A DNA stretch of 64,000 nucleotides from the NCBI RefSeq assembly GCF_000403135.1, contig NZ_AQPN01000098.1, positions 1-64,000 on the forward strand, given 5' to 3'. A program made the position numbers and the translations under genes. This DNA comes from Arcticibacter svalbardensis MN12-7 (GTDB lineage Bacteria > Bacteroidota > Bacteroidia > Sphingobacteriales > Sphingobacteriaceae). Under the pieces are notes generated by a model. It had not been told where the DNA came from. It made no database searches and saw nothing but the letters and a program-made list of their open reading frames with translations. Of the stretch, positions 1 through 64,000 are shown piece after piece. The first letter of the stretch is position 1. Each line of letters starts with the position of its first letter.

Positions 1-1
1 T

Positions 2-127
2 TTGTTGATGCTGGGACTGAATAATAAGATAGATAAGCAGGGAGGGGAGATTGGTAAAAGGGTCCCGGTAGAGGAAACCTTTTGGGATACTATCCGAAAA
101 GGGCGGATTTCGTTTAAGAAGGAATAA
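2..127 (+). CDS. C-terminal end of an unidentified protein (partial)
   Basis: An open frame enters from the left edge and runs 41 codons to a TAA at 125-127. The residues are charged near the end (EETFWDTIRKGRISFKKE), preceded by a short hydrophobic stretch (LLMLGL). That could be the end of a membrane segment followed by a cytoplasmic tail. The fragment is too short to assign. It lies upstream of wza, a place where polysaccharide loci often carry an initiating sugar-phosphate transferase or a regulator, but this is only a positional guess. Confidence 0.5.
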   Translation: MLMLGLNNKIDKQGGEIGKRVPVEETFWDTIRKGRISFKKE

Positions 128-573
128 ACAGGTGGAATTCATTCCATCGAATTAAGTTCTTGATGTATATAAATTAGTATACGATCGGATGCTTTTAATT
201 TTGTTTGTTTTGTAAGTGCTTAAGAGTGAGGTGTAGCCAACAATCGAGGGGGCTTGCCTTAAATGAAAATCATCATTTGTCAATTAAAATATTTATGAAA
301 ATATGAATCTTTTATGTAAGCTATTAGGTATATTTATTATATCAAAGAAGATTAATAAACACTTTGAAAAGATATAAATTTTATTTTTTTGAGTCATCAA
401 ACTTATTTTTTTGGCGATTGTAATTTTCTATCTCTTTTATTAAAATCAACAATTAACAGGGAATTACTGTGAATATTTGTAAAAAAATGTGATATCTATC
501 AAAAATATTACTAGATTGCATCACTTTTTGTATCACATATTAATTTTGAATTAAAAAAAACTTCTGATAAACT
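128..573. other. AT-rich leader region upstream of the exopolysaccharide operon
   Basis: No convincing coding frame is present in these 446 bases. The last 100 bases hold a promoter-like element (516-548) and an 8-bp inverted repeat, ATGTGATA at 487-494 and TATCACAT at 531-538. The repeat flanks the promoter-like element and could be an operator. No ops or JUMPstart-type element was recognised. Confidence 0.5.
516..548 (+). promoter_or_regulatory. Candidate Bacteroidota-type promoter for the wza operon
   Basis: TAATTTTG at 541-548 fits the Bacteroidota -7 consensus TAnnTTTG. A TTG at 516-518 lies 22 bases upstream, within the tolerated spacing for the -33 element. The start codon of wza follows 25 bases after the -7 box. 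AT-rich DNA gives such matches by chance, so confidence is modest. Confidence 0.4.
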
Positions 574-1377
574 ATGATAAAAAAACTGCTCTCAACTCAT
601 TTGTTAATAGCCATGGCAATCTTTGTGATTATGGCTTTGCCTTCCTGTGTTGTAACAAAAAAATCGGTTTATTTCACAGATATGCCTGATACTGCGATAT
701 TAAGGAGTATTACTCCTGCTGAATTCAAAGAACCTGTGATACAACCGGATGATATATTGAGCATAACTGTGCAAACAATAGATCCTACAACTACTGCAGC
801 AGTCAATCAGGTATCCGCAATGCCTGCCGTAGGTGCTAGTTCCGCTTCTTCAACAGGTCAGCAGTTAATTACTGGATTTTTGGTAGATAAAAATGGGAAT
901 GTAGCTATACCTATGATTGGTGCTTTGAAGCTTGGTGGTTTAACAACATACCAAGCAAGGGAGTTGATACAACAAAAAGCGACTTTTTTTTTTAAAGATC
1001 CAACAGTTCAAGTGCGATTTGCAAATTACAAGATAACAGTAATCGGAGAGGTAAACAGACCTGCTGCTTATACTGTTCCGAACGAGAAAGTTACTTTATT
1101 AGATGCAATAGGATTGGCAGGCGACTTGACTATCTATGGAAAGCGAGATAATGTGCTCTTAATAAGAGATAATGCAGATAAAAAGGAGTTTATTCGATTC
1201 AATTTGAATTCATCTGATATCTTAAAGTCTCCATATTTTTATTTAAAGCAAAATGACGTGATTTATATAGAACCAGGAAAAGGTAAGATTGCTGCAAATA
1301 ACGTAGCAAGAACACAATCATTAGCGATTGTGGGATCGATACTGTCAGTTCTAATAGTTTTATTAACAAGAATCTAA
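574..1377 (+). CDS. wza: Polysaccharide export outer-membrane lipoprotein (Wza-like)
   Basis: This 267-residue protein has a lipoprotein signal with the lipobox ending at Cys25 (ALPSC). A polysaccharide export domain follows (about residues 50-150, starting near QPDDILSITV), then an SLBB domain (about 152-235, YKITVIGEVNRPAAYTVP). A hydrophobic C-terminal helix (about 248-265) could span the outer membrane as in Wza. Members of this family form the outer-membrane channel that exports high-molecular-weight polysaccharide and dock onto the Wzc-type kinase, which is encoded 10 bases downstream. The gene contains a run of ten T (984-993) read as phenylalanine codons, and the frame stays intact across it. 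Confidence 0.9.
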   Translation: MIKKLLSTHLLIAMAIFVIMALPSCVVTKKSVYFTDMPDTAILRSITPAEFKEPVIQPDDILSITVQTIDPTTTAAVNQVSAMPAVGASSASSTGQQLITGFLVDKNGNVAIPMIGALKLGGLTTYQARELIQQKATFFFKDPTVQVRFANYKITVIGEVNRPAAYTVPNEKVTLLDAIGLAGDLTIYGKRDNVLLIRDNADKKEFIRFNLNSSDILKSPYFYLKQNDVIYIEPGKGKIAANNVARTQSLAIVGSILSVLIVLLTRI

Positions 1378-1387
1378 CCATTTCTAT

Positions 1388-3766
1388 ATGAATAATTGGC
1401 AGGAAAATCCGCCTAGGGAAACAACAAGTAAAGACGAGACAAAAGAGTTTTTGCAATTTGTTGGGAAAATATTAGCGAACTGGTTTTGGGTATTATTGAG
1501 TACAGTGATTTGCTTATCAGGAGCATTTTTTTATTCAAGATACTATACTCCTGTTTATAAAATCAGCGCAAAGGTTTTATTTAATGATGAGAAGAATGGA
1601 TCTGGACTTGGTGCACAAAATGATTTACTTGATTTAAGTAGCCTTTTGGGTTCAAAAAGTTCCGTTGATAATGAAGCCGAAGTTTTAAAAACTCGGATGT
1701 TGATGGAAAAGGTAGTGAGAGGCTTAAATTTGAATATTACCTATTATTCCAAAGGTAATATTAGGGATATTGAATTAATAGAACCGCCCTTTACTGTCCA
1801 ACTGTTAAACACAAGGGACACAATACAATCTGCCTCTTTTGATGTTAAATTTCTTGATTCAAATACATTTGAAATTACTAATGAGGATGTTACAAAAACG
1901 GTTAAGTATAATCAACCATTATTCCTCGATAATATCGGCAAGGTTAATTTTGTAAGGAATGTTGGAATTTTGAGAAAAAAAGACTTTTATAAATTTGAAG
2001 TTACTTCTATAGATCAAACAGTTTCTGCTTTTATGAACGAATTATCAGTATCAGTAACAAATAAACAGGTTAGTACTATTGATTTAATTTTTAACTATCC
2101 AATTCCCCAAAAGGGTGAATTGATTTTGAATTCACTGATAGAAAAGTACGTTCAAGGAAATATAACAGATAAGAATCTCATTGCAGATAGTACTATATCT
2201 TTTATAGAAAATCGCTTACAATATGTTGGCCAAGAATTGGGAGATATTGAGGGTAGTATTCAAAACTTTAAGCAAAAAAGTAAAATCACTGATATTACTG
2301 AACAATCAAAGGTCTTGATTCAGAGTAGCGGCCAATATATAGATGAATTGGCAAAAGTAGAAACTCAATTGTCAATTCTGAATTCCTTGGAAAATTATCT
2401 AAAAGATGGATCTAAAAATAAGAGGGTTCTTCCTAGTGCAGTGCTTCCGGAAGATATGGTTTTTAGTGGTTTAATAGAAAGGTATAATACCTTATTGCTT
2501 GATCGTGATCGTCAGTCACTATCTTCTACTGAAAATAATCCATATATACAAAACTTGGAAGAGCAGATTTCAAATTTAAGAATAGATATGCTTTCAAACC
2601 TATCCAATACTCGTAGTTCTTTAATTATTACTCGAAATAAGTTAAGGCAAAGAACAGGTTTAGTTGAAGGAGAAATAAGAAAAGTCCCTGCTGCCGAAAG
2701 AACATATTTAGATCTAGCACGACAACAACAAATTAAACAAGAGTTATATATTTTCTTATTGCAAAAACGAGAAGAAACTGCAATCTCAAAGACTTCTAAT
2801 ATATCTAATTCAAAGGTTATTGATCTTCCTAAAGCGAACCCTATTCCTTTTAAGCCTAATAAGAGAATGATTTTGTTAGTTGGTCTTGCAATAGGTTTAA
2901 TAATTCCTTTGTCACTTATTTATTTTAAGGGATTACTTAATACAAGGGTTGTTACCAAACAGGATATTACAGATAATACAATTGTATCTATTATAGCAGA
3001 AATAGGAAATAACGATTCTGGTGCCGATATAATTATAAATAATGAATCACGAACTCCAATAGCAGAACAGTTTAGGTCTTTGCGTACCAATCTTTCATTC
3101 TTCCTTAAGGGAGATGAAAAAACAATACTTTTGACATCAAGCATGTCCGGAGAGGGTAAGTCTTTCATTTCTTTAAATTTAGCAAATGTATTAGCTATTT
3201 CCGGAAAAAAAGTAGTTGTGATGGAGATGGATTTAAGGAAGCCGAACTTGAGTAGTAAATTGAATTTGTCTAATTCTTTTGGTGTTACTAACTACATAAT
3301 ATCTGAAGAGACAGATATTAATGACATTATTGTCGAATCTGGAGTTTTACCTAATCTGTATATTATTAGTTCTGGCCCTATTCCTCCAAATCCAGCTGAA
3401 ACTATCCTTACTAAGAGGTTAGATGATTTGATGGAGGCATTGAAGGCGCAATTCGACTATATTATTATAGATGCTCCGCCTGTTGGATTAGTAACTGACG
3501 CTCAGTTGTTAAGTAAATATTCAGATCTGACCTTATATGTAGTTAGGCAAGGATATACGTATAAATCCCAGTTGGCTATTATCCAGGATTTGTACAGCAA
3601 TAAAAAGATGAAGCAAATATCTGTATTAATTAATGACATTAAACTAGATGGTGGTTATGGTTATGGCTATGGTTATGGAGGTTATGGCTATGGTTATGGC
3701 GATTATGGCCATAGCAATAATAAGAAACGGAGTTTATTAGATAGGTTAAGTAAAGGGTTTAAGTGA
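1388..3766 (+). CDS. wzc: Polysaccharide co-polymerase and tyrosine autokinase (Wzc/BY-kinase)
   Basis: The protein has 792 residues. An N-terminal Wzz-type chain-length domain is bracketed by membrane segments at about 31-53 and 493-513, with a long coiled-coil-rich periplasmic part between them. The cytoplasmic BY-kinase domain follows, with Walker A (SGEGKS, near residue 586), Walker A' (VVVMEMDLRKP) and Walker B (IIIDAPP) motifs. The tail (about 755-780) is an unusual Gly-Tyr repeat with roughly ten tyrosines, the expected site of autophosphorylation. Kinases of this family control polymer length and export together with Wza and Wzy. It is the second gene of the plus-strand operon. Confidence 0.93.
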   Translation: MNNWQENPPRETTSKDETKEFLQFVGKILANWFWVLLSTVICLSGAFFYSRYYTPVYKISAKVLFNDEKNGSGLGAQNDLLDLSSLLGSKSSVDNEAEVLKTRMLMEKVVRGLNLNITYYSKGNIRDIELIEPPFTVQLLNTRDTIQSASFDVKFLDSNTFEITNEDVTKTVKYNQPLFLDNIGKVNFVRNVGILRKKDFYKFEVTSIDQTVSAFMNELSVSVTNKQVSTIDLIFNYPIPQKGELILNSLIEKYVQGNITDKNLIADSTISFIENRLQYVGQELGDIEGSIQNFKQKSKITDITEQSKVLIQSSGQYIDELAKVETQLSILNSLENYLKDGSKNKRVLPSAVLPEDMVFSGLIERYNTLLLDRDRQSLSSTENNPYIQNLEEQISNLRIDMLSNLSNTRSSLIITRNKLRQRTGLVEGEIRKVPAAERTYLDLARQQQIKQELYIFLLQKREETAISKTSNISNSKVIDLPKANPIPFKPNKRMILLVGLAIGLIIPLSLIYFKGLLNTRVVTKQDITDNTIVSIIAEIGNNDSGADIIINNESRTPIAEQFRSLRTNLSFFLKGDEKTILLTSSMSGEGKSFISLNLANVLAISGKKVVVMEMDLRKPNLSSKLNLSNSFGVTNYIISEETDINDIIVESGVLPNLYIISSGPIPPNPAETILTKRLDDLMEALKAQFDYIIIDAPPVGLVTDAQLLSKYSDLTLYVVRQGYTYKSQLAIIQDLYSNKKMKQISVLINDIKLDGGYGYGYGYGGYGYGYGDYGHSNNKKRSLLDRLSKGFK

Positions 3767-3801
3767 TTTTATAATAATCTTACCAAAAACAATACATTAT
3801 A

Positions 3802-5370
3802 ATGTTAAAAAAGGGTAGTGATTTTCAAAGGATTTTAAAAGGAATTTCATTTTCATGGATAAAGTTCGTATTGAGCATTTTAATAGGTGTTTTTCAAACG
3901 CCTTTGTTATTTAAATATTTGCCTTCCGACCAATTAAATACCTGGTATATTTTTTTTTCAATTGGCGCATTTCTTCAAATTTCAGATTTAGGATTAGTTT
4001 CATCAATATCTAGAATCATTGCTTATCTCGATAATTCTGATGAATCAACTCAACAAGATAATGGTGTGCAAATGTTCCGTTCATTCAAAACAAAACAAAT
4101 TTACTTTACAGCTTTATTTTCATTTAATACACTGCTTTTTGTATTTGGGTTTATTATATATTTTGCTTACAGCTATTTTCATAATGATTCATTTTCTTCT
4201 AGTACCTTCAGTATTGCATTTGTTGTTTTTATTTTAGGAATAATTTGTAACATGTTATCTAATATTCCAACTGCGATTCTTACAGGTTATAGGGATATTG
4301 GATATGATAGCATTGTTCGGAGTGTAGTTCAAATATTTTATTTTGTCTCTCTTATCGTTTTCTTGCCTTTTTATCATTCAATTATTTTTGTTTCATTAGC
4401 TTTTTTTCTTCAAAATTTCATACAGCTTGTAGTATTACACTTTATATTATATTTCAGGCATATATCAATTTTCAGAATAAAACTTTCTGTAGGTGAGCTT
4501 ATTAAAATCCAGATAGTCAAAAGTATATATAAGCAATCATTTCCTTTAGCAATTAACCAAATAGGTACATGGTTGACTACACAAGGCAGTGTTTTTATAG
4601 CATCTATTGTTTTGGGTCCTAATCAAATATCGGATTATGCAATTAACCAACAGTTATTTACTTATGGTTTAGCAATTTCATTAGTTTTAAATCAAAGCAT
4701 GGGACCTTTTATAGCAAAACAATATATTCAAAAAAATCATGAGAACTTAGTTAATTATTATGTTCGAACAACTACCGTATGTTTGTTTGTTATTGGTATT
4801 TTTTTAGTTACTTTATTGTCAGTTTTTAATGAACTTATTTCAATATGGGTTGGGGTACAGCATTCATTGGGATTAAACTTAGTTGTGTTTTTTGCATTGA
4901 TTGCTTTTTTTGAGGTTCAACATTCTGTTGCAGGAAATTTTGTTTGGAATATGGGTAAATGGCCCTTTAATAAATTAACCCTATTGGCAGGGGTATTGAA
5001 CTTATCGTTAGGGTACGTTTTAGGTAAGCAATATGGATTACTAGGGATTGCCATTGGGACATTTTTGTCTAAGTTTTTTACGCTTAATTGGTATGTTGTC
5101 TTCTACTGCTTAAAAAAATTAGGGTTAAGTGTTTCTAAATATCTTAAGGAGGTAATGCTGCCCATTTTATTTACAGGTATAATAACAGTTATGATTTCTA
5201 GCTATATTAAAGGTTATTTACATATTGAGCTAGTCAAACCCATATTTGGAATCATGATCATTTCTGCAATCTCAGTTTTGATATTCATATTTATAATATT
5301 TATATTTTTCAGGAGTGCATACAAGCCTTTACTTGCATATGTTAAAGTATATCGAGAAAAGGGTGTATAA
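3802..5370 (+). CDS. wzx: Oligosaccharide flippase (Wzx-like, MATE/MOP superfamily)
   Basis: A 522-residue, very hydrophobic protein with about 12-14 predicted membrane segments. It begins with a short cytoplasmic stretch followed by the typical flippase start (FKYLPSDQLNTWYIFFSIGAFLQISDLGL). Wzx proteins move undecaprenyl-linked repeat units across the inner membrane before polymerisation. Its place between the Wzc and Wzy genes supports this role. A run of nine T (3950-3958) lies inside the gene without breaking the frame. The exact lipid-linked substrate cannot be read from sequence. Confidence 0.85.
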   Translation: MLKKGSDFQRILKGISFSWIKFVLSILIGVFQTPLLFKYLPSDQLNTWYIFFSIGAFLQISDLGLVSSISRIIAYLDNSDESTQQDNGVQMFRSFKTKQIYFTALFSFNTLLFVFGFIIYFAYSYFHNDSFSSSTFSIAFVVFILGIICNMLSNIPTAILTGYRDIGYDSIVRSVVQIFYFVSLIVFLPFYHSIIFVSLAFFLQNFIQLVVLHFILYFRHISIFRIKLSVGELIKIQIVKSIYKQSFPLAINQIGTWLTTQGSVFIASIVLGPNQISDYAINQQLFTYGLAISLVLNQSMGPFIAKQYIQKNHENLVNYYVRTTTVCLFVIGIFLVTLLSVFNELISIWVGVQHSLGLNLVVFFALIAFFEVQHSVAGNFVWNMGKWPFNKLTLLAGVLNLSLGYVLGKQYGLLGIAIGTFLSKFFTLNWYVVFYCLKKLGLSVSKYLKEVMLPILFTGIITVMISSYIKGYLHIELVKPIFGIMIISAISVLIFIFIIFIFFRSAYKPLLAYVKVYREKGV

Positions 5371-5412
5371 TACAAAAAGGATTAAACTCATTTTAATTGA
5401 AACATCTATAAG

Positions 5413-6656
5413 ATGAAAAAATGGATTTTGTTAATGTGTTTTTTGGTTTGGATTTTTGTTTTTGGCTTTTTTGATGGCCAAGGCTTTACAAACGAAACAA
5501 GGAATTATGGTTCACTTTTATTATTTAATATTGGTATTGTAATTGTTTTTTTATACTGAAAAGGTTTCCTCTTTCATTTAAATTTCCTAAAAGCGCTCAT
5601 TTTTATTCATTAATTGTTTTTTTGATACTTATACATTTCTTTCGATCTAATTATCAAGTTTCTTTGAATAATATGATGAATATTGTTTTTACTCAAGTTT
5701 TAATAATCCTAATGGCAAATATTTCATGGAGTATTCAGTTTAAGACAGTATTGAAAATAATGCTTGTTTTTTTTCATGTAGCATTATTTTTAAGTCTTAT
5801 AGTACACTTTAAGACAGGTGGGACACTTTCGTTTGGAAATCATACGATGACAGGAAGACTTGGTGGGTTATTCTTTTTTGCGGTGACAGCGGTGTTAGCT
5901 GGTTTTGCAAGCTTGATTTCGTTTTATTTGGTATTAATTAATAGAAGGGTTATATATATAATTTCACTAGCTCTATGTATTGCTTATTTAATATATACTG
6001 ACAGTAGATCTGTATTATTAGGGGTTATCGTGGGATGTTTTATTCAATATTTTTTTAACTTAAAAATACAGAAAAAAAAGACAACAAAAACGATTGTCTT
6101 TTTTATTGTCTTTTATGTTCTCTATCGTATTTACTCTGCATATAATTTAGGTGGCGCAAATGTAGAGGACGATTTGGAATTTCGGACAAAAATTTGGAGT
6201 ACTGCATTATTGGGTATCTATCAAGAGCCTTATTTGGGATATGGGGATTCTTTATATTTTCTAACTAATATGAATTATGCTTTGAAGGATTTCTATGAAC
6301 AATTAAATGATCCTCATTCTAGTTATCTTGCTTTAATTCTTCAATCGGGTCTAATCGCATTTTTTATGTTGTTTTATTTTTTATACCGTATCTTAAAAGG
6401 AATGGTTCTTAAGCCTAATATTTACAACCTCTTTGTGATTTCTCTTTTTGGTTTTTGGTTAATTAGTGGATCAACTGGAGGGGCATTTTTTAATTTAAAC
6501 TATTCGTTACTTTCTGTTTTATTTAATTTTACCTTGATAGCTTTGGCATTTCATCCATCGTTGTGGCCAACTAATTCTATACGAATAAAGGAAGTAGGTT
6601 TAAGTAGTGAAAAGCATGAGAATGAAGGAAATTTTAAATCTATTAATATATTATGA
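5413..6656 (+). CDS. wzy: O-antigen polymerase/ligase-like protein (Wzy), frameshifted near the N-terminus
   Basis: Two overlapping frames together make one 414-residue polytopic membrane protein. The first frame starts at ATG 5413 (MKKWILLMCF) and stops at 5557-5559. The second reads on past that point without a stop to 6656. Inserting a single T into the T7 tract at 5546-5552 joins them. The second frame alone has a first good ATG only at 5622 and would lack the first two membrane segments. The later part carries the large periplasmic loop typical of Wzy/WaaL proteins (DDLEFRTKIWSTALLGI, DPHSSYLALILQSG). Its role would be polymerisation of repeat units. The stop overlaps the next start by 4 bases. 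Whether the frameshift is real or a sequencing error cannot be told here. Confidence 0.75.
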
Positions 6657-7780
6657 TAAATTATAGTAATAGAATTTTTGGATTTGATTTTTTGAGATGT
6701 TTGGCGATCTTATTTGTACTAATTGATCATGGTGCGTTTTTCTTTACTGATAAGATTGATGTAGAGAATTTTACAGTATTTGGATTCTTAGGTGTGGAAA
6801 TATTCTTCGTATTGAGTGGCTTTTTAATAGGGGGAATATTTATTAAAACGTTTGATCGAGAAGATGGATTTAATTTTGATTCATTGAAAAATTTTTGGAT
6901 TAGGCGCTGGTTTCGAACGGTTCCCAACTATTATTTAATCGTTCTAGTAACACTTTTTGTAAATATCTTTATATTTAAAGAGGTTTTTTCATGGTCTCAA
7001 ATTTCTTTATACTTTCTTTTTTTGCAAAACTCATATCAAAGACAGTCTGCATTTTTTGGTGAGTCTTGGAGCCTTGCAATTGAGGAGTGGTTTTATCTTA
7101 CATTGCCAGTGTTGATGATCCTTTCGGATTATCTATTTAAAAAGGTCATAAAGGAAATTAAATTTAGGGTTTTGTTTGGAGTTATTATGTTTTTTATAAG
7201 CGTTATTTCTTTAAGAACAGCAGTCGTATTATTTAGAGATCCATCTTGGGACAGTGGTATAAGAAAAATGATGCCGCTTAGATTAGATTCTATATTATTT
7301 GGAGTTTTGGGTAGTTGGGTGAGCTTTTACTATAAACAACTTTTTTTAAAATTTAAAATTCCCTTAGTATTTCTTGGTCTTGTGAGCTTGCTGTTAATAT
7401 TTATTTATTATTTATTATTTATTGTTGGAGTATACTCGCACAATTATCATTTGTTTTCAAAGGTCTTCTATTTTACACTTACAGACATATGTTTCTTATG
7501 CTTTATGCCATTTATGAGTACTTGGTATGTAAAAAAACAAGTTCTTGTTGTGCGTATGATTACTATAATAAGTGTGCTGTCGTATTCGATATATTTAATC
7601 CATAGATCTATAATAATTTCGTTATTGGATTTTTATTTTTGCTCCAATGAAATAATTATTCAGTTGATAAAAACTCTGCTTTTCTTAGTTCTTACTTTTG
7701 TTTTTTCGTATTTTATTTACAAATATTATGAGCATCCAATTACAGAATTACGAGAAAAATTTAATAAAAAAAGAATATGA
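6653..7780 (+). CDS. Membrane acyltransferase (OafA/acyltransferase-3 family)
   Basis: This 375-residue integral membrane protein has about ten predicted membrane helices and opens with the acyltransferase-3 signature (GFDFLRCLAILFVLIDHG). The conserved Arg and His of the family lie in the first helix region, and a second typical block (ESWSLAIEEWFYL) follows near residue 140. Such proteins transfer acetyl or other acyl groups to exported glycans. It starts four bases before the wzy stop and ends overlapping the next gene by four bases, so translation is probably coupled. The acceptor sugar is unknown. Confidence 0.85.
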   Translation: MINYSNRIFGFDFLRCLAILFVLIDHGAFFFTDKIDVENFTVFGFLGVEIFFVLSGFLIGGIFIKTFDREDGFNFDSLKNFWIRRWFRTVPNYYLIVLVTLFVNIFIFKEVFSWSQISLYFLFLQNSYQRQSAFFGESWSLAIEEWFYLTLPVLMILSDYLFKKVIKEIKFRVLFGVIMFFISVISLRTAVVLFRDPSWDSGIRKMMPLRLDSILFGVLGSWVSFYYKQLFLKFKIPLVFLGLVSLLLIFIYYLLFIVGVYSHNYHLFSKVFYFTLTDICFLCFMPFMSTWYVKKQVLVVRMITIISVLSYSIYLIHRSIIISLLDFYFCSNEIIIQLIKTLLFLVLTFVFSYFIYKYYEHPITELREKFNKKRI

Positions 7781-8496
7781 AAGCGATAGTTTTGTTAACT
7801 GGAACAATTGATCCTAAAAATATGATATTAACAGCACTTAGTAGTCCTGATATCAGAAGAGAGCAATATTTGAGAGCAATTAAGTATTGGTGTGACAATG
7901 CTGAAATACCAATAGTATTTGTTGAAAATTCAAATAATGATGTAAGTGATTACTTTAAAGAGGAGATTAGTAGTCAAAAGTTGGAAGTGCTAACATTTGA
8001 TGGTAATTCTTATTCTAGAGATTTAGGTAAAGGTTTTGGTGAGTTCAGCTGTTTGGAATATGCATGTACTAACTCATTTTTATTATCAGAAGCAGATTTT
8101 GTATTCAAAGTTACAGGAAGGCATAAGATTTTAAATTTTGATTTTTTTTACAAACACATTCAGGATTTAGATACAGTTGATTTATTATTAGACTTTAGGT
8201 ATAATTTAACTTTTTGCGACTCAAGGATATTTGGTTTCAAACCGGCTTTTTTTTATAAGTATTTAATGGAATTTAAATATTTAGTTAATGACAGTAATGG
8301 AATATATTTTGAGAATATACTAGCCAAGGCCTCATTAAGAGCCATAGCTGATGACTACATAATGTCACCGTTTCCTTGCTTTGCAAGAGTTGAGGGTACT
8401 AGCGGTACTTATAATAAAGAATACAAGAGGAGTTTTTTATCTTATGTTAAGAACAACTTAAAGGCGAAGATGAAATACCTAATAATAAGTAAATAA
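7777..8496 (+). CDS. Putative glycosyltransferase-like protein of the capsule operon
   Basis: A 239-residue soluble protein that starts with a beta-strand (KAIVLLTGTI). It has features seen in small capsule-locus transferases: a VFVENS block near residue 48, a charged SRDLGKGFGEFSCLEYA segment near 90, and ADFVFKVTGRHKI near 109. The last block resembles the core of proteins annotated as WcaA- or stealth-like glycosyltransferases, but no certain family motif was recognised. It sits between an acyltransferase and a family 2 glycosyltransferase and is translationally coupled to the former, which favours a role in repeat-unit assembly. Confidence 0.55.
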   Translation: MKAIVLLTGTIDPKNMILTALSSPDIRREQYLRAIKYWCDNAEIPIVFVENSNNDVSDYFKEEISSQKLEVLTFDGNSYSRDLGKGFGEFSCLEYACTNSFLLSEADFVFKVTGRHKILNFDFFYKHIQDLDTVDLLLDFRYNLTFCDSRIFGFKPAFFYKYLMEFKYLVNDSNGIYFENILAKASLRAIADDYIMSPFPCFARVEGTSGTYNKEYKRSFLSYVKNNLKAKMKYLIISK

Positions 8497-8524
8497 ATAT
8501 TATACAATAAGATAATTTAATAGT

Positions 8525-9292
8525 ATGGAAAATTTTCCTCTTGTTTCAATAGTCACGCCTTCTTTTAATCAAGGTGCTTATATAGAACGAACAATTCTAA
8601 GCGTACTTAATCAGACGTATAAAAATATTCAATATTTAGTAATCGATGGCGGGTCCAATGATTCTACTATGGAAATCGTCAATAAATATAAATCTCAGAT
8701 AGACGTTGTAATAAGTGAAAGGGATAAAGGTCAATCTGACGCAATAAATAAGGGTTTTAAATTATCAAAGGGAGAATTAGTAGGGTGGATCAATTCTGAT
8801 GATATATTGTATCCTGATGCAATTCAAATCGTGGTTGATTCGTATATGTCGAATTTGGATGCATCTGTTATTATGCCTACAAAGGTTGATTGGATTGACG
8901 AAGTAGATCATATAATAAAACAGAGGGAGATTAAAGGTAGATCAAAGTTCGATTTGATAAATAATGACTTTAATATTGTTCAACAGGGCTCTTTTTATAA
9001 GAAAGAAGCTGTTGTTAAAGCTAATTATTGCAATGAATTATTGTATTACTGTATGGATCTTGATCTTATAATTCGGCTATCTGATTACGGCAATATTCAT
9101 TTCATAAATGAATCAATTGCAGGGTTTAGGATGCACAAGGATACAAAAACGCTTAACGGTCATAATAAGTTTTATAATGAAATATGGGGAGTTCTTAAAA
9201 TGAATAACGTTAGCATCAGTTCAGGTAATTCAATTAGACTACATAAGGCCAAATTTAAAAATATAATCAAGAATGCTCTCGGAATACATTAA
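8525..9292 (+). CDS. Family 2 glycosyltransferase
   Basis: A 255-residue GT-A fold enzyme. The N-terminal block PLVSIVTPSFNQGAYIERT and the following VIDGGSNDSTMEIV are classic GT2 nucleotide-sugar binding elements, and WINSDD (near residue 90) supplies the DxD-like metal-binding aspartates. It should add one sugar to the lipid-linked repeat unit at the cytoplasmic face of the membrane. The gene overlaps the next one by 20 bases. The donor sugar and linkage cannot be deduced. Confidence 0.88.
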   Translation: MENFPLVSIVTPSFNQGAYIERTILSVLNQTYKNIQYLVIDGGSNDSTMEIVNKYKSQIDVVISERDKGQSDAINKGFKLSKGELVGWINSDDILYPDAIQIVVDSYMSNLDASVIMPTKVDWIDEVDHIIKQREIKGRSKFDLINNDFNIVQQGSFYKKEAVVKANYCNELLYYCMDLDLIIRLSDYGNIHFINESIAGFRMHKDTKTLNGHNKFYNEIWGVLKMNNVSISSGNSIRLHKAKFKNIIKNALGIH

Positions 9293-9830
9293 ATCTGATT
9301 TACAGCGGTATGCAGGTAAAGCTACAATGGGGATGTTTTTTAAACACTATTTTATTTCTCCTGGTTTTAAGTATAGCTTTTATTTAAGACTTTGCAAATA
9401 TTATAGAAAAAAAAATAAACTAGTTTATTTGTTCTTTAGGATTTTGTTGAGACATTACAGTTATAAATTCGGATTTGATATACCAGTAATGACAACAATA
9501 GGATTTGGTCTTTATATTGGGCATTTTGGAAATGTTGTGATTTCCTCAAAAGCTGTTATTGGGGATAATTGCAATATTTCACAGGGTGTTACTATCGGAT
9601 ATAATCCCAGGGGTAAGTTTAAAGGATATCCCATTATAGGCAATAATGTTTTTATTGGTCCCGGAGCTGTTGTGATAGGTAATGTAAATATCGGTGATAA
9701 TGTAGCTATAGGTGCTAATTGCGTAGTTACTAAAAATTTCTCAAAGAATGATGTTGTTACCGGAATTCCTGGGACTGTAATTTCTACAAGGGGCAATGAT
9801 GAGTATATTATAAATAGGTGGGTAAAATAA
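9273..9830 (+). CDS. Serine acetyltransferase-like hexapeptide acetyltransferase
   Basis: The 185-residue protein has an N-terminal helical region followed by a left-handed beta-helix built of hexapeptide repeats (IGDNCNISQGVTIG, IGNNVFIGPGAVVIGN, IGDNVAIGANCVVTKN). The layout matches CysE-like acetyltransferases of polysaccharide loci, but the protein is shorter than housekeeping CysE (about 260-270 residues), so it more likely acetylates a sugar than serine. The start codon at 9273 lies inside the end of the preceding glycosyltransferase gene, in another frame. Confidence 0.82.
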   Translation: MLSEYIKSDLQRYAGKATMGMFFKHYFISPGFKYSFYLRLCKYYRKKNKLVYLFFRILLRHYSYKFGFDIPVMTTIGFGLYIGHFGNVVISSKAVIGDNCNISQGVTIGYNPRGKFKGYPIIGNNVFIGPGAVVIGNVNIGDNVAIGANCVVTKNFSKNDVVTGIPGTVISTRGNDEYIINRWVK

Positions 9831-9862
9831 TAAATTATGAATGAAATTAATAGTAATATAAT

Positions 9863-10909
9863 ATGAAAATTATCCATTGCATTTTTACTATGGAGATTGG
9901 TGGTGCGCAAATTCTACTTGTTGACATGTTGAATGATTTATGTGTTACCAATGACGTTTCTCTAATTATAATAAATGCCAAGGTTAATATGCAACTTGTT
10001 CAACAGTTAAATACTAAGGTAAGTGTTTTTTACATTAGGAGGCCTGTAGGTAGTCTGAATCCATTTTACTTATTTAAGCTGAATAGTTTAATTTGGAGAA
10101 TTAAACCGGACGTACTTCATAGTCATGAGCGAAAAATTGTAAAAATGATCTGGAAAAAAAATCTTAAAACGATTTTTACTATTCATGATGTCAATGTTCC
10201 AATACAGTATTTGGATCTCTATAATAATTTAGTTGCCATATCATTTACTGTTTTGAATGATATCAAAAGTAGATCAGCACTGAATCCTGCAATGATCTAT
10301 AATGGAATACCTATGGAAAGCTTTTCAAAGCGGAGCGACTATGAAATGTCAGATAAAAAGTTATTTCGTATTGTACAAGTAAGTAGGTTAATGCACGAGA
10401 AAAAAGGTCAAGATATTCTTCTGCATGCTATGAAAATTCTTATTGATAATTATGGGTTAAGTAATATTAGTTTAGAGTTAGTAGGAGAGGGCGACTCAAA
10501 AGGTTTTCTTATTGAATTAGCTAAAGATCTTGGCTTAGAATCTAAAGTTATTTTCCTTGGTAACAAAAATAGGGAATGGATTTATGCGAATTTGAGCTCT
10601 TATCATTTGCTGGTGCAGCCTTCTAGATACGAAGGATTCGGCCTTACAATAGTTGAGGGTCTAGCTGCGGGTCTTCCTGTTTTAGCTACCAATATTGATG
10701 GGCCAAATGAAATTTTGAAAACACTGCCAGCCGGTTCTACATTTTTCAATGAGGATAGTATGGATTGTGCAAAAGAGATTATTGCTATTTATAGTGACTA
10801 TACTAATGGTACCATTAAAGAAAAGGTTTTTTCATCGAAAAATCTAATTATAGAGAAATTTTCAATTCAGGCGACAACTTCACAATATCTCAAGATTTAC
10901 AAAAATTAA
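9863..10909 (+). CDS. Family 4 (GT-B fold) glycosyltransferase
   Basis: A 348-residue GT-B enzyme. The N-terminal domain starts with KIIHCIFTMEIGGAQ, the common GGA motif of this family. The C-terminal Glycos_transf_1 domain (about 165-325) contains RIVQVSRLMHEKKGQD and the nucleotide-binding E-x7-E element in PSRYEGFGLTIVEGLAAG. It is expected to use a nucleotide sugar with retention of configuration. It is one of two adjacent GT4 genes and lies within the operon, 32 bases after the acetyltransferase gene. Confidence 0.9.
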   Translation: MKIIHCIFTMEIGGAQILLVDMLNDLCVTNDVSLIIINAKVNMQLVQQLNTKVSVFYIRRPVGSLNPFYLFKLNSLIWRIKPDVLHSHERKIVKMIWKKNLKTIFTIHDVNVPIQYLDLYNNLVAISFTVLNDIKSRSALNPAMIYNGIPMESFSKRSDYEMSDKKLFRIVQVSRLMHEKKGQDILLHAMKILIDNYGLSNISLELVGEGDSKGFLIELAKDLGLESKVIFLGNKNREWIYANLSSYHLLVQPSRYEGFGLTIVEGLAAGLPVLATNIDGPNEILKTLPAGSTFFNEDSMDCAKEIIAIYSDYTNGTIKEKVFSSKNLIIEKFSIQATTSQYLKIYKN

Positions 10910-10913
10910 ATTT

Positions 10914-11867
10914 ATGAAAGTCCTTTATATAACAAATATGTATCCAGTTGAGGATTATATTTACTTTGGAATACATGTAAAAGAACAGATAGATGTCTTG
11001 GTTAAAAATAATAATGTATCTGCTGAGATTTATTTTATTAATGGAAGAGGCAATAAATTAAATTATCTAAAATCTATTTATGATATAAGGGTATTATTGA
11101 GAGAGAATAAATTTGATTTAGTGCATATTCATTATGGTATTTCTGGATTATTTCTATTGTTGTTACCATTGACGATTCCAGTTGTTATTACCTTACATAG
11201 CGGCGAGCTATATCAAAAAAAGAGTTACCTTAATCATCTTGCACAAAAAAACCTCACTCTTGCAGTTCTTAAAAAAGTAAATAAAATAATTGTTTTAAAT
11301 GATGAAATGATTAACTTGCTTAAGGATCGGTCGGCAGATTTAATTAAAGTTCCTTGTGGAACTGATTTGGGATTATTTATGCCAAAAGACAGACCGCTTG
11401 AACAAAAATTCAGAATTGGTTTTCCTGGGAATAAGGCTCGTAAAGAGAAAAATTTTATTCTTTTTTCCAGTATAATTGAATTGATAGCAAATTATGTAGA
11501 AGTTGAGATTGTTGAGTTTCATAATTTAACAAGAGCTGAAGTTATTAATAATATGAATTCGGTTGATGTTTTATTAATGACCTCAACCATCGAAGGGTCT
11601 CCACAAATTATTAAAGAGGCCATGTCGTGTAATAGACCCATTCTATCTACTAATGTTGGTGATGTTAGTGATTTATTATTAGGCGTTAAAAATTGTGTTG
11701 TAATCGATTCCTTTGTTCCTCAAGATTTCATTGAAGCTTTAAAAAGAATTGTTGACTTGCCTTTTTATTCTAGAGTTTCAAATGGGAGAGAAAAATTGCA
11801 ACAAATGCAACTAGATTCCGTAAGCGTAGGAAACAGAGTATATGACGTATATGAAAAGTTGTTATGA
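10914..11867 (+). CDS. Family 4-like glycosyltransferase
   Basis: A 317-residue GT-B protein beginning MKVLYITNMYP. The acceptor-side motif VHIHYGISGLFLLL and the C-terminal block TSTIEGSPQIIKEAMSCNRPIL (E-x7-E type) place it in the GT4/GT1 group. The C-terminal domain is shorter than usual for the family. It starts four bases after the preceding GT4 gene and overlaps the next gene by four bases. The sugar specificity is unknown. Confidence 0.85.
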   Translation: MKVLYITNMYPVEDYIYFGIHVKEQIDVLVKNNNVSAEIYFINGRGNKLNYLKSIYDIRVLLRENKFDLVHIHYGISGLFLLLLPLTIPVVITLHSGELYQKKSYLNHLAQKNLTLAVLKKVNKIIVLNDEMINLLKDRSADLIKVPCGTDLGLFMPKDRPLEQKFRIGFPGNKARKEKNFILFSSIIELIANYVEVEIVEFHNLTRAEVINNMNSVDVLLMTSTIEGSPQIIKEAMSCNRPILSTNVGDVSDLLLGVKNCVVIDSFVPQDFIEALKRIVDLPFYSRVSNGREKLQQMQLDSVSVGNRVYDVYEKLL

Positions 11868-12385
11868 AAAAGGTATATTTGGTTTTATATTACTTTTTTA
11901 TTAAACATTTACCATCAAATTACTTTCCGATGGGGAAATTATTTAATTATTTAAGAGTTGGGGTATTAAGTAAGCTAATTAAAATTGGAAATAATACTGT
12001 AATACAATCAGGGTTTCGATTTGGTATGAGACATACTGTCTCAATAGGCAGTAACTGCCAAATTAACGAAAATGTTTATATTCAATCTGCAATTATTGGT
12101 GATTATGTGCTAATAGCTCAAAATGTAAGCTTGCTAGCGGTTACTCATAAGTATGATTCTTTGGATATTCCAATGAGTTTACAAGGATCAACGAAGGCAT
12201 CTCCAGTAATAATTGAAAGTGATGTTTGGATTGGAAGTAATGTCGTTGTTTTACCAGGTATTAGGATTGGTAAAGGGTCAGTCGTTGGTACGGGTTCGGT
12301 AGTAACCAAGAATATTGCTCCTTATGCTGTAGTTGGTGGTGTTCCTGCAAAAATCATAAAATTTAGAGTAAGTAGTAAAATTTAA
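11864..12385 (+). CDS. Hexapeptide-repeat acyltransferase (WbbJ/maltose O-acetyltransferase-like)
   Basis: The 173-residue protein carries repeated [LIV]-G-x4 turns (IGSNCQINENVYIQSAIIG, IGSNVVVLPGIRIGKG, VGTGSVVTKN) ending in VVGGVPAKIIKFR, the usual end of this acetyltransferase group. A histidine in LLAVTHKYD is in the position of the catalytic base. It probably O-acetylates a sugar of the repeat unit. The start overlaps the end of the upstream glycosyltransferase gene (ATGA). Confidence 0.85.
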   Translation: MKKVYLVLYYFFIKHLPSNYFPMGKLFNYLRVGVLSKLIKIGNNTVIQSGFRFGMRHTVSIGSNCQINENVYIQSAIIGDYVLIAQNVSLLAVTHKYDSLDIPMSLQGSTKASPVIIESDVWIGSNVVVLPGIRIGKGSVVGTGSVVTKNIAPYAVVGGVPAKIIKFRVSSKI

Positions 12386-12395
12386 CAACATAACG

Positions 12396-12839
12396 ATGAA
12401 AGTATTGGCGATAGCATCAATAGGTGGTCACTGGGTGCAATTATTAAGATTGAAACCAGCTTTTAAGGATTCTGAATTAGTGTTTATGTCAACAAAACAA
12501 AGTTTTGCAGATACGGTTAAGGGTTTTGAATTTCATTGTATTCCAGATTCAAATAGATGGAATAAATTTGATTTGATAAAAACGTTTGTATCCGTCTATA
12601 GAAAAATTAAAGTTATCAAACCCGATGTTATTATAACTACTGGGGCAGCACCTGGGCTGATGGGTGTAATTATAGGTCGTTTAATGGGATGTAAAACTAT
12701 ATGGGTAGATAGTATAGCAAACGTTCAAAAGCTTTCTTTAAGCGGACGCATTGCAATCCGATTTGCAAATAAAATATATACTCAATGGCCCGACCTTGCG
12801 TCTGGTAAGATTATTTATAATGGAAAGGTTATATCATGA
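12396..12839 (+). CDS. pssD: PssD/Alg14-like glycosyltransferase subunit
   Basis: This 147-residue protein opens with MKVLAIASIGGHWVQLLRL; the GGH motif is diagnostic of the Alg14/PssD/EpsE family. ITTGAAPGLMGVIIGRLMG in the middle is a membrane-associated helix. In known pairs this subunit anchors and activates the catalytic Alg13-like partner. That partner follows directly with a 4-base overlap. Together the two are functionally equivalent to one split GT-B enzyme. Confidence 0.88.
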   Translation: MKVLAIASIGGHWVQLLRLKPAFKDSELVFMSTKQSFADTVKGFEFHCIPDSNRWNKFDLIKTFVSVYRKIKVIKPDVIITTGAAPGLMGVIIGRLMGCKTIWVDSIANVQKLSLSGRIAIRFANKIYTQWPDLASGKIIYNGKVIS

Positions 12840-13321
12840 TTTTTGTAACAATTGGTACTCAAGAACCCTTTGATAGACTCATTAAGGCGATGGATGAGAT
12901 CGCAGAATCTTTTCCTGAAGTTGAAATTATTGCTCAAATTGCTAAGTCAAACTATCATCCATCTAATATTAAGACATTAGATTTTATGACTCCTATTGAG
13001 TTTAATGAACATTTTTCAAAAGCTAAGCTAATCGTAAGCCATGCTGGTATGGGAACAATTATTTCAGCTTTACAACAGGAAAAGCCTATAGTAGTTATAC
13101 CCCGTTTAACGAAATTTAAAGAGCACAGAAATGAGCATCAGTTAGCTACTGCTAAAAAATTTGATGAGCTTAATTATATACATGTAGCATACGATATCAC
13201 TGAATTGAAGAAAATAGTATTATCAACATACTATCATAATCTAAAACCTCTATATAAATTGGGTCCTTATGCAGCGGATAGTTTAATTAGTTCTATTGGA
13301 ACCTATATAACGTCTCTATAA
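12836..13321 (+). CDS. pssE: PssE/Alg13-like glycosyltransferase catalytic subunit
   Basis: A 161-residue protein starting MIFVTIGTQEPFDRLIKAMD. The C-terminal nucleotide-sugar binding block SHAGMGTIISALQQEKPIVVIPR is conserved in GT28/Alg13 proteins. It pairs with the preceding PssD-like subunit to form one inverting glycosyltransferase. The four-base gene overlap supports equimolar synthesis. Characterised bacterial pairs transfer glucuronic acid or galactose, but the donor here is unknown. Confidence 0.88.
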   Translation: MIFVTIGTQEPFDRLIKAMDEIAESFPEVEIIAQIAKSNYHPSNIKTLDFMTPIEFNEHFSKAKLIVSHAGMGTIISALQQEKPIVVIPRLTKFKEHRNEHQLATAKKFDELNYIHVAYDITELKKIVLSTYYHNLKPLYKLGPYAADSLISSIGTYITSL

Positions 13322-13356
13322 TTTAGGTCAGCATTTTACAGCTTATCAAGCATATT

Positions 13357-13878
13357 ATGAACAAATCATATTCAATAATTCAAGATTGGCAAGCTAATAG
13401 GAAATATACAAAGGGCAAATTAATTACTGTTTGTTTTCGTATTGCACACTTAGCATCAAGAAATAGTTTAATGAAGATCTTGTTAATGCCTTATTTGATT
13501 ATTTACAAGTTAATATTTGAGTGGATTTTGGGCATTGAAATACCATATAACTTAAATATCGGTAAGGGATTTGTTGTTTGGCATGGACCAGGACTAATCA
13601 TACATAGAAACTCAATTATTGGTAGCAATTGCACTTTAAGACATGCAACAACTATAGGCAACAAGGGATTCTCAAATATAGAATGTCCAAAAATTGGTAA
13701 TAATGTAAATATTGGTGCACATGTTTGTATTTTAGGGAATATAATTGTTGGCGACAATGCAATTATTGGAGCGGGTAGTATTGTTATTAAGGATGTTCCG
13801 AGTAATGCTGTAGTCGCTGGTAATCCTGCAAGAATTGTCAATTACAATTCTCCTTCGAAGCCAGAACTAAGTGATTAA
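13357..13878 (+). CDS. Serine acetyltransferase-like hexapeptide acetyltransferase
   Basis: A 173-residue CysE-type protein. A helical N-terminal part (LIIYKLIFEWILGIEIP) is followed by beta-helix repeats (IGSNCTLRHATTIGNKG, IGNNVNIGAHVCILGN, VGDNAIIGAGSIVIKD) and ends VVAGNPARIV. The WHGPGLIIHRNSIIG segment contains the active-site histidine region of the family. It is the last plus-strand gene of the first operon and lies opposite the convergent lyase-like gene, with a 38-base gap and no strong hairpin between them. Confidence 0.82.
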   Translation: MNKSYSIIQDWQANRKYTKGKLITVCFRIAHLASRNSLMKILLMPYLIIYKLIFEWILGIEIPYNLNIGKGFVVWHGPGLIIHRNSIIGSNCTLRHATTIGNKGFSNIECPKIGNNVNIGAHVCILGNIIVGDNAIIGAGSIVIKDVPSNAVVAGNPARIVNYNSPSKPELSD

Positions 13879-13916
13879 ATTTATGACTTAAAGTGTCTTA
13901 TTATAGATGTCTGGAT

Positions 13917-14828
13917 TTACATTTTACCCGGAGCAACATCTTTGTAAGATGCCTTATTATCTCCAATCCTAACTTCGTCATAATATATAATTCTTTTGTT
14001 TATTCCAACCATCTTTTTTTCCTTTTTTAACATCCATGTCCACTTATATAATCCTAATTTAAAATATGTTCCGATTCTGTCATTATAAACATTCGGTCCT
14101 TTGTATTGAGTTATAAATTTTGAATTCTTCCATACTTCTATTATGCCATCGTTTTCCCAAGATGGTATAATATGAAACACAATATCATTCCACGATTTTT
14201 TATGGTATAAACCTAAATCAATTTCTTTTTTACCTTCTGGTGAAGTATTCACAATCGTCCTAGACCATAATATGACTAAATATAAGTGTCCGTTTCGCGT
14301 CTGAAGAGATATTGGAGGAGATCTCCAATTTTCACCTAGATCAAAATCAGGATAATCATGCAATTGCATAACACTTTCAGGCTCATTATCTAAGATATAA
14401 CTATCTGGGAAGAATATGGTAAACCCATACCATCTTTCACTTTTGGGGTCTGTTTCAGGTTTTAACACCAGTTCTGCTCTTTTTCCATTTGCAATAATTT
14501 TATCATCCCTCTTTAAAGTAACTTTTAAGGAATATTTGCCAACTTTAGAGACTGTGTTACTTCTTTGAATTGAAAATTTTGACTGTTTTTCCTGAGCTTT
14601 CCAAATAGATAAATAAGCGATTGATTCAAAACTAGTTTCAAATATCAAATGTGATCGAAAATATGAAGTATTATTACTTATGGTTTTGTGGGGCTTTATA
14701 TAGGTTAAATCTTGCTCTTTAATATGAAAAGTAGCTCCATTATGAAATTCAAAATTATATATTATTAAAATACCGAGTCTAAGTGATATATGTTTTAACA
14801 TTAATTTAGTATGATTTATAAAAAACAT
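13917..14828 (-). CDS. Heparin lyase I-like polysaccharide lyase, copy 1
   Basis: The protein matches the jelly-roll Polysacc_lyase family (heparin lyase I-like). Signatures are KRAELVLKPETDPKSERWYGF in the middle, FDLGENWRSPP and NGHLYLVILW, then WNDIVFHIIPSW, FKLGLYKWTW and a final IIYYDEVRIGD. Such proteins cleave uronate-containing polysaccharides or bind them. I chose ATG 14828 over an upstream TTG at 14834. No clean signal peptide is visible, though a hydrophobic stretch (LRLGILIIYNF) lies near the start. It is 27 bases downstream of the Wzi-like gene. A paralogue sits at 22829-23653. Substrate and activity are unproven; it may trim the polymer made by this locus. Confidence 0.75.
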   Translation of the reverse strand: MFFINHTKLMLKHISLRLGILIIYNFEFHNGATFHIKEQDLTYIKPHKTISNNTSYFRSHLIFETSFESIAYLSIWKAQEKQSKFSIQRSNTVSKVGKYSLKVTLKRDDKIIANGKRAELVLKPETDPKSERWYGFTIFFPDSYILDNEPESVMQLHDYPDFDLGENWRSPPISLQTRNGHLYLVILWSRTIVNTSPEGKKEIDLGLYHKKSWNDIVFHIIPSWENDGIIEVWKNSKFITQYKGPNVYNDRIGTYFKLGLYKWTWMLKKEKKMVGINKRIIYYDEVRIGDNKASYKDVAPGKM

Positions 14829-14855
14829 CAACAATCTTAATAGTAAATGAAGCTT

Positions 14856-16382
14856 TTAATGGACTTTTCTATTAAAGGTCTTTGACAATTTTAAAATTCC
14901 CCCTAGTGAATTGTTTAGCAAATGTCCTTGATCTAAACCAGCAGCAATTCCAAAGCAAATTCCATTTTTTAATATCTTGTTACCTTCAATGTATGAGGAA
15001 AATTGGTTAACTTCTTTAAATAAATTCCCGTAATTTGGATGTCTTATTGATCCTAATGAATTTCCAATAGCGCTAGTCCCATAAGTTCCGAAGTTCTTTG
15101 AATACGAGAATTTTCCAATACAATTCCATCCATAAATGGAAAAATCTATTCCAGTATGTAGTGCTATAACCCTATTGTTTATAAAGTAATCTAGCGGATT
15201 GGAGGCTAATCCATCTTTAGTATCGTCTTTTAAGCTAATGAAGGGTGTGCCTAAGCCTAATTGTTGATAGGACCAACCTTCTTTGTATAGATAATTGTTA
15301 TAGTAATTTTCATCTCCAGATTTCGTTGGTTTGGAATTTAATTCACCAGCTTGATTTTTTGTGTATAATAATTCAAAAAGTATTTTTTTCCAGTAAAAGG
15401 TATTTTTATTATGTTTTTGATTTTCTAAAGTTATTCCATTAAGTCCATCCTTTATATTAGCTAAATTACTTAACCCTCCTACGTCATAGAAGTTTTGTCT
15501 ATAAATTATCAATTTATAGTTATTGAAGTCATATTGAATTCCAATATCAACTGAACCTAAATGATTTCCTAGTTTGGATCGTTCTATTTTTAATCCGTGC
15601 CCCCCGTATGTCTGGCCTGTAGATACGTATAAAAAAGATTCCAAGGAGGATAATTTATAATCATCTCCATATATATCCTTTCCATTGCTCCAATAAACTT
15701 GATGATTAAAACCACCATAGAATTTTATTTTCCAATATTCTTTACCAAATCTTATATAGAATGATTTTTGATGAAAGTAGGTCTTTATATGATTTTTTTT
15801 TGATATAATATAGTTTCCTGTATTAGCATCCCCTCCAATTGTATCTCTTATCGGAAGTTTATTTAGCCATCCATGAGAAAATGTTCCTTTAAATGAAAAT
15901 ATTCCATCCCAAATTGGAATAGTGTAATAATTGGGAATGGATATTTCTAATTTGGGAATGCCAAGGGCATTGCCAGACATTGAAAAATTGCCAGATGACA
16001 ATATGGAATCCCCATTTAATCCCATTACATCCTTAGCTCTTCCAGCTTTTATTTGAAAGATACCTGTTTTCATTTTAGCATAACCTTCGATTAAAAGTAA
16101 CTTAAAATCTTTTCCTATATTCCCTCTGCCTTCAAAACCAAATCCCCAATCAACAATTTTTTTTAATGTATCGTAGTCCATATGACTTCTTAAAATAATG
16201 CTTTCAGATAAGCCAGGTGATGGGAGGCTACCGAATTTATTTGATCTAAACCAAAATGGAACCGATTTTGAATTAGTTCCTATCGTTTGTATTTCAATTT
16301 CATTTTTTATATTTAATTTTTGACCAAAAATTGTTTGGGTTGATAATATAATAATTATAATAATTACATATAATTTTTTCAT
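14856..16382 (-). CDS. wzi: Wzi-like capsule assembly outer-membrane protein
   Basis: A 508-residue protein with an N-terminal signal peptide (MKKLYVIIIIIILSTQTIFG) and a long run of amphipathic beta-strands typical of an outer-membrane barrel. Blocks such as VPFWFRSNKFG, DWGFGFEGRGN, YAKMKTGIFQIKAGRAKDVMG and FSHGWLNKLPIRD match the capsule assembly Wzi family of Bacteroidota. Wzi anchors or organises capsular polysaccharide at the cell surface. It shares the minus-strand unit with the lyase-like protein that follows it. Confidence 0.82.
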   Translation of the reverse strand: MKKLYVIIIIIILSTQTIFGQKLNIKNEIEIQTIGTNSKSVPFWFRSNKFGSLPSPGLSESIILRSHMDYDTLKKIVDWGFGFEGRGNIGKDFKLLLIEGYAKMKTGIFQIKAGRAKDVMGLNGDSILSSGNFSMSGNALGIPKLEISIPNYYTIPIWDGIFSFKGTFSHGWLNKLPIRDTIGGDANTGNYIISKKNHIKTYFHQKSFYIRFGKEYWKIKFYGGFNHQVYWSNGKDIYGDDYKLSSLESFLYVSTGQTYGGHGLKIERSKLGNHLGSVDIGIQYDFNNYKLIIYRQNFYDVGGLSNLANIKDGLNGITLENQKHNKNTFYWKKILFELLYTKNQAGELNSKPTKSGDENYYNNYLYKEGWSYQQLGLGTPFISLKDDTKDGLASNPLDYFINNRVIALHTGIDFSIYGWNCIGKFSYSKNFGTYGTSAIGNSLGSIRHPNYGNLFKEVNQFSSYIEGNKILKNGICFGIAAGLDQGHLLNNSLGGILKLSKTFNRKVH

Positions 16383-16424
16383 TTTAAACTTATCTATAAT
16401 AAATATAATTGTACCATATATAAT

Positions 16425-17168
16425 CGAGGGCCCAGAAAACGGTAAGCACTGTCATACATTTTCCGTGATCTTCCTCATTTAGTAAATCCTGTACGATATC
16501 GCTGTTATGTATACTGGGAGAACTGATCTGTATTCCGTTATTTAGTTTATAACAGATATTGCCTTCACATGGTTTCTATAACTTTAATAGACCTTATTTT
16601 TCTTCTTGCCCTAGTACGTATCGGATTCATATGGCGCATCTTTTTTAAGCTCTAGCCTTCCAAAAAATCACCTTCTTACTGCTGAATTTTCGTTTCTACT
16701 AATGCGCTGCCTTGCGACTGTCACAAAACTTACATCTATCATGCTTCCGTTTTTTGTTGTAAAGACACTCTTTTTTAACTCTGCCGTTAAAGAATTCCAA
16801 TTGTGAATCAAGTACTCCGTTTATAATCAAAATTTTTTGATCCCCCAGGATCGTGTATGGGCAATGAATCTTGTCATTCAGTATAAAACTTTTAAATGCA
16901 TTAAAGTTAGACAGTCTATTATCTGAAATTTGGTCTGTGCGTCACTTAAGCAATCCCGACTTTGCAGATCCTGAACCTTAAATAGTGTAAGTTTATAAGT
17001 CGGATGGCCTCTTTGGCTGTAATCCATTACCGCAAAATCACTCCGAATTAATTCATAGAACCCTCCCTTGTCTATATGTTTATCAAAAGTTTTTAAAGGA
17101 GCTTTAGAATTGCCTAATATATTTTGATAATTCGTGAAATCAAAGAGTGTACTATCCCGTTTTTTCAT
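16425..17168 (-). pseudogene. Decayed IS5-family transposase
   Basis: The 5' end (96 residues from ATG 17168) keeps the IS5 N-terminal pattern: LFDFTNYQNILGNSKAPL, then DLQSRDCLSDAQTKFQIIDCLT. Translation of the next parts in shifting minus-strand frames gives further pieces in the correct order: ILIINGVLDSQLEFFNG (about 16790-16840), IDVSFVTVARQRISRNEN (about 16684-16739) and SIHNSDIVQDLLNEEDHGK (about 16460-16520). The last two correspond to the DASFV...RQRNSREEN and VHDSQ...LLDE blocks of IS5 transposases. Several frameshifts and stops make it non-functional. No clear terminal inverted repeats were found. Confidence 0.75.
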
Positions 17169-17622
17169 AACTAAATTTAATCATTTATACTTGTCTATCT
17201 ACTTTTTTTAAGCCTTAATTTAGTCTAGGACATTGGAAGCCCCCGTGTGCTTATTTGATGTTAGGATATTAACACTGAAGAGGAGGTTGATTCACAATGT
17301 ATATTGGAATACATCGATGGAGTTGATATGTTCATTTTAGTTAAATTATTACGTTTTTGGCAGATAAAAACTTAGCGTTTTGCTAGAATGAACTCATAAT
17401 TAGAGGTATGAGCCTTAAATTAATCATTTATTTATATTAATGAGGTTGTTTTAAATGTTGAGGATGTTATTGGAATGTTTAAAAAACTGTAATTGTAACC
17501 AATGTAAATATTTGTATAAATAAATTTCATTTTGAAACATGTGATTGGAATTAATAAAAATGATATAATAATAAATCTGCTTTTGCTTTTTATGTAAACA
17601 GTTGCATGTGTAAAAATCCTTG
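17169..17622. other. AT-rich gap between transposase remnant and small CxxC gene
   Basis: No frame with coding character was found in these 454 bases on either strand. A frame near 17260-17385 stays open for about 36 codons but lacks a start and recognisable motifs. Part of this stretch may be debris of the insertion sequence or of a gene it disrupted. Confidence 0.4.
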
Positions 17623-17850
17623 TTATTCAGATAACAATTCGGAATGTTTAATAAACTTTATTAGAGTAGTTTTAGACTTAATGTGAAATCTGTGCATGCA
17701 AATAGGACACCAGTACTTATTTTTTCGAAGCCAGGGGAATATCGATTTTATAAAAGTTGAGCGTTGAAGGAGGTAGTAATGAGGAGCATTGCACTTAGGG
17801 CAATGCTGAGATTTGAGCTCGGACGTTGGTAGTAACTTATTCTTCTCCAT
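17623..17850 (-). CDS. Small double-CxxC protein, family member 1
   Basis: A 75-residue protein with CPKC near residue 18 and CPIC near 49, separated by a hydrophobic and aromatic middle (LLQRSTFIKSIFPWLRKNKYW). The second pair is followed by MHRFHIK. Two CxxC pairs suggest a single zinc-ribbon fold. No known function was recognised. Four relatives occur in this window (23804, 26696, 26969, 28563), and all share the CPxC ... FW ... CxxC ... KF pattern. In order of transcription it lies upstream of the transposase remnant, the Wzi-like gene and the lyase-like gene. Confidence 0.65.
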   Translation of the reverse strand: MEKNKLLPTSELKSQHCPKCNAPHYYLLQRSTFIKSIFPWLRKNKYWCPICMHRFHIKSKTTLIKFIKHSELLSE

Positions 17851-18174
17851 AAGTAAAAATACACATATTTCTCATTTTTTCTCATTATTTTTTATCATTT
17901 TGATATTTAAGTTGCTACCTTCCTGCTGTTTATTATATGCAAGGTTGAATAAGACTTTTTTTATTGCTGAGACTTTTCTTATATAGCTTTCTTACAAATA
18001 ATATTTGTGATAGTGATAAAACATTCATTTTAGTTTCATATGCCTTTGACTTGGATTTCTACTTATTGTGTTTTTGTCATTGGATTTATAATGAAATATC
18101 TATCTAACTATTTTATATATTAGTAAACATTTTTAAGGTTTTAAGGGAATCAACCTAAGATCAAAAAAAAATTT
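17851..18174. other. Divergent intergenic region upstream of rmlB
   Basis: These 324 AT-rich bases separate the minus-strand small CxxC gene from the plus-strand rmlBCA genes and should hold promoters for both. No clear TAnnTTTG element at a convincing distance, hairpin or repeat was recognised. Confidence 0.4.
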
Positions 18175-19227
18175 ATGAAGAAAATACTCATCACAGGGGG
18201 AGCCGGTTTTATCGGATCACATGTAGTCAGAAGATTTGTTACTACCTACCCCGAATACCAGATCGTAAACTTGGATAAATTGACCTATGCGGGTAACCTG
18301 GCCAATTTAAAAGATATAGAAGAGCAGCCGAATTACCGTTTCGTAAAAGGTGATATTGTGGATGCCGCCTTTATTGACAGCCTTTTTGAAAAAGAGTCAT
18401 TTGATTCGGTGATCCACCTGGCTGCAGAGAGCCATGTAGACCGCTCTATTTCCAATCCTTTAGAGTTTGTGATGACTAATGTGCTGGGCACGGTCAACCT
18501 GCTTAATGCGGCGCGCAAGTACTGGAAAGACGCCTATCCTGAACACCGCTTTTATCATGTCTCAACCGACGAGGTATATGGAACACTGGGTGAAGAGGGC
18601 CTGTTTACAGAAGAGACCGGCTATGATCCCCATAGCCCTTATTCGGCATCGAAGGCCAGTTCCGACCATTTCGTACGAGCCTATGCCGACACGTATGGAA
18701 TGAATACAGTGATCTCGAACTGTTCGAATAATTACGGATCATTCCATTTTCCTGAGAAGCTGATTCCGCTTGCCATCAACAACATCAAGAACAACAAACC
18801 CGTACCGGTATATGGTAAGGGAGATAATATCCGTGACTGGTTATGGGTGGAAGATCATGCCCGTGCGATCGATGTCCTGTTCCATGGTGCAGAACCGGGA
18901 CAAACCTATAATATCGGTGGTCACAATGAATGGAAGAACATTGACCTGATCCATGAGTTGTGCAGGATTATGGATAATAAACTGGGCCGCGAGCCAGGAA
19001 CATCAGCTAAGCTGATCACCTTTGTGACAGACCGTGCAGGCCATGACCTGCGTTATGCGATCGATTCATCCAAATTACAGCGGGAACTGAACTGGACCCC
19101 AAGTCTACAGTTTGAAGAAGGACTGGAGAAAACGGTAGACTGGTACCTACAGAATGAAGAGTGGCTTGAAAACGTCACCTCGGGCAATTACCAGTCCTAT
19201 TACCAGGGGCAATATAACGCACGCTAA
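18175..19227 (+). CDS. rmlB: dTDP-glucose 4,6-dehydratase
   Basis: A 350-residue short-chain dehydrogenase-type enzyme. The NAD-binding motif is TGGAGFIGSH (near residues 7-16). Catalytic elements are VSTDEVYG (near 134) and the YSASK pair (near 160). The family hallmark FHFPEKLIPLAINN is present. It converts dTDP-glucose to dTDP-4-keto-6-deoxyglucose, the branch point to rhamnose and other deoxysugars, in the cytoplasm. rmlC and rmlA follow on the same strand. The three genes are clearly richer in G+C than the glycosyltransferase genes at 0.5-14 kb. Confidence 0.96.
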   Translation: MKKILITGGAGFIGSHVVRRFVTTYPEYQIVNLDKLTYAGNLANLKDIEEQPNYRFVKGDIVDAAFIDSLFEKESFDSVIHLAAESHVDRSISNPLEFVMTNVLGTVNLLNAARKYWKDAYPEHRFYHVSTDEVYGTLGEEGLFTEETGYDPHSPYSASKASSDHFVRAYADTYGMNTVISNCSNNYGSFHFPEKLIPLAINNIKNNKPVPVYGKGDNIRDWLWVEDHARAIDVLFHGAEPGQTYNIGGHNEWKNIDLIHELCRIMDNKLGREPGTSAKLITFVTDRAGHDLRYAIDSSKLQRELNWTPSLQFEEGLEKTVDWYLQNEEWLENVTSGNYQSYYQGQYNAR

Positions 19228-19255
19228 TTCCATTACCCCAGCATAAAAGAATTAC

Positions 19256-19813
19256 ATGAATATCATCCCTACACAACTCGAAGGCTGTTTCATTATCGAG
19301 CCGGCCGTCTACCCCGATTCAAGGGGTTACTTCTTTGAGAGTTTCAATGAAGCGGGTTTTAATGAAAAGACCGGACTTGCTGTACACTTTGTACAGGATA
19401 ACCAGTCGCTGTCCACTTATGGCGTTTTGCGTGGCCTGCACTTCCAGCAGGGAAGCCATGCACAGGCCAAATTGGTGCGTGCCATCAAAGGCACGGTACT
19501 GGACGTAGCCGTAGACCTTCGTGCCGGCTCAGCTACCCTGGGCCAGCATGTCAGCGTGCTGCTGAGTGCAGAAAACAAAAGACAGCTGTTCGTTCCACGA
19601 GGTTTTGCCCATGGCTTTGCCGTATTGAGTCCTGAAGCCGAGTTTTTTTATAAATGCGATAACTATTACAATAAAGCCTCCGAAGGGTCATTGCTTTATA
19701 GTGATGCCGATCTGGCTATAGACTGGCAGCTTCCCGCAGGGGATATCCTGGTATCAGAAAAAGACCAGGTCAATGCTACATTTCAAACCTTTAAAGAAAG
19801 ATTGAATTCATAA
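19256..19813 (+). CDS. rmlC: dTDP-4-dehydrorhamnose 3,5-epimerase
   Basis: A 185-residue cupin-fold epimerase. Conserved blocks are [35 protein letters not shown] (with the catalytic histidine in RGLHFQ), [12 protein letters not shown] and [14 protein letters not shown]. It epimerises C3 and C5 of the 4-keto-6-deoxyglucose nucleotide made by RmlB. It begins 28 bases after rmlB. Length and motifs are normal for the family. Confidence 0.95.
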
Positions 19814-19850
19814 TGAGTGTCCTAGATATCACCAAATTAAAAGAACAAGC

Positions 19851-20708
19851 ATGAAAGGAATAATACTCGCAGGCGGCTCAGGCACCAGGCTTCACCCCTT
19901 AACCCTGGCAACCAGTAAACAAATGATGCCAGTATACGATAAACCGATGATCTATTATCCACTGTCGATATTGATGCTGGCCGGGATCAAAGAAATTCTG
20001 ATCATCTCGACCCCGCATGACTTGCCAGGCTTTGAAAAGCTGTTGGGTGATGGAAGTAGGTTAGGCTGCAAGTTCTCGTATGCAATACAGGCAGAGCCCA
20101 ATGGACTGGCGCAGGCTTTTGTAATCGGGGCAGACTTTGTGGGAATAGATAGTGTGGCTTTGATTTTAGGCGACAATATCTTCTATGGCGATGGCCTGTC
20201 ACATTTGTTGCAGGACCTGAGCGAACCCAAAGGAGGAATCGTATTTGCCTACCAGGTATCCGATCCGGAGCGTTATGGGGTAGTGGAATTTGACGCCAAT
20301 AAAAAGGCGATCTCGATAGAAGAGAAACCCGAACATCCTAAATCCAACTATGCAGTACCGGGATTGTATTTCTACGATAATTCGGTGATCGAAATAGCCA
20401 AAAATATTAAACCCTCTCCACGCGGAGAATATGAGATCACGGATGTGAACAAGGTTTACCTGGAACAGGGCAGACTGAAGGTAGGAGTATTGAGTCGTGG
20501 CACAGCCTGGCTGGATACAGGAACCTTTGAATCCCTGATGCAGGCAGGTCAGTTCGTACAGGTCATAGAAGACCGCCAGGGACTGAAGATCGGCTGTATC
20601 GAAGAAGTGGCTTACCGGATGGGTTTTATCAATGCAGCGCAGCTTAAAGAAGCTGCAACCCCACTTATCAAGAGTGGATATGGACAGTATTTGATGAAGT
20701 TGATTTAA
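19851..20708 (+). CDS. rmlA: Glucose-1-phosphate thymidylyltransferase
   Basis: The 285-residue enzyme has the nucleotidyltransferase motif [17 protein letters not shown] at its N-terminus, followed by [27 protein letters not shown] and the later [20 protein letters not shown] block are standard for RmlA. It forms dTDP-glucose from dTTP and glucose-1-phosphate, the first step of the pathway. No rmlD (reductase) follows, so the last step to dTDP-rhamnose must be encoded elsewhere or the product is a different deoxysugar. Confidence 0.96.
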
Positions 20709-20801
20709 ACGCTAATGAAGGTAAGGCTAATTAAAAGTTATTGTAGATGTATAATTTAAAATCGGTGAGCTTATAGATTTTTGAATATAAATTTTCGACT
20801 T

Positions 20802-21449
20802 ATGAAAAAGCTTAAACAATTATTTAAGGATTGTGAAAAATCAAACTCAAATTTTTGGGTTGTTTTACTCAGGTCACTTTATTATAGAGCAAGGGGGAAA
20901 AATATAATTCCTCATCAAAGTGTTTATATAAGAGGTATAAAAAATATCAGTACGAAAGGAACTGTAAAAATAGGAATAAAAAATACCGGATTTACACATA
21001 ATAAAGATGTTACATATTTTAATGTTATGGGTAAGGTGGATTTTTTAGGAAGCTTTTCAATTGGTAGAGGCTGCAGATTTGATATAGGAAAAGACGCAGT
21101 GGTTAAACTTGGTGATGGTTCTTATATTAATCCTTATACAAATATTATAATTATGCATGAATTAAATATAGGTAGAGATTGTGCCATTTCTTGGAACTGT
21201 GAGTTTCTTGATGACGATTTTCATAAACTTGAATATGAAGGAAAAAGTGAATTGGAATCAAATGCAATCTCTATAGGAGACATCGTTTGGATTGGATCAT
21301 TTGTGTCAATTTACAAGGGAACTGTAATTCCCGATGGATGTGTGATTGCTTCGCATTCAGTTGTTAAGGGAGTTTTTAAAGAAAAATCCGTTTTAATAGC
21401 AGGCAATCCTGCAAAAGTTGTTAAAAGGAACATATCTTGGAATGGATAA
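20802..21449 (+). CDS. Hexapeptide-repeat acyltransferase
   Basis: A protein of about 215 residues from ATG 20802, chosen over an upstream TTG at 20781 because MKKLKQLF is a normal start. The C-terminal half has hexapeptide turns (IGRGCRFDIGKDAVVKLGDG, IGRDCAISWNCEFLDDDFHKL, IGDIVWIGSFVSIYKGTVIPDG) and ends VLIAGNPAKVVKR. This layout is common among O-acetyltransferases of surface-polysaccharide loci. It follows rmlA by 93 bases, but its AT-rich codon use is unlike the rml genes. It ends at a shared bidirectional terminator. Confidence 0.8.
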   Translation: MKKLKQLFKDCEKSNSNFWVVLLRSLYYRARGKNIIPHQSVYIRGIKNISTKGTVKIGIKNTGFTHNKDVTYFNVMGKVDFLGSFSIGRGCRFDIGKDAVVKLGDGSYINPYTNIIIMHELNIGRDCAISWNCEFLDDDFHKLEYEGKSELESNAISIGDIVWIGSFVSIYKGTVIPDGCVIASHSVVKGVFKEKSVLIAGNPAKVVKRNISWNG

Positions 21450-21494
21450 AGGTTATATGATCCGCTCTTGTTTCTGTTTTACCATTATTTATTT

Positions 21495-21538
21495 ATGTCA
21501 ATAACTTGATTGTCTAAAAAATATCAAGTTATTGACAT
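21495..21538. terminator. Bidirectional terminator hairpin between the acyltransferase gene and gmd
   Basis: A perfect 16-bp inverted repeat, ATGTCAATAACTTGAT at 21495-21510 and its complement at 21523-21538, encloses a 12-base loop. T-rich DNA follows on the plus strand (TTTCCTTTTTT). It lies between convergent genes and could end transcription from both sides. Confidence 0.8.
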
Positions 21539-21599
21539 TTTCCTTTTTTATATTAATTTTACGATTATTAGAAGTTTCCGAATGTTTTTAATGTAATAC

Positions 21600-22715
21600 T
21601 TATTCATATTGATTTTTAACGGTATAACCCAGTTGTTTAAGCGTACGTTCTTTGCGGAACAGCTCTACATCTGAAGTCATCATGTCTTTAACCAGTGCTG
21701 GCAAATCATATTTAGGAATCCATCCCAGCTTGGTGTTGGATTTAGTTGGATCACCGATCAAAAGTTCAACCTCTGTTGGACGGAAATAACGGGGATCTAC
21801 TGCAACCACCTGAGTGCCTGCTTCAACCTGGTATTCGGGATTAGAGCAGGAAACAACGAATCCTTTTTCATCTATTCCTTCGCCTTTGAATTCAATTTGA
21901 ATACCTACTTCAGAGAAAGCCATCCGGATGAAATCACGAACGGTAGTGGTAACACCTGTAGCAATGACAAAGTCTTCAGGGACTTCCTGTTGCAGGATCA
22001 ACCACATGGCTTCTACGTAATCCTTGGCATGTCCCCAATCTCTTTTGGCATCCAGGTTTCCAAGGTATAGGCAACTCTGCATTCCAAGGGCAATCTTGGA
22101 TACCCCTCTTGTGATTTTGCGGGTTACGAATGTTTCTCCGCGTAATGGGCTTTCATGATTAAACAGGATTCCATTACAGGCAAAGATGCCATACGCCTCA
22201 CGGTAGTTGACCGTAATCCAGTAAGCATACATTTTAGCCACAGCATAAGGAGAACGTGGATAAAAAGGTGTGGTTTCTGATTGTGGAACTGCTTGTACCA
22301 ATCCATACAATTCGGATGTGGATGCCTGATAGATTTTAGTCTTTTTAGTTAAGCCCAAAATACGAATAGCCTCAAGCAAACGAAGAGTACCGATACCATC
22401 TGCATTTGCAGTATATTCTGGGGTATCAAAACTTACCTTCACATGGCTCATGGCTCCCAGGTTATAGATTTCATCAGGTTGTACCTGCTGAATGATACGG
22501 ATCAGGTTAGTGGAATCGGAAAGATCGCCGTAATGCATAAAGAAACGAACATCTTCGTCATGTGGATCCTGGTATAAATGATCAATACGATCGGTATTAA
22601 ACATGGAACTTCTGCGTTTTATACCATGTACTTCATATCCTTTGGATAATAGTAATTCGGCAAGATATGCACCGTCCTGACCTGTAATACCTGTTACTAA
22701 AGCCTTTTTTTTCAT
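21600..22715 (-). CDS. gmd: GDP-mannose 4,6-dehydratase
   Basis: A 371-residue enzyme of the extended short-chain dehydrogenase family. Its signature is [16 protein letters not shown], followed by [17 protein letters not shown] and the catalytic YAVAK region after [24 protein letters not shown] and [15 protein letters not shown] are hallmarks of Gmd. It makes GDP-4-keto-6-deoxy-D-mannose, the precursor of GDP-fucose, GDP-rhamnose and GDP-perosamine. No fucose synthase (fcl/wcaG), rmd or perosamine synthase is present in the window. It is third on a minus-strand series after a small CxxC gene and a lyase-like gene. Confidence 0.96.
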
Positions 22716-22828
22716 TTGTAATTTCTTAGGGGTTGATTCTAAATTATAGAAACTTAGAAGTTATGTATAGAAACTGTATAATTTTAATAATTATACGTAA
22801 ATATATGTGAAATTAATGAATAATTGGC

Positions 22829-23653
22829 CTAGAAAAAGCTAATACAGTAATCGCTCTTTTCGCAGGGTTGTGGAGCAACATCGCTATAAGAGGCTTGTTC
22901 ATCACCAATCCGTATATCATCATAAAAGATTGTTCTTTTAGATGTAATACTAGGAGTCCAAGAAGTCTTCCACAGTCCTAATTTTAAGTAAGATCCTTTC
23001 TTGTCATTACTGCAGTTGGGTCCTTTATATTTAGCAACTAATACTTTATTCCTCCACACTTCAATTAACCCATCCTCCTCCCAAGTTGATTTGATGTGAA
23101 ATACTAAATCATTCCATGAATTAATAATATACGGTCCTAAATCAATTTCTTTGATTCCGTCTGGTTTGATGTTAACTGAGTCTTTTGCCCATTGAACTAT
23201 TAGGTATAAGCGTCCATTTTTAGATTGGCAATATATAGTTGCACCTCGATAAGTTTCACCTAAATCAAAATCTGGATATCCAACCCATTGTAGAATACTT
23301 TCACCTTGATTATCTGGAACATAGTGTTTTGAAAAAAAAACACTTAATCCGTACCATCTTTCATATTTTGCTTGTGATTCAGGCTTTAATGTTAATTCAG
23401 CGTTTATAATGTTGGTTTGAGTTGAAAATGTTTTATTGAGTTCCATTCGAACAGAAAACTTTCCAGTTTTTGCTATTGAGTCACTTTTTAATATGGAATA
23501 ACTAAAGCCTTTTTCTTGATTATTCCACATAGATAAGCAATTCAATTCTTCAAATTCGCAATCAAACAGGAGATGGGATCTTTTATAAGGCTCTTCAGTT
23601 TTGGATAAAGCAGGCGCAATAAAAGTAAGAAGTAAGCACAAAAAGTAAGGCAT
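22829..23653 (-). CDS. Heparin lyase I-like polysaccharide lyase, copy 2
   Basis: A 274-residue protein with a signal peptide (MPYFLCLLLTFIAPALS), consistent with export to the periplasm or surface. It is a clear paralogue of the lyase-like protein at 13917-14828. The two share ERWYG, YPDFDLGE, NGRLYLI, KEIDLG, SWND and FHI blocks, EVW and YKGPN, LKLGLWK and YYD/FYDDIRIGD, and end with ASY-DVAP. The family is heparin lyase I-like (Polysacc_lyase). Here residues aligned with the KRAEL segment of copy 1 read INAEL, so the basic residues there differ between copies. It probably acts on an acidic polysaccharide, perhaps the cell's own. Confidence 0.75.
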   Translation of the reverse strand: MPYFLCLLLTFIAPALSKTEEPYKRSHLLFDCEFEELNCLSMWNNQEKGFSYSILKSDSIAKTGKFSVRMELNKTFSTQTNIINAELTLKPESQAKYERWYGLSVFFSKHYVPDNQGESILQWVGYPDFDLGETYRGATIYCQSKNGRLYLIVQWAKDSVNIKPDGIKEIDLGPYIINSWNDLVFHIKSTWEEDGLIEVWRNKVLVAKYKGPNCSNDKKGSYLKLGLWKTSWTPSITSKRTIFYDDIRIGDEQASYSDVAPQPCEKSDYCISFF

Positions 23654-23803
23654 TAGGATTTTTTTTCAAAATTAATCCTAAATGTCTCTTATTAAAGGGC
23701 TTGGTGTAGTGTTTTAAAATGATATATATTACATTATGCAATTGGATCAGAACTGACGAATTATTCTCAGTCTTAAATATCAAGGAGCTGAAGAAGTAGA
23801 AAT

Positions 23804-24043
23804 TTAGAAGTACCTGTAAAGGATATTCTTTCTTGAAGCAAGCAAGCAAGATTTTTTAATGTGTTTTTCGTAAGTGTTGAACTTATTTCGGCAATTCGGG
23901 CACCAAAATCTTCTGATTTTAACCCAGGGCAATAGTGCTTTAATCAATGTATTGCTGGAGATACGATAATCCGTAACTGCCTTGCATCTTGGACAAGTAG
24001 TTTGATTAAGAATAATGTTTGGTGCGAATTTTGATATTTCCAT
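23804..24043 (-). CDS. Small double-CxxC protein, family member 2
   Basis: A 79-residue protein with CPRC near residue 18 and CPNC near 49, joined by a middle segment (YRISSNTLIKALLPWVKIRRFW) and followed by RNKF. It resembles the 75-residue protein at 17623-17850 in spacing and in the IK-(A/S)-x-(L/F)-PW core. It is transcribed toward the lyase-like gene 150 bases downstream. A zinc-ribbon fold is likely; the function is unknown. Confidence 0.65.
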   Translation of the reverse strand: MEISKFAPNIILNQTTCPRCKAVTDYRISSNTLIKALLPWVKIRRFWCPNCRNKFNTYEKHIKKSCLLASRKNILYRYF

Positions 24044-24174
24044 GATGTTGTTAATATGCTGTTTAATTGCTCAATAGTATACAGTATGGCTTGTTATACG
24101 ACTCAAATAGTGTATAAGTTACCTCATAATGGGGATAATGTTGTTATGACATCAAATAAGAGTTATTTGGAATT

Positions 24175-24957
24175 TTAAAGCGTAATGCTCAGTTTGAGCT
24201 GCATATTGGGAGTAGAGATTTTTTCTTTGCCGGCAGTAGCTCCTACACCGGTGTCGTATGCATTGTAGTTTGTTTTTACATCCCCTTTTATATAGTCTAT
24301 GGCCAATCCTATCGACTTTCGGCGTAAAGTGATTCCAAAGGAGGTTTCTATGCCATAGGCCATTCTGTTTTTTACATCTTCTGCATCGAAACTTTTGTCT
24401 ACTTGTTCGCGGCTGTAATTGGCAAATGTAAAATACCGATCGTCGGCTTGACCTGAGTTCTGATGATAGATCAGATCGAAAAACCGGATAATAGGAACAA
24501 TCTGAATCCGGGCATCCAATACTACTTTCTCAATTGGGTTGAAAGAGATCATTGGTCCAATTTTGGTTGATACTGCAACTGCGATCCGGGTATCTGTTGC
24601 GTTTTTACTTTCTCCACCGGATTCAAGGGCATAATCGATCCATTCATCCATCCTGTTGTAATTTAAAGATAATAGTGTCCAGTCTAATCCATAATTGATC
24701 GGTTCCTTTGTATTCCTGTTTTTGATATAAAACATTCGTCCAAATTCCATTACAAAACCTGTTTCGGCTCCATATCTCCCGCTAAATACATTTTGTTTGG
24801 GTGATAATCCGTAATCCAATCCTTTGCCCAACGTATTTAGACCTATGCGCACGTAATCGTCGCGAAAGAAGGAACGTGAATTTTGGCCCTGTAGAGGGAT
24901 CGAGACACATAAAAGGATTATAAGCCTGAAGAACGAGAAAATTGTTTTTCTTTTCAT
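24175..24957 (-). CDS. Outer-membrane beta-barrel protein of unknown function
   Basis: A 260-residue protein with a signal peptide (FFRLIILLCVSIPLQG) and alternating polar and nonpolar strands throughout (YVRIGLNTLGKGLDYGLSP, GAETGFVMEFGRMFYI, AVAVSTKIGPMISFNP, NMQLKLSITL). The last strand ends in a hydrophobic residue, as barrel proteins often do. No specific family was recognised. Divergently oriented to wcaF, it sits at the edge of the polysaccharide region and might be a surface component related to it. Confidence 0.6.
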   Translation of the reverse strand: MKRKTIFSFFRLIILLCVSIPLQGQNSRSFFRDDYVRIGLNTLGKGLDYGLSPKQNVFSGRYGAETGFVMEFGRMFYIKNRNTKEPINYGLDWTLLSLNYNRMDEWIDYALESGGESKNATDTRIAVAVSTKIGPMISFNPIEKVVLDARIQIVPIIRFFDLIYHQNSGQADDRYFTFANYSREQVDKSFDAEDVKNRMAYGIETSFGITLRRKSIGLAIDYIKGDVKTNYNAYDTGVGATAGKEKISTPNMQLKLSITL

Positions 24958-25083
24958 AGCATTTCCTTTTAAAGAATGTTGCTTCTCAAGTATGTATATG
25001 ACATACTGTGTAGTTCTGTATCTAAACGATACACTTTACAGACTTATTGCCTAAGAAAGGCTTTGTTAGTTATCTTGGTGCAC

Positions 25084-25640
25084 ATGGAATATGCATCTAA
25101 AGTAAGATTGGCGCAGTTTGATCCTTCTGAAAATTTGGATCGGGGAGCTTCCAGGCTTAAAGAAATAGCTTGGTACCTGGTTAAAATTTGTTTTTTCTTT
25201 CTGCTTTGCCTTATCCGAATGGCTTTAAAAAGGTGCTTCTTGAGCTTTTCGGAGCTAAGATCGGAATTGGCCTCGTGCTTAAACCTCGGGTGAATATTCA
25301 TTTTCCCTGGAAACTGGAGATTGGGGATCATGTGTGGATTGGTGAAGAAGCTGCCTTATTGAATTTTGAAAAGTTAACTATCGGAAATAATGTATGTATC
25401 TCCCAGCGTGTCTTTCTTTGTGGTGGTAATCATGATTTTAGGAATCCTGCTATGCCTTATCGGAATGGTCCTATTGTTTTAAAAGATGGTTGCTGGATTG
25501 GCGCTTGTTGTTTTGTTGCTGCTGGTGTGACGGTAGGGGTAGATACTGTGGTGACTGCCGGATCTATTGTGACTGCCGACCTGCAAGACAATGGAATCTA
25601 TAAAGGAGATCCTTTAATGCTGATAAAGAACAGATGGTAA
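25084..25640 (+). CDS. wcaF: WcaF-like colanic acid acetyltransferase, frameshifted
   Basis: Two frames combine into one protein of about 185 residues. The N-terminal part runs from ATG 25084 (MEYASKVRLAQFDP) in one frame. The rest (ALPYPNGFKKVLLELFGAKIG onward, with IGDHVWIGEEAALLNFEKLTIG and GNHDFRNPAMP) is in another. One extra T in the T6 tract at 25191-25196 restores a normal WcaF layout and length. The hexapeptide beta-helix and the GNHD block with the catalytic histidine are intact downstream of the break. It would O-acetylate a sugar of the exopolysaccharide. The frameshift may be real or a sequencing error. Confidence 0.75.
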
Positions 25641-25799
25641 AATGCTTTTTATTGACGCAATTACTACATAAACGAGAAGATTTAAGAAGCTTTGCCTCAA
25701 CAATCGTTCAAGTTCTGCCTTGTGTGTACGTTTGTTTCATCAGGACGGCGCAGCAGTATTGCTGGTCACTTGATAGAAACAATTTAATACATAAATATA

Positions 25800-26435
25800 A
25801 TGGGAGAATTTAACAAAGGCGTATTGGGCGCATTTTCAGGGAAAGTAGGAAGCGTAGTCGGTAGTAACTGGCGCGACATCGATTACATGCGTGGACTGCC
25901 TAAAAAGTCCTCTAAGCCAGCTACGGCTAAACAGCTGCTCGTTCGTGACAAGTTCCGATTGCTGATCCAGTTTTTAACATTGGTCAAGGCTGTGATCGAC
26001 CAGGGATTCAAGAACGAGGATACTCGTCGGGCGACTGCGTTTAACCTGGCATTTACAGCTAATAAAGATGCCTTTGCCGGTACTGATACCGAACCGGAAT
26101 TGGATTTTAGCAAAATGATTTTCAGTAAGGGATCGGGTGTGAACAAAGCAACCGGCTGTAAGGTTGTTGCTGATGGTGAAGGTGCTTTGACTGTTACCTG
26201 GGATGCGATCAGCGGTAATGCGCAAGCGCTGACTGATGAGGCAACTATCGTGTTGTACAGTGAGGAGTATAATGAAGTGGTTGTGCAAGTGGGTGCACTT
26301 CGGAGTTTGAATACTGCTCAGCTCGAAATTCCATCAAACTGGGTTAGCTGTACCATCCACGGGTATGTGTACATGACTTCAAAAGAGGATAAAAACTCCT
26401 TGACTTCGTATGCAGGGGCACTGTCTGTTTTATAA
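25800..26435 (+). CDS. DUF6266-type protein of unknown function
   Basis: A 211-residue protein starting MGEFNKGVLGAFSGKVGSVVG, with NWRDIDYMRGLPKKSSKPAT soon after. This opening is characteristic of the DUF6266 proteins that are numerous in Pedobacter and relatives. The C-terminal half (about 110-211) looks like a beta-sandwich of fibronectin type (LTVTWDAISGNAQALTDEATIVLYSEE). No signal peptide is visible. It stands alone between wcaF and the small CxxC genes and has its own terminator. Its role is not known. Confidence 0.7.
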   Translation: MGEFNKGVLGAFSGKVGSVVGSNWRDIDYMRGLPKKSSKPATAKQLLVRDKFRLLIQFLTLVKAVIDQGFKNEDTRRATAFNLAFTANKDAFAGTDTEPELDFSKMIFSKGSGVNKATGCKVVADGEGALTVTWDAISGNAQALTDEATIVLYSEEYNEVVVQVGALRSLNTAQLEIPSNWVSCTIHGYVYMTSKEDKNSLTSYAGALSVL

Positions 26436-26463
26436 GAACAGCGTTTTATTTGTGATTTGATAA

Positions 26464-26498
26464 AGAGCTCGTCCCGGAAAAGGGGCGGGCTCTTTTTG
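26464..26498 (+). terminator. Rho-independent terminator after the DUF6266-type gene
   Basis: A strong GC-rich hairpin has its left arm at 26464-26475 (AGAGCTCGTCCC), loop GGAAAA and right arm GGGGCGGGCTCT at 26482-26493. It contains ten Watson-Crick and two G-T pairs and is followed by TTTT. It lies 28 bases past the stop codon. Confidence 0.9.
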
Positions 26499-26695
26499 CT
26501 ATTGTTCATCAATTGTTAAATTTTCTCAAATTTTCATAGTATGGTTGGGGATTAAAGGTACGGATGCCATGATATAGTGGTATCTTCGGATATTAAAATA
26601 GATAGAATGAATATACCTTTACTTTTCTCAGATTTATCGTCAAAACATTCTGCTGTTAGATATCGTATAATGTATAATTTAACAAATACAGCTCA

Positions 26696-26911
26696 ATGAA
26701 AAAGGATAGGGTTCTTGAATTTACTTCAAAAAGAAAAAATATTGATGAGGCTCCTGATAATCCGCAGCATGTATGTCCTAAATGTAATTTATACACGGGT
26801 TATAGAATTCCTAATCCAAAAATAATTGATCGGTATTTCTTTTGGCTATCCTTGCATCGGTTTAAATGCACCCATTGTAGCAACAAATTTTTCATCATAA
26901 TACGTGATTAA
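26696..26911 (+). CDS. Small double-CxxC protein, family member 3
   Basis: A 71-residue protein with CPKC near residue 28 and CTHC near 58, followed by SNKFF. The block between them (YTGYRIPNPKIIDRYFFWLSLHRFK) is nearly shared with the next two members, with TGC(T/S)IPNPK in those. A polar N-terminal extension (residues 1-25) is unlike theirs. The function is unknown; a zinc ribbon is probable. It is the first of three such genes flanking the second OafA-type acyltransferase. Confidence 0.7.
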   Translation: MKKDRVLEFTSKRKNIDEAPDNPQHVCPKCNLYTGYRIPNPKIIDRYFFWLSLHRFKCTHCSNKFFIIIRD

Positions 26912-26968
26912 AGCTTAATTAGTTCGCTATAAGGCCTTTGCTTGTGGTTTTTTTAGTATTTTAGCGAT

Positions 26969-27172
26969 GTGCACGTTATTGACGCTTCCGGTAGATTAAT
27001 TAGAAAAGCGGACACGGATGAAAGTCCGTTGTTTTTGTGCCCTCAGTGTGGGGGATACACGGGTTGTACGATTCCTAATCCTAAGGTTATTGATACCTTT
27101 TTTTACTGGTTTTCTTTAAGAAGATTTAAATGTAATTTTTGCGGTAAAAAGTTTTACATCAGTATCAAATAA
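26969..27172 (+). CDS. Small double-CxxC protein, family member 4 (GTG start)
   Basis: A 67-residue protein. The likely start is GTG 26969, since a stop codon lies five codons upstream in frame and no ATG is available. It contains VIDASGRLIRKADTDESPLF before CPQC, then TGCTIPNPK and a FYWFSLRRFK segment before CNFC and GKKFYISIK. It is closest to the protein at 28563-28823, which has an N-terminal extension of about 19 residues. The acyltransferase gene begins 76 bases downstream. Confidence 0.65.
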   Translation: MHVIDASGRLIRKADTDESPLFLCPQCGGYTGCTIPNPKVIDTFFYWFSLRRFKCNFCGKKFYISIK

Positions 27173-27248
27173 ACCTGCTGTTTTATTTGATATTTTGTTT
27201 TGAAAGGTGTTAGATTTCAGTAGATTAGACTTTTCAAATCTACCTGAG

Positions 27249-28421
27249 ATGAACAAAGAAAGATTCGTTTACATTGATGCCTTGCGGGGTATAGCGATCG
27301 CTGGTGTAATTATAGTACATTCGGCTTCTATTACAAATGTGAATGGCTTATTGAAACAGGCCGCTAGTTTGGGAAGTATGGGGGTGCAGCTGTTCTTCGT
27401 GATCAGCGCTTTTACCATTTTTTACTCTTTATCTAAGAGTAACGGGAGTGCCACTCAATTCAGAGATTTTTTTATTAGACGGTTATTTCGGATTGTGCCG
27501 GTGTACTGGTTAGGAATTGTGCTGTATACGGCTGTGTATGGTCTGGGATCAAGGGGCTGGCTGGATGGTCCGGAGCTCTGGCATTATCCTTTTCATATTT
27601 TGCTGATTAATGTATTGCATCCGCTGACTTCAAGTTCTGTTGTTCCTGGTGGATGGTCGATTAGTTGTGAGGTATTGTTTTATATGCTGGTTCCGCTGCT
27701 TTATGTTTATCTGAATACCTCTAAAAAGTTAATTGGGTTTCTGTTAATAGCCATGGTGCTGTTGCCTGTATTGAACATCATGTTGCAAAACTATGCTTTG
27801 GTACATTGGTCCGGGATTGATCGCGTCCAGCTGAAGGATTTCTTTTACCGCTGGATTCCTAATCAACTGGCTTGTTTTACTTTTGGGATCCTGCTTTATA
27901 AGATCTACGAGGATAAAAGGTATGCTGGTTGGGTATCGGGTAGGGTTGTTAATTTGATTGGTGTCACTTTGATTGTTTTGGCCTTGTTTGCCTTACAGCT
28001 CTATTATATTAAAATTCCGGAACGTATTCATCTATACTCCTTAGTTTTTATGTGCCTGGCTTTGTTGTTATCCGTGGTGCCCTGGACGCTTTTTGTGAAC
28101 GGCTTTACTGTCTTTTTGGGTAAGATCAGTTATTCGTGTTATCTAATCCATTTCCTGGTGATTAAACAGGTGACGGTTGTGATTGGCAACTATTTTCCTG
28201 TGCTGACAGGTCATAATAAAGGCTACTTTTTGTTGGTGTTGTTTTTGTCTTTTTTAATAACGATTCCGCTTGGTTGGTTAAGTTATACTTTCATTGAATT
28301 GCAGGCTGTTAATTTGGGTAGGAAACTCATCACATACCTGAACCATACGGCTACTCATGAAAAGGAAATGAGTGATTTGAAAAAATCGAATGTTAAGGGT
28401 GGGAAGATTGCAAACCCTTAG
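27249..28421 (+). CDS. Membrane acyltransferase (OafA/acyltransferase-3 family), second copy
   Basis: From ATG 27249 the protein has 390 residues; an upstream GTG at 27207 would add 14. It opens with the family motif RFVYIDALRGIAIAGVIIVHS and has about ten membrane helices, with GGWSISCEVLFYMLVPLL near residue 130. It should acylate a glycan at the membrane. It is only distantly similar to the copy at 6653-7780. Its codon use is closer to the GC-richer flanking genes. It is bracketed by small CxxC genes on both sides. Confidence 0.85.
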   Translation: MNKERFVYIDALRGIAIAGVIIVHSASITNVNGLLKQAASLGSMGVQLFFVISAFTIFYSLSKSNGSATQFRDFFIRRLFRIVPVYWLGIVLYTAVYGLGSRGWLDGPELWHYPFHILLINVLHPLTSSSVVPGGWSISCEVLFYMLVPLLYVYLNTSKKLIGFLLIAMVLLPVLNIMLQNYALVHWSGIDRVQLKDFFYRWIPNQLACFTFGILLYKIYEDKRYAGWVSGRVVNLIGVTLIVLALFALQLYYIKIPERIHLYSLVFMCLALLLSVVPWTLFVNGFTVFLGKISYSCYLIHFLVIKQVTVVIGNYFPVLTGHNKGYFLLVLFLSFLITIPLGWLSYTFIELQAVNLGRKLITYLNHTATHEKEMSDLKKSNVKGGKIANP

Positions 28422-28562
28422 CTGAATGAATGGCCAGTAATAGATTACTATACAATATAATACAGTATATTACATATTATCACGATACGTGTTCAACCTC
28501 TGTCTTCTCATGAAATAGTAGTTACTTGTGCTTAGTTTTGTTCTGTCTTAATTTTACTCATT

Positions 28563-28823
28563 ATGATAGAACGTATACATAAAGGAACACCTTCTACAAC
28601 TGATCAGCATAAATCCGGGGTGCATATTATTGACGCAAAGGGACGATTGGTGAAAGAAGCAGATACGGATTCGAGTCCTTTGTTTATGTGTCCTAAATGC
28701 CAGTGCTTCACGGGCTGCAGTATTCCTAATCCCAAATATGTGGACACTTTTTTCTACTGGTTTTCTTTAAAAAGGTTTGAATGCCACTTCTGTGGGCATA
28801 AATTTTATGAGAGCATTAAATAA
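28563..28823 (+). CDS. Small double-CxxC protein, family member 5
   Basis: An 86-residue protein with CPKC near residue 42 and CHFC near 75. Its core (VHIIDAKGRLVKEADTDSSPLFM, TGCSIPNPKYVDTFFYWFSLKRF, GHKFYESIK) is almost identical in layout to the protein at 26969-27172, showing recent duplication. The N-terminal 19 residues are extra and polar. No function is known. It precedes the pyruvyl transferase gene by 192 bases. Confidence 0.7.
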   Translation: MIERIHKGTPSTTDQHKSGVHIIDAKGRLVKEADTDSSPLFMCPKCQCFTGCSIPNPKYVDTFFYWFSLKRFECHFCGHKFYESIK

Positions 28824-29015
28824 TTTGATTATTTCCCAATGTGTGCATTTAAAGTGTGTAATGGCTCTTTTTGTGTTTAAATTGTGCATCCAGTGCAATT
28901 TTGATCGGCTATATTTGTTTAAGTACCTGATCTGTTTGAATCCGTTTCTAATCAGTCAAACAATTCATATAATGTTGACTTGTAGTAAATGGAAAACGAT
29001 GTTAAAATGCGATAA

Positions 29016-30143
29016 ATGAAAATTGGAATCATGACTTTCTGGGAAAGCCAGAACAATTACGGACAGCTATTACAAGCATTTGCTCTAAAGACCTATCTCA
29101 AACAAAAAGGACATGATGTCTTTTTTGTCCGCTTTTACCGTATCCCTTCTTCAAAGAAAAAATCTGCCTTAAGTCGATTGAAGTTTAAAGTGATCTTATA
29201 CTTGAATGACCATTTTAACATGAACTTAGCTGTAACTAATGCGGTAAGTACTGAGCCAGACCGTGGTTTCACACCTTTCAAGAAACAATATTTGAAATTT
29301 AGTCCGCGTTCTTATACTTCTTTAGCCGAACTGAAAGATAATCCTCCACAGGCGGATGCCTACATCTGCGGTAGCGACCAGGTGTGGAACAATACTTTTA
29401 AAGTGCCTGCAGAGCCCTTTTTTCTGCCTTTTGGAGCATCGTCAACTAAAAGAATTGCTTATGCGGCGAGTATTGGGCAAAAGGAGCTTTCTCCCGAAAC
29501 GGCTCAATTGTTCGAACGCCAACTGGCTCACTTCAATGCGGTGAGTGTCAGGGAAAAAAGTAGCCTCTCTATTTGTACGGATGCAGGCTATGAAAATCCG
29601 GTATGGGTACCCGACCCGACGCTGTTATTTGCCAAACAGGACTGGTTGAATTTACTTCCTGTGCCTAAGGGTAATTTTAAACCAGAAAGTAAAAAGGTGT
29701 TTATTTATACGCTGGGTAACAGCTCCATCAACGATAAGGAGGCTTATTTGTCCTATATCCGGGCCATGCCGGGTGTGGAGGTGCAACATGCCAGTGCAAA
29801 TGGGGATACTTCAGGTAATTGTTATCCTTCTATTCCGGAATGGCTGGGTTTGATTGCCGAATCGGATTTCATTATGACCAACTCCTTTCATGGAATGGTG
29901 TTTTGCATTATTTTTAATAAGAAATTTATTATTCTTCCTAATACGGGCGCCATGGAAGGCATGAATGAACGGATCACCAGTCTGATCACTAAATTTAACC
30001 TGGAGCAGCACATGATGTTCGGGTTTGATCAAACAAAAATGGATGATCTGATGAAGTTTGATACGGATTGGGATTATGTAAATAATCAGATTGCTGACTG
30101 GAGACATGTGGCACATGAATTTTTAGATGTTGCATTAAAATAA
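29016..30143 (+). CDS. Polysaccharide pyruvyl transferase family protein
   Basis: A 375-residue protein with the family start KIGIMTFWESQNNYGQLLQAFAL, the central motif YICGSDQVWN (near residue 118) and the late block ESDFIMTNSFHGMVFCIIF. These match the CsaB/WcaK-type polysaccharide pyruvyl transferases, which form ketal-linked pyruvate on sugars from phosphoenolpyruvate. Some relatives have other roles. A glycosyltransferase gene follows 7 bases after the stop, so the two are probably co-transcribed. Confidence 0.85.
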   Translation: MKIGIMTFWESQNNYGQLLQAFALKTYLKQKGHDVFFVRFYRIPSSKKKSALSRLKFKVILYLNDHFNMNLAVTNAVSTEPDRGFTPFKKQYLKFSPRSYTSLAELKDNPPQADAYICGSDQVWNNTFKVPAEPFFLPFGASSTKRIAYAASIGQKELSPETAQLFERQLAHFNAVSVREKSSLSICTDAGYENPVWVPDPTLLFAKQDWLNLLPVPKGNFKPESKKVFIYTLGNSSINDKEAYLSYIRAMPGVEVQHASANGDTSGNCYPSIPEWLGLIAESDFIMTNSFHGMVFCIIFNKKFIILPNTGAMEGMNERITSLITKFNLEQHMMFGFDQTKMDDLMKFDTDWDYVNNQIADWRHVAHEFLDVALK

Positions 30144-30150
30144 CTATTGA

Positions 30151-31206
30151 ATGAAAATTTCATTTTATCCTGAAAGCACACGACAAAATAAATATTCCGA
30201 AATTATCACCTCGCTTCTCAAAGGTAAAGGGGTAAAGATTTATTCCCTGAGTTATGTATTTTCTGGATTTGCAGCTTTTAAAAAGGTTAAGGTTGTTCAT
30301 TTGAATTGGTATGAGAATTTGAATGAGCCCACGCGCTTTGCTGTGTTTTCGGTATTTTTCAAGCGCATGATGAAGTTGATTGCCCTTCGGGTATTTGGGA
30401 AAAAGGTGATCTGGACCATGCATAATAAAATGCCGCATGATAAATCCATGATGTTTTTTAAAAAGACTTTGCTCTATGCGCTGGTTAAATTGTCTAATAC
30501 GATTATTATCCATAGCCGGGTATCGGAAGTGATTTTGCGCAAGATTAGTAAAAGTGCATTTGCTAAGATCAGGTATATCCCTCATCCTGATTATATTGGT
30601 GTGTATGGCGACATTGAACTTTCCTTCGATCATTCAACAGGGAGCAAAGTATTAAAACTGCTTTTTTTGGGTGCGGTTAAGCCATACAAAAATATTGAAC
30701 TGTTGATCGATGTGATCAGTCAGTTTGACCATGATGTTTTTCTGACCATTGCGGGGCAACCTCAAAATGTTGACTATCAGGACTTGCTTGTTAATTACGC
30801 GAAGAATAATGTTAATGTTCATCTTGATTTGAAATTTATTCCTGATGAAAAACTCCCTTTTTATATTGCGCAATGTGATTTGCTGGTGATGCCTTATGAT
30901 ATGCGCAGCAGTTTAAACTCCGGCTCGGTAATTCTGGCTTTTTCTTATAAGAAAACGGTGATTTGTCCACGGATAGGTACTATTCTGGATATGCAGAACC
31001 AGGAAAATATTCTCTCGTATACCTATACTTCTGATCTGGAACATTTTGATGCGTTGACTGAAGTGATCAGTCGGGCGGTAGAAATGAAGAAAACCACGAA
31101 TGACATCTTTGAAGAATATGGAGAGCGAATTTATAATGATGTGGTGATCCAGAATAATAAAGATAAGGTCATTCGTCTGCTCATGGCTGAGTATGATAAA
31201 TTCTAA
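30151..31206 (+). CDS. GT-B fold glycosyltransferase
   Basis: A 351-residue protein. The N-terminal domain includes KVVHLNWYENL and KVIWTMHNKMPHD, and the C-terminal domain has KLLFLGAVKPYKNIELLIDV (typical GT4 start of domain 2) and LLVMPYDMRSSLNSGSVILAFSYKKTVI. The usual E-x7-E element is replaced by a serine- and asparagine-rich loop, as in several Bacteroidota GT4 proteins. It follows the pyruvyl transferase directly and is the last gene of the polysaccharide region. Confidence 0.82.
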   Translation: MKISFYPESTRQNKYSEIITSLLKGKGVKIYSLSYVFSGFAAFKKVKVVHLNWYENLNEPTRFAVFSVFFKRMMKLIALRVFGKKVIWTMHNKMPHDKSMMFFKKTLLYALVKLSNTIIIHSRVSEVILRKISKSAFAKIRYIPHPDYIGVYGDIELSFDHSTGSKVLKLLFLGAVKPYKNIELLIDVISQFDHDVFLTIAGQPQNVDYQDLLVNYAKNNVNVHLDLKFIPDEKLPFYIAQCDLLVMPYDMRSSLNSGSVILAFSYKKTVICPRIGTILDMQNQENILSYTYTSDLEHFDALTEVISRAVEMKKTTNDIFEEYGERIYNDVVIQNNKDKVIRLLMAEYDKF

Positions 31207-31336
31207 AAAACTTTCTTTATCCTTAGTTGTTCGGCTAAATTCTATATTCTTGCGCGTTAAAACTTTTTTTATTGATTGTAGTTGTTTTATAGGGTTCATA
31301 AGTGTTAACAAGATGAATTCCATGTGATCTATTCAG

Positions 31337-31369
31337 AAACACCCTGCTATTTTATTCAGGGTGTTTTTG
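31337..31369 (+). terminator. Rho-independent terminator at the end of the polysaccharide region
   Basis: Ten paired bases (AAACACCCTG at 31337-31346 with CAGGGTGTTT at 31357-31366) enclose a 10-base loop and run into TTT. It lies about 130 bases after the last glycosyltransferase gene. The rest of the 356-base gap to the next gene shows no other feature. Confidence 0.85.
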
Positions 31370-31562
31370 TATGGATTACATGGTGGGTTGTATCCGGTTT
31401 CGCACATGGGCAATGCAATGGGTTATGATTTAGCTGATTGTTAATTTATTCGTTGTTTTAATGTAACAATTTTAAAATTCTTTGATTTGCATAATAATTG
31501 ATCTCAAGGAAATACTTATTTGTTGCAACAAGGATATAAATTTGTCAGGTAAAATTTTCCCT

Positions 31563-32954
31563 ATGCCCTGCAGATCTACCTCTGGTTTTTTTATTTGTTT
31601 GTTCTCACTTGCCGCCTTTTCTACGCAGGCCCAGACCTTAAGTCTAAAGGATGCGGTTGAGCTGGCTTTGCGAAATTATGGCACGTTGAAAGCGAAAAGT
31701 AATTATGCACTGGCTTCCAAAGAAACGATCCTTCAGGCCAGGAGGGATTATTTACCTAATTTTACTTTAAGTGCCCAGCAGGACTATGGTACGATAAATG
31801 GCCAGAATGGTCCGCTTTATGGATTAGGTGGTCTAAGTGCCTCACCCTCAGGTCCTGCTTTATCCAAACAAAACTGGCATGCTGCTTTTGGGGCGCTGTA
31901 TCTGGCGAACATCAATTGGGATGTATTTACTTTCGGGCGTACCCGGGGAAGGGTGAAGGTAGCTAAGGCCACCTATGAGCGGGATCGGCGTGACCTGGAA
32001 CAGGAGATGTTCCAGCATGAGGTTCGTGTTTCTTCCGCATACCTGAACTTGCTGGCGGCACAGCGTCTGAGCCGATCGCAGGAAAAGAATCTGGAACGAT
32101 CGGGTACCTTTCTGAATACCGCCCTGGTGCGTGCTAAAAATGGTTTAATCGCCGGGGTAGATACTTCATTGGCAAATGCGGAGGTTTCGAGTGCCAGAAT
32201 TGCCTTGATGAATGCGAAGAACTTTGAGCAAACGCAGGCTAATGAGTTGGGTGTGCTCATGGGGGTGACGGCTACTTCTTTTGTTTTGGATACGTTGTCG
32301 GTTACACGGATCCCTCATCTTTTTCCGACTGATTCTGTGGTACCAACTCAACATCCTGCATTGCTATATTACCAGAACAGTGTAGAGGTGAGCAAGGAAC
32401 AGACGAATCAGTACCGTCGCTTATATTATCCTTCATTTTCTTTATTTGGTGTGATGCAGGGCAGGGGATCGGGTTTTGAGTACGACTATCCCCTGGATCA
32501 AAGCTTATATTCCGGCAGGTATTTGGATGGAATTAACCCGGTAAGGGGCAACTACCTGATCGGGGCAGGACTCACCTGGAACCTGACAACCTTACTTAGG
32601 AATCATCCGCAGGTTAAATCGCAGCATTACATCACTGAGGGTTTGAAAAATGAGTACGACATGGTAGATCAGCAACTTGAATCGCAGCTGGCCCTGGCGG
32701 AGGAGAGGATTAAGAATGCAATGGCGAATTACAGGGAGGCGCCGGTGCAGGTAAAGGCAGCCTCGGATGCGTATTTGCAGAAAAGCACCTTGTATAAAAA
32801 TGGATTGACCACGTTAGTGGATCTCACTCAGGCAATCTATGCTTTAAACCGGGCGGAAACGGACCGTGATATTGCCTACAACAATGTGTGGCAGGCCCTG
32901 TTGTTGAAATGTGCCGCCCTGGGCGATTATGATCTGTTTATCAATGAATTTTAA
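31563..32954 (+). CDS. TolC-family outer-membrane efflux protein
   Basis: From ATG 31563 the protein has 463 residues. This start gives a clear signal peptide (SGFFICLFSLAAFSTQAQ); an upstream TTG would not. Two OEP repeats of long alpha-helices follow (LSLKDAVELALRNYGTLKAKS, and YKNGLTTLVDLTQAIYALNRAE near the end). It forms the outer-membrane duct of a tripartite pump with the RND permease and adaptor encoded immediately downstream. The 13-base gap to the next gene indicates an operon. Confidence 0.9.
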   Translation: MPCRSTSGFFICLFSLAAFSTQAQTLSLKDAVELALRNYGTLKAKSNYALASKETILQARRDYLPNFTLSAQQDYGTINGQNGPLYGLGGLSASPSGPALSKQNWHAAFGALYLANINWDVFTFGRTRGRVKVAKATYERDRRDLEQEMFQHEVRVSSAYLNLLAAQRLSRSQEKNLERSGTFLNTALVRAKNGLIAGVDTSLANAEVSSARIALMNAKNFEQTQANELGVLMGVTATSFVLDTLSVTRIPHLFPTDSVVPTQHPALLYYQNSVEVSKEQTNQYRRLYYPSFSLFGVMQGRGSGFEYDYPLDQSLYSGRYLDGINPVRGNYLIGAGLTWNLTTLLRNHPQVKSQHYITEGLKNEYDMVDQQLESQLALAEERIKNAMANYREAPVQVKAASDAYLQKSTLYKNGLTTLVDLTQAIYALNRAETDRDIAYNNVWQALLLKCAALGDYDLFINEF

Positions 32955-32967
32955 TCCGGTTATCTAG

Positions 32968-35900
32968 ATGAATTTAATACGTTTCGCTCTGCGCAAGCCC
33001 ATTTCAATCCTTGTATTTGTAGCCGGATTGTTTTTTTTCGGGATTAGCGCCATTCAGGATATTAAGGTAGACATCCTGCCTAAGATGAATCTTCCCGTGA
33101 TCTATATCGCACATCCTTTTGGGGGATATACGCCTACTCAGATGGAATCTTATTTTGGTAAACAGTATGTCAATATCTTATTGTTTGCGAATGGGATTAA
33201 AAGTATTGAGACTAAAAATACGCAGGGACTGATGCTGATGAAGCTCACCTATTACGAGGGAACTAATATGGCACAGGCGGCTGCGGAACTAAGTGCGCTA
33301 TCGAATCGGGCACAGGCGATATTTCCTCCGGGTTCTCAACCTCCGTTTGTGATTCGCTTTGATGCTTCTTCTCTTCCGATTGGGCAACTGGTGCTGAGCA
33401 GTGCTACGCGTTCGAATAATGAACTGCAGGATATTGCCAATACCTACGTGCGTTCTTCATTTACGGCTGTGCCGGGTTTACTGGCCCCTGCTCCTTTTGG
33501 AGGCAGTCCGCGTACCGTTGAGATTAATGTGGATCCGAGTTTACTGCGTTCGCATAATATGACCGTAGATCAGATTGTGGAAGCGATCAGGTTGAATAAC
33601 CAGACGGCTCCTTCGGGAAACGTGCGGATTGGTGATAAAAATTATATCACCCCCACCAATTATACCATTAAAAAGATCAAGGATTTTGAAAACATTCCTT
33701 TATTTAAAGGGGGCGTGCAGAATTTATTGTTGCGGGATGTGGCAACGGTGCGTGATGGTTCGGATATTACGGCTGGCTATGCATTGATTAATGGAAAGCG
33801 TTCTGTTTATGTGAGTATTGCAAAGTCGGGCGATGCTTCTACCTGGGATGTGGTGAAGAATCTGAAAGCGAACCTTCCTGCTATTCAGAGTACGCTTCCG
33901 GAGGATATCAAGCTGTCGTATGAATTTGACCAGTCTGTTTATGTGATCAATGCGGTGAAAAGCCTGATCTCTGAAGGGGTTGTTGGTGCATTGCTGACGG
34001 GTTTGATGGTGCTTTTGTTTTTAGGTGACCGTCGGGCGGCATTAATCGTGATTCTGACTATCCCTACCTGTATTATTTCGGGGGTGCTATTCCTGAAGCT
34101 TTTCGGGCAGACTATTAATATCATGTCCTTGAGCGGACTGGCGTTGGCCATTGGGATCCTGGTGGATGAGTCGACAGTGACAATTGAAAATATCCATCAG
34201 CATTTTGATATGGGGAAACCTAAGGCATTGGCGATTTGGGATGCCTGTCAGGAGATTGCTTTCCCAAAGTTTCTGATCCTCCTGTGTATTCTGGCAGTTT
34301 TTGCTCCGGCTTTTACGATGACCGGAATTCCAGGTGCATTGTTTTTGCCTTTGGCCCTGGCCATTGGTTTTTCTATGGTGGTGTCTTTTTTACTATCGCA
34401 AACCTTTGTACCCATTATGGCGAACTGGTTTATGGTCAATAAGCATGAAGGGGTGTCGCCAGATGAACATGGACAAAAGGATGCGAAGGTTTCCTTGTTC
34501 AACCGGTTTAAAAACAGGTATATGCGGTTTATTGGCCGGATGATGGTATATCGAAAGCCGATTGTGCTGATCTACCTGGTAGTGGTTGTTGGGGCGTCGG
34601 TTTTGGCCATTACGCTGATTGGCAGGGATGTGTTGCCTAAGGTGAATTCGAGTCAGTTTCAGCTGCGCATGCGAGCTCCTGATGGTACACGTTTGGAACG
34701 TACGGAGGAAAAAGCGAATATTCTGCTCCGTGAATTGAAGAAAATGGTCGGGGCAGAGCACCTCGGTACTACATCCGTTTATATTGGTCAGCATCCTCCC
34801 ACCTATTCTGTAAATCCTATTTACTTATTTATGGGTGGTCCCCATGAAGCTGTTTTTCAGATCAGTTTAACCGATTATGAGGTAAATATGGATGAGTTTA
34901 AAGATGATCTCCGGGCAAAGATGAAGGTGCTTCTGCCTGATGTGAAACTTTCCTTTGAACCGATTGAATTGACCGATAAGGTTTTAAGTCAGGGTTCGCC
35001 TACCCCTGTCGAGGTGCGTATTGCAGGGAAGAACAAAAAGCAAAATGAGGAGTTTGCTGATAAGATGGTGAAACAATTGAAGACGCTTCCGTACCTGCGT
35101 GATGTGCAGCTGACACAACCCATTCATTATCCTTCGCTGAATATTGATATTGACCGGACGCGTGCAGCCCAGCTTGGGGTAGATATGAATGATGTTTCGA
35201 GGTCACTGATTGCTTCCACTTCTTCTTCCCGGTATACGGATAAAAATGTGTGGCTGGATGAAAAAGTTGGCCTGACGTATAATGTGCAGGTGCAGGTGCC
35301 TTTGAATCAGATGAATAGTATGGCTGAGATTGGTGAGATTCCCTTATTACGAAATGTGGCCCGTCCGGTATTGAGTGATGTGGCGACAATAACGCCCGAT
35401 ACCACGTATGGGGAAAATGATAACCTGGGTACAACGCCTTATTTATCGGTTACTGCCAATTTAAATAACAAGGATCTGGGAAGCGCGGTTCAGGATGTGA
35501 ATAACGAGATTAAGGGATTGGGTGAATTACCCAGAGGGTTGAAAATTCAAATGATCGGCTTGAGTAAAGTGCTGACGGAAACGTTAAGTAGTTTACAGTC
35601 AGGACTGTTTGTCGCCATTGTGGTGATTTTCCTGATATTGTCGGCTAACTTTCAGTCCTTCAAGGTTCCGTTGGTCATTTTGGCGACGGTGCCGGCAGTG
35701 GTATTGGGTGCTTTGCTGTTGCTGATGCTTTGTGGGTCGACATTGAATTTACAATCTTATATGGGCATCATTATGTCGGTAGGGGTATCCATAGCGAATG
35801 CGGTATTGCTGATTACGAATGCGGAAAACTTACGACAGCAAAATGGAAATGCAATGGATGCGGCTCGTCTGGCTGCGGCATTGCGATTAAGGCCGATCAT

Positions 35901-36147
35901 CATGACCAGTGTGGCGATGGTTGCGGGCATGCTTCCGATGGCTATCGGGCACGGGGAGGGTGGCGGTCAGGTTTCCCCTTTGGGAAGGGCTGTGATCGGC
36001 GGGCTCATCGCTTCGACTTTTGCTGTGTTGCTGATTCTTCCGCTGGTGTTTGCATGGGTGCAGGGAAATACTTCTGTGAAATCTGTTTCACTGGATCCTA
36101 AAGATGAGGAAAGTACACATTTTATTGCGGAGAAAAAAGAATATTAG
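32968..36147 (+). CDS. RND efflux permease (AcrB/HAE1-like)
   Basis: This 1059-residue inner-membrane transporter has the RND layout of twelve membrane helices and two large periplasmic loops. It starts with a first helix (FALRKPISILVFVAGLFFFG). The TM4 motif GLALAIGILVDESTVTIENI carries the proton-relay aspartate, and the late RPIIMTSVAMVAGMLPMAIG block is conserved. It is likely a drug or lipid-type pump rather than a metal pump. It is encoded between TolC-type and adaptor genes. Confidence 0.92.
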   Translation: MNLIRFALRKPISILVFVAGLFFFGISAIQDIKVDILPKMNLPVIYIAHPFGGYTPTQMESYFGKQYVNILLFANGIKSIETKNTQGLMLMKLTYYEGTNMAQAAAELSALSNRAQAIFPPGSQPPFVIRFDASSLPIGQLVLSSATRSNNELQDIANTYVRSSFTAVPGLLAPAPFGGSPRTVEINVDPSLLRSHNMTVDQIVEAIRLNNQTAPSGNVRIGDKNYITPTNYTIKKIKDFENIPLFKGGVQNLLLRDVATVRDGSDITAGYALINGKRSVYVSIAKSGDASTWDVVKNLKANLPAIQSTLPEDIKLSYEFDQSVYVINAVKSLISEGVVGALLTGLMVLLFLGDRRAALIVILTIPTCIISGVLFLKLFGQTINIMSLSGLALAIGILVDESTVTIENIHQHFDMGKPKALAIWDACQEIAFPKFLILLCILAVFAPAFTMTGIPGALFLPLALAIGFSMVVSFLLSQTFVPIMANWFMVNKHEGVSPDEHGQKDAKVSLFNRFKNRYMRFIGRMMVYRKPIVLIYLVVVVGASVLAITLIGRDVLPKVNSSQFQLRMRAPDGTRLERTEEKANILLRELKKMVGAEHLGTTSVYIGQHPPTYSVNPIYLFMGGPHEAVFQISLTDYEVNMDEFKDDLRAKMKVLLPDVKLSFEPIELTDKVLSQGSPTPVEVRIAGKNKKQNEEFADKMVKQLKTLPYLRDVQLTQPIHYPSLNIDIDRTRAAQLGVDMNDVSRSLIASTSSSRYTDKNVWLDEKVGLTYNVQVQVPLNQMNSMAEIGEIPLLRNVARPVLSDVATITPDTTYGENDNLGTTPYLSVTANLNNKDLGSAVQDVNNEIKGLGELPRGLKIQMIGLSKVLTETLSSLQSGLFVAIVVIFLILSANFQSFKVPLVILATVPAVVLGALLLLMLCGSTLNLQSYMGIIMSVGVSIANAVLLITNAENLRQQNGNAMDAARLAAALRLRPIIMTSVAMVAGMLPMAIGHGEGGGQVSPLGRAVIGGLIASTFAVLLILPLVFAWVQGNTSVKSVSLDPKDEESTHFIAEKKEY

Positions 36148-36170
36148 ATTAGGTTCATCAAAGGATTAAC

Positions 36171-37274
36171 ATGAAAAAAAACGTATTTCAAAACGCAATT
36201 TTAGGCTCGGGGCTGTTGCTGTTTTTGGGCATGCTGGAGAGCTGTACGAGTACTGCGGTCACGGAAAAGAAACAGGCTGACTCTTCTTCTGTAAAAATCG
36301 AGACGTTTATATTAAAGAAAGATACGATCTCGACGGTGTTGAATTTGCCGGGAGAACTGATTGCAGAGCAGCAGGTGGATTTGTACGCTAAAATCAGCAG
36401 TTTTGTGAAGTCGATGCAGGTGGATATCGGTTCGGAGGTGAAAAAGGGGGCTTTGCTGATGACCCTTGAGGCGCCGGAGATGAGTTCCCAGGTAGCGGCA
36501 GCAAAATCCAGACTTCAATCTCAGCAGGCCATTTATTCTGCCAGTAAGGCTAGCTACAACCGTTTATATGAAACAAGTAAAACGCCTGGTACGATTTCCT
36601 CGAATGATCTGGAGCAGGCACAGGCGAAGATGAACTCAGATCTTGCGCAGTATCAGGCTGCCCAGGCGGCTTATAAAGAAGTGGGTTCCATTGCGTCTTA
36701 TCTGGAGATCAGGGCGCCTTTTAATGGGGTCATCTCTGCACGTAATGTGAATTTAGGGGCTTATGTGGGGCCTTCCGGAAAGGGATCTGAAAGTCCATTA
36801 TTTACCTTGCAGGATCAACAGAACCTGCGTCTGGCGGTAGCGGTTCCTGAAGTATATACCGGCTATCTGAAGCAGGGTCATGCCGCAAGTTTTACTGTTA
36901 AATCTTTACCAAGTGAAAAGTTTACCGCACAGGTTAAGCGAAAATCGGGGGCACTGGATCTGCGTTTGCGTGCCGAGATGGTGGAGATGGATGTGCCTAA
37001 TGATAGCAAAAAACTGCTTCCGGGTATGGTTGCGGAAGTACATATCCCACTCCCTGCGGTGACTTCTACTTTTATTGTACCCAGAAATGCACTCCTGGAT
37101 ACTAGTGAAGGTCTGTTTGTAATTAAAGTAATGGATAATAAATCGGAAAAGATTGCCGTTAAAAAAGGAAGAGAGTCTGCTGATAAAATTGAAGTATTCG
37201 GGGAACTTAAGACCGGGGACCGGTTGATTCAGGAGCCTTCGGAAGAGATGCCTAATGGGATGATTGTTAAATAG
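36171..37274 (+). CDS. RND periplasmic adaptor (membrane fusion lipoprotein)
   Basis: A 367-residue lipoprotein (lipobox ending at Cys25, MLESC). The biotinyl-lipoyl-like domain (LYAKISSFVKSMQVDIGSEVKKG), an alpha-helical hairpin (about 115-170) and a beta-barrel domain (LRLAVAVPEVYTGYLKQGH) follow in the AcrA/MexA order. It links the inner-membrane RND permease to the TolC-type channel. It starts 23 bases after the permease stop. Confidence 0.9.
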   Translation: MKKNVFQNAILGSGLLLFLGMLESCTSTAVTEKKQADSSSVKIETFILKKDTISTVLNLPGELIAEQQVDLYAKISSFVKSMQVDIGSEVKKGALLMTLEAPEMSSQVAAAKSRLQSQQAIYSASKASYNRLYETSKTPGTISSNDLEQAQAKMNSDLAQYQAAQAAYKEVGSIASYLEIRAPFNGVISARNVNLGAYVGPSGKGSESPLFTLQDQQNLRLAVAVPEVYTGYLKQGHAASFTVKSLPSEKFTAQVKRKSGALDLRLRAEMVEMDVPNDSKKLLPGMVAEVHIPLPAVTSTFIVPRNALLDTSEGLFVIKVMDNKSEKIAVKKGRESADKIEVFGELKTGDRLIQEPSEEMPNGMIVK

Positions 37275-37280
37275 GAAGAT

Positions 37281-37652
37281 ATGGGTTTAAGGGCTATTGA
37301 AAGTGTGTCGTGTAATGCATCGAACAGGCTGACTTCCAGGTTTATCGCTTTGCTGGAAAGCCAGTTTCCTGTAAATTCGATTGCTCATGTGTTGCAATTT
37401 AAAACGGCAAATGATTTTGCCTCCCAACTCTCGGTGCATGTGAATCATTTGAACTACGCGGTAAAAGAAGTGAGCGGGAAGACGACTTCGGAACTTATTG
37501 CTTGCAGGATTTCTCATGAGGCAATTGTATTGCTGCGTAATACGGATTGGAATGTCGCTCAGATTGCCTACTGTCTGGGTTTTGGACATCCGGCAAACTT
37601 TACGCTGTTTTTTAAAAAACAAACTAACTGTACTCCTAAGGCTTTCCGTTGA
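37281..37652 (+). CDS. AraC-type helix-turn-helix protein without sensor domain
   Basis: A 123-residue protein consisting almost only of an AraC DNA-binding domain. The first helix-turn-helix is ANDFASQLSVHVNHLNYAVKEVSG, the second WNVAQIAYCLGFGHPANFTLFFKK, ending in the typical TPKAFR. Full-length AraC regulators are near 290 residues, so the N-terminal effector domain is absent. It starts 6 bases after the adaptor gene, suggesting co-transcription and feedback control of the pump, but the target is unproven. Confidence 0.8.
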   Translation: MGLRAIESVSCNASNRLTSRFIALLESQFPVNSIAHVLQFKTANDFASQLSVHVNHLNYAVKEVSGKTTSELIACRISHEAIVLLRNTDWNVAQIAYCLGFGHPANFTLFFKKQTNCTPKAFR

Positions 37653-37700
37653 TCGCTAAAAAACGCAAAGATGACTCGATTGGCAGGTGCCGAAGTATTT

Positions 37701-37714
37701 CACTTTTAAAAGTG
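37701..37714. promoter_or_regulatory. 14-bp palindrome upstream of the glycosidase gene
   Basis: CACTTTTAAAAGTG is a perfect palindrome 33 bases before the glycosidase start codon. It could be an operator, for example for the AraC-type protein encoded just upstream. Short AT-rich palindromes also occur by chance. Confidence 0.3.
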
Positions 37715-37747
37715 TTTCATATGGATTAAAATTCCTAATTTGTATCC

Positions 37748-39823
37748 ATGGATAGTTTGTTGACCGCTCCAGAAATCGGTGCAGAAATATTTATAGAACC
37801 CGGACAAACCGATCAGGAAATAGATACCTGGTTCCGACGGATGAAAGATCTTGGACTAAGCGTTACGCGCATCCGGATGTTTGAAAACTATATGCATTTA
37901 GAAGATGGCAGCTGGGATTTCAGCCTGTTTGACAAGGCTTTCCTGGCAGCAGAGAAGTATGGGATAGCCATCTACGCCAACTTGTTTCCTGCCACAACTT
38001 TCGATGATGTAGGGGGATTCAAGTTCCCTAAAACAGAAGAAAACCTGCATCAGATTGCGGACTATATCAAACATCTGGTCACACATTTCAGCACCTTTCC
38101 TGCGCTATATGGCTGGGTGCCGATTAATGAACCCGGTTCAGGCGAACTTCCCGATGATATCTTTACTCAGGAACGCTTTGTCGCATGGAAAGCACAACAA
38201 ATTCCGGCTGAATACAGCAGCAAAGGATATACCCATTTTAACTTTGAAGAGCAGCGGTTCCTGCTCAAATATAATTCCTGGTTCCTGAAATGGTTAATAG
38301 ATGAAATCAGACGCTACGATTCCGATCGTCCCATCCATGTCAATAACCATGCGATCTTTAAAAATGCTGCCGAATATGACTTCCCGGAATGGCGTACTTT
38401 CTTAAGTAGTTTAGGAGGTTCCGCTCATGCCAGCTGGCATTATGGGTATTTTACACGGCAGAAATATGCGTTGGCCATGTCCGCAAACAGTGAAATGTTG
38501 CGTTCTGGTGCAGGTGGTGTCATCCCCTGGATGATGACCGAACTGCAGGGAGGTAATAATACCTATAGTGGCATTTCGCCTATGTGTCCAACGCGTTTCG
38601 AAACAGCCCAATGGCTCTGGACCACCATCGGGTCAGGAAGTAAAGGCTCCATCTTCTGGTGTCTGAACCCCCGTTTATCCGGATTTGAAGCAGGGGAATG
38701 GGCGATGTTAGACTTCCAGGATCAGCCATCAGACCGCTTACTTGCCGCATCAGCAGTAGCAAACACCATAACAGCCAACCATGCGCTATTTGCCAGCGCC
38801 ATGCCCATTGATTCCGGAATCCATGTCGTTTATACGCGCGAATCCATGTGGATCGAGCAGAAGCTCCAAATTCCTGGTGACCTGCATGAAGGCAGGTCAA
38901 TCGGTGGCGTGATCAAATCGGCACTCGGCTATTTCGAAGCGCTGAGCGATATGGGAATCCATGCCTCTTTTAAAGAAATGGGCGAGTTTGATTTCGATCA
39001 GAATAACTACTCCAAACAAGTTATTATTTTAGCACATCAAATCAGTATCCCCTCTAAGTATTGGGAAAAGATCCACAGGTTTGTATCTCTTGGAGGTAAA
39101 CTTATCGTAGAAGGACTGACCGGCTATTACGACGAAAATGCCTACTGTCTATTACGAGCAGGTTTCCCTTTTAAAGAATTGTTTGGAGGCGAAATCAAGG
39201 AGTTTAAAGTAGTAGCACCTTTGTTTGATCTCCGGTTGAGTAGACCGGACTTAAAACTCAAGGCCCATCTTTGGCAGGGATCACTGCATTTAACGACTGC
39301 AAAAGTTTTGGGAACCACTGTAAATGAAGCTATAGATTCCCAAAATATATACGAGAATGAAGTCATCGCTTCCCTGAAAGGGCATGAAAATGAAGTGATT
39401 GTTTCCGCAAACAGATCCGGAAATGAAGTGATTGCTTCCTGGAATGCCTATGGCAAAGGAGAGGTATTATGGATCCCCAGCTTAATCGGAATGGGCGCAA
39501 GAATCACGAATGATTATACCGCATTAACTGATCTCTTGTACCAGGAACTCGCTCCTTTATTAAAACATCAGCCTGCATTATTTGATCAACTCCAACAGGA
39601 TGTAATCATGAAAACCATGCGTTCCGGAAATTCTTACCTTTTTATAATTATCAATAAATCCACCACTATCCGCTGGATCAAACTAAAAACCCCTAATCTC
39701 CAAAAGGACCCGCTTATTATCTATGCAGATCAAAACGGTCGCATGTCTGCCCAGAATGAAATAGAGATCCATTCCGAGGAAACGATGGTTTTAAAATGGG
39801 ATTTAGATGTAAGCGGATTTTAG
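37748..39823 (+). CDS. GH42-like beta-galactosidase family protein
   Basis: A 691-residue protein with an N-terminal TIM-barrel (about 1-370), then a glutamine-amidotransferase-like middle domain (about 370-560) and a C-terminal beta domain, matching GH42-type architecture. Candidate catalytic acids are the glutamates in INEPGSGELP (near residue 133) and in MTELQGG (near 265). No signal peptide is visible, so it is probably cytoplasmic and acts on imported oligosaccharides. An internal triplicated NEVI(A/V)S motif lies near residues 536-562. Its stop codon overlaps the end of the convergent phosphoesterase gene by 4 bases. Confidence 0.75.
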   Translation: MDSLLTAPEIGAEIFIEPGQTDQEIDTWFRRMKDLGLSVTRIRMFENYMHLEDGSWDFSLFDKAFLAAEKYGIAIYANLFPATTFDDVGGFKFPKTEENLHQIADYIKHLVTHFSTFPALYGWVPINEPGSGELPDDIFTQERFVAWKAQQIPAEYSSKGYTHFNFEEQRFLLKYNSWFLKWLIDEIRRYDSDRPIHVNNHAIFKNAAEYDFPEWRTFLSSLGGSAHASWHYGYFTRQKYALAMSANSEMLRSGAGGVIPWMMTELQGGNNTYSGISPMCPTRFETAQWLWTTIGSGSKGSIFWCLNPRLSGFEAGEWAMLDFQDQPSDRLLAASAVANTITANHALFASAMPIDSGIHVVYTRESMWIEQKLQIPGDLHEGRSIGGVIKSALGYFEALSDMGIHASFKEMGEFDFDQNNYSKQVIILAHQISIPSKYWEKIHRFVSLGGKLIVEGLTGYYDENAYCLLRAGFPFKELFGGEIKEFKVVAPLFDLRLSRPDLKLKAHLWQGSLHLTTAKVLGTTVNEAIDSQNIYENEVIASLKGHENEVIVSANRSGNEVIASWNAYGKGEVLWIPSLIGMGARITNDYTALTDLLYQELAPLLKHQPALFDQLQQDVIMKTMRSGNSYLFIIINKSTTIRWIKLKTPNLQKDPLIIYADQNGRMSAQNEIEIHSEETMVLKWDLDVSGF

Positions 39824-41037
39824 CGCTCGATTTTTACCTCAAAAGATTCAAAATGTGACACGGGCAAGCTGATATCATCAGGATCCTCATGCGGAATACT
39901 ATAATAATCGCCTTGTACAAGGAGACCTGTGTTTTCTTTAACAATCGTGATTTTTAAAAACCCATGATGCGCAAAGCAATAATTCTGCAGTTCAATATTT
40001 TGAAATAGGGGACTTTCATCTGAGTAAGCCGGGTTATCAGGCTGTGCAATAGGATGTAATTCATCATACCCACCAGCCCCTGCAACTACGAATGTTAGCT
40101 CTTTTCCGTTCTCGTATTTTTTAATAAACCGTTGGTAATTATGTACATGGCCACTGAAGACCAGGTCTGGCATCACATTAGCTTCCTGAAAAGCATTTTT
40201 AAGAAACTCAATCATTGGCTGACTTGATCCATGATTGGTATCAGCAGAGTAGGGTGCATGGTGCAAACAAACCAATAATGCCTTATCAGTAAACTGAGCC
40301 GCATATTTTAATTCCTCAATAAACCATTCCTGTTGGGCATCGGTGATAATCCCGTATTTGGTGACATTGCTGTGTAAGCCAATAATCGTAGCCAGAGGAC
40401 TTTCCAGCGTCCAGTAAATGTTGGGCTGTATCATGCTTTTTCGTGGATCGTCCCCTGAAAAAGGAATTTGGCGAGGCTCGGTATCACAAAATACCTGTTT
40501 AAAAGGTTCCAGACTTTTATAAGGATGAGGGTTTTCCACGTTTACATCACTATCATGATTTCCTGCAATAGCCACTATAGGAGCGGGATATTTCGAATAA
40601 GGCTCAAAAAATTGCTTTGCATATAAGTTCGACTCGCCAAAATTATACACGATATCGCCCAAATGATAGAGGAACTGGGGCTGGTCGTTGTCATCCTTTA
40701 AATCCTTAAACTGACTAATCATTTTATCAGCCACCACTTTTTGGAAATCGTGACTGCGGACCGTACCCGTATCCCCCACCATGTGAAAAACCATTTTCTG
40801 GTCACTGGGATCTTTTACAATGGTATCCAGATTTAAGCGGTATGGATATTTCCCTGAAGGTGTAGGTAGTGGCTGGAATTTGTAGCTGTCGTCAGGTTGG
40901 TTTAATTTAAAAACCGGTGTTTTCCGTATGAGTTGATCAGGATGGGGCATGATAACAAGTATTTGTCCGTTTAAATGTACAGTAAAATTAATCGAATGAG
41001 AAGGAATAGCAGTTATTACCTGTTTAATTCGATTCAT
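39820..41037 (-). CDS. Metallophosphoesterase (calcineurin-like)
   Basis: From ATG 41037 the protein has 405 residues (a GTG at 41049 is possible). The dimetal motifs appear in order: GDTGTVRSHDF, YHLGDIVYNFGE, IAGNHDSD, LVCLHHAPY and FSGHVHNYQRF. This layout is that of purple-acid-phosphatase-like metallophosphoesterases. The N-terminus is not a typical signal peptide, so localisation is uncertain. It is divergent from the serine protease gene 35 bases away, so the promoters must overlap. Confidence 0.85.
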   Translation of the reverse strand: MNRIKQVITAIPSHSINFTVHLNGQILVIMPHPDQLIRKTPVFKLNQPDDSYKFQPLPTPSGKYPYRLNLDTIVKDPSDQKMVFHMVGDTGTVRSHDFQKVVADKMISQFKDLKDDNDQPQFLYHLGDIVYNFGESNLYAKQFFEPYSKYPAPIVAIAGNHDSDVNVENPHPYKSLEPFKQVFCDTEPRQIPFSGDDPRKSMIQPNIYWTLESPLATIIGLHSNVTKYGIITDAQQEWFIEELKYAAQFTDKALLVCLHHAPYSADTNHGSSQPMIEFLKNAFQEANVMPDLVFSGHVHNYQRFIKKYENGKELTFVVAGAGGYDELHPIAQPDNPAYSDESPLFQNIELQNYCFAHHGFLKITIVKENTGLLVQGDYYSIPHEDPDDISLPVSHFESFEVKIER

Positions 41038-41072
41038 TATAAACAGCACAAGTAAAAATACGTTAAGTAAGG

Positions 41073-41870
41073 GTGGGGAAAAACATATTCATAAAGAACA
41101 TTTACCTTATCGTTTGTTGCATTCTATTTATCGCACCCCCTCTAGGCGCTCAGGAATGTAATAAGGAGGTAAGTAAAAACCGTCGAATTCAAATCCAATC
41201 GGGGCAATTAAACAAGGAAGTATTAAAAGTTGTGCAACTGGATATCCGCAGAATGGCATGGCTCTGGAATGAACGGTACAACGCTACCGCCGCATTTATT
41301 CACCCCCGGGTACTTATTACGGCAGGTCATAATCTTACAAATCGGTTTGATCCAGTTGCTAAAATGACGGTTACAGTAGGGTATACCAGTAATAATACCT
41401 ATCGGGCCCGGCAGCATTTTGCGACGGCAATGTATAAAAATATATACGTGCTGCCCTCTTATAACAGCGCACCTACTTTTCAGGAAGATTATGGAATTAT
41501 CATTCTTCCCGATGCTACTTTATACCAGCATGCAGGCGGGTATTTCAAACTGACGAATTATGCTGCGGCTAAACCAACGAAGGAGATTTTTACGGCTGGT
41601 TATCCCGACCCGATCACGGGGATGAAGTTGTGGACGGACAAAACGAAGAACTATTATTTTTTGGACCAACTGCTGCGGTATGACTTTTATACGCTGGATG
41701 GCTCAAGTGGGTCGCCAATTTATACCAATGCCAATCAGTTAATCGCCATACATACGGGTGGTTTTGATGATACGAATGTTTGTAATATAGGAACGCCAAT
41801 TACTCCGCAGATAATAAAACAGATCAATGAATGGTGTAGGGCGCATGGGATCTATTTGAATTTTGCCTAA
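41073..41870 (+). CDS. Secreted trypsin-like serine protease (V8/glutamyl endopeptidase-like)
   Basis: A 265-residue protein starting at GTG 41073 with a signal peptide (IYLIVCCILFIAPPLGAQ). The catalytic triad is visible as His86 (LITAGHN), Asp139 (FQEDYGI) and Ser212 in GSSGSP. The chymotrypsin-like fold of the V8 group is expected. It is likely exported to the periplasm or the medium. It is followed by a long perfect inverted repeat (41973-42023). Confidence 0.85.
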   Translation: MGKNIFIKNIYLIVCCILFIAPPLGAQECNKEVSKNRRIQIQSGQLNKEVLKVVQLDIRRMAWLWNERYNATAAFIHPRVLITAGHNLTNRFDPVAKMTVTVGYTSNNTYRARQHFATAMYKNIYVLPSYNSAPTFQEDYGIIILPDATLYQHAGGYFKLTNYAAAKPTKEIFTAGYPDPITGMKLWTDKTKNYYFLDQLLRYDFYTLDGSSGSPIYTNANQLIAIHTGGFDDTNVCNIGTPITPQIIKQINEWCRAHGIYLNFA

Positions 41871-41972
41871 ATCATTGCCCTTTATTTGTTGTGGATTTTC
41901 TTTTTCATTTCCGCGTTCACCTACAGAAAAGTATAGATTAAAACTTCATGGCATTGAAATTGCTTGTATAAG

Positions 41973-42023
41973 TATAGTAAATCTTAGTACTGTTAAAAAT
42001 TAACAGTACTAAGATTTACTATA
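41973..42023. terminator. Long perfect inverted repeat downstream of the protease gene
   Basis: A 23-bp perfect stem (41973-41995 paired with 42001-42023) encloses a 5-base AAAAT loop. The plus-strand continuation is TTTATTATT, only weakly U-rich. Because it lies about 100 bases after the protease stop and 95 bases before the copper locus, it may work as a terminator or insulator. Other roles (mobile-element remnant, regulatory site) cannot be excluded. Confidence 0.55.
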
Positions 42024-42117
42024 TTTATTATTAGTTATGATTAGCTTCATTACTAAAATACACTTATATTCTCCTTCTGTAATAAAGCGTTAATATTATA
42101 TATTTAAACTAAACAAG

Positions 42118-42450
42118 ATGAAAAGGTATTATTATGAATTAAAAGGAATGAGTTGTGACGGCTGTGTGGACAACGTAAAGAGTGCATTGATTGAACTGCA
42201 AAATGTTGTAAATGCAGACGTTAAATTAAATCCGCCAGGAGTAGTAATTACCATGAATGAACCTATGGATACAAGTGTATTACAAACCCAGCTTAGTAAG
42301 GCTGGCAATTATACTATACTATCTCAGGGAGACGTGAACGGTGAAGAAGATGATACTCCTGATATAGAGCGAAGTAGTAGTTTTAGTAACACTCATACAG
42401 AAAGGCAAGACAAGCCGTTTGGAATAGATCATGAGCCCGGGGTATTATAA
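42118..42450 (+). CDS. Heavy-metal-associated (HMA) domain protein, CopZ-like
   Basis: A 110-residue protein whose first 70 residues form an HMA fold with the copper-binding motif GMSCDGC (near residues 10-16). The C-terminal 40 residues are polar and likely unstructured, an extension absent from classic CopZ (about 70 residues). A cytoplasmic copper-chaperone role fits its place at the head of a copper/silver efflux locus. It is separated from the next gene by 362 bases. Confidence 0.8.
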   Translation: MKRYYYELKGMSCDGCVDNVKSALIELQNVVNADVKLNPPGVVITMNEPMDTSVLQTQLSKAGNYTILSQGDVNGEEDDTPDIERSSSFSNTHTERQDKPFGIDHEPGVL

Positions 42451-42812
42451 AGGTAAATGAACCGGATTTAGGATATGGTATCCAGGAAGATACCATTCAA
42501 TTTTGTTATGTAATTTCAAGGTTGTCCTTTCGTAATATCGATAGGTATAATGATGGTAAAGATATAGTGTGATGAGTAAGTTTTAGTTATACAATCAAAG
42601 ACGAAGTCAACACACTATATCTTAATTTTTTATAATGCGCAGGGAACAAGTGTAATCACAGTTAGAGATAAAGATGCAGAAATGTGTGAAATATTAGATC
42701 TGAAGGACATAACATGGGAACTGTGCACAAAAACTATAAACTGCATGCATGTGCCGCTCATTGTTTAGCGCTAATGCTTATATTTGCTAACAATATCAGT
42801 TAATCCATACAA
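42451..42812. other. Intergenic region of the copper locus with a hairpin
   Basis: A 13-bp inverted repeat (AAGATATAGTGTG at 42559-42571 and its complement at 42611-42623) with a 39-base loop is followed by AATTTTTT, so it may end transcription of the HMA gene. The rest could contain the promoter of the efflux operon. An open stretch near 42635-42768 has no start or family motif and is not called. Confidence 0.45.
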
Positions 42813-43202
42813 GTGAAAAAGTTTTTCGTTACCCTATTAGTTGTTTTTTATCTTGGTGTTTCATCAGGAGCAACTATGCACTTTCATTATTGCATGGGGC
42901 AACTGGTGGAAATGGGATTGGTGTCTTCCAAAACGGAAAAGTGCAGCAAATGTGGAATGAAGACCGACAAGGCAAAGGATTGCTGCAAACACCAGGATAA
43001 ACAAGTAAAGGTTGATAATGCCAAGACCTCTTCTGATGTTAACTTTCATTTTACTAATCTTCCTATCCAGCTAAAAAGCGAATATTTCACTTTTCAAGAA
43101 GTGGATATATCTTCTACTCATGAAGATTTCCCTCAATTAAACTCTCCACCGTTCGTACAAAGTTCAGCAACTTTTTTACGTAACTGCAATTTCCGTATAT
43201 AG
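42813..43202 (+). CDS. HYC_CC_PP-type periplasmic protein
   Basis: A 129-residue protein starting at GTG 42813 with a signal peptide (FFVTLLVVFYLGVSSGA). The naming motifs of the HYC_CC_PP family are visible: FHYCMG near residue 27, KDCCKH near 56 and SPPF near 110. A CSKCGM pair lies between. The cysteines and histidines could bind copper or silver. Such small proteins are commonly found next to CusA-type pumps in Bacteroidota. It precedes cusA by 93 bases. Confidence 0.75.
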   Translation: MKKFFVTLLVVFYLGVSSGATMHFHYCMGQLVEMGLVSSKTEKCSKCGMKTDKAKDCCKHQDKQVKVDNAKTSSDVNFHFTNLPIQLKSEYFTFQEVDISSTHEDFPQLNSPPFVQSSATFLRNCNFRI

Positions 43203-43295
43203 CATTTATTTCTTCTCTGCATCAAGCGATTTCTTGCTTGAAGGACGTTTCAGTCCCTAATTTTCAATTTTCTTACGTAAGTTAATTTTAATTTC

Positions 43296-44600
43296 ATGGT
43301 TGAAAAACTCATCGCATTTTCCATGCGAAACAGGTTTTTGGTACTGCTTGTAGCGGCTGGGATATTTGCCTGGGGCATATATTCGGTCAAAACAAGTAAA
43401 ATAGATGCAATACCTGATTTATCTGAAAATCAAGTGATCGTATTTACAGAGTGGATGGGAAGGAGTCCGCAGATCATCGAGGATCAGATTACCTATCCTT
43501 TAGTCACTAACCTTCAGGGGATCCCAAAAGTGAAGTATGTCCGGGCAAATTCTATGTTCGGTATGAGCTTTATCTTTATCATTTTTGAAGATAACGTGGA
43601 TACTTACTGGGCACGTTCCAGAGTATTGGAGCGGCTAAGTTCAATAGGAAATTCCTTGCCAGAGGGTGTAACGCCCACTATGGGGCCCGATGGAACAGGA
43701 GTAGGTCATGTGCTATGGTATACGTTTGATGCACCTGGAATGGATTTAGGGGAGCAACGGGCGGTACAGGATTGGTATGTCAAGTTTGCATTGCAGAACG
43801 TGCAAGGGGTAAGTGAGATTGCGTCCTTTGGGGGATTTCAAAAAGAGTATGAAATTAGTATTGACCCCAATAAGTTGACCTATTATAAGCTTACCGTTCC
43901 TGATGTTATGCGAGCGGTGAAGACGAATAATAATGAAGCGGGCGGACGAAAGTTTGAGATGAGCGATATCGGTTATATCATTAAAACCACCGGATATCTG
44001 AAATCTATTGCAGAAATAGAAAACTTATCTGTGCGCACGCAAAATTCAATCCCAATTAAGATTAAAGATATTGCTACCGTGCAGATGGCAGGAGAAACTC
44101 GTCTGGGGATCTTTGATTACAATGGAAAAGGTGAGGCCGTTGGAGGAATCGTCGTACTTCGGTATGGGGAGAACGCTGATGAAGTGATCAAAAAGGTGAA
44201 AACTAAAATGCTTGAGGTAAGTAAAGGTTTGCCTGAAGGGATGAAATTTAATATTGTATACGACCGGGGTGAGTTGATTGAAGAATCAATTTCCTCTATC
44301 AAACATACGTTAATCGAAGAAATGATCGTCGTTTCTCTAATTGTCATCGTTTTCCTTTTCCACTGGCGAAGTGCCATCAGTATCATTATCCAGATTCCAA
44401 TCACTATAGCGGCAAGTTTTATTGTATTGAACGCGCTGGATATCTCATCCAATATCATGTCATTAACAGGGATTGCGCTAGCAATTGGGGTTATCGTTGA
44501 TAATGGAATCATTATGGCTGAGAACTCATATAAACACCTGGCTATCAGGCAGGCAGAACTAAACGAATTAAGAAAAGGAGAACCAACAGATGGGGAATAG
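43296..44600 (+). CDS. cusA: CusA/CzcA-type heavy-metal RND permease, N-terminal part (frameshifted)
   Basis: These 434 residues are the first 40 percent of a CusA-type pump. The first helix (FSMRNRFLVLLVAAGIFAWG), the porter block FTEWMGRSPQIIEDQITYPL and the TM4 region LTGIALAIGVIVDNGIIMAE with the proton-relay aspartate are present. Translation stops at 44598-44600, soon after TM4, in the cytoplasmic linker. The remaining part is encoded in another frame from 44590. Removing one base between 44572 and 44600 fuses both into a normal 1080-residue pump. CusA homologues export Cu(I) and Ag(I) from periplasm and cytoplasm. Confidence 0.85.
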   Translation: MVEKLIAFSMRNRFLVLLVAAGIFAWGIYSVKTSKIDAIPDLSENQVIVFTEWMGRSPQIIEDQITYPLVTNLQGIPKVKYVRANSMFGMSFIFIIFEDNVDTYWARSRVLERLSSIGNSLPEGVTPTMGPDGTGVGHVLWYTFDAPGMDLGEQRAVQDWYVKFALQNVQGVSEIASFGGFQKEYEISIDPNKLTYYKLTVPDVMRAVKTNNNEAGGRKFEMSDIGYIIKTTGYLKSIAEIENLSVRTQNSIPIKIKDIATVQMAGETRLGIFDYNGKGEAVGGIVVLRYGENADEVIKKVKTKMLEVSKGLPEGMKFNIVYDRGELIEESISSIKHTLIEEMIVVSLIVIVFLFHWRSAISIIIQIPITIAASFIVLNALDISSNIMSLTGIALAIGVIVDNGIIMAENSYKHLAIRQAELNELRKGEPTDGE

Positions 44601-46539
44601 ATTAAGCCGTTTTTTCGGTAAGAAAAAGAAAAAAGAGGGGTATGTGAAACTATCTGAAGAAGAAAGATTAAGCATTATTGAAAAGGCCTGCAAGCAGGTA
44701 TCCCGTGGGGTATTTTTTTCCACCATCATTATTATAGCCTCCTTTCTGCCTGTATTTTTATTAGGAGGTCAGGAAGGTAAGCTTTTTCATCCGCTAGCCT
44801 ACACCAAGACGTTTATTCTTTTAATTGATGCCTTGCTGGTGGTCACCCTTGCTCCGGTTATGATTTCTTTCTTCATGAAAGGAAGGTTCCGGTCAGATCA
44901 TGAAAACCCTTTGAACAGGTGGTTGGAAAAGATTTACGAGCCCGTTATCCGAGCTTGTATGCGGAACCGAAAAACCACGATCGGAGTGAATATACTTGCA
45001 CTGCTGATTAGCATTCCGATGGTAATGAGCCTGGGAAGAGAATTTATGCCTCCTTTGGATGAACAATCGATTTTATTTATGCCCGTTACGCTGCCAGATG
45101 TTTCAAACGCTGAAATAAAGCGGATTTTACAGGTGCAGGATAAACTGATCAAATCGGTGCCTGAGGTCAGTAAAGTGTTGGGTAAAGCGGGTAGAGCAAA
45201 TACAGCAACAGATAATTCGCCTGTTAATATGATTGAAACGATCATCTCCTTGAAGCCTAAATCAGAATGGAGACCAGGGTTAACTAAGAAGGATATAATC
45301 AATGAACTGGATGCAAAGCTTCAAATTCCTGGAGTAGTGAACGGCTGGACACAACCTATTATAAACCGTATCAATATGCTTTCAACGGGGATCCGTACGG
45401 ATGTGGGGGTCAAGGTGTATGGACAGGATTTGAAAAAGATTGCCTCAGTATCTTACGAGGTGCAGTCTCTTCTAAAGGATATAGAAGGAGTCAAAGACTT
45501 GTATGTCGAGCCTGTGACAGGTGGGAAGTACCTCGAAATTGCCATTAAACGTGATCAATTGGAACGCTATGGCTTATCTGTGGATGATATTAATGCCACA
45601 GTGGAGACAGCTATAGGAGGTGCTCCTTTTGCAACAACCATTGAAGGCAGGCAGCGTTTTAACATTCATTTGCGACTGGGTCAGGATTATCGGAATAGTA
45701 TTGACCGGATCAAACGTATTCCCATTACTTCTCCTGACGCTGGAACGATTCCACTGTCTGCGGTTACCGATATTCATTTTGCGGATGGCCCTCCAATGAT
45801 CACTTCTGAAAATGCTTTATTAAGGGGTGCGGTGATGTTTAATGTGCGGGATAGGGATCTGGGACATACTGTTCAGCAGGCCATAGACAAATTGAATAAA
45901 GATCTGAAGTTACCGAACGGTTATTTTGTTGAATGGAGCGGGCAATATGAGAACTTGATCCGTGGACAACAGACATTAATCTATATACTTCCAATTGTAT
46001 TGATGATCATCTTCATTGCATTATATCTTGCTTTCAAGTCTGCAAGGGAAGCCTTTTTAAGCCTGGTTACGATTCCATTTGCGCTGATTGGAGGCGCGTA
46101 TATTATCTACTTCTGGGGAGTAAGTCTATCGGTAGCCGTAGCGGTCGGTTTTATTGCACTCTTTGGTATCGCGGTGGAAACGGGGGTCGTGATGGTAATT
46201 TACCTGAACGATGCGATGGCTCAGCTGATCGCTTTAAAAGGAAATTCGAGCGATACCATTACGAAAGAAGATTTAAGGGAATATGTTATTCAAGGAGCTG
46301 CTAAACGATTGAGACCTAAAATTATGACGGTGTGTGTGGCCTTGTTTGGTTTGATACCCGTGTTATGGTCAACAGGAGTGGGTAGTGATATGATGGCGCC
46401 CATTGTTTTGCCTATGATTGGTGGGGTTTTGACCTCGTCTACACACATTTTATTGGTCACACCACTGATCTTCTTAATGACAAAAGAATATGAATTACGG
46501 AAATATGGAAAATTGGAGGTGCATGATGTTGAATCGTAG
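44590..46539 (+). CDS. cusA: CusA/CzcA-type heavy-metal RND permease, C-terminal part
   Basis: These 649 residues continue the CusA-type pump. They start with a lysine-rich linker (RFFGKKKKKEGY), then the conserved ACKQVSRGVFFSTIIIIASFLP and the second periplasmic porter loop. The late helices include IALFGIAVETGVVMVIYLND and RLRPKIMTVCVALFGLIPVLW. The ATG at 44590 overlaps the stop of the first part by 11 bases and has AAAAGGAG 9 bases upstream, so independent translation is conceivable. A single-base error is the simpler explanation. The next gene (TolC-like) overlaps its end. Confidence 0.85.
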   Translation: MGNRLSRFFGKKKKKEGYVKLSEEERLSIIEKACKQVSRGVFFSTIIIIASFLPVFLLGGQEGKLFHPLAYTKTFILLIDALLVVTLAPVMISFFMKGRFRSDHENPLNRWLEKIYEPVIRACMRNRKTTIGVNILALLISIPMVMSLGREFMPPLDEQSILFMPVTLPDVSNAEIKRILQVQDKLIKSVPEVSKVLGKAGRANTATDNSPVNMIETIISLKPKSEWRPGLTKKDIINELDAKLQIPGVVNGWTQPIINRINMLSTGIRTDVGVKVYGQDLKKIASVSYEVQSLLKDIEGVKDLYVEPVTGGKYLEIAIKRDQLERYGLSVDDINATVETAIGGAPFATTIEGRQRFNIHLRLGQDYRNSIDRIKRIPITSPDAGTIPLSAVTDIHFADGPPMITSENALLRGAVMFNVRDRDLGHTVQQAIDKLNKDLKLPNGYFVEWSGQYENLIRGQQTLIYILPIVLMIIFIALYLAFKSAREAFLSLVTIPFALIGGAYIIYFWGVSLSVAVAVGFIALFGIAVETGVVMVIYLNDAMAQLIALKGNSSDTITKEDLREYVIQGAAKRLRPKIMTVCVALFGLIPVLWSTGVGSDMMAPIVLPMIGGVLTSSTHILLVTPLIFLMTKEYELRKYGKLEVHDVES

Positions 46540-47773
46540 AAGTATACTCTGTGTCATGTTGTTCATCGGTTTGGGACAGGTGCATGCGCAGCAAGTTTTG
46601 ACTCTTGATCAAATGCTGCAGGAGATTAGTGCCAATAATCCGTCATTAAAGGTATATGACAGCCGCATCAAAAGTGATGATGCCAAAGTAAATGGTGCCA
46701 AGGCATGGATGGCACCTATGGTAGGAGTGGGAACTTTTATGACGCCTTATCCGGGAGTGAAGTTAATGGATGAATCGGCTAAAGGGGCCTGGGTGTTTTC
46801 GGCTGAACAGGATATACCTAACCCTGTTAAGCTTAAAGCAAAAGCGAAGTATCAGGAGGCGCAATCTTCGGTTACGCTTGCCGAGCAAGCTGTTCAGGCC
46901 AATCAACTTAAAGCCAGAGCAAAAGAGCTTTATTTTGATTTATTGGTAGCGAATAAAACGCTTGTTTTTCAAAGAGAAAACAGGGCCATTATGCAAAATA
47001 TGAAAAAGATTGCCGAGATCCGCTATCCTTATAATCAAGGCTCACTTTCGCAGGTATTTAAAGCTGACGGGCGTTTATATGAGTCGGAAAATATGATTCT
47101 AATGACTGAAAGCGAGATTCGCTCGAAAAAGATTGCTGTTAATACGCTTATGTACAGGCCAGTAAGTACGGAGTTTAATGTAGATACCAGTTATAAGGTA
47201 TCGTTTAACCCGACCGCCTTGCTGGACACCGCTTATTTGGCTGAAAACAGAAGCGATATCAAGCAAATGGACCGCTCCATTGATGTGATGGGTCTGAACA
47301 TCAAACAAATGCAGCAGGAGGCTAAGCCAGATTTCAGGATCAGGTTTGAACACATGTCTAACCGTGCGGCAATGATGCCCAATCAATTCACATTGATGGG
47401 TATGATTTCTATTCCAATTGTACCATGGTCGTCTAAAATGTATAAATCAGAGGTCAAGTCGATGAGTTTTGAACGGGATGCCATGCGTCAGCAGAAAGAA
47501 GCGATGTTGAGTGATATGCTGGGGATGACTAAATCAATGGAAAATGATTTGAATAATATGCAGCTGCAGTTAACTAACTATGAACGTAAGATTCTGCCTG
47601 CTTTAGACAAAAATCTGAAAGTTTCCATGCTGTCTTACCAGGAGAATAAAGAGAACTTAAATATAGTGATTGACGGTTGGGAGACTGTGAATATGGCGCA
47701 GATGAATTACATCGGGCAGTTAAAGAAGTTTTATCAAATGATTGTGGATTATGAAAAAAATATTGAAAGGTAG
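46523..47773 (+). CDS. cusC: TolC-family outer-membrane protein of the copper efflux system (CusC-like)
   Basis: From ATG 46523 the protein has 416 residues and a signal peptide (RRSILCVMLFIGLGQVHAQ). GGAGG lies 4 bases upstream of that ATG. The outer-membrane efflux helices begin with LTLDQMLQEISANNPSLKVYD. It overlaps the end of cusA and the start of the first adaptor gene, fitting translational coupling. It should form the exit duct for the Cus-like pump. Note its methionine-rich stretch (EHMSNRAAMMPNQFTLMGMI), which may contact metal. Confidence 0.85.
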   Translation: MMLNRRSILCVMLFIGLGQVHAQQVLTLDQMLQEISANNPSLKVYDSRIKSDDAKVNGAKAWMAPMVGVGTFMTPYPGVKLMDESAKGAWVFSAEQDIPNPVKLKAKAKYQEAQSSVTLAEQAVQANQLKARAKELYFDLLVANKTLVFQRENRAIMQNMKKIAEIRYPYNQGSLSQVFKADGRLYESENMILMTESEIRSKKIAVNTLMYRPVSTEFNVDTSYKVSFNPTALLDTAYLAENRSDIKQMDRSIDVMGLNIKQMQQEAKPDFRIRFEHMSNRAAMMPNQFTLMGMISIPIVPWSSKMYKSEVKSMSFERDAMRQQKEAMLSDMLGMTKSMENDLNNMQLQLTNYERKILPALDKNLKVSMLSYQENKENLNIVIDGWETVNMAQMNYIGQLKKFYQMIVDYEKNIER

Positions 47774-49091
47774 GGCGGCAATCCTGCTTCTGGGAGCCAT
47801 CTCCTTGTTTTTTGCATGCAAGGGTAAGGTTAAAAGCCATGAAGCACATACGGAAGTGACAAAATATACGTGTTCTATGCATCCGCAGGTAATCAAAGAT
47901 GCACCAGGCAATTGTCCTATATGTGGAATGGAATTAGTGCCGCTTGTATCTCAGCGGGGACCAGGAAAAGTAAATGATAGTTTGGCGACACTGGTGAAAC
48001 CAACAGACGAATTTGTGCTGTCAGCTGTCAAAACGATCAAGCCTGTTACCGGAATGCGTTCTGCACAAATCAATGTTAAAGGAGTGATTAACTACAATAC
48101 CAATAATCTGAATTCGGTATCCTCAAGAGTAAGTGGTCGGATCGAACGGCTGTATGTGAAATATAACTACCAGGCGGTGTCTAAAGGGCAGAAACTTATG
48201 GATATTTATAGTCCGGACTTGGCGAACGCCCAGCAGGAACTGCTCTTTCTTCGTGATAATAATGAGCCAACTTTACTTGAAGCAGCGAAAAAGAAGCTAC
48301 GCTTACTTGGATCAACGGAGCAACAGATCCGTAATGTAATCAAAAGCGGAAAGATCGATTATAAGATCAGTGTTTACAGTCCGTATTCCGGTTTTATTTC
48401 TGAAGCGCCAAGAGGTGCATCTTCTGCTGGTCCAGGTTCATCAGTTGGGGGTACATCAATTTCGTCAGAAAGCAGCTCTTCAATGGGTAGTATGGGCAGC
48501 GGAACAAGTGCTTCTTCACCCTCAGCAGTGCCCGCTGTTGCCTCAAACACGCCTTTGGAAATAAGAGAAGGTCAGTATGTCTCTGTAGGACAGAAACTGT
48601 TTAGTATGGTCAACGTACAGCAGGTTTGGGCAGAGTTCTATATATCTCCGGATCAACTAATTGATTTTAAGAGGGGGACCAGGATTTCTGTAACATCTGT
48701 TGATGCAAAAACAAAGCTGGCTCATGTACCTGTAAGCCTAATTCAACCCTATTATAGTGAGGGTGTTAATTATTCGTTGGTTCGAGCCGTTTTGCCTAAT
48801 TCGAAAAAAGAATGGAGGGTTGGTGAGCTGATTCAAGTCAGTCAGGATGAAGATGTTAAGAAAAGTGGTACCTGGCTACCTCGTACCGCTGTATTGCAAT
48901 TAGGAACGCGGTATGTATCATTTATCAAAGAAAAAGGGGCATTTGTTCCGGTTTATGTAAAGGTGAAATCTGTTAGCGGGAATTTGGTGGATATAGGGAG
49001 TAGTATTCCGGATAAGGAAGTAGCACTGAATGCCTGGTTTTTAGTAGACAGTGAAAGTTTTGTTAAAGTACAAAACATAACAGAGCAATAA
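47751..49091 (+). CDS. cusB: Cus-type RND adaptor with N-terminal heavy-metal-binding domain, copy 1
   Basis: From ATG 47751 the lipoprotein has 446 residues (Cys23 lipobox, LFFAC). A heavy-metal-binding domain follows (YTCSMHPQVIKDAPGNCPICGMELVP, about residues 39-65), then the adaptor core (VSSRVSGRIERLYVKYNYQAVSKGQ). An inserted Ser/Gly-rich stretch of roughly 40 residues lies near 220-260. It bridges CusA and the outer-membrane channel and may deliver metal to the pump. A second adaptor gene starts 1 base after its stop. Confidence 0.88.
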   Translation: MKKILKGRAAILLLGAISLFFACKGKVKSHEAHTEVTKYTCSMHPQVIKDAPGNCPICGMELVPLVSQRGPGKVNDSLATLVKPTDEFVLSAVKTIKPVTGMRSAQINVKGVINYNTNNLNSVSSRVSGRIERLYVKYNYQAVSKGQKLMDIYSPDLANAQQELLFLRDNNEPTLLEAAKKKLRLLGSTEQQIRNVIKSGKIDYKISVYSPYSGFISEAPRGASSAGPGSSVGGTSISSESSSSMGSMGSGTSASSPSAVPAVASNTPLEIREGQYVSVGQKLFSMVNVQQVWAEFYISPDQLIDFKRGTRISVTSVDAKTKLAHVPVSLIQPYYSEGVNYSLVRAVLPNSKKEWRVGELIQVSQDEDVKKSGTWLPRTAVLQLGTRYVSFIKEKGAFVPVYVKVKSVSGNLVDIGSSIPDKEVALNAWFLVDSESFVKVQNITEQ

Positions 49092-49092
49092 T

Positions 49093-50307
49093 ATGGAAAG
49101 GAAAAAATTTATACTGAATATGGCAATGATTGCCTTGGTACCCTCGCTACTTGTTGTTGCATGTAAAAGTGAAAAGAAAGCAGCAGTTGTTTCTTCTGAG
49201 AAATATACCTGCGTTATGCATCCGCAGATAGTCAAAGACGCTCCCGGTACTTGTCCGATTTGTGGAATGGAATTAGTGCTTGTACGTGATACAGGAAACA
49301 AAGATGAAGTGATTTTGACGGAAAGTCAGATTCAATTAGGAAATATTAAAACAGTAGTGGTAGCAGGTACTGCATTTCATACTTCTAAAATCCTTAATGG
49401 TAGAGTGGTTGTCAATCCGGATTTAACAGAAGTAATTTCGAGCAGGTATGCGGGAAGGATTGAAAAGCTGTTTGTGAAAGAAACAGGTAGGGCTGTGTCT
49501 AAAGGGCAGCCTTTATTTCAAATTTATAGTGAAACGTTGCAAACGCTGCAGCAGGATTATATACTTCAGGTAAAACAAGTAGCTGCATTCCCGAATGAAA
49601 AGATTTATCAAACGCTTAGAGAGGCAGCAAGAAATAAATTACGTCTTTTTGGTTACTCGAATTCGCAGATTGAAAATCTGGCAAAAAGTGGAATATCGTC
49701 TTCCTCTGTGACTGTGCGTGCTACTGCCTCGGGAATAGTGAATGAGATTAATGTTTCTGAAGGTCAGTATGTAACAGAAGGTTCACAGGTGTTGAGGTTA
49801 GAAAACCTAAGCCAGCTTTGGGTAGAAGCAGATGTATATCCCGACGAAGTAGGTTCAATAAAACTAGGGACAGTGGTAAAAATTGCTGTGAATGGTTTTG
49901 CTGAATCAGAGCAAACTGCTAAAATAGATTTTATATCTCCTCAGATAGACCCATCGAGCCAAATATTAAAAGTAAGGGCAAGTATACAAAGTCAGGGTAA
50001 ACTTCAACCTGGTATGCAGGTTACCGTTTTATTGCCAAAAGCAAAAATAAGCAATGCCATTTCTTTACCACTGGATGCCGTTATTCGTGATCAAATGGGT
50101 GCACATGTGTGGGTAAAAACAGGAAAAGGTAGATTTATTTCCAAAATGGTGGCTACAGGAGATGAGGATGACCGTCAGATCATTATAACATCAGGCTTGG
50201 AAAATGTAAGGGAAGTGGTCGTTAGTGGCGCTTATTTATTATCAAGTCAATATATATTGAAAAAAGGAGCTGACCCGATGGCTGGGCATGATATGAGCAA
50301 AATGTAG
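49093..50307 (+). CDS. cusB: Cus-type RND adaptor with N-terminal heavy-metal-binding domain, copy 2
   Basis: A 404-residue lipoprotein (Cys24, LVVAC). Its heavy-metal-binding block (YTCVMHPQIVKDAPGTCPICGMELV) lies just after the lipid anchor, followed by the usual adaptor order: lipoyl-like domain (RYAGRIEKLFVKETGRAVSKGQ), helical hairpin, and barrel (LWVEADVYPDEVGSIKLG). It lacks the Ser/Gly-rich insert of copy 1. Two different adaptors for one pump suggest a mixed adaptor ring. It ends in a methionine/histidine tail (MAGHDMSKM) that may bind metal. Confidence 0.88.
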   Translation: MERKKFILNMAMIALVPSLLVVACKSEKKAAVVSSEKYTCVMHPQIVKDAPGTCPICGMELVLVRDTGNKDEVILTESQIQLGNIKTVVVAGTAFHTSKILNGRVVVNPDLTEVISSRYAGRIEKLFVKETGRAVSKGQPLFQIYSETLQTLQQDYILQVKQVAAFPNEKIYQTLREAARNKLRLFGYSNSQIENLAKSGISSSSVTVRATASGIVNEINVSEGQYVTEGSQVLRLENLSQLWVEADVYPDEVGSIKLGTVVKIAVNGFAESEQTAKIDFISPQIDPSSQILKVRASIQSQGKLQPGMQVTVLLPKAKISNAISLPLDAVIRDQMGAHVWVKTGKGRFISKMVATGDEDDRQIIITSGLENVREVVVSGAYLLSSQYILKKGADPMAGHDMSKM

Positions 50308-50420
50308 ATTTCATTGACTTCAGATTTATATTGCTTTCCAATCATTACAATAGTTATAAAGGATTGGTGGCGTATTTCAATTAGATTATTAACATAATTA
50401 TTTATTTAACAAACAACAGT

Positions 50421-50672
50421 ATGAAAAGATCAATCATGGCAATTGCTATTTTATTTATGGCAGCCACAACAACGTTTTCACAAACAAAACCAGACAGTAC
50501 ACGAAAGGACTCTATTCAAAAAGAAGGAAAAATGGTAAAGAAGTATACCTGCTCCATGCATCCGGAAGTTGTAATGAACAAGCCTGGCAAATGTCCTAAA
50601 TGTGGGATGGCTTTGGTTCTTGTGAAAAAGCAAGATCAGAAGAAGAAGGCCATGAGCGACATGAAAATGTAA
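50421..50672 (+). CDS. Small periplasmic heavy-metal-binding protein
   Basis: An 83-residue protein with a signal peptide (SIMAIAILFMAATTTFSQ) and a single heavy-metal-binding domain (YTCSMHPEVVMNKPGKCPKCGMALV, about residues 41-65). The tail is lysine- and methionine-rich (MSDMKM). The domain is the same type as in the two adaptors, so this may be a soluble metal carrier feeding them, analogous in position to CusF. It lies 113 bases after the second adaptor gene. Confidence 0.8.
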   Translation: MKRSIMAIAILFMAATTTFSQTKPDSTRKDSIQKEGKMVKKYTCSMHPEVVMNKPGKCPKCGMALVLVKKQDQKKKAMSDMKM

Positions 50673-50921
50673 CTCATTAACTTGACCGGGTTGAACAACA
50701 AGAAAAAACTACGCTTTAAACTTTTCCGGGAAGGTATTCCGGTAAACTGCAGGCTTAGAATGAACTTTATGTCCAATACCGATAAGGAATATATGGCGTA
50801 GTTCATGTATTTCCTTATTATTGTCTTTCATTCCACCCATTGACAATGAGAGGGGCTATGGGGTAGGATTATCTTACCTTAATATAATCAAATTGGTTGA
50901 AAAGTTAATAGTTAAAATATT

Positions 50922-51980
50922 ATGGAAAGTGAAAAAATGATCGAACTGTTAGGCGACAAAGCCGAGTATTTGTTAAGCCACATCTGCACAACTATCGATA
51001 AAAAATTAATCCATCTTCCCTCGCCAAATCATATTGAGGAGATATGGGTGAACAGTAACCGCAGTAACCAGGTGCTTCGCAGCTTACAGGCGTTGTTAGG
51101 ACATGGACGTTTGAGCAGTACAGGCTATTGCAGTATTTTACCTGTAGATCAGGGGGTTGAACACAGTGCAGGTTCTGCATTTGCACCTAACCCTCTTTAC
51201 TTTGATCCCGAAAATATTATTAAGCTGGCAATAGAGGGTGGTTGTAATGGGGTTGCTTCCACTTTTGGCGTATTGGGCATAATGAGCCGTAAGTATGCGC
51301 ATAAAATACCTTTTATCGTAAAGATCAATCACAACGAGTTACTAAGCATGCCTAACCGATATGACCAAACTCTTTTTGGTACGGTTAAAAACGCATGGGA
51401 TATGGGCGCAGTTGCTGTAGGCGCTACTGTTTATTGGGGCAGTGCAGAAAGTCCCCGCCAGCTAAAAGAAATTGCGGAGGCTTTTCAAATGGCGCATGAG
51501 TTGGGAATGGCTACCATATTATGGTGCTATACCCGCAACAATGCATTTAAGGTAGATGGAATAGATTATCATGCCTCTGCCGATCTTACCGGACAGGCTA
51601 ATCATTTAGGGGTTACCATAGGAGCTGATATTATAAAACAAAAACTACCTACCAACAACGGTGGTTATTTAGCTACTAAACAAGGCAAAACAAGTCCGCT
51701 CGTCTACGAAAAACTAACTTCAGATCACCCAATTGACCTAACGCGTTACCAAGTGCTCAACTGCTACAGCGGACGTGTAGGATTAATAAACAGCGGAGGT
51801 GAAAGTTTTGGAGAAAGCGATCTGAAGGAAGCTGTAATTACGGCTATTGTTAATAAGCGCGCTGGGGGCATGGGTTTAATTCTTGGCAGAAAAGCATTTC
51901 AACGTCCTTTTAGTGACGGAGTAAATATGTTAAAAGTAATACAAGATGTATATCTCGATAAGAATATAACTATAGCATAA
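50922..51980 (+). CDS. fbaB: Class I fructose-bisphosphate aldolase (FbaB/DhnA type)
   Basis: A 352-residue TIM-barrel enzyme. Family blocks include [61 protein letters not shown] and the late [16 protein letters not shown]. It cleaves fructose-1,6-bisphosphate into two triose phosphates through a lysine Schiff base, without metal. It stands alone after the copper locus. A 249-base region upstream shows no clear promoter motif. Confidence 0.9.
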
Positions 51981-52225
51981 AGCCATTGTATGCAAAGCTA
52001 ATTTACCAATGAATGAACTGATTAATTCGATTATATAAGACAAATTTTAAACAGTCGTTTCCCGAACCCTTATAGGAGTTGAAACATAAGAACAAGGTTG
52101 TTAATGATTTTTACGATCATCAGTTCTAGGGTGATGATATTGATCACTGCTTACAATGACTAGCATCATATAATTCAGAGCTACGGGTCATAGCTGTTCA
52201 GTTTATATCATCTAGGTTTGAAGTT

Positions 52226-52995
52226 ATGACATTAATAGTTCGGCTTAAACGATTTCTAAACGAAACCGGGAATGTAGCCCGTTTTACAGGCCGTTTCTTT
52301 TCGACAGGAATAAAGCCGCGGTATGAGAATAGGGAGCTACTAAATCAATGTTATAATATTGGCTATCTTTCATTTCCATTGGTTGGGCTTACTTCTTTTA
52401 TCATGGGACTGGTACTTACCATGCAGCTGAGGCCCTCGCTTGTGGAATATGGCGTGGAATCGCAGCTACCAGTGATGGTTGGGCTTGCAATTGTACGGGA
52501 AATCGGCCCGGTGATCACTGCATTGATTTTTGCCGGGAAAATAGGCAGTAGCATCGGTGCTGAGCTTGGATCAATGAAGGTAACTGAGCAGATAGATGCT
52601 ATGACGGTAAGCGGCATCAAGCCCTTCAAATATCTGGTTGCTACGCGGGTTGTGGCAACTACTTTAATGCTGCCTCTGCTTACTATTCTTGGAGATGGGA
52701 TTTCTTTGTTTGGCGCGTATCTGGGAGTAAACATACGTTCGGTAACCAGTATTGATCTGTTTTTTCTTCAGGTTTTTAAAAGTCTGGATTTTAGCGATAT
52801 ACTACCGGCTATAATCAAAACATTGTTTTTGGTTTTGCTGTAGGCATCGTAGGATGTTATAAAGGATTTAACTCCAGCAAAGGTACGCAAGGAGTCGGAA
52901 TCTCAGCTAATTCAGCTGTAGTTCTATCTTCTGTGTTGATTTTCATTATAGACTTACTGGCAGTGCAGATTACGGAATTACTGGGACTTAACTAA
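52226..52995 (+). CDS. mlaE: MlaE-type ABC transporter permease, frameshifted near the C-terminus
   Basis: The first frame encodes 205 residues (start MTLIVRLKRFLNETGN) with the MlaE core (SFIMGLVLTMQLRP, IVREIGPVITALIFAGKIGSSIGAELGSMKVTEQIDA). It stops at 52841-52843. The missing end (GIVGCYKGFNSSKGTQGVG ... AVVLSSVLIFIIDLLAVQ) follows in another frame to 52995. One extra T in the T5 tract at 52826-52830 gives a normal 256-residue permease. It is the inner-membrane component of a phospholipid (MCE) transporter with the mlaF and mlaD genes downstream. Confidence 0.82.
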
Positions 52996-53000
52996 TAAAC

Positions 53001-53744
53001 ATGGAAAAAGTTAAAAATGAAGCAGTAATTGTGATCAAAGATCTGGTCAAAGCCTTCGGAGAAAAAGTCATACTGGATGGATTTAATATGACTGTAGAAA
53101 AGGGCAGCAATGTAGTTATCCTTGGTAAATCTGGTTCAGGTAAATCTGTACTGATCAAATGTATCATTGGCCTGTTACAGCCGGATAGCGGAAGTATCCA
53201 TGTATTTAATGGTAATGTACCGGAGATGAACGAAGATGAACTAGATGAGGCACGGTCTAAAATTGGTTTTTTGTTTCAAAGCAATGCCCTTTATGATTCA
53301 ATGACGATCCGGGAAAATTTAGAGTTCCCCCTGTTAAGGCATTGGGTGGACATTGAGAAAGAAGAAGTGGACAGGCTGGTCAGCGAAGCTCTGGAAAATG
53401 TAGATCTGCTCCATACGCTGGATATGATGCCCTCGGAATTATCAGGAGGAATGCTGAAACGCGTTGCGCTTGCAAGAACCATGATCCTGAGGCCTGAGGT
53501 AATTCTTTATGACGAGCCGACGACAGGACTGGATCCTGTTACTTCAAGGGAAATTGAAGATCTGATCCTTAAACTGCAAAAGAAAAATCATACCTCTTCT
53601 ATCATAATCTCACACGATATGAACTGTGTTAAGAATACCGCAGATTTAGTGGTACTTCTGCTGGAAGGGAAATGTTATACAGAGGGCACATATGAAGAGC
53701 TTGAGCAGTCAGCCGATCAAAATATTAAACAATTTTTTGAATAA
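53001..53744 (+). CDS. mlaF: MlaF-type ABC transporter ATP-binding protein
   Basis: A 247-residue ATPase with Walker A (GKSGSGKS, near residues 46-53), the ABC signature LSGGMLKRVALAR and Walker B (VILYDEPTTGLDP). The LSGGM variant is common in MlaF/MCE-type ATPases. It powers phospholipid transport between the membranes together with MlaE and MlaD. It starts 5 bases after the corrected mlaE end and stops 9 bases before mlaD, so the three genes form one operon. Confidence 0.92.
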   Translation: MEKVKNEAVIVIKDLVKAFGEKVILDGFNMTVEKGSNVVILGKSGSGKSVLIKCIIGLLQPDSGSIHVFNGNVPEMNEDELDEARSKIGFLFQSNALYDSMTIRENLEFPLLRHWVDIEKEEVDRLVSEALENVDLLHTLDMMPSELSGGMLKRVALARTMILRPEVILYDEPTTGLDPVTSREIEDLILKLQKKNHTSSIIISHDMNCVKNTADLVVLLLEGKCYTEGTYEELEQSADQNIKQFFE

Positions 53745-53753
53745 ATAACAGAA

Positions 53754-54751
53754 ATGGCACATAAAAAAGAAAATAATATTAAGCTTGGGGCATTTGTTTT
53801 ATCTGGCTTAATACTGATGATCCTTACCTTTTTTTTATAGGAAAGAATAAAAACCTCTTTGGTAATGAATTCAAAATCAAGGTAAGATTTTCTAATTTGA
53901 GTGGTTTAACAGAAGGGAATAATGTGCTCTTTTCGGGCTTACAGGCAGGGACTGTAGAAGAAATTGAACTTATTAACGATAGCACTATTGAAGTTACCAT
54001 GCAGATCAATAGTAAGGTTAAATCGTTCATAAACAAAAATGCCCTGGCTGCTATAGGCACTGAAGGCCTGATGGGCAACAAGGTCGTGAATATTAGTCCG
54101 GTAAAAGGTATTAGTCAAAAAGTAGCAGAAGGTGATATACTGCAAGCCAAGGAAATGGCCAATATGGACGAAATTATAGAAAAATTATCGCAGACTAATA
54201 ACAATGTTGCCAGTATTTCTGAAGTACTTAAGGGTACCGTGATGAGAATTGATAGCGGTGCGGTATTGAAATTATTCAACGACGAAACTATTGGAAAAAG
54301 TTTGAAAGCCTCCTTGCTAAATGTATATAAGACAAGCAACAATGCCAACGAGATGAGCATGGCACTCAATCAAATTATCAGCGACATCAAACATGGCAAA
54401 GGAACTGCCGGGTTGTTACTTAGTAACACTGAAATGGCAAATACGCTTCAAGATGCCGTTGTACAAATAAAGGAGGCCGGAGTACATGCCAATGCCATGA
54501 CCATGGAAATGAATACCATGGTTAAGACAATAAACCATGACGTTACTAAAGGACATAACGCTGTAAATACCGTGCTTAATGATTCACTAATGGCTAAAAA
54601 TATAAGCCTGACTATGGAAAACCTGCAACATGGTACAGATGGCTTCAACCAAAATATGGAGGCATTAAAACATAACTTTTTTTTTAGAGGATACTTTAGA
54701 TCCCTGGAGAGGAAAAAGATAAAAGAAGCCAAAGCGGCTGCAAAACCTTAA
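53754..54751 (+). CDS. mlaD: MlaD-type MCE domain protein, frameshifted near the N-terminus
   Basis: The N-terminus (MAHKKENNIKLGAFVLSGL, an anchor helix) is read from ATG 53754 and stops at 53838-53840. The MCE domain continues in another frame (FIGKNKNLFGNEFKIKVRFSNLSGLTEGNNVLFSG). One extra T in the T8 tract at 53829-53836 joins them to a normal 332-residue MlaD. Without it the frame has no good start before the MCE domain and loses the membrane anchor. The helical C-terminal part (about 110-310) is typical. It binds phospholipid in the periplasm. Confidence 0.82.
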
Positions 54752-54992
54752 GTTATAATAACGTAGGCTGATCATTGTATGCTGAAATCGTTATAATCAA
54801 ATTAAAATGTGCTTAATTACTAATTAAGAATAAGGAAATTTAATTTCCAAACTGTGTATTTAAAACCTAAGTATTCCCTAACCAGTCATCAATTTCATAA
54901 TTAGTAGAAATAAAGGGGCAAGTATTTTCATTAACTCTTGATATAATTTAGAATTAATAGCAACTTAGTGCTGATAATCAATAAAATAAGTC

Positions 54993-55988
54993 ATGAAAGT
55001 TCTTAAAATTCTTGGTGTGGTGCTTCTTGTTGTTGTTGTTTTGGCGATAGGGGCAGGAACTTATATGAAGACGGTTTTGCCCAAGGCTGGCGAGGTTCCC
55101 GTTATTACCATTGAACGTACCGCTGCCCGTATCGAGCGTGGAAAGTACCTGGCGAATCATGTTACCGTTTGTATGGATTGCCACAGTACCCGGGACTATA
55201 CCTATTTTGCTGCACCTCTTGCAGCTGGGAACTTTGGAGGAGGGGGAGAAGTGTTTTCCAGGGATATGGGTTTTCCCGGAGTGTTTATTGCCCCTAACAT
55301 TACACCATATGCCTTAAAAAGCTGGACGGATGGGGAGATTCTGCATGCGATTACTACCGGTGTTAATAAGCAAGGGAAAGCTTTGTTTCCGTTAATGGGC
55401 TGGCATCGGTTTGGCAAGATGGACAAAGAAGATATCTATAGTATCATTGCTTATATTCGTACTTTACCAGCGGTTAAAAATGATGTTCCACCTTCGGAAG
55501 CGGACTTTCCAGTCAGCTTTCTACTGAATACCATGCCTAAACCAGCGGACTTTCATCCGATACCGTCTCCAAGTGAATTGGTTAAGTATGGGGGGTACAT
55601 TGTTAATGCTGCAGGATGTGTAGATTGTCACAGTCAGACTGATAAAGGAGCTATTATTGAGGGAACTGAGTTTTCCGGGGGGATGGAATTCAAACAACCT
55701 AATGGCATTATGCGATCCCCGAACATCACATTTGACAAAGAAACAGGTATAGGGAAATGGACTGAAAGTGTATTTGTTGATAAATTTACTGCTTATGCTG
55801 ACGCAGGTTATAAAAAAAAGGAACTTTTGCCAGGAGAGCTAAACTCCCCAATGCCATGGACGATGTATGGCGGAATGAAACAAGCTGATTTGAAAGCTAT
55901 ATATGCTTATTTAAGCAGTATTAAACCAATAGAACATGAGGTAGTTAGGATGGAAAAGGGTAAAAATGGATCAGACCCTGCTCCCTGA
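54993..55988 (+). CDS. Diheme c-type cytochrome
   Basis: A 331-residue protein with an N-terminal membrane anchor or signal (LKILGVVLLVVVVLAIGAG) and two heme c sites, CMDCH at residues 60-64 and CVDCH near 209. Each lies in a cytochrome c domain starting with a GKYLANH / GGYIVNAAGC pattern. The layout resembles the cytochrome subunits of periplasmic dehydrogenases, but no dehydrogenase gene is adjacent, so the electron donor is unknown. Confidence 0.88.
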   Translation: MKVLKILGVVLLVVVVLAIGAGTYMKTVLPKAGEVPVITIERTAARIERGKYLANHVTVCMDCHSTRDYTYFAAPLAAGNFGGGGEVFSRDMGFPGVFIAPNITPYALKSWTDGEILHAITTGVNKQGKALFPLMGWHRFGKMDKEDIYSIIAYIRTLPAVKNDVPPSEADFPVSFLLNTMPKPADFHPIPSPSELVKYGGYIVNAAGCVDCHSQTDKGAIIEGTEFSGGMEFKQPNGIMRSPNITFDKETGIGKWTESVFVDKFTAYADAGYKKKELLPGELNSPMPWTMYGGMKQADLKAIYAYLSSIKPIEHEVVRMEKGKNGSDPAP

Positions 55989-56024
55989 CGAACAGCTACA
56001 TTATACAATTTAGCCTGTTTTTTG

Positions 56025-56058
56025 GTATTTCTGGGTTATATTTGTAACCCAGAAATAC
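56025..56058. terminator. Perfect hairpin after the cytochrome gene
   Basis: A 14-bp perfect stem (GTATTTCTGGGTTA at 56025-56038 with its complement at 56045-56058) has a 6-base loop. It sits 37 bases after the cytochrome stop and 120 bases before topB. No strong T-run follows, so efficiency is uncertain. Confidence 0.6.
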
Positions 56059-56177
56059 TTAAAAATGCTCATTAAGCAGCTTAATCATACTTACTTTTCT
56101 TCTTGTCAATCAGTGATTTTAAAACGGTCATTTGATGCAATATTCTCTGCATTAGGTTTTGAAAATACAGATCGCAT

Positions 56178-58292
56178 ATGAAGGTTGTGATCGCTGAAAA
56201 ACCTTCCGTTGCAAAAGAGCTTGCCAAAGTTTTTGGTGCTACAACGGTGAAAAGTGGGTATATGGAGGGGAAGGGGTATACGTTTACCTGGGCATTTGGA
56301 CACCTGATTCAACTTGCGGCACCTGAGGCATATGGATTTAAGGGCTGGAAGCTTGAAAATCTTCCTATGCTTCCCGAAAGGTTTAAGCTTGCTGTGAAAC
56401 AGAATAAGGTAAACGGGGTGATGAAAGATGATCCTGGAGTGGTTAAACAACTGAACGTAATCCGTGATTTGTTTGAATCGGCTGATGAGATAATTGTGGC
56501 AACGGATGCCGGAAGGGAAGGGGAGCTTATTTTTAGGTATATCTATTATCACCTGAAGTGCAAGAAGCCTTTTCGTCGACTTTGGATTTCTTCGCAAACC
56601 GATGAGGCGATTAAGAATGGATTTCGGAATCTTAAACCAGGATCAGAATATGATACCTTATTTTATTCGGCTCAGTGTCGTTCGGAATCAGATTGGATAG
56701 TAGGTTTAAATGCCACTCAAGCTTTAAGTATAGCTGCTGGAAATCGTTCGGTATTGTCCATGGGAAGGGTTCAAACCCCTACATTGGCCATGATATGTGC
56801 CAGGTATCTGGAGAACAAGAATTTTATACCTCAGATCTATTATCAGATCGCAATCTTTTTAAATAAAGATGGACAGGTTTTTAAAGCAATTTCTGTTAAG
56901 AACTTCGACAAACAAGAGGCTGCTCAAAAGGTGTTTGATCAGGTAAAAGATGTGGCATCCGGATTTACGAATGGTGGTGATATCCTGAATGTAGAGGTGA
57001 AACCGCGTAAGGAGCAACCTCCCTTATTGCATGACTTGAGTAGTTTACAGCAGGAGGCAAATAAGAGAAAGGGTTTTACGGCAGATCAGACATTGGGACT
57101 GGCGCAGACTTTATATGAATCGAAATTAATTACTTATCCGAGAACAGGGAGCCGTTATATTGGTGATGATGTGTTTGCGGAGATCCCGGGCCTGGTGGTC
57201 AATCAAAGTGAGCATCCTATTTTTGGGAAACAGGCTGCTTTTTTACAAACTGTGAAACTAAACAAGCGCTGTGTGAATGTGAAGAAGGTAACCGATCACC
57301 ATGCTTTGTTGCCTACCAGTAATAAACCAACATACCTTCCTGCGGATCAACAGGTTATTTATGATTTGATTGCGGGAAGAATGCTGGAGGCTTTCCATCA
57401 GGAATGTATCAAGGAACTGACTAAGATTTCGATTGAGTCGGGTTCTGCATTTGTGGCTAATGGTACCGTTGTACAGTCACCGGGCTGGCGTGCGGTCTTT
57501 AACCAGGCGGACAATGAAAAGGAAGATGAAGAAAACCCTACTTTACCGAAAGTGGTAAAAGGCGAAGCTTTACCTGTTGAAAAGAAGGAGCTGCTGGAAA
57601 AACAAACTAAACCAAAGTCATTATACAACGAAGCGAGTTTATTGAAAGCGATGGAAACATCGGGCAAGGAGATTGAAGATGATGAGTTGCGGCAGGCAAT
57701 GAAGGACACCGGACTGGGAACTCCCGCCACCAGGGCTTCCATTATTGAGACACTGATTAAACGCGATTATATTAAGCGGGAAAAGAAAAATCTTTTACCC
57801 TCAGAAAAAGGATTGGCTGTATATGATTTGGTTAAGGATAAACAAATAGCTCAGGCTGAATTGACCGGTTTATGGGAAAAGAGGCTTGAAGAGATTCGTA
57901 CAGGTGCTTCGGTAAGTGATTTTAAAAATGAGATTCGGGAATATGCCCGTACCATTACCAAGGAACTGCTGGATGTGGGTCGTGGACTCAATGAGCTATT
58001 TACTCCCGAGCTTCAGGAAGGCGATGTGCTTTGTCCTTTGTGTAAAAAAGGGATCGTTCGAATTACCGATAAGGCTGCAGGATGCAGTGCATATGCCAGT
58101 GGCTGTAAGTTTGTGATCTGGAGAACGATGTGTGAAAAGAAGCTTACAGATGAGGAGATTATGGGTTTGATCGCAACAGGAAAAACAGCCGTTATAAAAG
58201 GATTCAAATCTAAGGCAGGGAATGTCTTTGATGCCTCCTTATTGCTCTCTGAAGGGAAGGCTCATTTTGTCTTTGAGCCTAAGGGCGAATAG
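56178..58292 (+). CDS. topB: DNA topoisomerase III
   Basis: A 704-residue type IA topoisomerase. The TOPRIM start MKVVIAEKPSVAKELAKVFG, the ATDAGREGELIFRYIYYHL acidic block (near residue 110) and the active-site tyrosine in LITYPRTGSRYI (near 318) are all present. A C-terminal cysteine cluster (CPLCKKG ... AGCSAYASGC) is a zinc-ribbon-like element. It relaxes and decatenates DNA. The length is in the family range. The convergent ggt gene ends 2 bases past its stop. Confidence 0.93.
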   Translation: MKVVIAEKPSVAKELAKVFGATTVKSGYMEGKGYTFTWAFGHLIQLAAPEAYGFKGWKLENLPMLPERFKLAVKQNKVNGVMKDDPGVVKQLNVIRDLFESADEIIVATDAGREGELIFRYIYYHLKCKKPFRRLWISSQTDEAIKNGFRNLKPGSEYDTLFYSAQCRSESDWIVGLNATQALSIAAGNRSVLSMGRVQTPTLAMICARYLENKNFIPQIYYQIAIFLNKDGQVFKAISVKNFDKQEAAQKVFDQVKDVASGFTNGGDILNVEVKPRKEQPPLLHDLSSLQQEANKRKGFTADQTLGLAQTLYESKLITYPRTGSRYIGDDVFAEIPGLVVNQSEHPIFGKQAAFLQTVKLNKRCVNVKKVTDHHALLPTSNKPTYLPADQQVIYDLIAGRMLEAFHQECIKELTKISIESGSAFVANGTVVQSPGWRAVFNQADNEKEDEENPTLPKVVKGEALPVEKKELLEKQTKPKSLYNEASLLKAMETSGKEIEDDELRQAMKDTGLGTPATRASIIETLIKRDYIKREKKNLLPSEKGLAVYDLVKDKQIAQAELTGLWEKRLEEIRTGASVSDFKNEIREYARTITKELLDVGRGLNELFTPELQEGDVLCPLCKKGIVRITDKAAGCSAYASGCKFVIWRTMCEKKLTDEEIMGLIATGKTAVIKGFKSKAGNVFDASLLLSEGKAHFVFEPKGE

Positions 58293-58294
58293 TT

Positions 58295-59989
58295 TTAATA
58301 GCCGGATTTGGTGTCGTCTCCTCTAGGGTCAGCTCCTCCGGTATATCCATCCTGGGTGGTTAAAATAGCGTCTACCCGTCCAATTGGTTCACGGGGACTG
58401 ATCTTATAACCCTTCTGCTGCAAGATATTGATTTGGGAGGGACTTAGTGTTCCATCCTCGGTATAGACTTCATCGGGCAGCCATTGATGATGAAAACGTT
58501 TGGCTTCTACTGCCTCTTGCATCGATTGATCAAATTCGATTACATTGAGAATAGTTTGAAATACGGAAGTGATTATTGTTGATCCTCCTGGAGTGCCCAG
58601 CACCATAAATAGCTTTCCGTCTTTCTCCAGAATAGTAGGGGTCATTGAGCTGAGCATCCTTTTATTGGGTTGTATGGCATTCGCTTCACCACCTACTAAG
58701 CCGTACATGTTAGGAGTTCCTGGTTTAACGGAAAAATCATCCATTTCATTGTTTAACAAAAAGCCGGCACCGCTTACTACTACCAATGAGCCATACGATC
58801 CGTTGAGTGTGGTGGTAATGGAAACAGCATTGCCTTCCTGATCCGCAATTGAAAAATGGGTGGTTTCCGGACTTTCATGTGCTGAGAATTGACCTGCCTT
58901 TATATCAGTGCTAGGGGTAGCCTTGTTCCAACTTAAGGAACTCATGCGAGCTAACTGGTAAGCTGGATTGAGTAATTGCTGTTGTGGTACTTTATAGAAA
59001 TCGGGATCGCCCAGATGTGTGGCCCTATCAGCATAAACTCTTCTTTCTGCTTCTACGATTAACTGTATGGTGGAATCGGCATGCTGTCCCCATCTTTTAA
59101 GCGGATAAGGGTCAACGGCTTCTAATAGTTGTAACAATGCGATTCCTCCACTAGATGGTGGAGGCATGGTGATGATTTTATATCCTTTGTAATTCCCTAT
59201 AATAGGGGTTCTCCAAACGGCATGATAGTTTTTAAGGTCCTCTTTTGTGATCAGACCTTTACCGCGTTTCATTTCTGCTACGATCAGACTGGCTGTTTCC
59301 CCTTCATAGAATCCTGCACGGCCGTGGTCCCTGATTCTTTCTAAGGTCTTTGCTAGTTCTGGCTGTAAGAGCAAATCGCCTTGTTTCCATAGGGTTTTCT
59401 GGTTGATGAATGCAGTTACTTCTGGATTGAATTTTATAAAGTTTTGTTTTTGGTTGTTAAGCTCTTCAGCTTGTCGGGTTGTTAAAGGGAAACCTTTTTT
59501 TGCCAGGTCTATGGCCGGTTGAATCACTTGTTTCCAGCTGAGCTTTCCGTATTTCTGATGGGCTTCCAGCATGCCTGCAACTGAACCTGGAACACCAGGT
59601 GCCAGATGACCATACAGGCTTTTGTCTGTAATTGCATTTCCTGCCTGATCCAGATACATTTTCCTGGAAGCAGAGGCGGGTGCTTTCTCCCTAAAATCAA
59701 GGGTTGCCGATTCCCCTGTTTTAGATCGGTATACCATAAACCCTCCACCGCCAATGTTTCCGGCATTGGGATAGACTACGGCCAATGCAAATTGTACCGC
59801 TACAGCCGCATCTACTGCATTACCTTTTTGTTTAAGTATATTTATTCCTACTTTGGAAGCCTCCGGATGTGCGGTAACTACCATTCCATTTTTATAGGCA
59901 GGCAGGTTGGCATTTGTTATCGTGCAAAAGGAAGTGATAAGCAGTAGGCTAAACAGAATAAGGGTGTTTTTACGAAGCTGTTGATACAT
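58295..59989 (-). CDS. ggt: Gamma-glutamyltransferase
   Basis: A 564-residue periplasmic enzyme with a signal peptide (LILFSLLLITSFCTITNA). Proenzyme blocks include MVVTAHPEASKVGINILKQ, GNAVDAAVAVQFALAV and NAGNIGGGGFMVYR. Autocleavage should occur before the catalytic threonine of ETTHFS (near residue 377), and the small subunit contains LNNEMDDFSV and MTPTILEKDGKLFMVLGTPGGSTI. It transfers the gamma-glutamyl group of glutathione to amino acids or water. Confidence 0.94.
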   Translation of the reverse strand: MYQQLRKNTLILFSLLLITSFCTITNANLPAYKNGMVVTAHPEASKVGINILKQKGNAVDAAVAVQFALAVVYPNAGNIGGGGFMVYRSKTGESATLDFREKAPASASRKMYLDQAGNAITDKSLYGHLAPGVPGSVAGMLEAHQKYGKLSWKQVIQPAIDLAKKGFPLTTRQAEELNNQKQNFIKFNPEVTAFINQKTLWKQGDLLLQPELAKTLERIRDHGRAGFYEGETASLIVAEMKRGKGLITKEDLKNYHAVWRTPIIGNYKGYKIITMPPPSSGGIALLQLLEAVDPYPLKRWGQHADSTIQLIVEAERRVYADRATHLGDPDFYKVPQQQLLNPAYQLARMSSLSWNKATPSTDIKAGQFSAHESPETTHFSIADQEGNAVSITTTLNGSYGSLVVVSGAGFLLNNEMDDFSVKPGTPNMYGLVGGEANAIQPNKRMLSSMTPTILEKDGKLFMVLGTPGGSTIITSVFQTILNVIEFDQSMQEAVEAKRFHHQWLPDEVYTEDGTLSPSQINILQQKGYKISPREPIGRVDAILTTQDGYTGGADPRGDDTKSGY

Positions 59990-60132
59990 GGCGGATGAAA
60001 ATAGGAAAAGTTGAATTTATGAATAATTTTCATGATTTTTTACTGAATTGAAACGCAATTAATCTAAAATAAAATTCATATCTTTCTAACGTAGAATTAA
60101 AGTTGACTTTGTATTTTTGACAAAGAAATATT

Positions 60133-60366
60133 ATGAGACAGGCATTAAACTTCATGTTTAAAGATCTTGAATATGATTTTCAAGTTATCAAATTTCCAAC
60201 TGTAAGTCCTTCTTATATTGAAGTTCAGGTATTGTTAAATCATGTTACCCGAACTTTGGTGAAAAGTACTGCTAAGTGGCAGTTAAAAGAAAATAACGGC
60301 ATTCATGATGAAGATTTAATTGAAGCTGTTGGCCAGGCAATTGATGAACGATATCGATTGATTTAA
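60133..60366 (+). CDS. Hypothetical protein, 77 residues
   Basis: A small soluble protein with no recognised motif. It starts MRQALNFMFKDLEYDFQVIK and ends with an acidic then basic helix (HDEDLIEAVGQAIDERYRLI). A TATTTTTG element at 60112-60119, 13 bases before the ATG, resembles a Bacteroidota -7 box but leaves a very short leader. The next gene follows after 55 bases on the same strand, so the two may be co-transcribed. Confidence 0.55.
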   Translation: MRQALNFMFKDLEYDFQVIKFPTVSPSYIEVQVLLNHVTRTLVKSTAKWQLKENNGIHDEDLIEAVGQAIDERYRLI

Positions 60367-60421
60367 TGTTACGATATGCTTTAATTCTTAAAAAAGCTTA
60401 AAAAATAATAAATTTACCGCC

Positions 60422-61054
60422 ATGCAAGAAAACATGGAGACTGAGCCGTTTGATTACCAAAAGGAAATATTGCATACTGTATGTATGCTTTGTGTGACTT
60501 ACAGGGAACTATTTGTATATGGCCTCAATGCTGCGTTATGCGAAGAACTGAAAGATATCCGTCATGTTTTTGAAGAAGGGGAAGAGTATCCTGCGGATAT
60601 ATCTATACTCGAAGCCTTAGATGATGTCAATATTAAAACGCTTTTAGCATTGATGTATGTAGTTGAAAATGCAGGCGATACCCTTTTAAATATTAATAAT
60701 ATCAGCAAGGAAAAACTGGATGCTGCTCTTGCTCATGGTATTGGCGATGAATGTATTCCGGAAACAAATGAAAACGAGGATCTGGTATCTTATCAATACT
60801 GGATGAATGATGCGATGGGTTATGCTCATTTAACGGTATATAATTTACTTCAGCAGTGTTATAGATTATCTCAGGGGATATTGAATATTCCTGAGGATAT
60901 GGATGAGCTTTTATGTTTTCCAACTAATGAAGCAATGGATATTTTGGACAAAGATGACCAGAATGTAGAATTGCTGACCACCCTGTCATTGACCATGTCC
61001 GGACATGCACACGATCTTTGTGATAGTCTTTTAAACCAACGGCAATCGGAATAA
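60422..61054 (+). CDS. Hypothetical acidic protein, 210 residues
   Basis: An acidic, mostly helical protein without signal peptide or membrane segment. Two patches, TVCMLCVTYRELFVYGLNAALCEEL near residue 20 and HGIGDECIPETNENEDL near 107, hold its few cysteines. No family was recognised. The stop codon lies inside the terminator hairpin shared with the convergent oxidoreductase gene. Confidence 0.6.
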   Translation: MQENMETEPFDYQKEILHTVCMLCVTYRELFVYGLNAALCEELKDIRHVFEEGEEYPADISILEALDDVNIKTLLALMYVVENAGDTLLNINNISKEKLDAALAHGIGDECIPETNENEDLVSYQYWMNDAMGYAHLTVYNLLQQCYRLSQGILNIPEDMDELLCFPTNEAMDILDKDDQNVELLTTLSLTMSGHAHDLCDSLLNQRQSE

Positions 61055-61074
61055 AGGAGCTTTACTCCTTTATT
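61050..61074. terminator. Bidirectional terminator between convergent genes
   Basis: AATAAAGGAG at 61050-61059 pairs with CTCCTTTATT at 61065-61074, enclosing a 5-base loop. Both flanks are A- or T-rich, so it can end transcription from either strand. It overlaps the stop codon of the plus-strand gene, and its loop covers the stop codon of the minus-strand gene. Confidence 0.8.
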
Positions 61075-62060
61075 TTAACCACTATTCTTCCTGTATTTTC
61101 TCCTTTAAGCAGGCGCATCAAATTTTCGTCTAGCGTTTCCAATGTACACTCTTTTGAAAGTTGAGCAAGATTGTCGACTTTCCATGTGGTGGCAAGGAGT
61201 GTCCAGATCTTTTTTCGGAGTTCCATCTCACATTTTACAGAATCAATTCCTATCAGGCTGATTCCTTTGAGAATAAAAGGGAGAACGGTGAGGGGTAGGT
61301 CTATTGAGCTTACTAATCCGCAGCAAGTAGCCACACCATTATAGTTCAGACTCTTTATTAAGTTAGCCAGGATTTCGCCACCTACAGTATCCAGCACACC
61401 AGCATATTTTGGTTTAAGTAAAGGCCTTTCCGTATGTTCTTCGAGGGTATTTCGTAAAATAACCTCAGTTGCTCCTTGCTTTATAAGGGTATCCTTAGAA
61501 GCTTCTTTTCCTGTTATAGCAAACACCTGGTACCCAAGGTGCGCTAGTAGAGCTAGTGCAATGCTTCCTACACCACCTGTACTGCCAGTTAGCGCAATTG
61601 GTCCGGTTTCCGGATTGATATGATGTGCCTGTAATTGATAAACAGAGAGTGCTGCTGTAAAGCCGGCAGTACCGTAAATCATACTTTCTTTTAAGGAAAG
61701 GTTTTCCGGAAGATGCAGTACCCAGGCGGAAGGTACACGAATGTATTCTGCGAATCCACCGGAAGTATTCATCCCAAGATCATAACCGGTAACAATGACT
61801 TGATCTCCTGCATTAAAAGAGGGGTCAGAACTCTCTTCAACGATACCTGCGGCGTCTATTCCAGGCGTGTGCGGATAGTTTTTAGTTACTCCCTTGTTGC
61901 CACTGGCTGAAAGCGCATCTTTGTAATTTATTGAAGAATAATGTACCTTGATTAGGACTTCGTTTAATTGAAGTTCGTCTGTGAACTTATTTACCAAAGC
62001 AGAAGTGTAGTTGAGATTTGCTTCTTCAGTTACTTCAAAGGCTTTATATGGGATGTGCAT
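61062..62060 (-). CDS. YhdH/YhfP-family quinone oxidoreductase (AcuI-like)
   Basis: A 332-residue medium-chain dehydrogenase without the zinc-binding cysteines. The family start is followed by VLIKVHYSSINYKDALSASG and YPHTPGIDAAGIVEES. The NADPH-binding motif is TGSTGGVGSIALALLAHLGY. YhdH/AcuI enzymes reduce acryloyl-CoA or quinones. It is a single gene, 121 bases from the small minus-strand gene upstream of it. Confidence 0.88.
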   Translation of the reverse strand: MHIPYKAFEVTEEANLNYTSALVNKFTDELQLNEVLIKVHYSSINYKDALSASGNKGVTKNYPHTPGIDAAGIVEESSDPSFNAGDQVIVTGYDLGMNTSGGFAEYIRVPSAWVLHLPENLSLKESMIYGTAGFTAALSVYQLQAHHINPETGPIALTGSTGGVGSIALALLAHLGYQVFAITGKEASKDTLIKQGATEVILRNTLEEHTERPLLKPKYAGVLDTVGGEILANLIKSLNYNGVATCCGLVSSIDLPLTVLPFILKGISLIGIDSVKCEMELRKKIWTLLATTWKVDNLAQLSKECTLETLDENLMRLLKGENTGRIVVKIKE

Positions 62061-62120
62061 ATTGTTTAAATGTTGGTATTTAAACGTAAAGGTAAAGAAT
62101 GATTAGGTAGCAGGGAGGGT

Positions 62121-62156
62121 TAAAAATAGAAAAAGCCAGACTCTCACACTGGCTCT
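62121..62156 (-). terminator. Terminator after the small threonine-rich protein gene
   Basis: On the minus strand, AGCCAG (62154-62149) pairs with CTGGCT (62139-62134), followed by TTTTCTATTTTTA. It lies directly downstream of the gene at 62182-62388. Confidence 0.65.
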
Positions 62157-62181
62157 TTCAATCATCGCTCAAAGAAATTAT

Positions 62182-62388
62182 TTATTTTGTACTCGTTGTG
62201 TCGGGAGTTGGTGCCGGTGTAGATGCAGTATCTTTAGGCATAGTAGTTGTATCAGTTGGAACAGTAGTCGTTTCTGTTGTGTCCGATACGATATAAGTTG
62301 GATGAACTAAACTGATATGGTTGTTAGCACTAATGGCTGTTATTCCTGCGAAAGTCAATATTGCGACTGAAAACATTAATTTTTTCAT
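62182..62388 (-). CDS. Small exported threonine/proline-rich protein
   Basis: From ATG 62388 the protein has 68 residues; an upstream TTG at 62394 is less likely. It has a signal peptide (KLMFSVAILTFAGITAISAN) followed by a low-complexity tail of threonine, proline and aspartate (TTTVPTDTTTMPKDTAST). Such short exported proteins are common in Sphingobacteriaceae. The function is unknown. Confidence 0.6.
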   Translation of the reverse strand: MKKLMFSVAILTFAGITAISANNHISLVHPTYIVSDTTETTTVPTDTTTMPKDTASTPAPTPDTTSTK

Positions 62389-62568
62389 GATCAAACTTTA
62401 TTATATTACTACATTAACTTTATTAATAAAAATTAAGCCATAAATAGTATTTTATGTAAATAGTTGATAATCAATAAATAATAATCGTTTTTTGTATAAT
62501 TTTAATAATCAAATTGTTGAAATAATCTACAGGTTGTTGGAAAAACAAGCTATTTGATCTTCAACCCT

Positions 62569-62576
62569 TACCTTTG
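62569..62576 (+). promoter_or_regulatory. Bacteroidota -7 promoter element of the helicase gene
   Basis: TACCTTTG is a perfect match to TAnnTTTG and is followed by CACC, a frequent context. It is 20 bases upstream of the helicase ATG. A convincing -33 TTG at the usual distance was not found. Confidence 0.6.
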
Positions 62577-62596
62577 CACCCACAATAAAATGCATA

Positions 62597-63898
62597 ATGA
62601 TTAAAAAAGCACTCGAAAACTTAAATATATCTGCCTTAAATGCAATGCAGGAAGCCTCTTTGAAAGCACCTGAAAAAAGAGATGTCTTACTGTTTTCGCC
62701 AACCGGATCAGGAAAGACTCTTGCCTTTTTGCTCCCTTTACTTCGGTTACTACAACCTGAAGTTGCGTTCGTACAAGCACTTATACTGGTTCCTTCGCGT
62801 GAATTAGCTTTGCAAATAGAACAGGTTTTTAGGGCACTAGGATCTCCATTTAAAATTACCTGTTGTTATGGTGGGCATTCTACTAAAATTGAAACGAACA
62901 GTCTAATTGAGCCTCCTGCTGTTTTGATAGGTACTCCAGGGAGAATAGCTTATCACTTGCGCCGGGAAGGTTTTGATACCAAGGCGATCCGAACACTAAT
63001 TCTGGATGAATTTGATAAGGCCTTAGAATTTGGTTTCCAGGATGACATGTCTTTTATTATTAAAAGTCTTCCGGGGATAACAAAGCGGGTGTTACTATCT
63101 GCTACTAGAATGGCTGAAATACCAACTTTTACAGGTATAAGAAATCCAGTAGAACTGAACTATTTAAAGCAACTTGAAAACATCCCATTACTCACCTATA
63201 AAGCTTGCCTTACTGATTCGGAAGATAAGTTGGAGGCACTGTTTTCATTGGTTTGTATGATCGGAAATAAATCGACTCTTGTGTTTTGTAATCATCGTGA
63301 TGCAGTAGCCCGAATAGGAGAATTACTAGATCATATGGGGATTGTGCATGGCGAATTTCATGGTGGCATGGAACAGGAAGATCGGGAAAGAACTTTGCTG
63401 AAGTTTCGTAATGGAACCCACCGGTTATTGATTACTACGGATTTGGCTTCCAGGGGACTGGATATTCCTGAAATTGAAAATGTAATTCATTATCAATTGC
63501 CTTTAACACAGGATGCTTTTGTTCATAGAAATGGCCGGACTGCCCGGATGCATGCTTATGGTACGTCATATCTTTTATTAACTAAAGAGGAAATTCCCGG
63601 GTATTTGAATGTTAAGCCTGAAATGATTAGTCTTCCTAAAAAAGCAGTCTTACCTCCACCAACAGATTGGGATACCATTTATATTGCTGCAGGGAAGAAA
63701 GACAAAGTCAATAAAATTGATATTGTAGGTTTGCTTTTACAAAAGTGCAAACTGAGTAAAGATGATGTAGGACTCATTGAAGTTCTAGATCATTCTGCTT
63801 ATGTTGCAGTAAGACGCGATTTAATTCAAAAAGTAGTGCGCGAGTTAAAGGATGAAAAAATTAAAAACAAGAAAGTCAAAATAGAGATTTCAAATTGA
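62597..63898 (+). CDS. DEAD-box RNA helicase (DEFD variant)
   Basis: A 433-residue helicase. Motif I is SPTGSGKT (residues 34-41), motif Ia VPSRELALQIE, motif II DEFD in LILDEFDKALEFG (near 137), motif III LLSATR, and motif VI HRNGRTARM. The Q-motif is weak (ISALNAMQEA). The C-terminus (about 360-433) has a DbpA-like RNA-binding fold (KINKVDIVGLL-like region, YVAVRRDLIQKVVREL). It probably remodels ribosomal or structured RNA. Deviations are DEFD instead of DEAD and TAR instead of TGR. Confidence 0.88.
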   Translation: MIKKALENLNISALNAMQEASLKAPEKRDVLLFSPTGSGKTLAFLLPLLRLLQPEVAFVQALILVPSRELALQIEQVFRALGSPFKITCCYGGHSTKIETNSLIEPPAVLIGTPGRIAYHLRREGFDTKAIRTLILDEFDKALEFGFQDDMSFIIKSLPGITKRVLLSATRMAEIPTFTGIRNPVELNYLKQLENIPLLTYKACLTDSEDKLEALFSLVCMIGNKSTLVFCNHRDAVARIGELLDHMGIVHGEFHGGMEQEDRERTLLKFRNGTHRLLITTDLASRGLDIPEIENVIHYQLPLTQDAFVHRNGRTARMHAYGTSYLLLTKEEIPGYLNVKPEMISLPKKAVLPPPTDWDTIYIAAGKKDKVNKIDIVGLLLQKCKLSKDDVGLIEVLDHSAYVAVRRDLIQKVVRELKDEKIKNKKVKIEISN

Positions 63899-64000
63899 TT
63901 TCTCCCATTTGAAGAGCCTGCAAGATTTATTTATTTTTTGGAGGGTTTTTGATTGGATTGACAGGTTGTTCTGCATTTTCTCTTGTTTTTGCAGGATCCT
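63899..64000. other. End of window after the helicase gene
   Basis: About 100 bases with no assignable gene. T-rich stretches follow the stop codon, but no convincing hairpin was found. Confidence 0.3.

Follow-up and report, generated by a model that had tools for sequence, protein, structure and literature searches.

A frame break at a T7 tract in wzy of Arcticibacter svalbardensis MN12-7 very probably reflects an undercalled homopolymer in a draft built from 454 reads alone

The wzy gene of A. svalbardensis MN12-7, a harmless soil bacterium of the Arctic, is split into two reading frames close to a run of seven T residues in the deposited sequence, and this break is very probably a homopolymer undercall in a draft assembly that was built from 454 reads only. 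Under this explanation, the pyrosequencing signal of the T run would have been called with too few bases, so that a Wzy polymerase gene that is intact in the cell would show up as two open reading frames (ORFs) in different frames, and the breaks in three other genes of the window, encoding a WcaF-type acetyltransferase, MlaE, and MlaD, would be errors of the same type. The window is the whole stretch of DNA that was analysed, i.e., positions 1 to 64,000 of contig NZ_AQPN01000098.1 (64,000 nucleotides).

The wzy frame break and its gene cluster

The features of the wzy gene and of the genes that lie 5' of it are as follows.

574 to 1377, forward strand: Poly_export/SLBB gene (Wza type), open despite a T10 at 984-993
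1388 to 3766, forward strand: gene with matches to the Wzz, GNVR, and AAA_31 domains (Wzc type)
3802 to 5370, forward strand: flippase gene (Wzx type), open despite a T9 at 3950-3958; NCBIfam WZX_like, E 4.3e-36, under the cut-off of that model
5413 to 5559, forward strand: N-terminal piece of wzy, 48 aa, ATG start, first frame, TGA stop at 5557-5559
5546 to 5552, forward strand: T7 tract, read in the zero frame as gtT TTT TTA tac TGA, within 5529-5556
5529 to 6656, forward strand: remainder of wzy, open in the -1 frame, stop at 6654-6656; Pfam Wzy_C (PF04932)

The initial annotation had placed a split of wzy at this T7 tract, and inspection of the ORFs and frames confirms both the tract and the frame break in the deposited letters. 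The T7 ends four bases before the TGA of the 48-aa ORF. With the -1 frame open from 5529 onwards and the first frame stopped at 5557-5559, the frame must change between 5529 and 5556, an interval that includes the T7 run. When the frames were scored with a coding model derived from the organism's own genome, the first frame came out best 5' of the tract (-0.1 versus -12.4 and -14.9) and, 3' of it, the -1 frame did (-0.3 versus -12.1 and -15.2), with both winning scores close to zero. Of the 1217 28-base windows of wzy, 89 contain a run of T7 or longer, and finding one by chance within the 28-base junction interval is thus mildly notable, not striking.

The identification of the gene as wzy also holds. 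The -1 piece matches Wzy_C with an E-value of 5.5e-15 and a score of 55.9 bits (cut-off 31.7), and it lies 3' of the Wza-, Wzc-, and Wzx-type genes listed above and 5' of genes for an acyltransferase and glycosyltransferases. No Pfam family was matched by the 48-aa piece when it was searched alone, and no NCBIfam match was found for wzy. The Pfam Wzy_C family includes both polymerases and ligases; the wzy product is presumed, from its sequence and setting, to be the polymerase of the exopolysaccharide cluster. The order of Wza, Wzc, Wzx, Wzy, acyltransferase, and glycosyltransferases is that of Wzx/Wzy-dependent exopolysaccharide clusters of Bacteroidota, from which the present cluster differs in that every homologue found for its Wzy is remote (23-35% identity). 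Such isolation is usual for Wzy. Matches at E <= 0.001 came from 4 genomes among 60 relatives, 14 among the 399 of the family, and 5 among the 395 of the class, counts that each include the organism's own genome, and no close homologue was found among these three sets. When 19 distant Wzy_C loci were compared by phmmer (one further locus was left out, its match reading through several stops), a match within one intact ORF of 426-544 aa was obtained for 15 and none for the other 4; these proteins are too distant for a comparison of the site itself. In the three loci with alignments that reach the junction (L005, L010, and L015), about 60-66 extra N-terminal residues precede it, which is of the same order as the 48-aa piece, and for this reason the piece would fit as the true N-terminus of Wzy.

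Other features of the same polysaccharide region include related genes at 13917-14834 and 22829-23653 (66% DNA identity over 414 bases), whose products are probably secreted proteins that act on polysaccharide, this function being guessed from the sequence rather than from membership of a known family. The nucleotide-sugar genes at 18170-22728 have near copies (94-95% DNA identity) at 86384-91119 of another contig of the genome (C141). Small proteins with paired Cys motifs and a common core, zinc-ribbon-like by eye, recur at 17623-17850, 26696-26911, 26969-27172, and 28563-28823, and a Pfam search with three of them (17623-17871, 26678-26911, and 28536-28823) returned no match.

Three further breaks and the comparison with a sister species

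That three other genes of the window are broken in a similar way, as was first noticed from the letters, proved right. The proteins of the sister species A. eurypsychrophilus MJ9-5 served as the reference for these breaks.

24976 to 25640, forward strand: WcaF-type acetyltransferase gene in two frames, break at a T6 (25191-25196); NCBIfam PRK10502, E 9.9e-54, just under the cut-off
52181 to 52992, forward strand: MlaE permease gene in two frames, break at a T5 (52826-52830); Pfam MlaE profile shared between the two pieces (positions 2-164, then 162-211)
53751 to 54751, forward strand: MlaD/MCE gene in two frames, break at a T8 (53829-53836); Pfam MlaD, E 7.5e-17

Each of the three genes is one base short at its T run relative to A. 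eurypsychrophilus, which bears out the caveat, attached to the first description of the wzy split, that error was also possible. MlaE and MlaD are 89-93% identical to the sister proteins over most of their length, and each is encoded in a single frame in all 12 relatives that gave a match (16 loci were fetched, 4 of them without a match). The mlaE-ABC-mlaD operon (52181-54751) carries two separate one-base-short breaks, in its first and third genes; the intervening ABC gene (53001-53744) is open and shares 94% identity with its sister counterpart.

The extent of such breaks was surveyed in part of an assembly of 149 contigs and 4,687,695 bases (G+C 0.381 over 748,484 bases). On the A. svalbardensis side, the comparison covered 115,028 bases, of which the window contributes 22,036. 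Six two-frame events were recorded in this sample and three were kept, namely the WcaF-type, MlaE, and MlaD genes, all inside the window. In the reverse test, no two-frame event was found in 123,118 bases of the sister; a split of three breaks against none is not significant on its own (0.11). If breaks were spread uniformly, the chance that all three homology-confirmed cases would fall within the window's share of the covered bases is about 0.007.

Several other two-frame matches were not counted as broken genes. That at 25.7 kb reflects the absence from the A. svalbardensis sequence of a stretch that is present in the sister, that at 28.9 kb is antisense and adjoins an open ORF, one in stretch L056 is short and lies in a sequence repeated in the sister, and one in stretch L068 (16.2-16.5 kb) falls in a short ORF. 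Stretches L056, L068, and L070 of the genome gave little homology. At L068:15693-16069, a sister ORF matches by residues 1-108 of 203 only, and the match ends at a one-base difference (16016) in a short G run. This position may mark one more frame break, beyond the window; it was excluded from the count and, if it is a break, it would weaken the clustering of breaks in the window as an argument against sequencing error. A list of indels at the DNA level, L068:16016 among them, gave 47 frame-breaking cases in 104,996 aligned coding bases, many of which appeared by eye to be compensated pairs or to lie at ORF ends, and the coding mask of that list missed the MlaE site. A Viterbi scan of coding frame, which covered the window together with those of the own-genome stretches L056-L075 that exceed 3 kb, was insensitive: it returned mainly ordinary-looking gene overlaps and left wzy unflagged.

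Homopolymer undercalling as the probable common account

The type strain MN12-7T was sequenced on the Roche 454 FLX Titanium platform only, at 23x coverage, and assembled with GS De Novo Assembler into 151 contigs totalling 4.69 Mb with a G+C content of 38.16% (PMC3709154); no second platform corrected these reads. The sister, A. eurypsychrophilus MJ9-5, was sequenced with Illumina (PMC5435697). In a study of 454 FLX Titanium data (PMC3277595), homopolymer errors are reported to be biased to A and T and to rise with run length, and artificial frameshifts at A/T runs, which are worst in low-G+C DNA, may affect 20% or more of genes in low-G+C genomes. The breaks described here resemble those frameshifts in that one base at an A/T run disrupts a conserved gene in low-G+C DNA; they differ from them in that, within the testable part of the genome, they seem to gather in one contig and at T runs of the sense strand. 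Together, the one-base-short pattern, the intact genes of relatives, and the 454-only platform make undercalling an account of all four breaks, and we infer that the fault lies in the reads and not in the DNA. It should be noted that the shortage of one base relative to unbroken relatives was observed for the WcaF-type, MlaE, and MlaD genes and not for wzy, which has no close relative.

Four observations run counter to this account. First, the confirmed breaks cluster in the window, as calculated above. Second, all four breaks lie at sense-strand T runs even though A runs outnumber T runs on that strand (T share 0.40; 0.40^4 = 0.025). Third, the longest runs of the window are in open genes. 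Fourth, 99.36% of bases (4,659,080) were above Q40 (PMC3709154). Uneven coverage of the contig could explain the clustering, and a richness of Phe codons in genes for membrane proteins could explain the restriction to sense T.

Alternative readings of the wzy break

A real and fixed loss of one base, by which wzy of the type strain would be a pseudogene, perhaps as a result of laboratory passage or of relaxed selection on exopolysaccharide, is unlikely. Polysaccharide genes are often lost, and the loss of this one could be tolerable given that two other open Wzy_C genes above the cut-off, one on contig C79 (425 aa) and one on contig C70 (537 aa), are present elsewhere in the genome; the clustering of confirmed breaks in the window also favours real mutation. 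However, independent real losses would then be needed in MlaE and MlaD too, genes that are unbroken in every matched relative and highly similar to those of the sister over most of their length, and the 454-only method already predicts breaks of this kind. A genuine mutation confined to wzy keeps a small probability.

The initial annotation considered it plausible that slipped-strand phase variation at the T tract toggles Wzy and hence polymer formation. The tract does lie early in a gene for a surface polymer, and the Wzx/Wzy capsule loci of Bacteroides fragilis, a member of the same phylum, are mentioned in papers that also mention phase variation. The idea nevertheless gained no positive support, and we regard it as highly unlikely. 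A T7 is short and common in open genes: 387 open ORFs with a length of 250 aa or more contain 52 sense T7 and 142 sense A7 runs along with 75 longer A/T runs (T8 20, T9 6, T10 2; A8 38, A9 8, A10 1), and the wzy tract is neither longer nor odder than this genomic background. Longer runs, the T10 at 984 and the T9 at 3950, stand in open genes of the same cluster, and the same lesion occurs in MlaE and MlaD, even at a T5; phase variation is difficult to invoke for a conserved lipid-transport operon that is broken in this way. The distant wzy homologues offer no close counterpart for a comparison of tract length, and no paper in the literature collection searched brought an O-antigen polymerase together with a slipped-strand frameshift. 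A comparison of the tract with the genome background, within this one assembly, yielded no positive sign of switching at the wzy T7, and the draft was sequenced with 454 only.

Programmed -1 ribosomal frameshifting or transcriptional slippage on T TTT TTA, which would yield full-length Wzy at a fixed low ratio, is very doubtful. The required shift is -1 and the wzy heptamer (gtT TTT TTA) is exactly in phase as an X XXY YYZ motif, one codon before the TGA, so that wzy shares the seven letters and the phase of programmed -1 sites with U_UUU_UUA; the breaks in the WcaF-type gene (T TTT TTC) and in MlaD (T TTT TTA) are also in phase. The heptamer itself is commonplace, and several results count against this reading. 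In-phase T TTT TTA occurs 72 times in the 387 open ORFs, compared to 81.0 expected from codon shuffling, and undercalling of a T run would be expected to leave an in-phase heptamer about one third of the time anyway. MlaE reads ttG TTT TTG, which is not a standard slippery site. Unlike at programmed -1 sites, no stimulating structure was detected 3' of the wzy heptamer, where pseudoknot-free folding gave RNA that was not clearly better folded than shuffles (z 0.20 for 80 nt and -1.42 for 140 nt). Among the other sites, the 80 nt 3' of the MlaE break fold well (z -2.67, with 0 of 200 shuffles as good), the WcaF-type stretch does so to a lesser degree (z -1.65), and the MlaD stretch folds no better than shuffles (z 0.35). 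Lastly, U_UUU_UUA is reported to be far less shift-prone than A_AAA_AAG in Escherichia coli (PMC5009743). A broader version, that the letters are correct and that several membrane and envelope proteins (Wzy, the WcaF-type enzyme, and MlaD) require -1 slippage at in-phase T TTT TTN sites for their synthesis, as a shared control of low-level expression in a cold-adapted bacterium, is extremely improbable.

With homopolymer undercalling as the favoured account, the three secure cases found in the 115,028 bases that could be compared would extrapolate to roughly 120 breaks genome-wide. Without new reads, a frame break that coincides with an A/T run in this reference genome is poor ground for claims of phase variation, pseudogenes, or recoding. 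Should the letters prove right, control of several envelope genes by a common slippage mechanism would be a matter of real interest.
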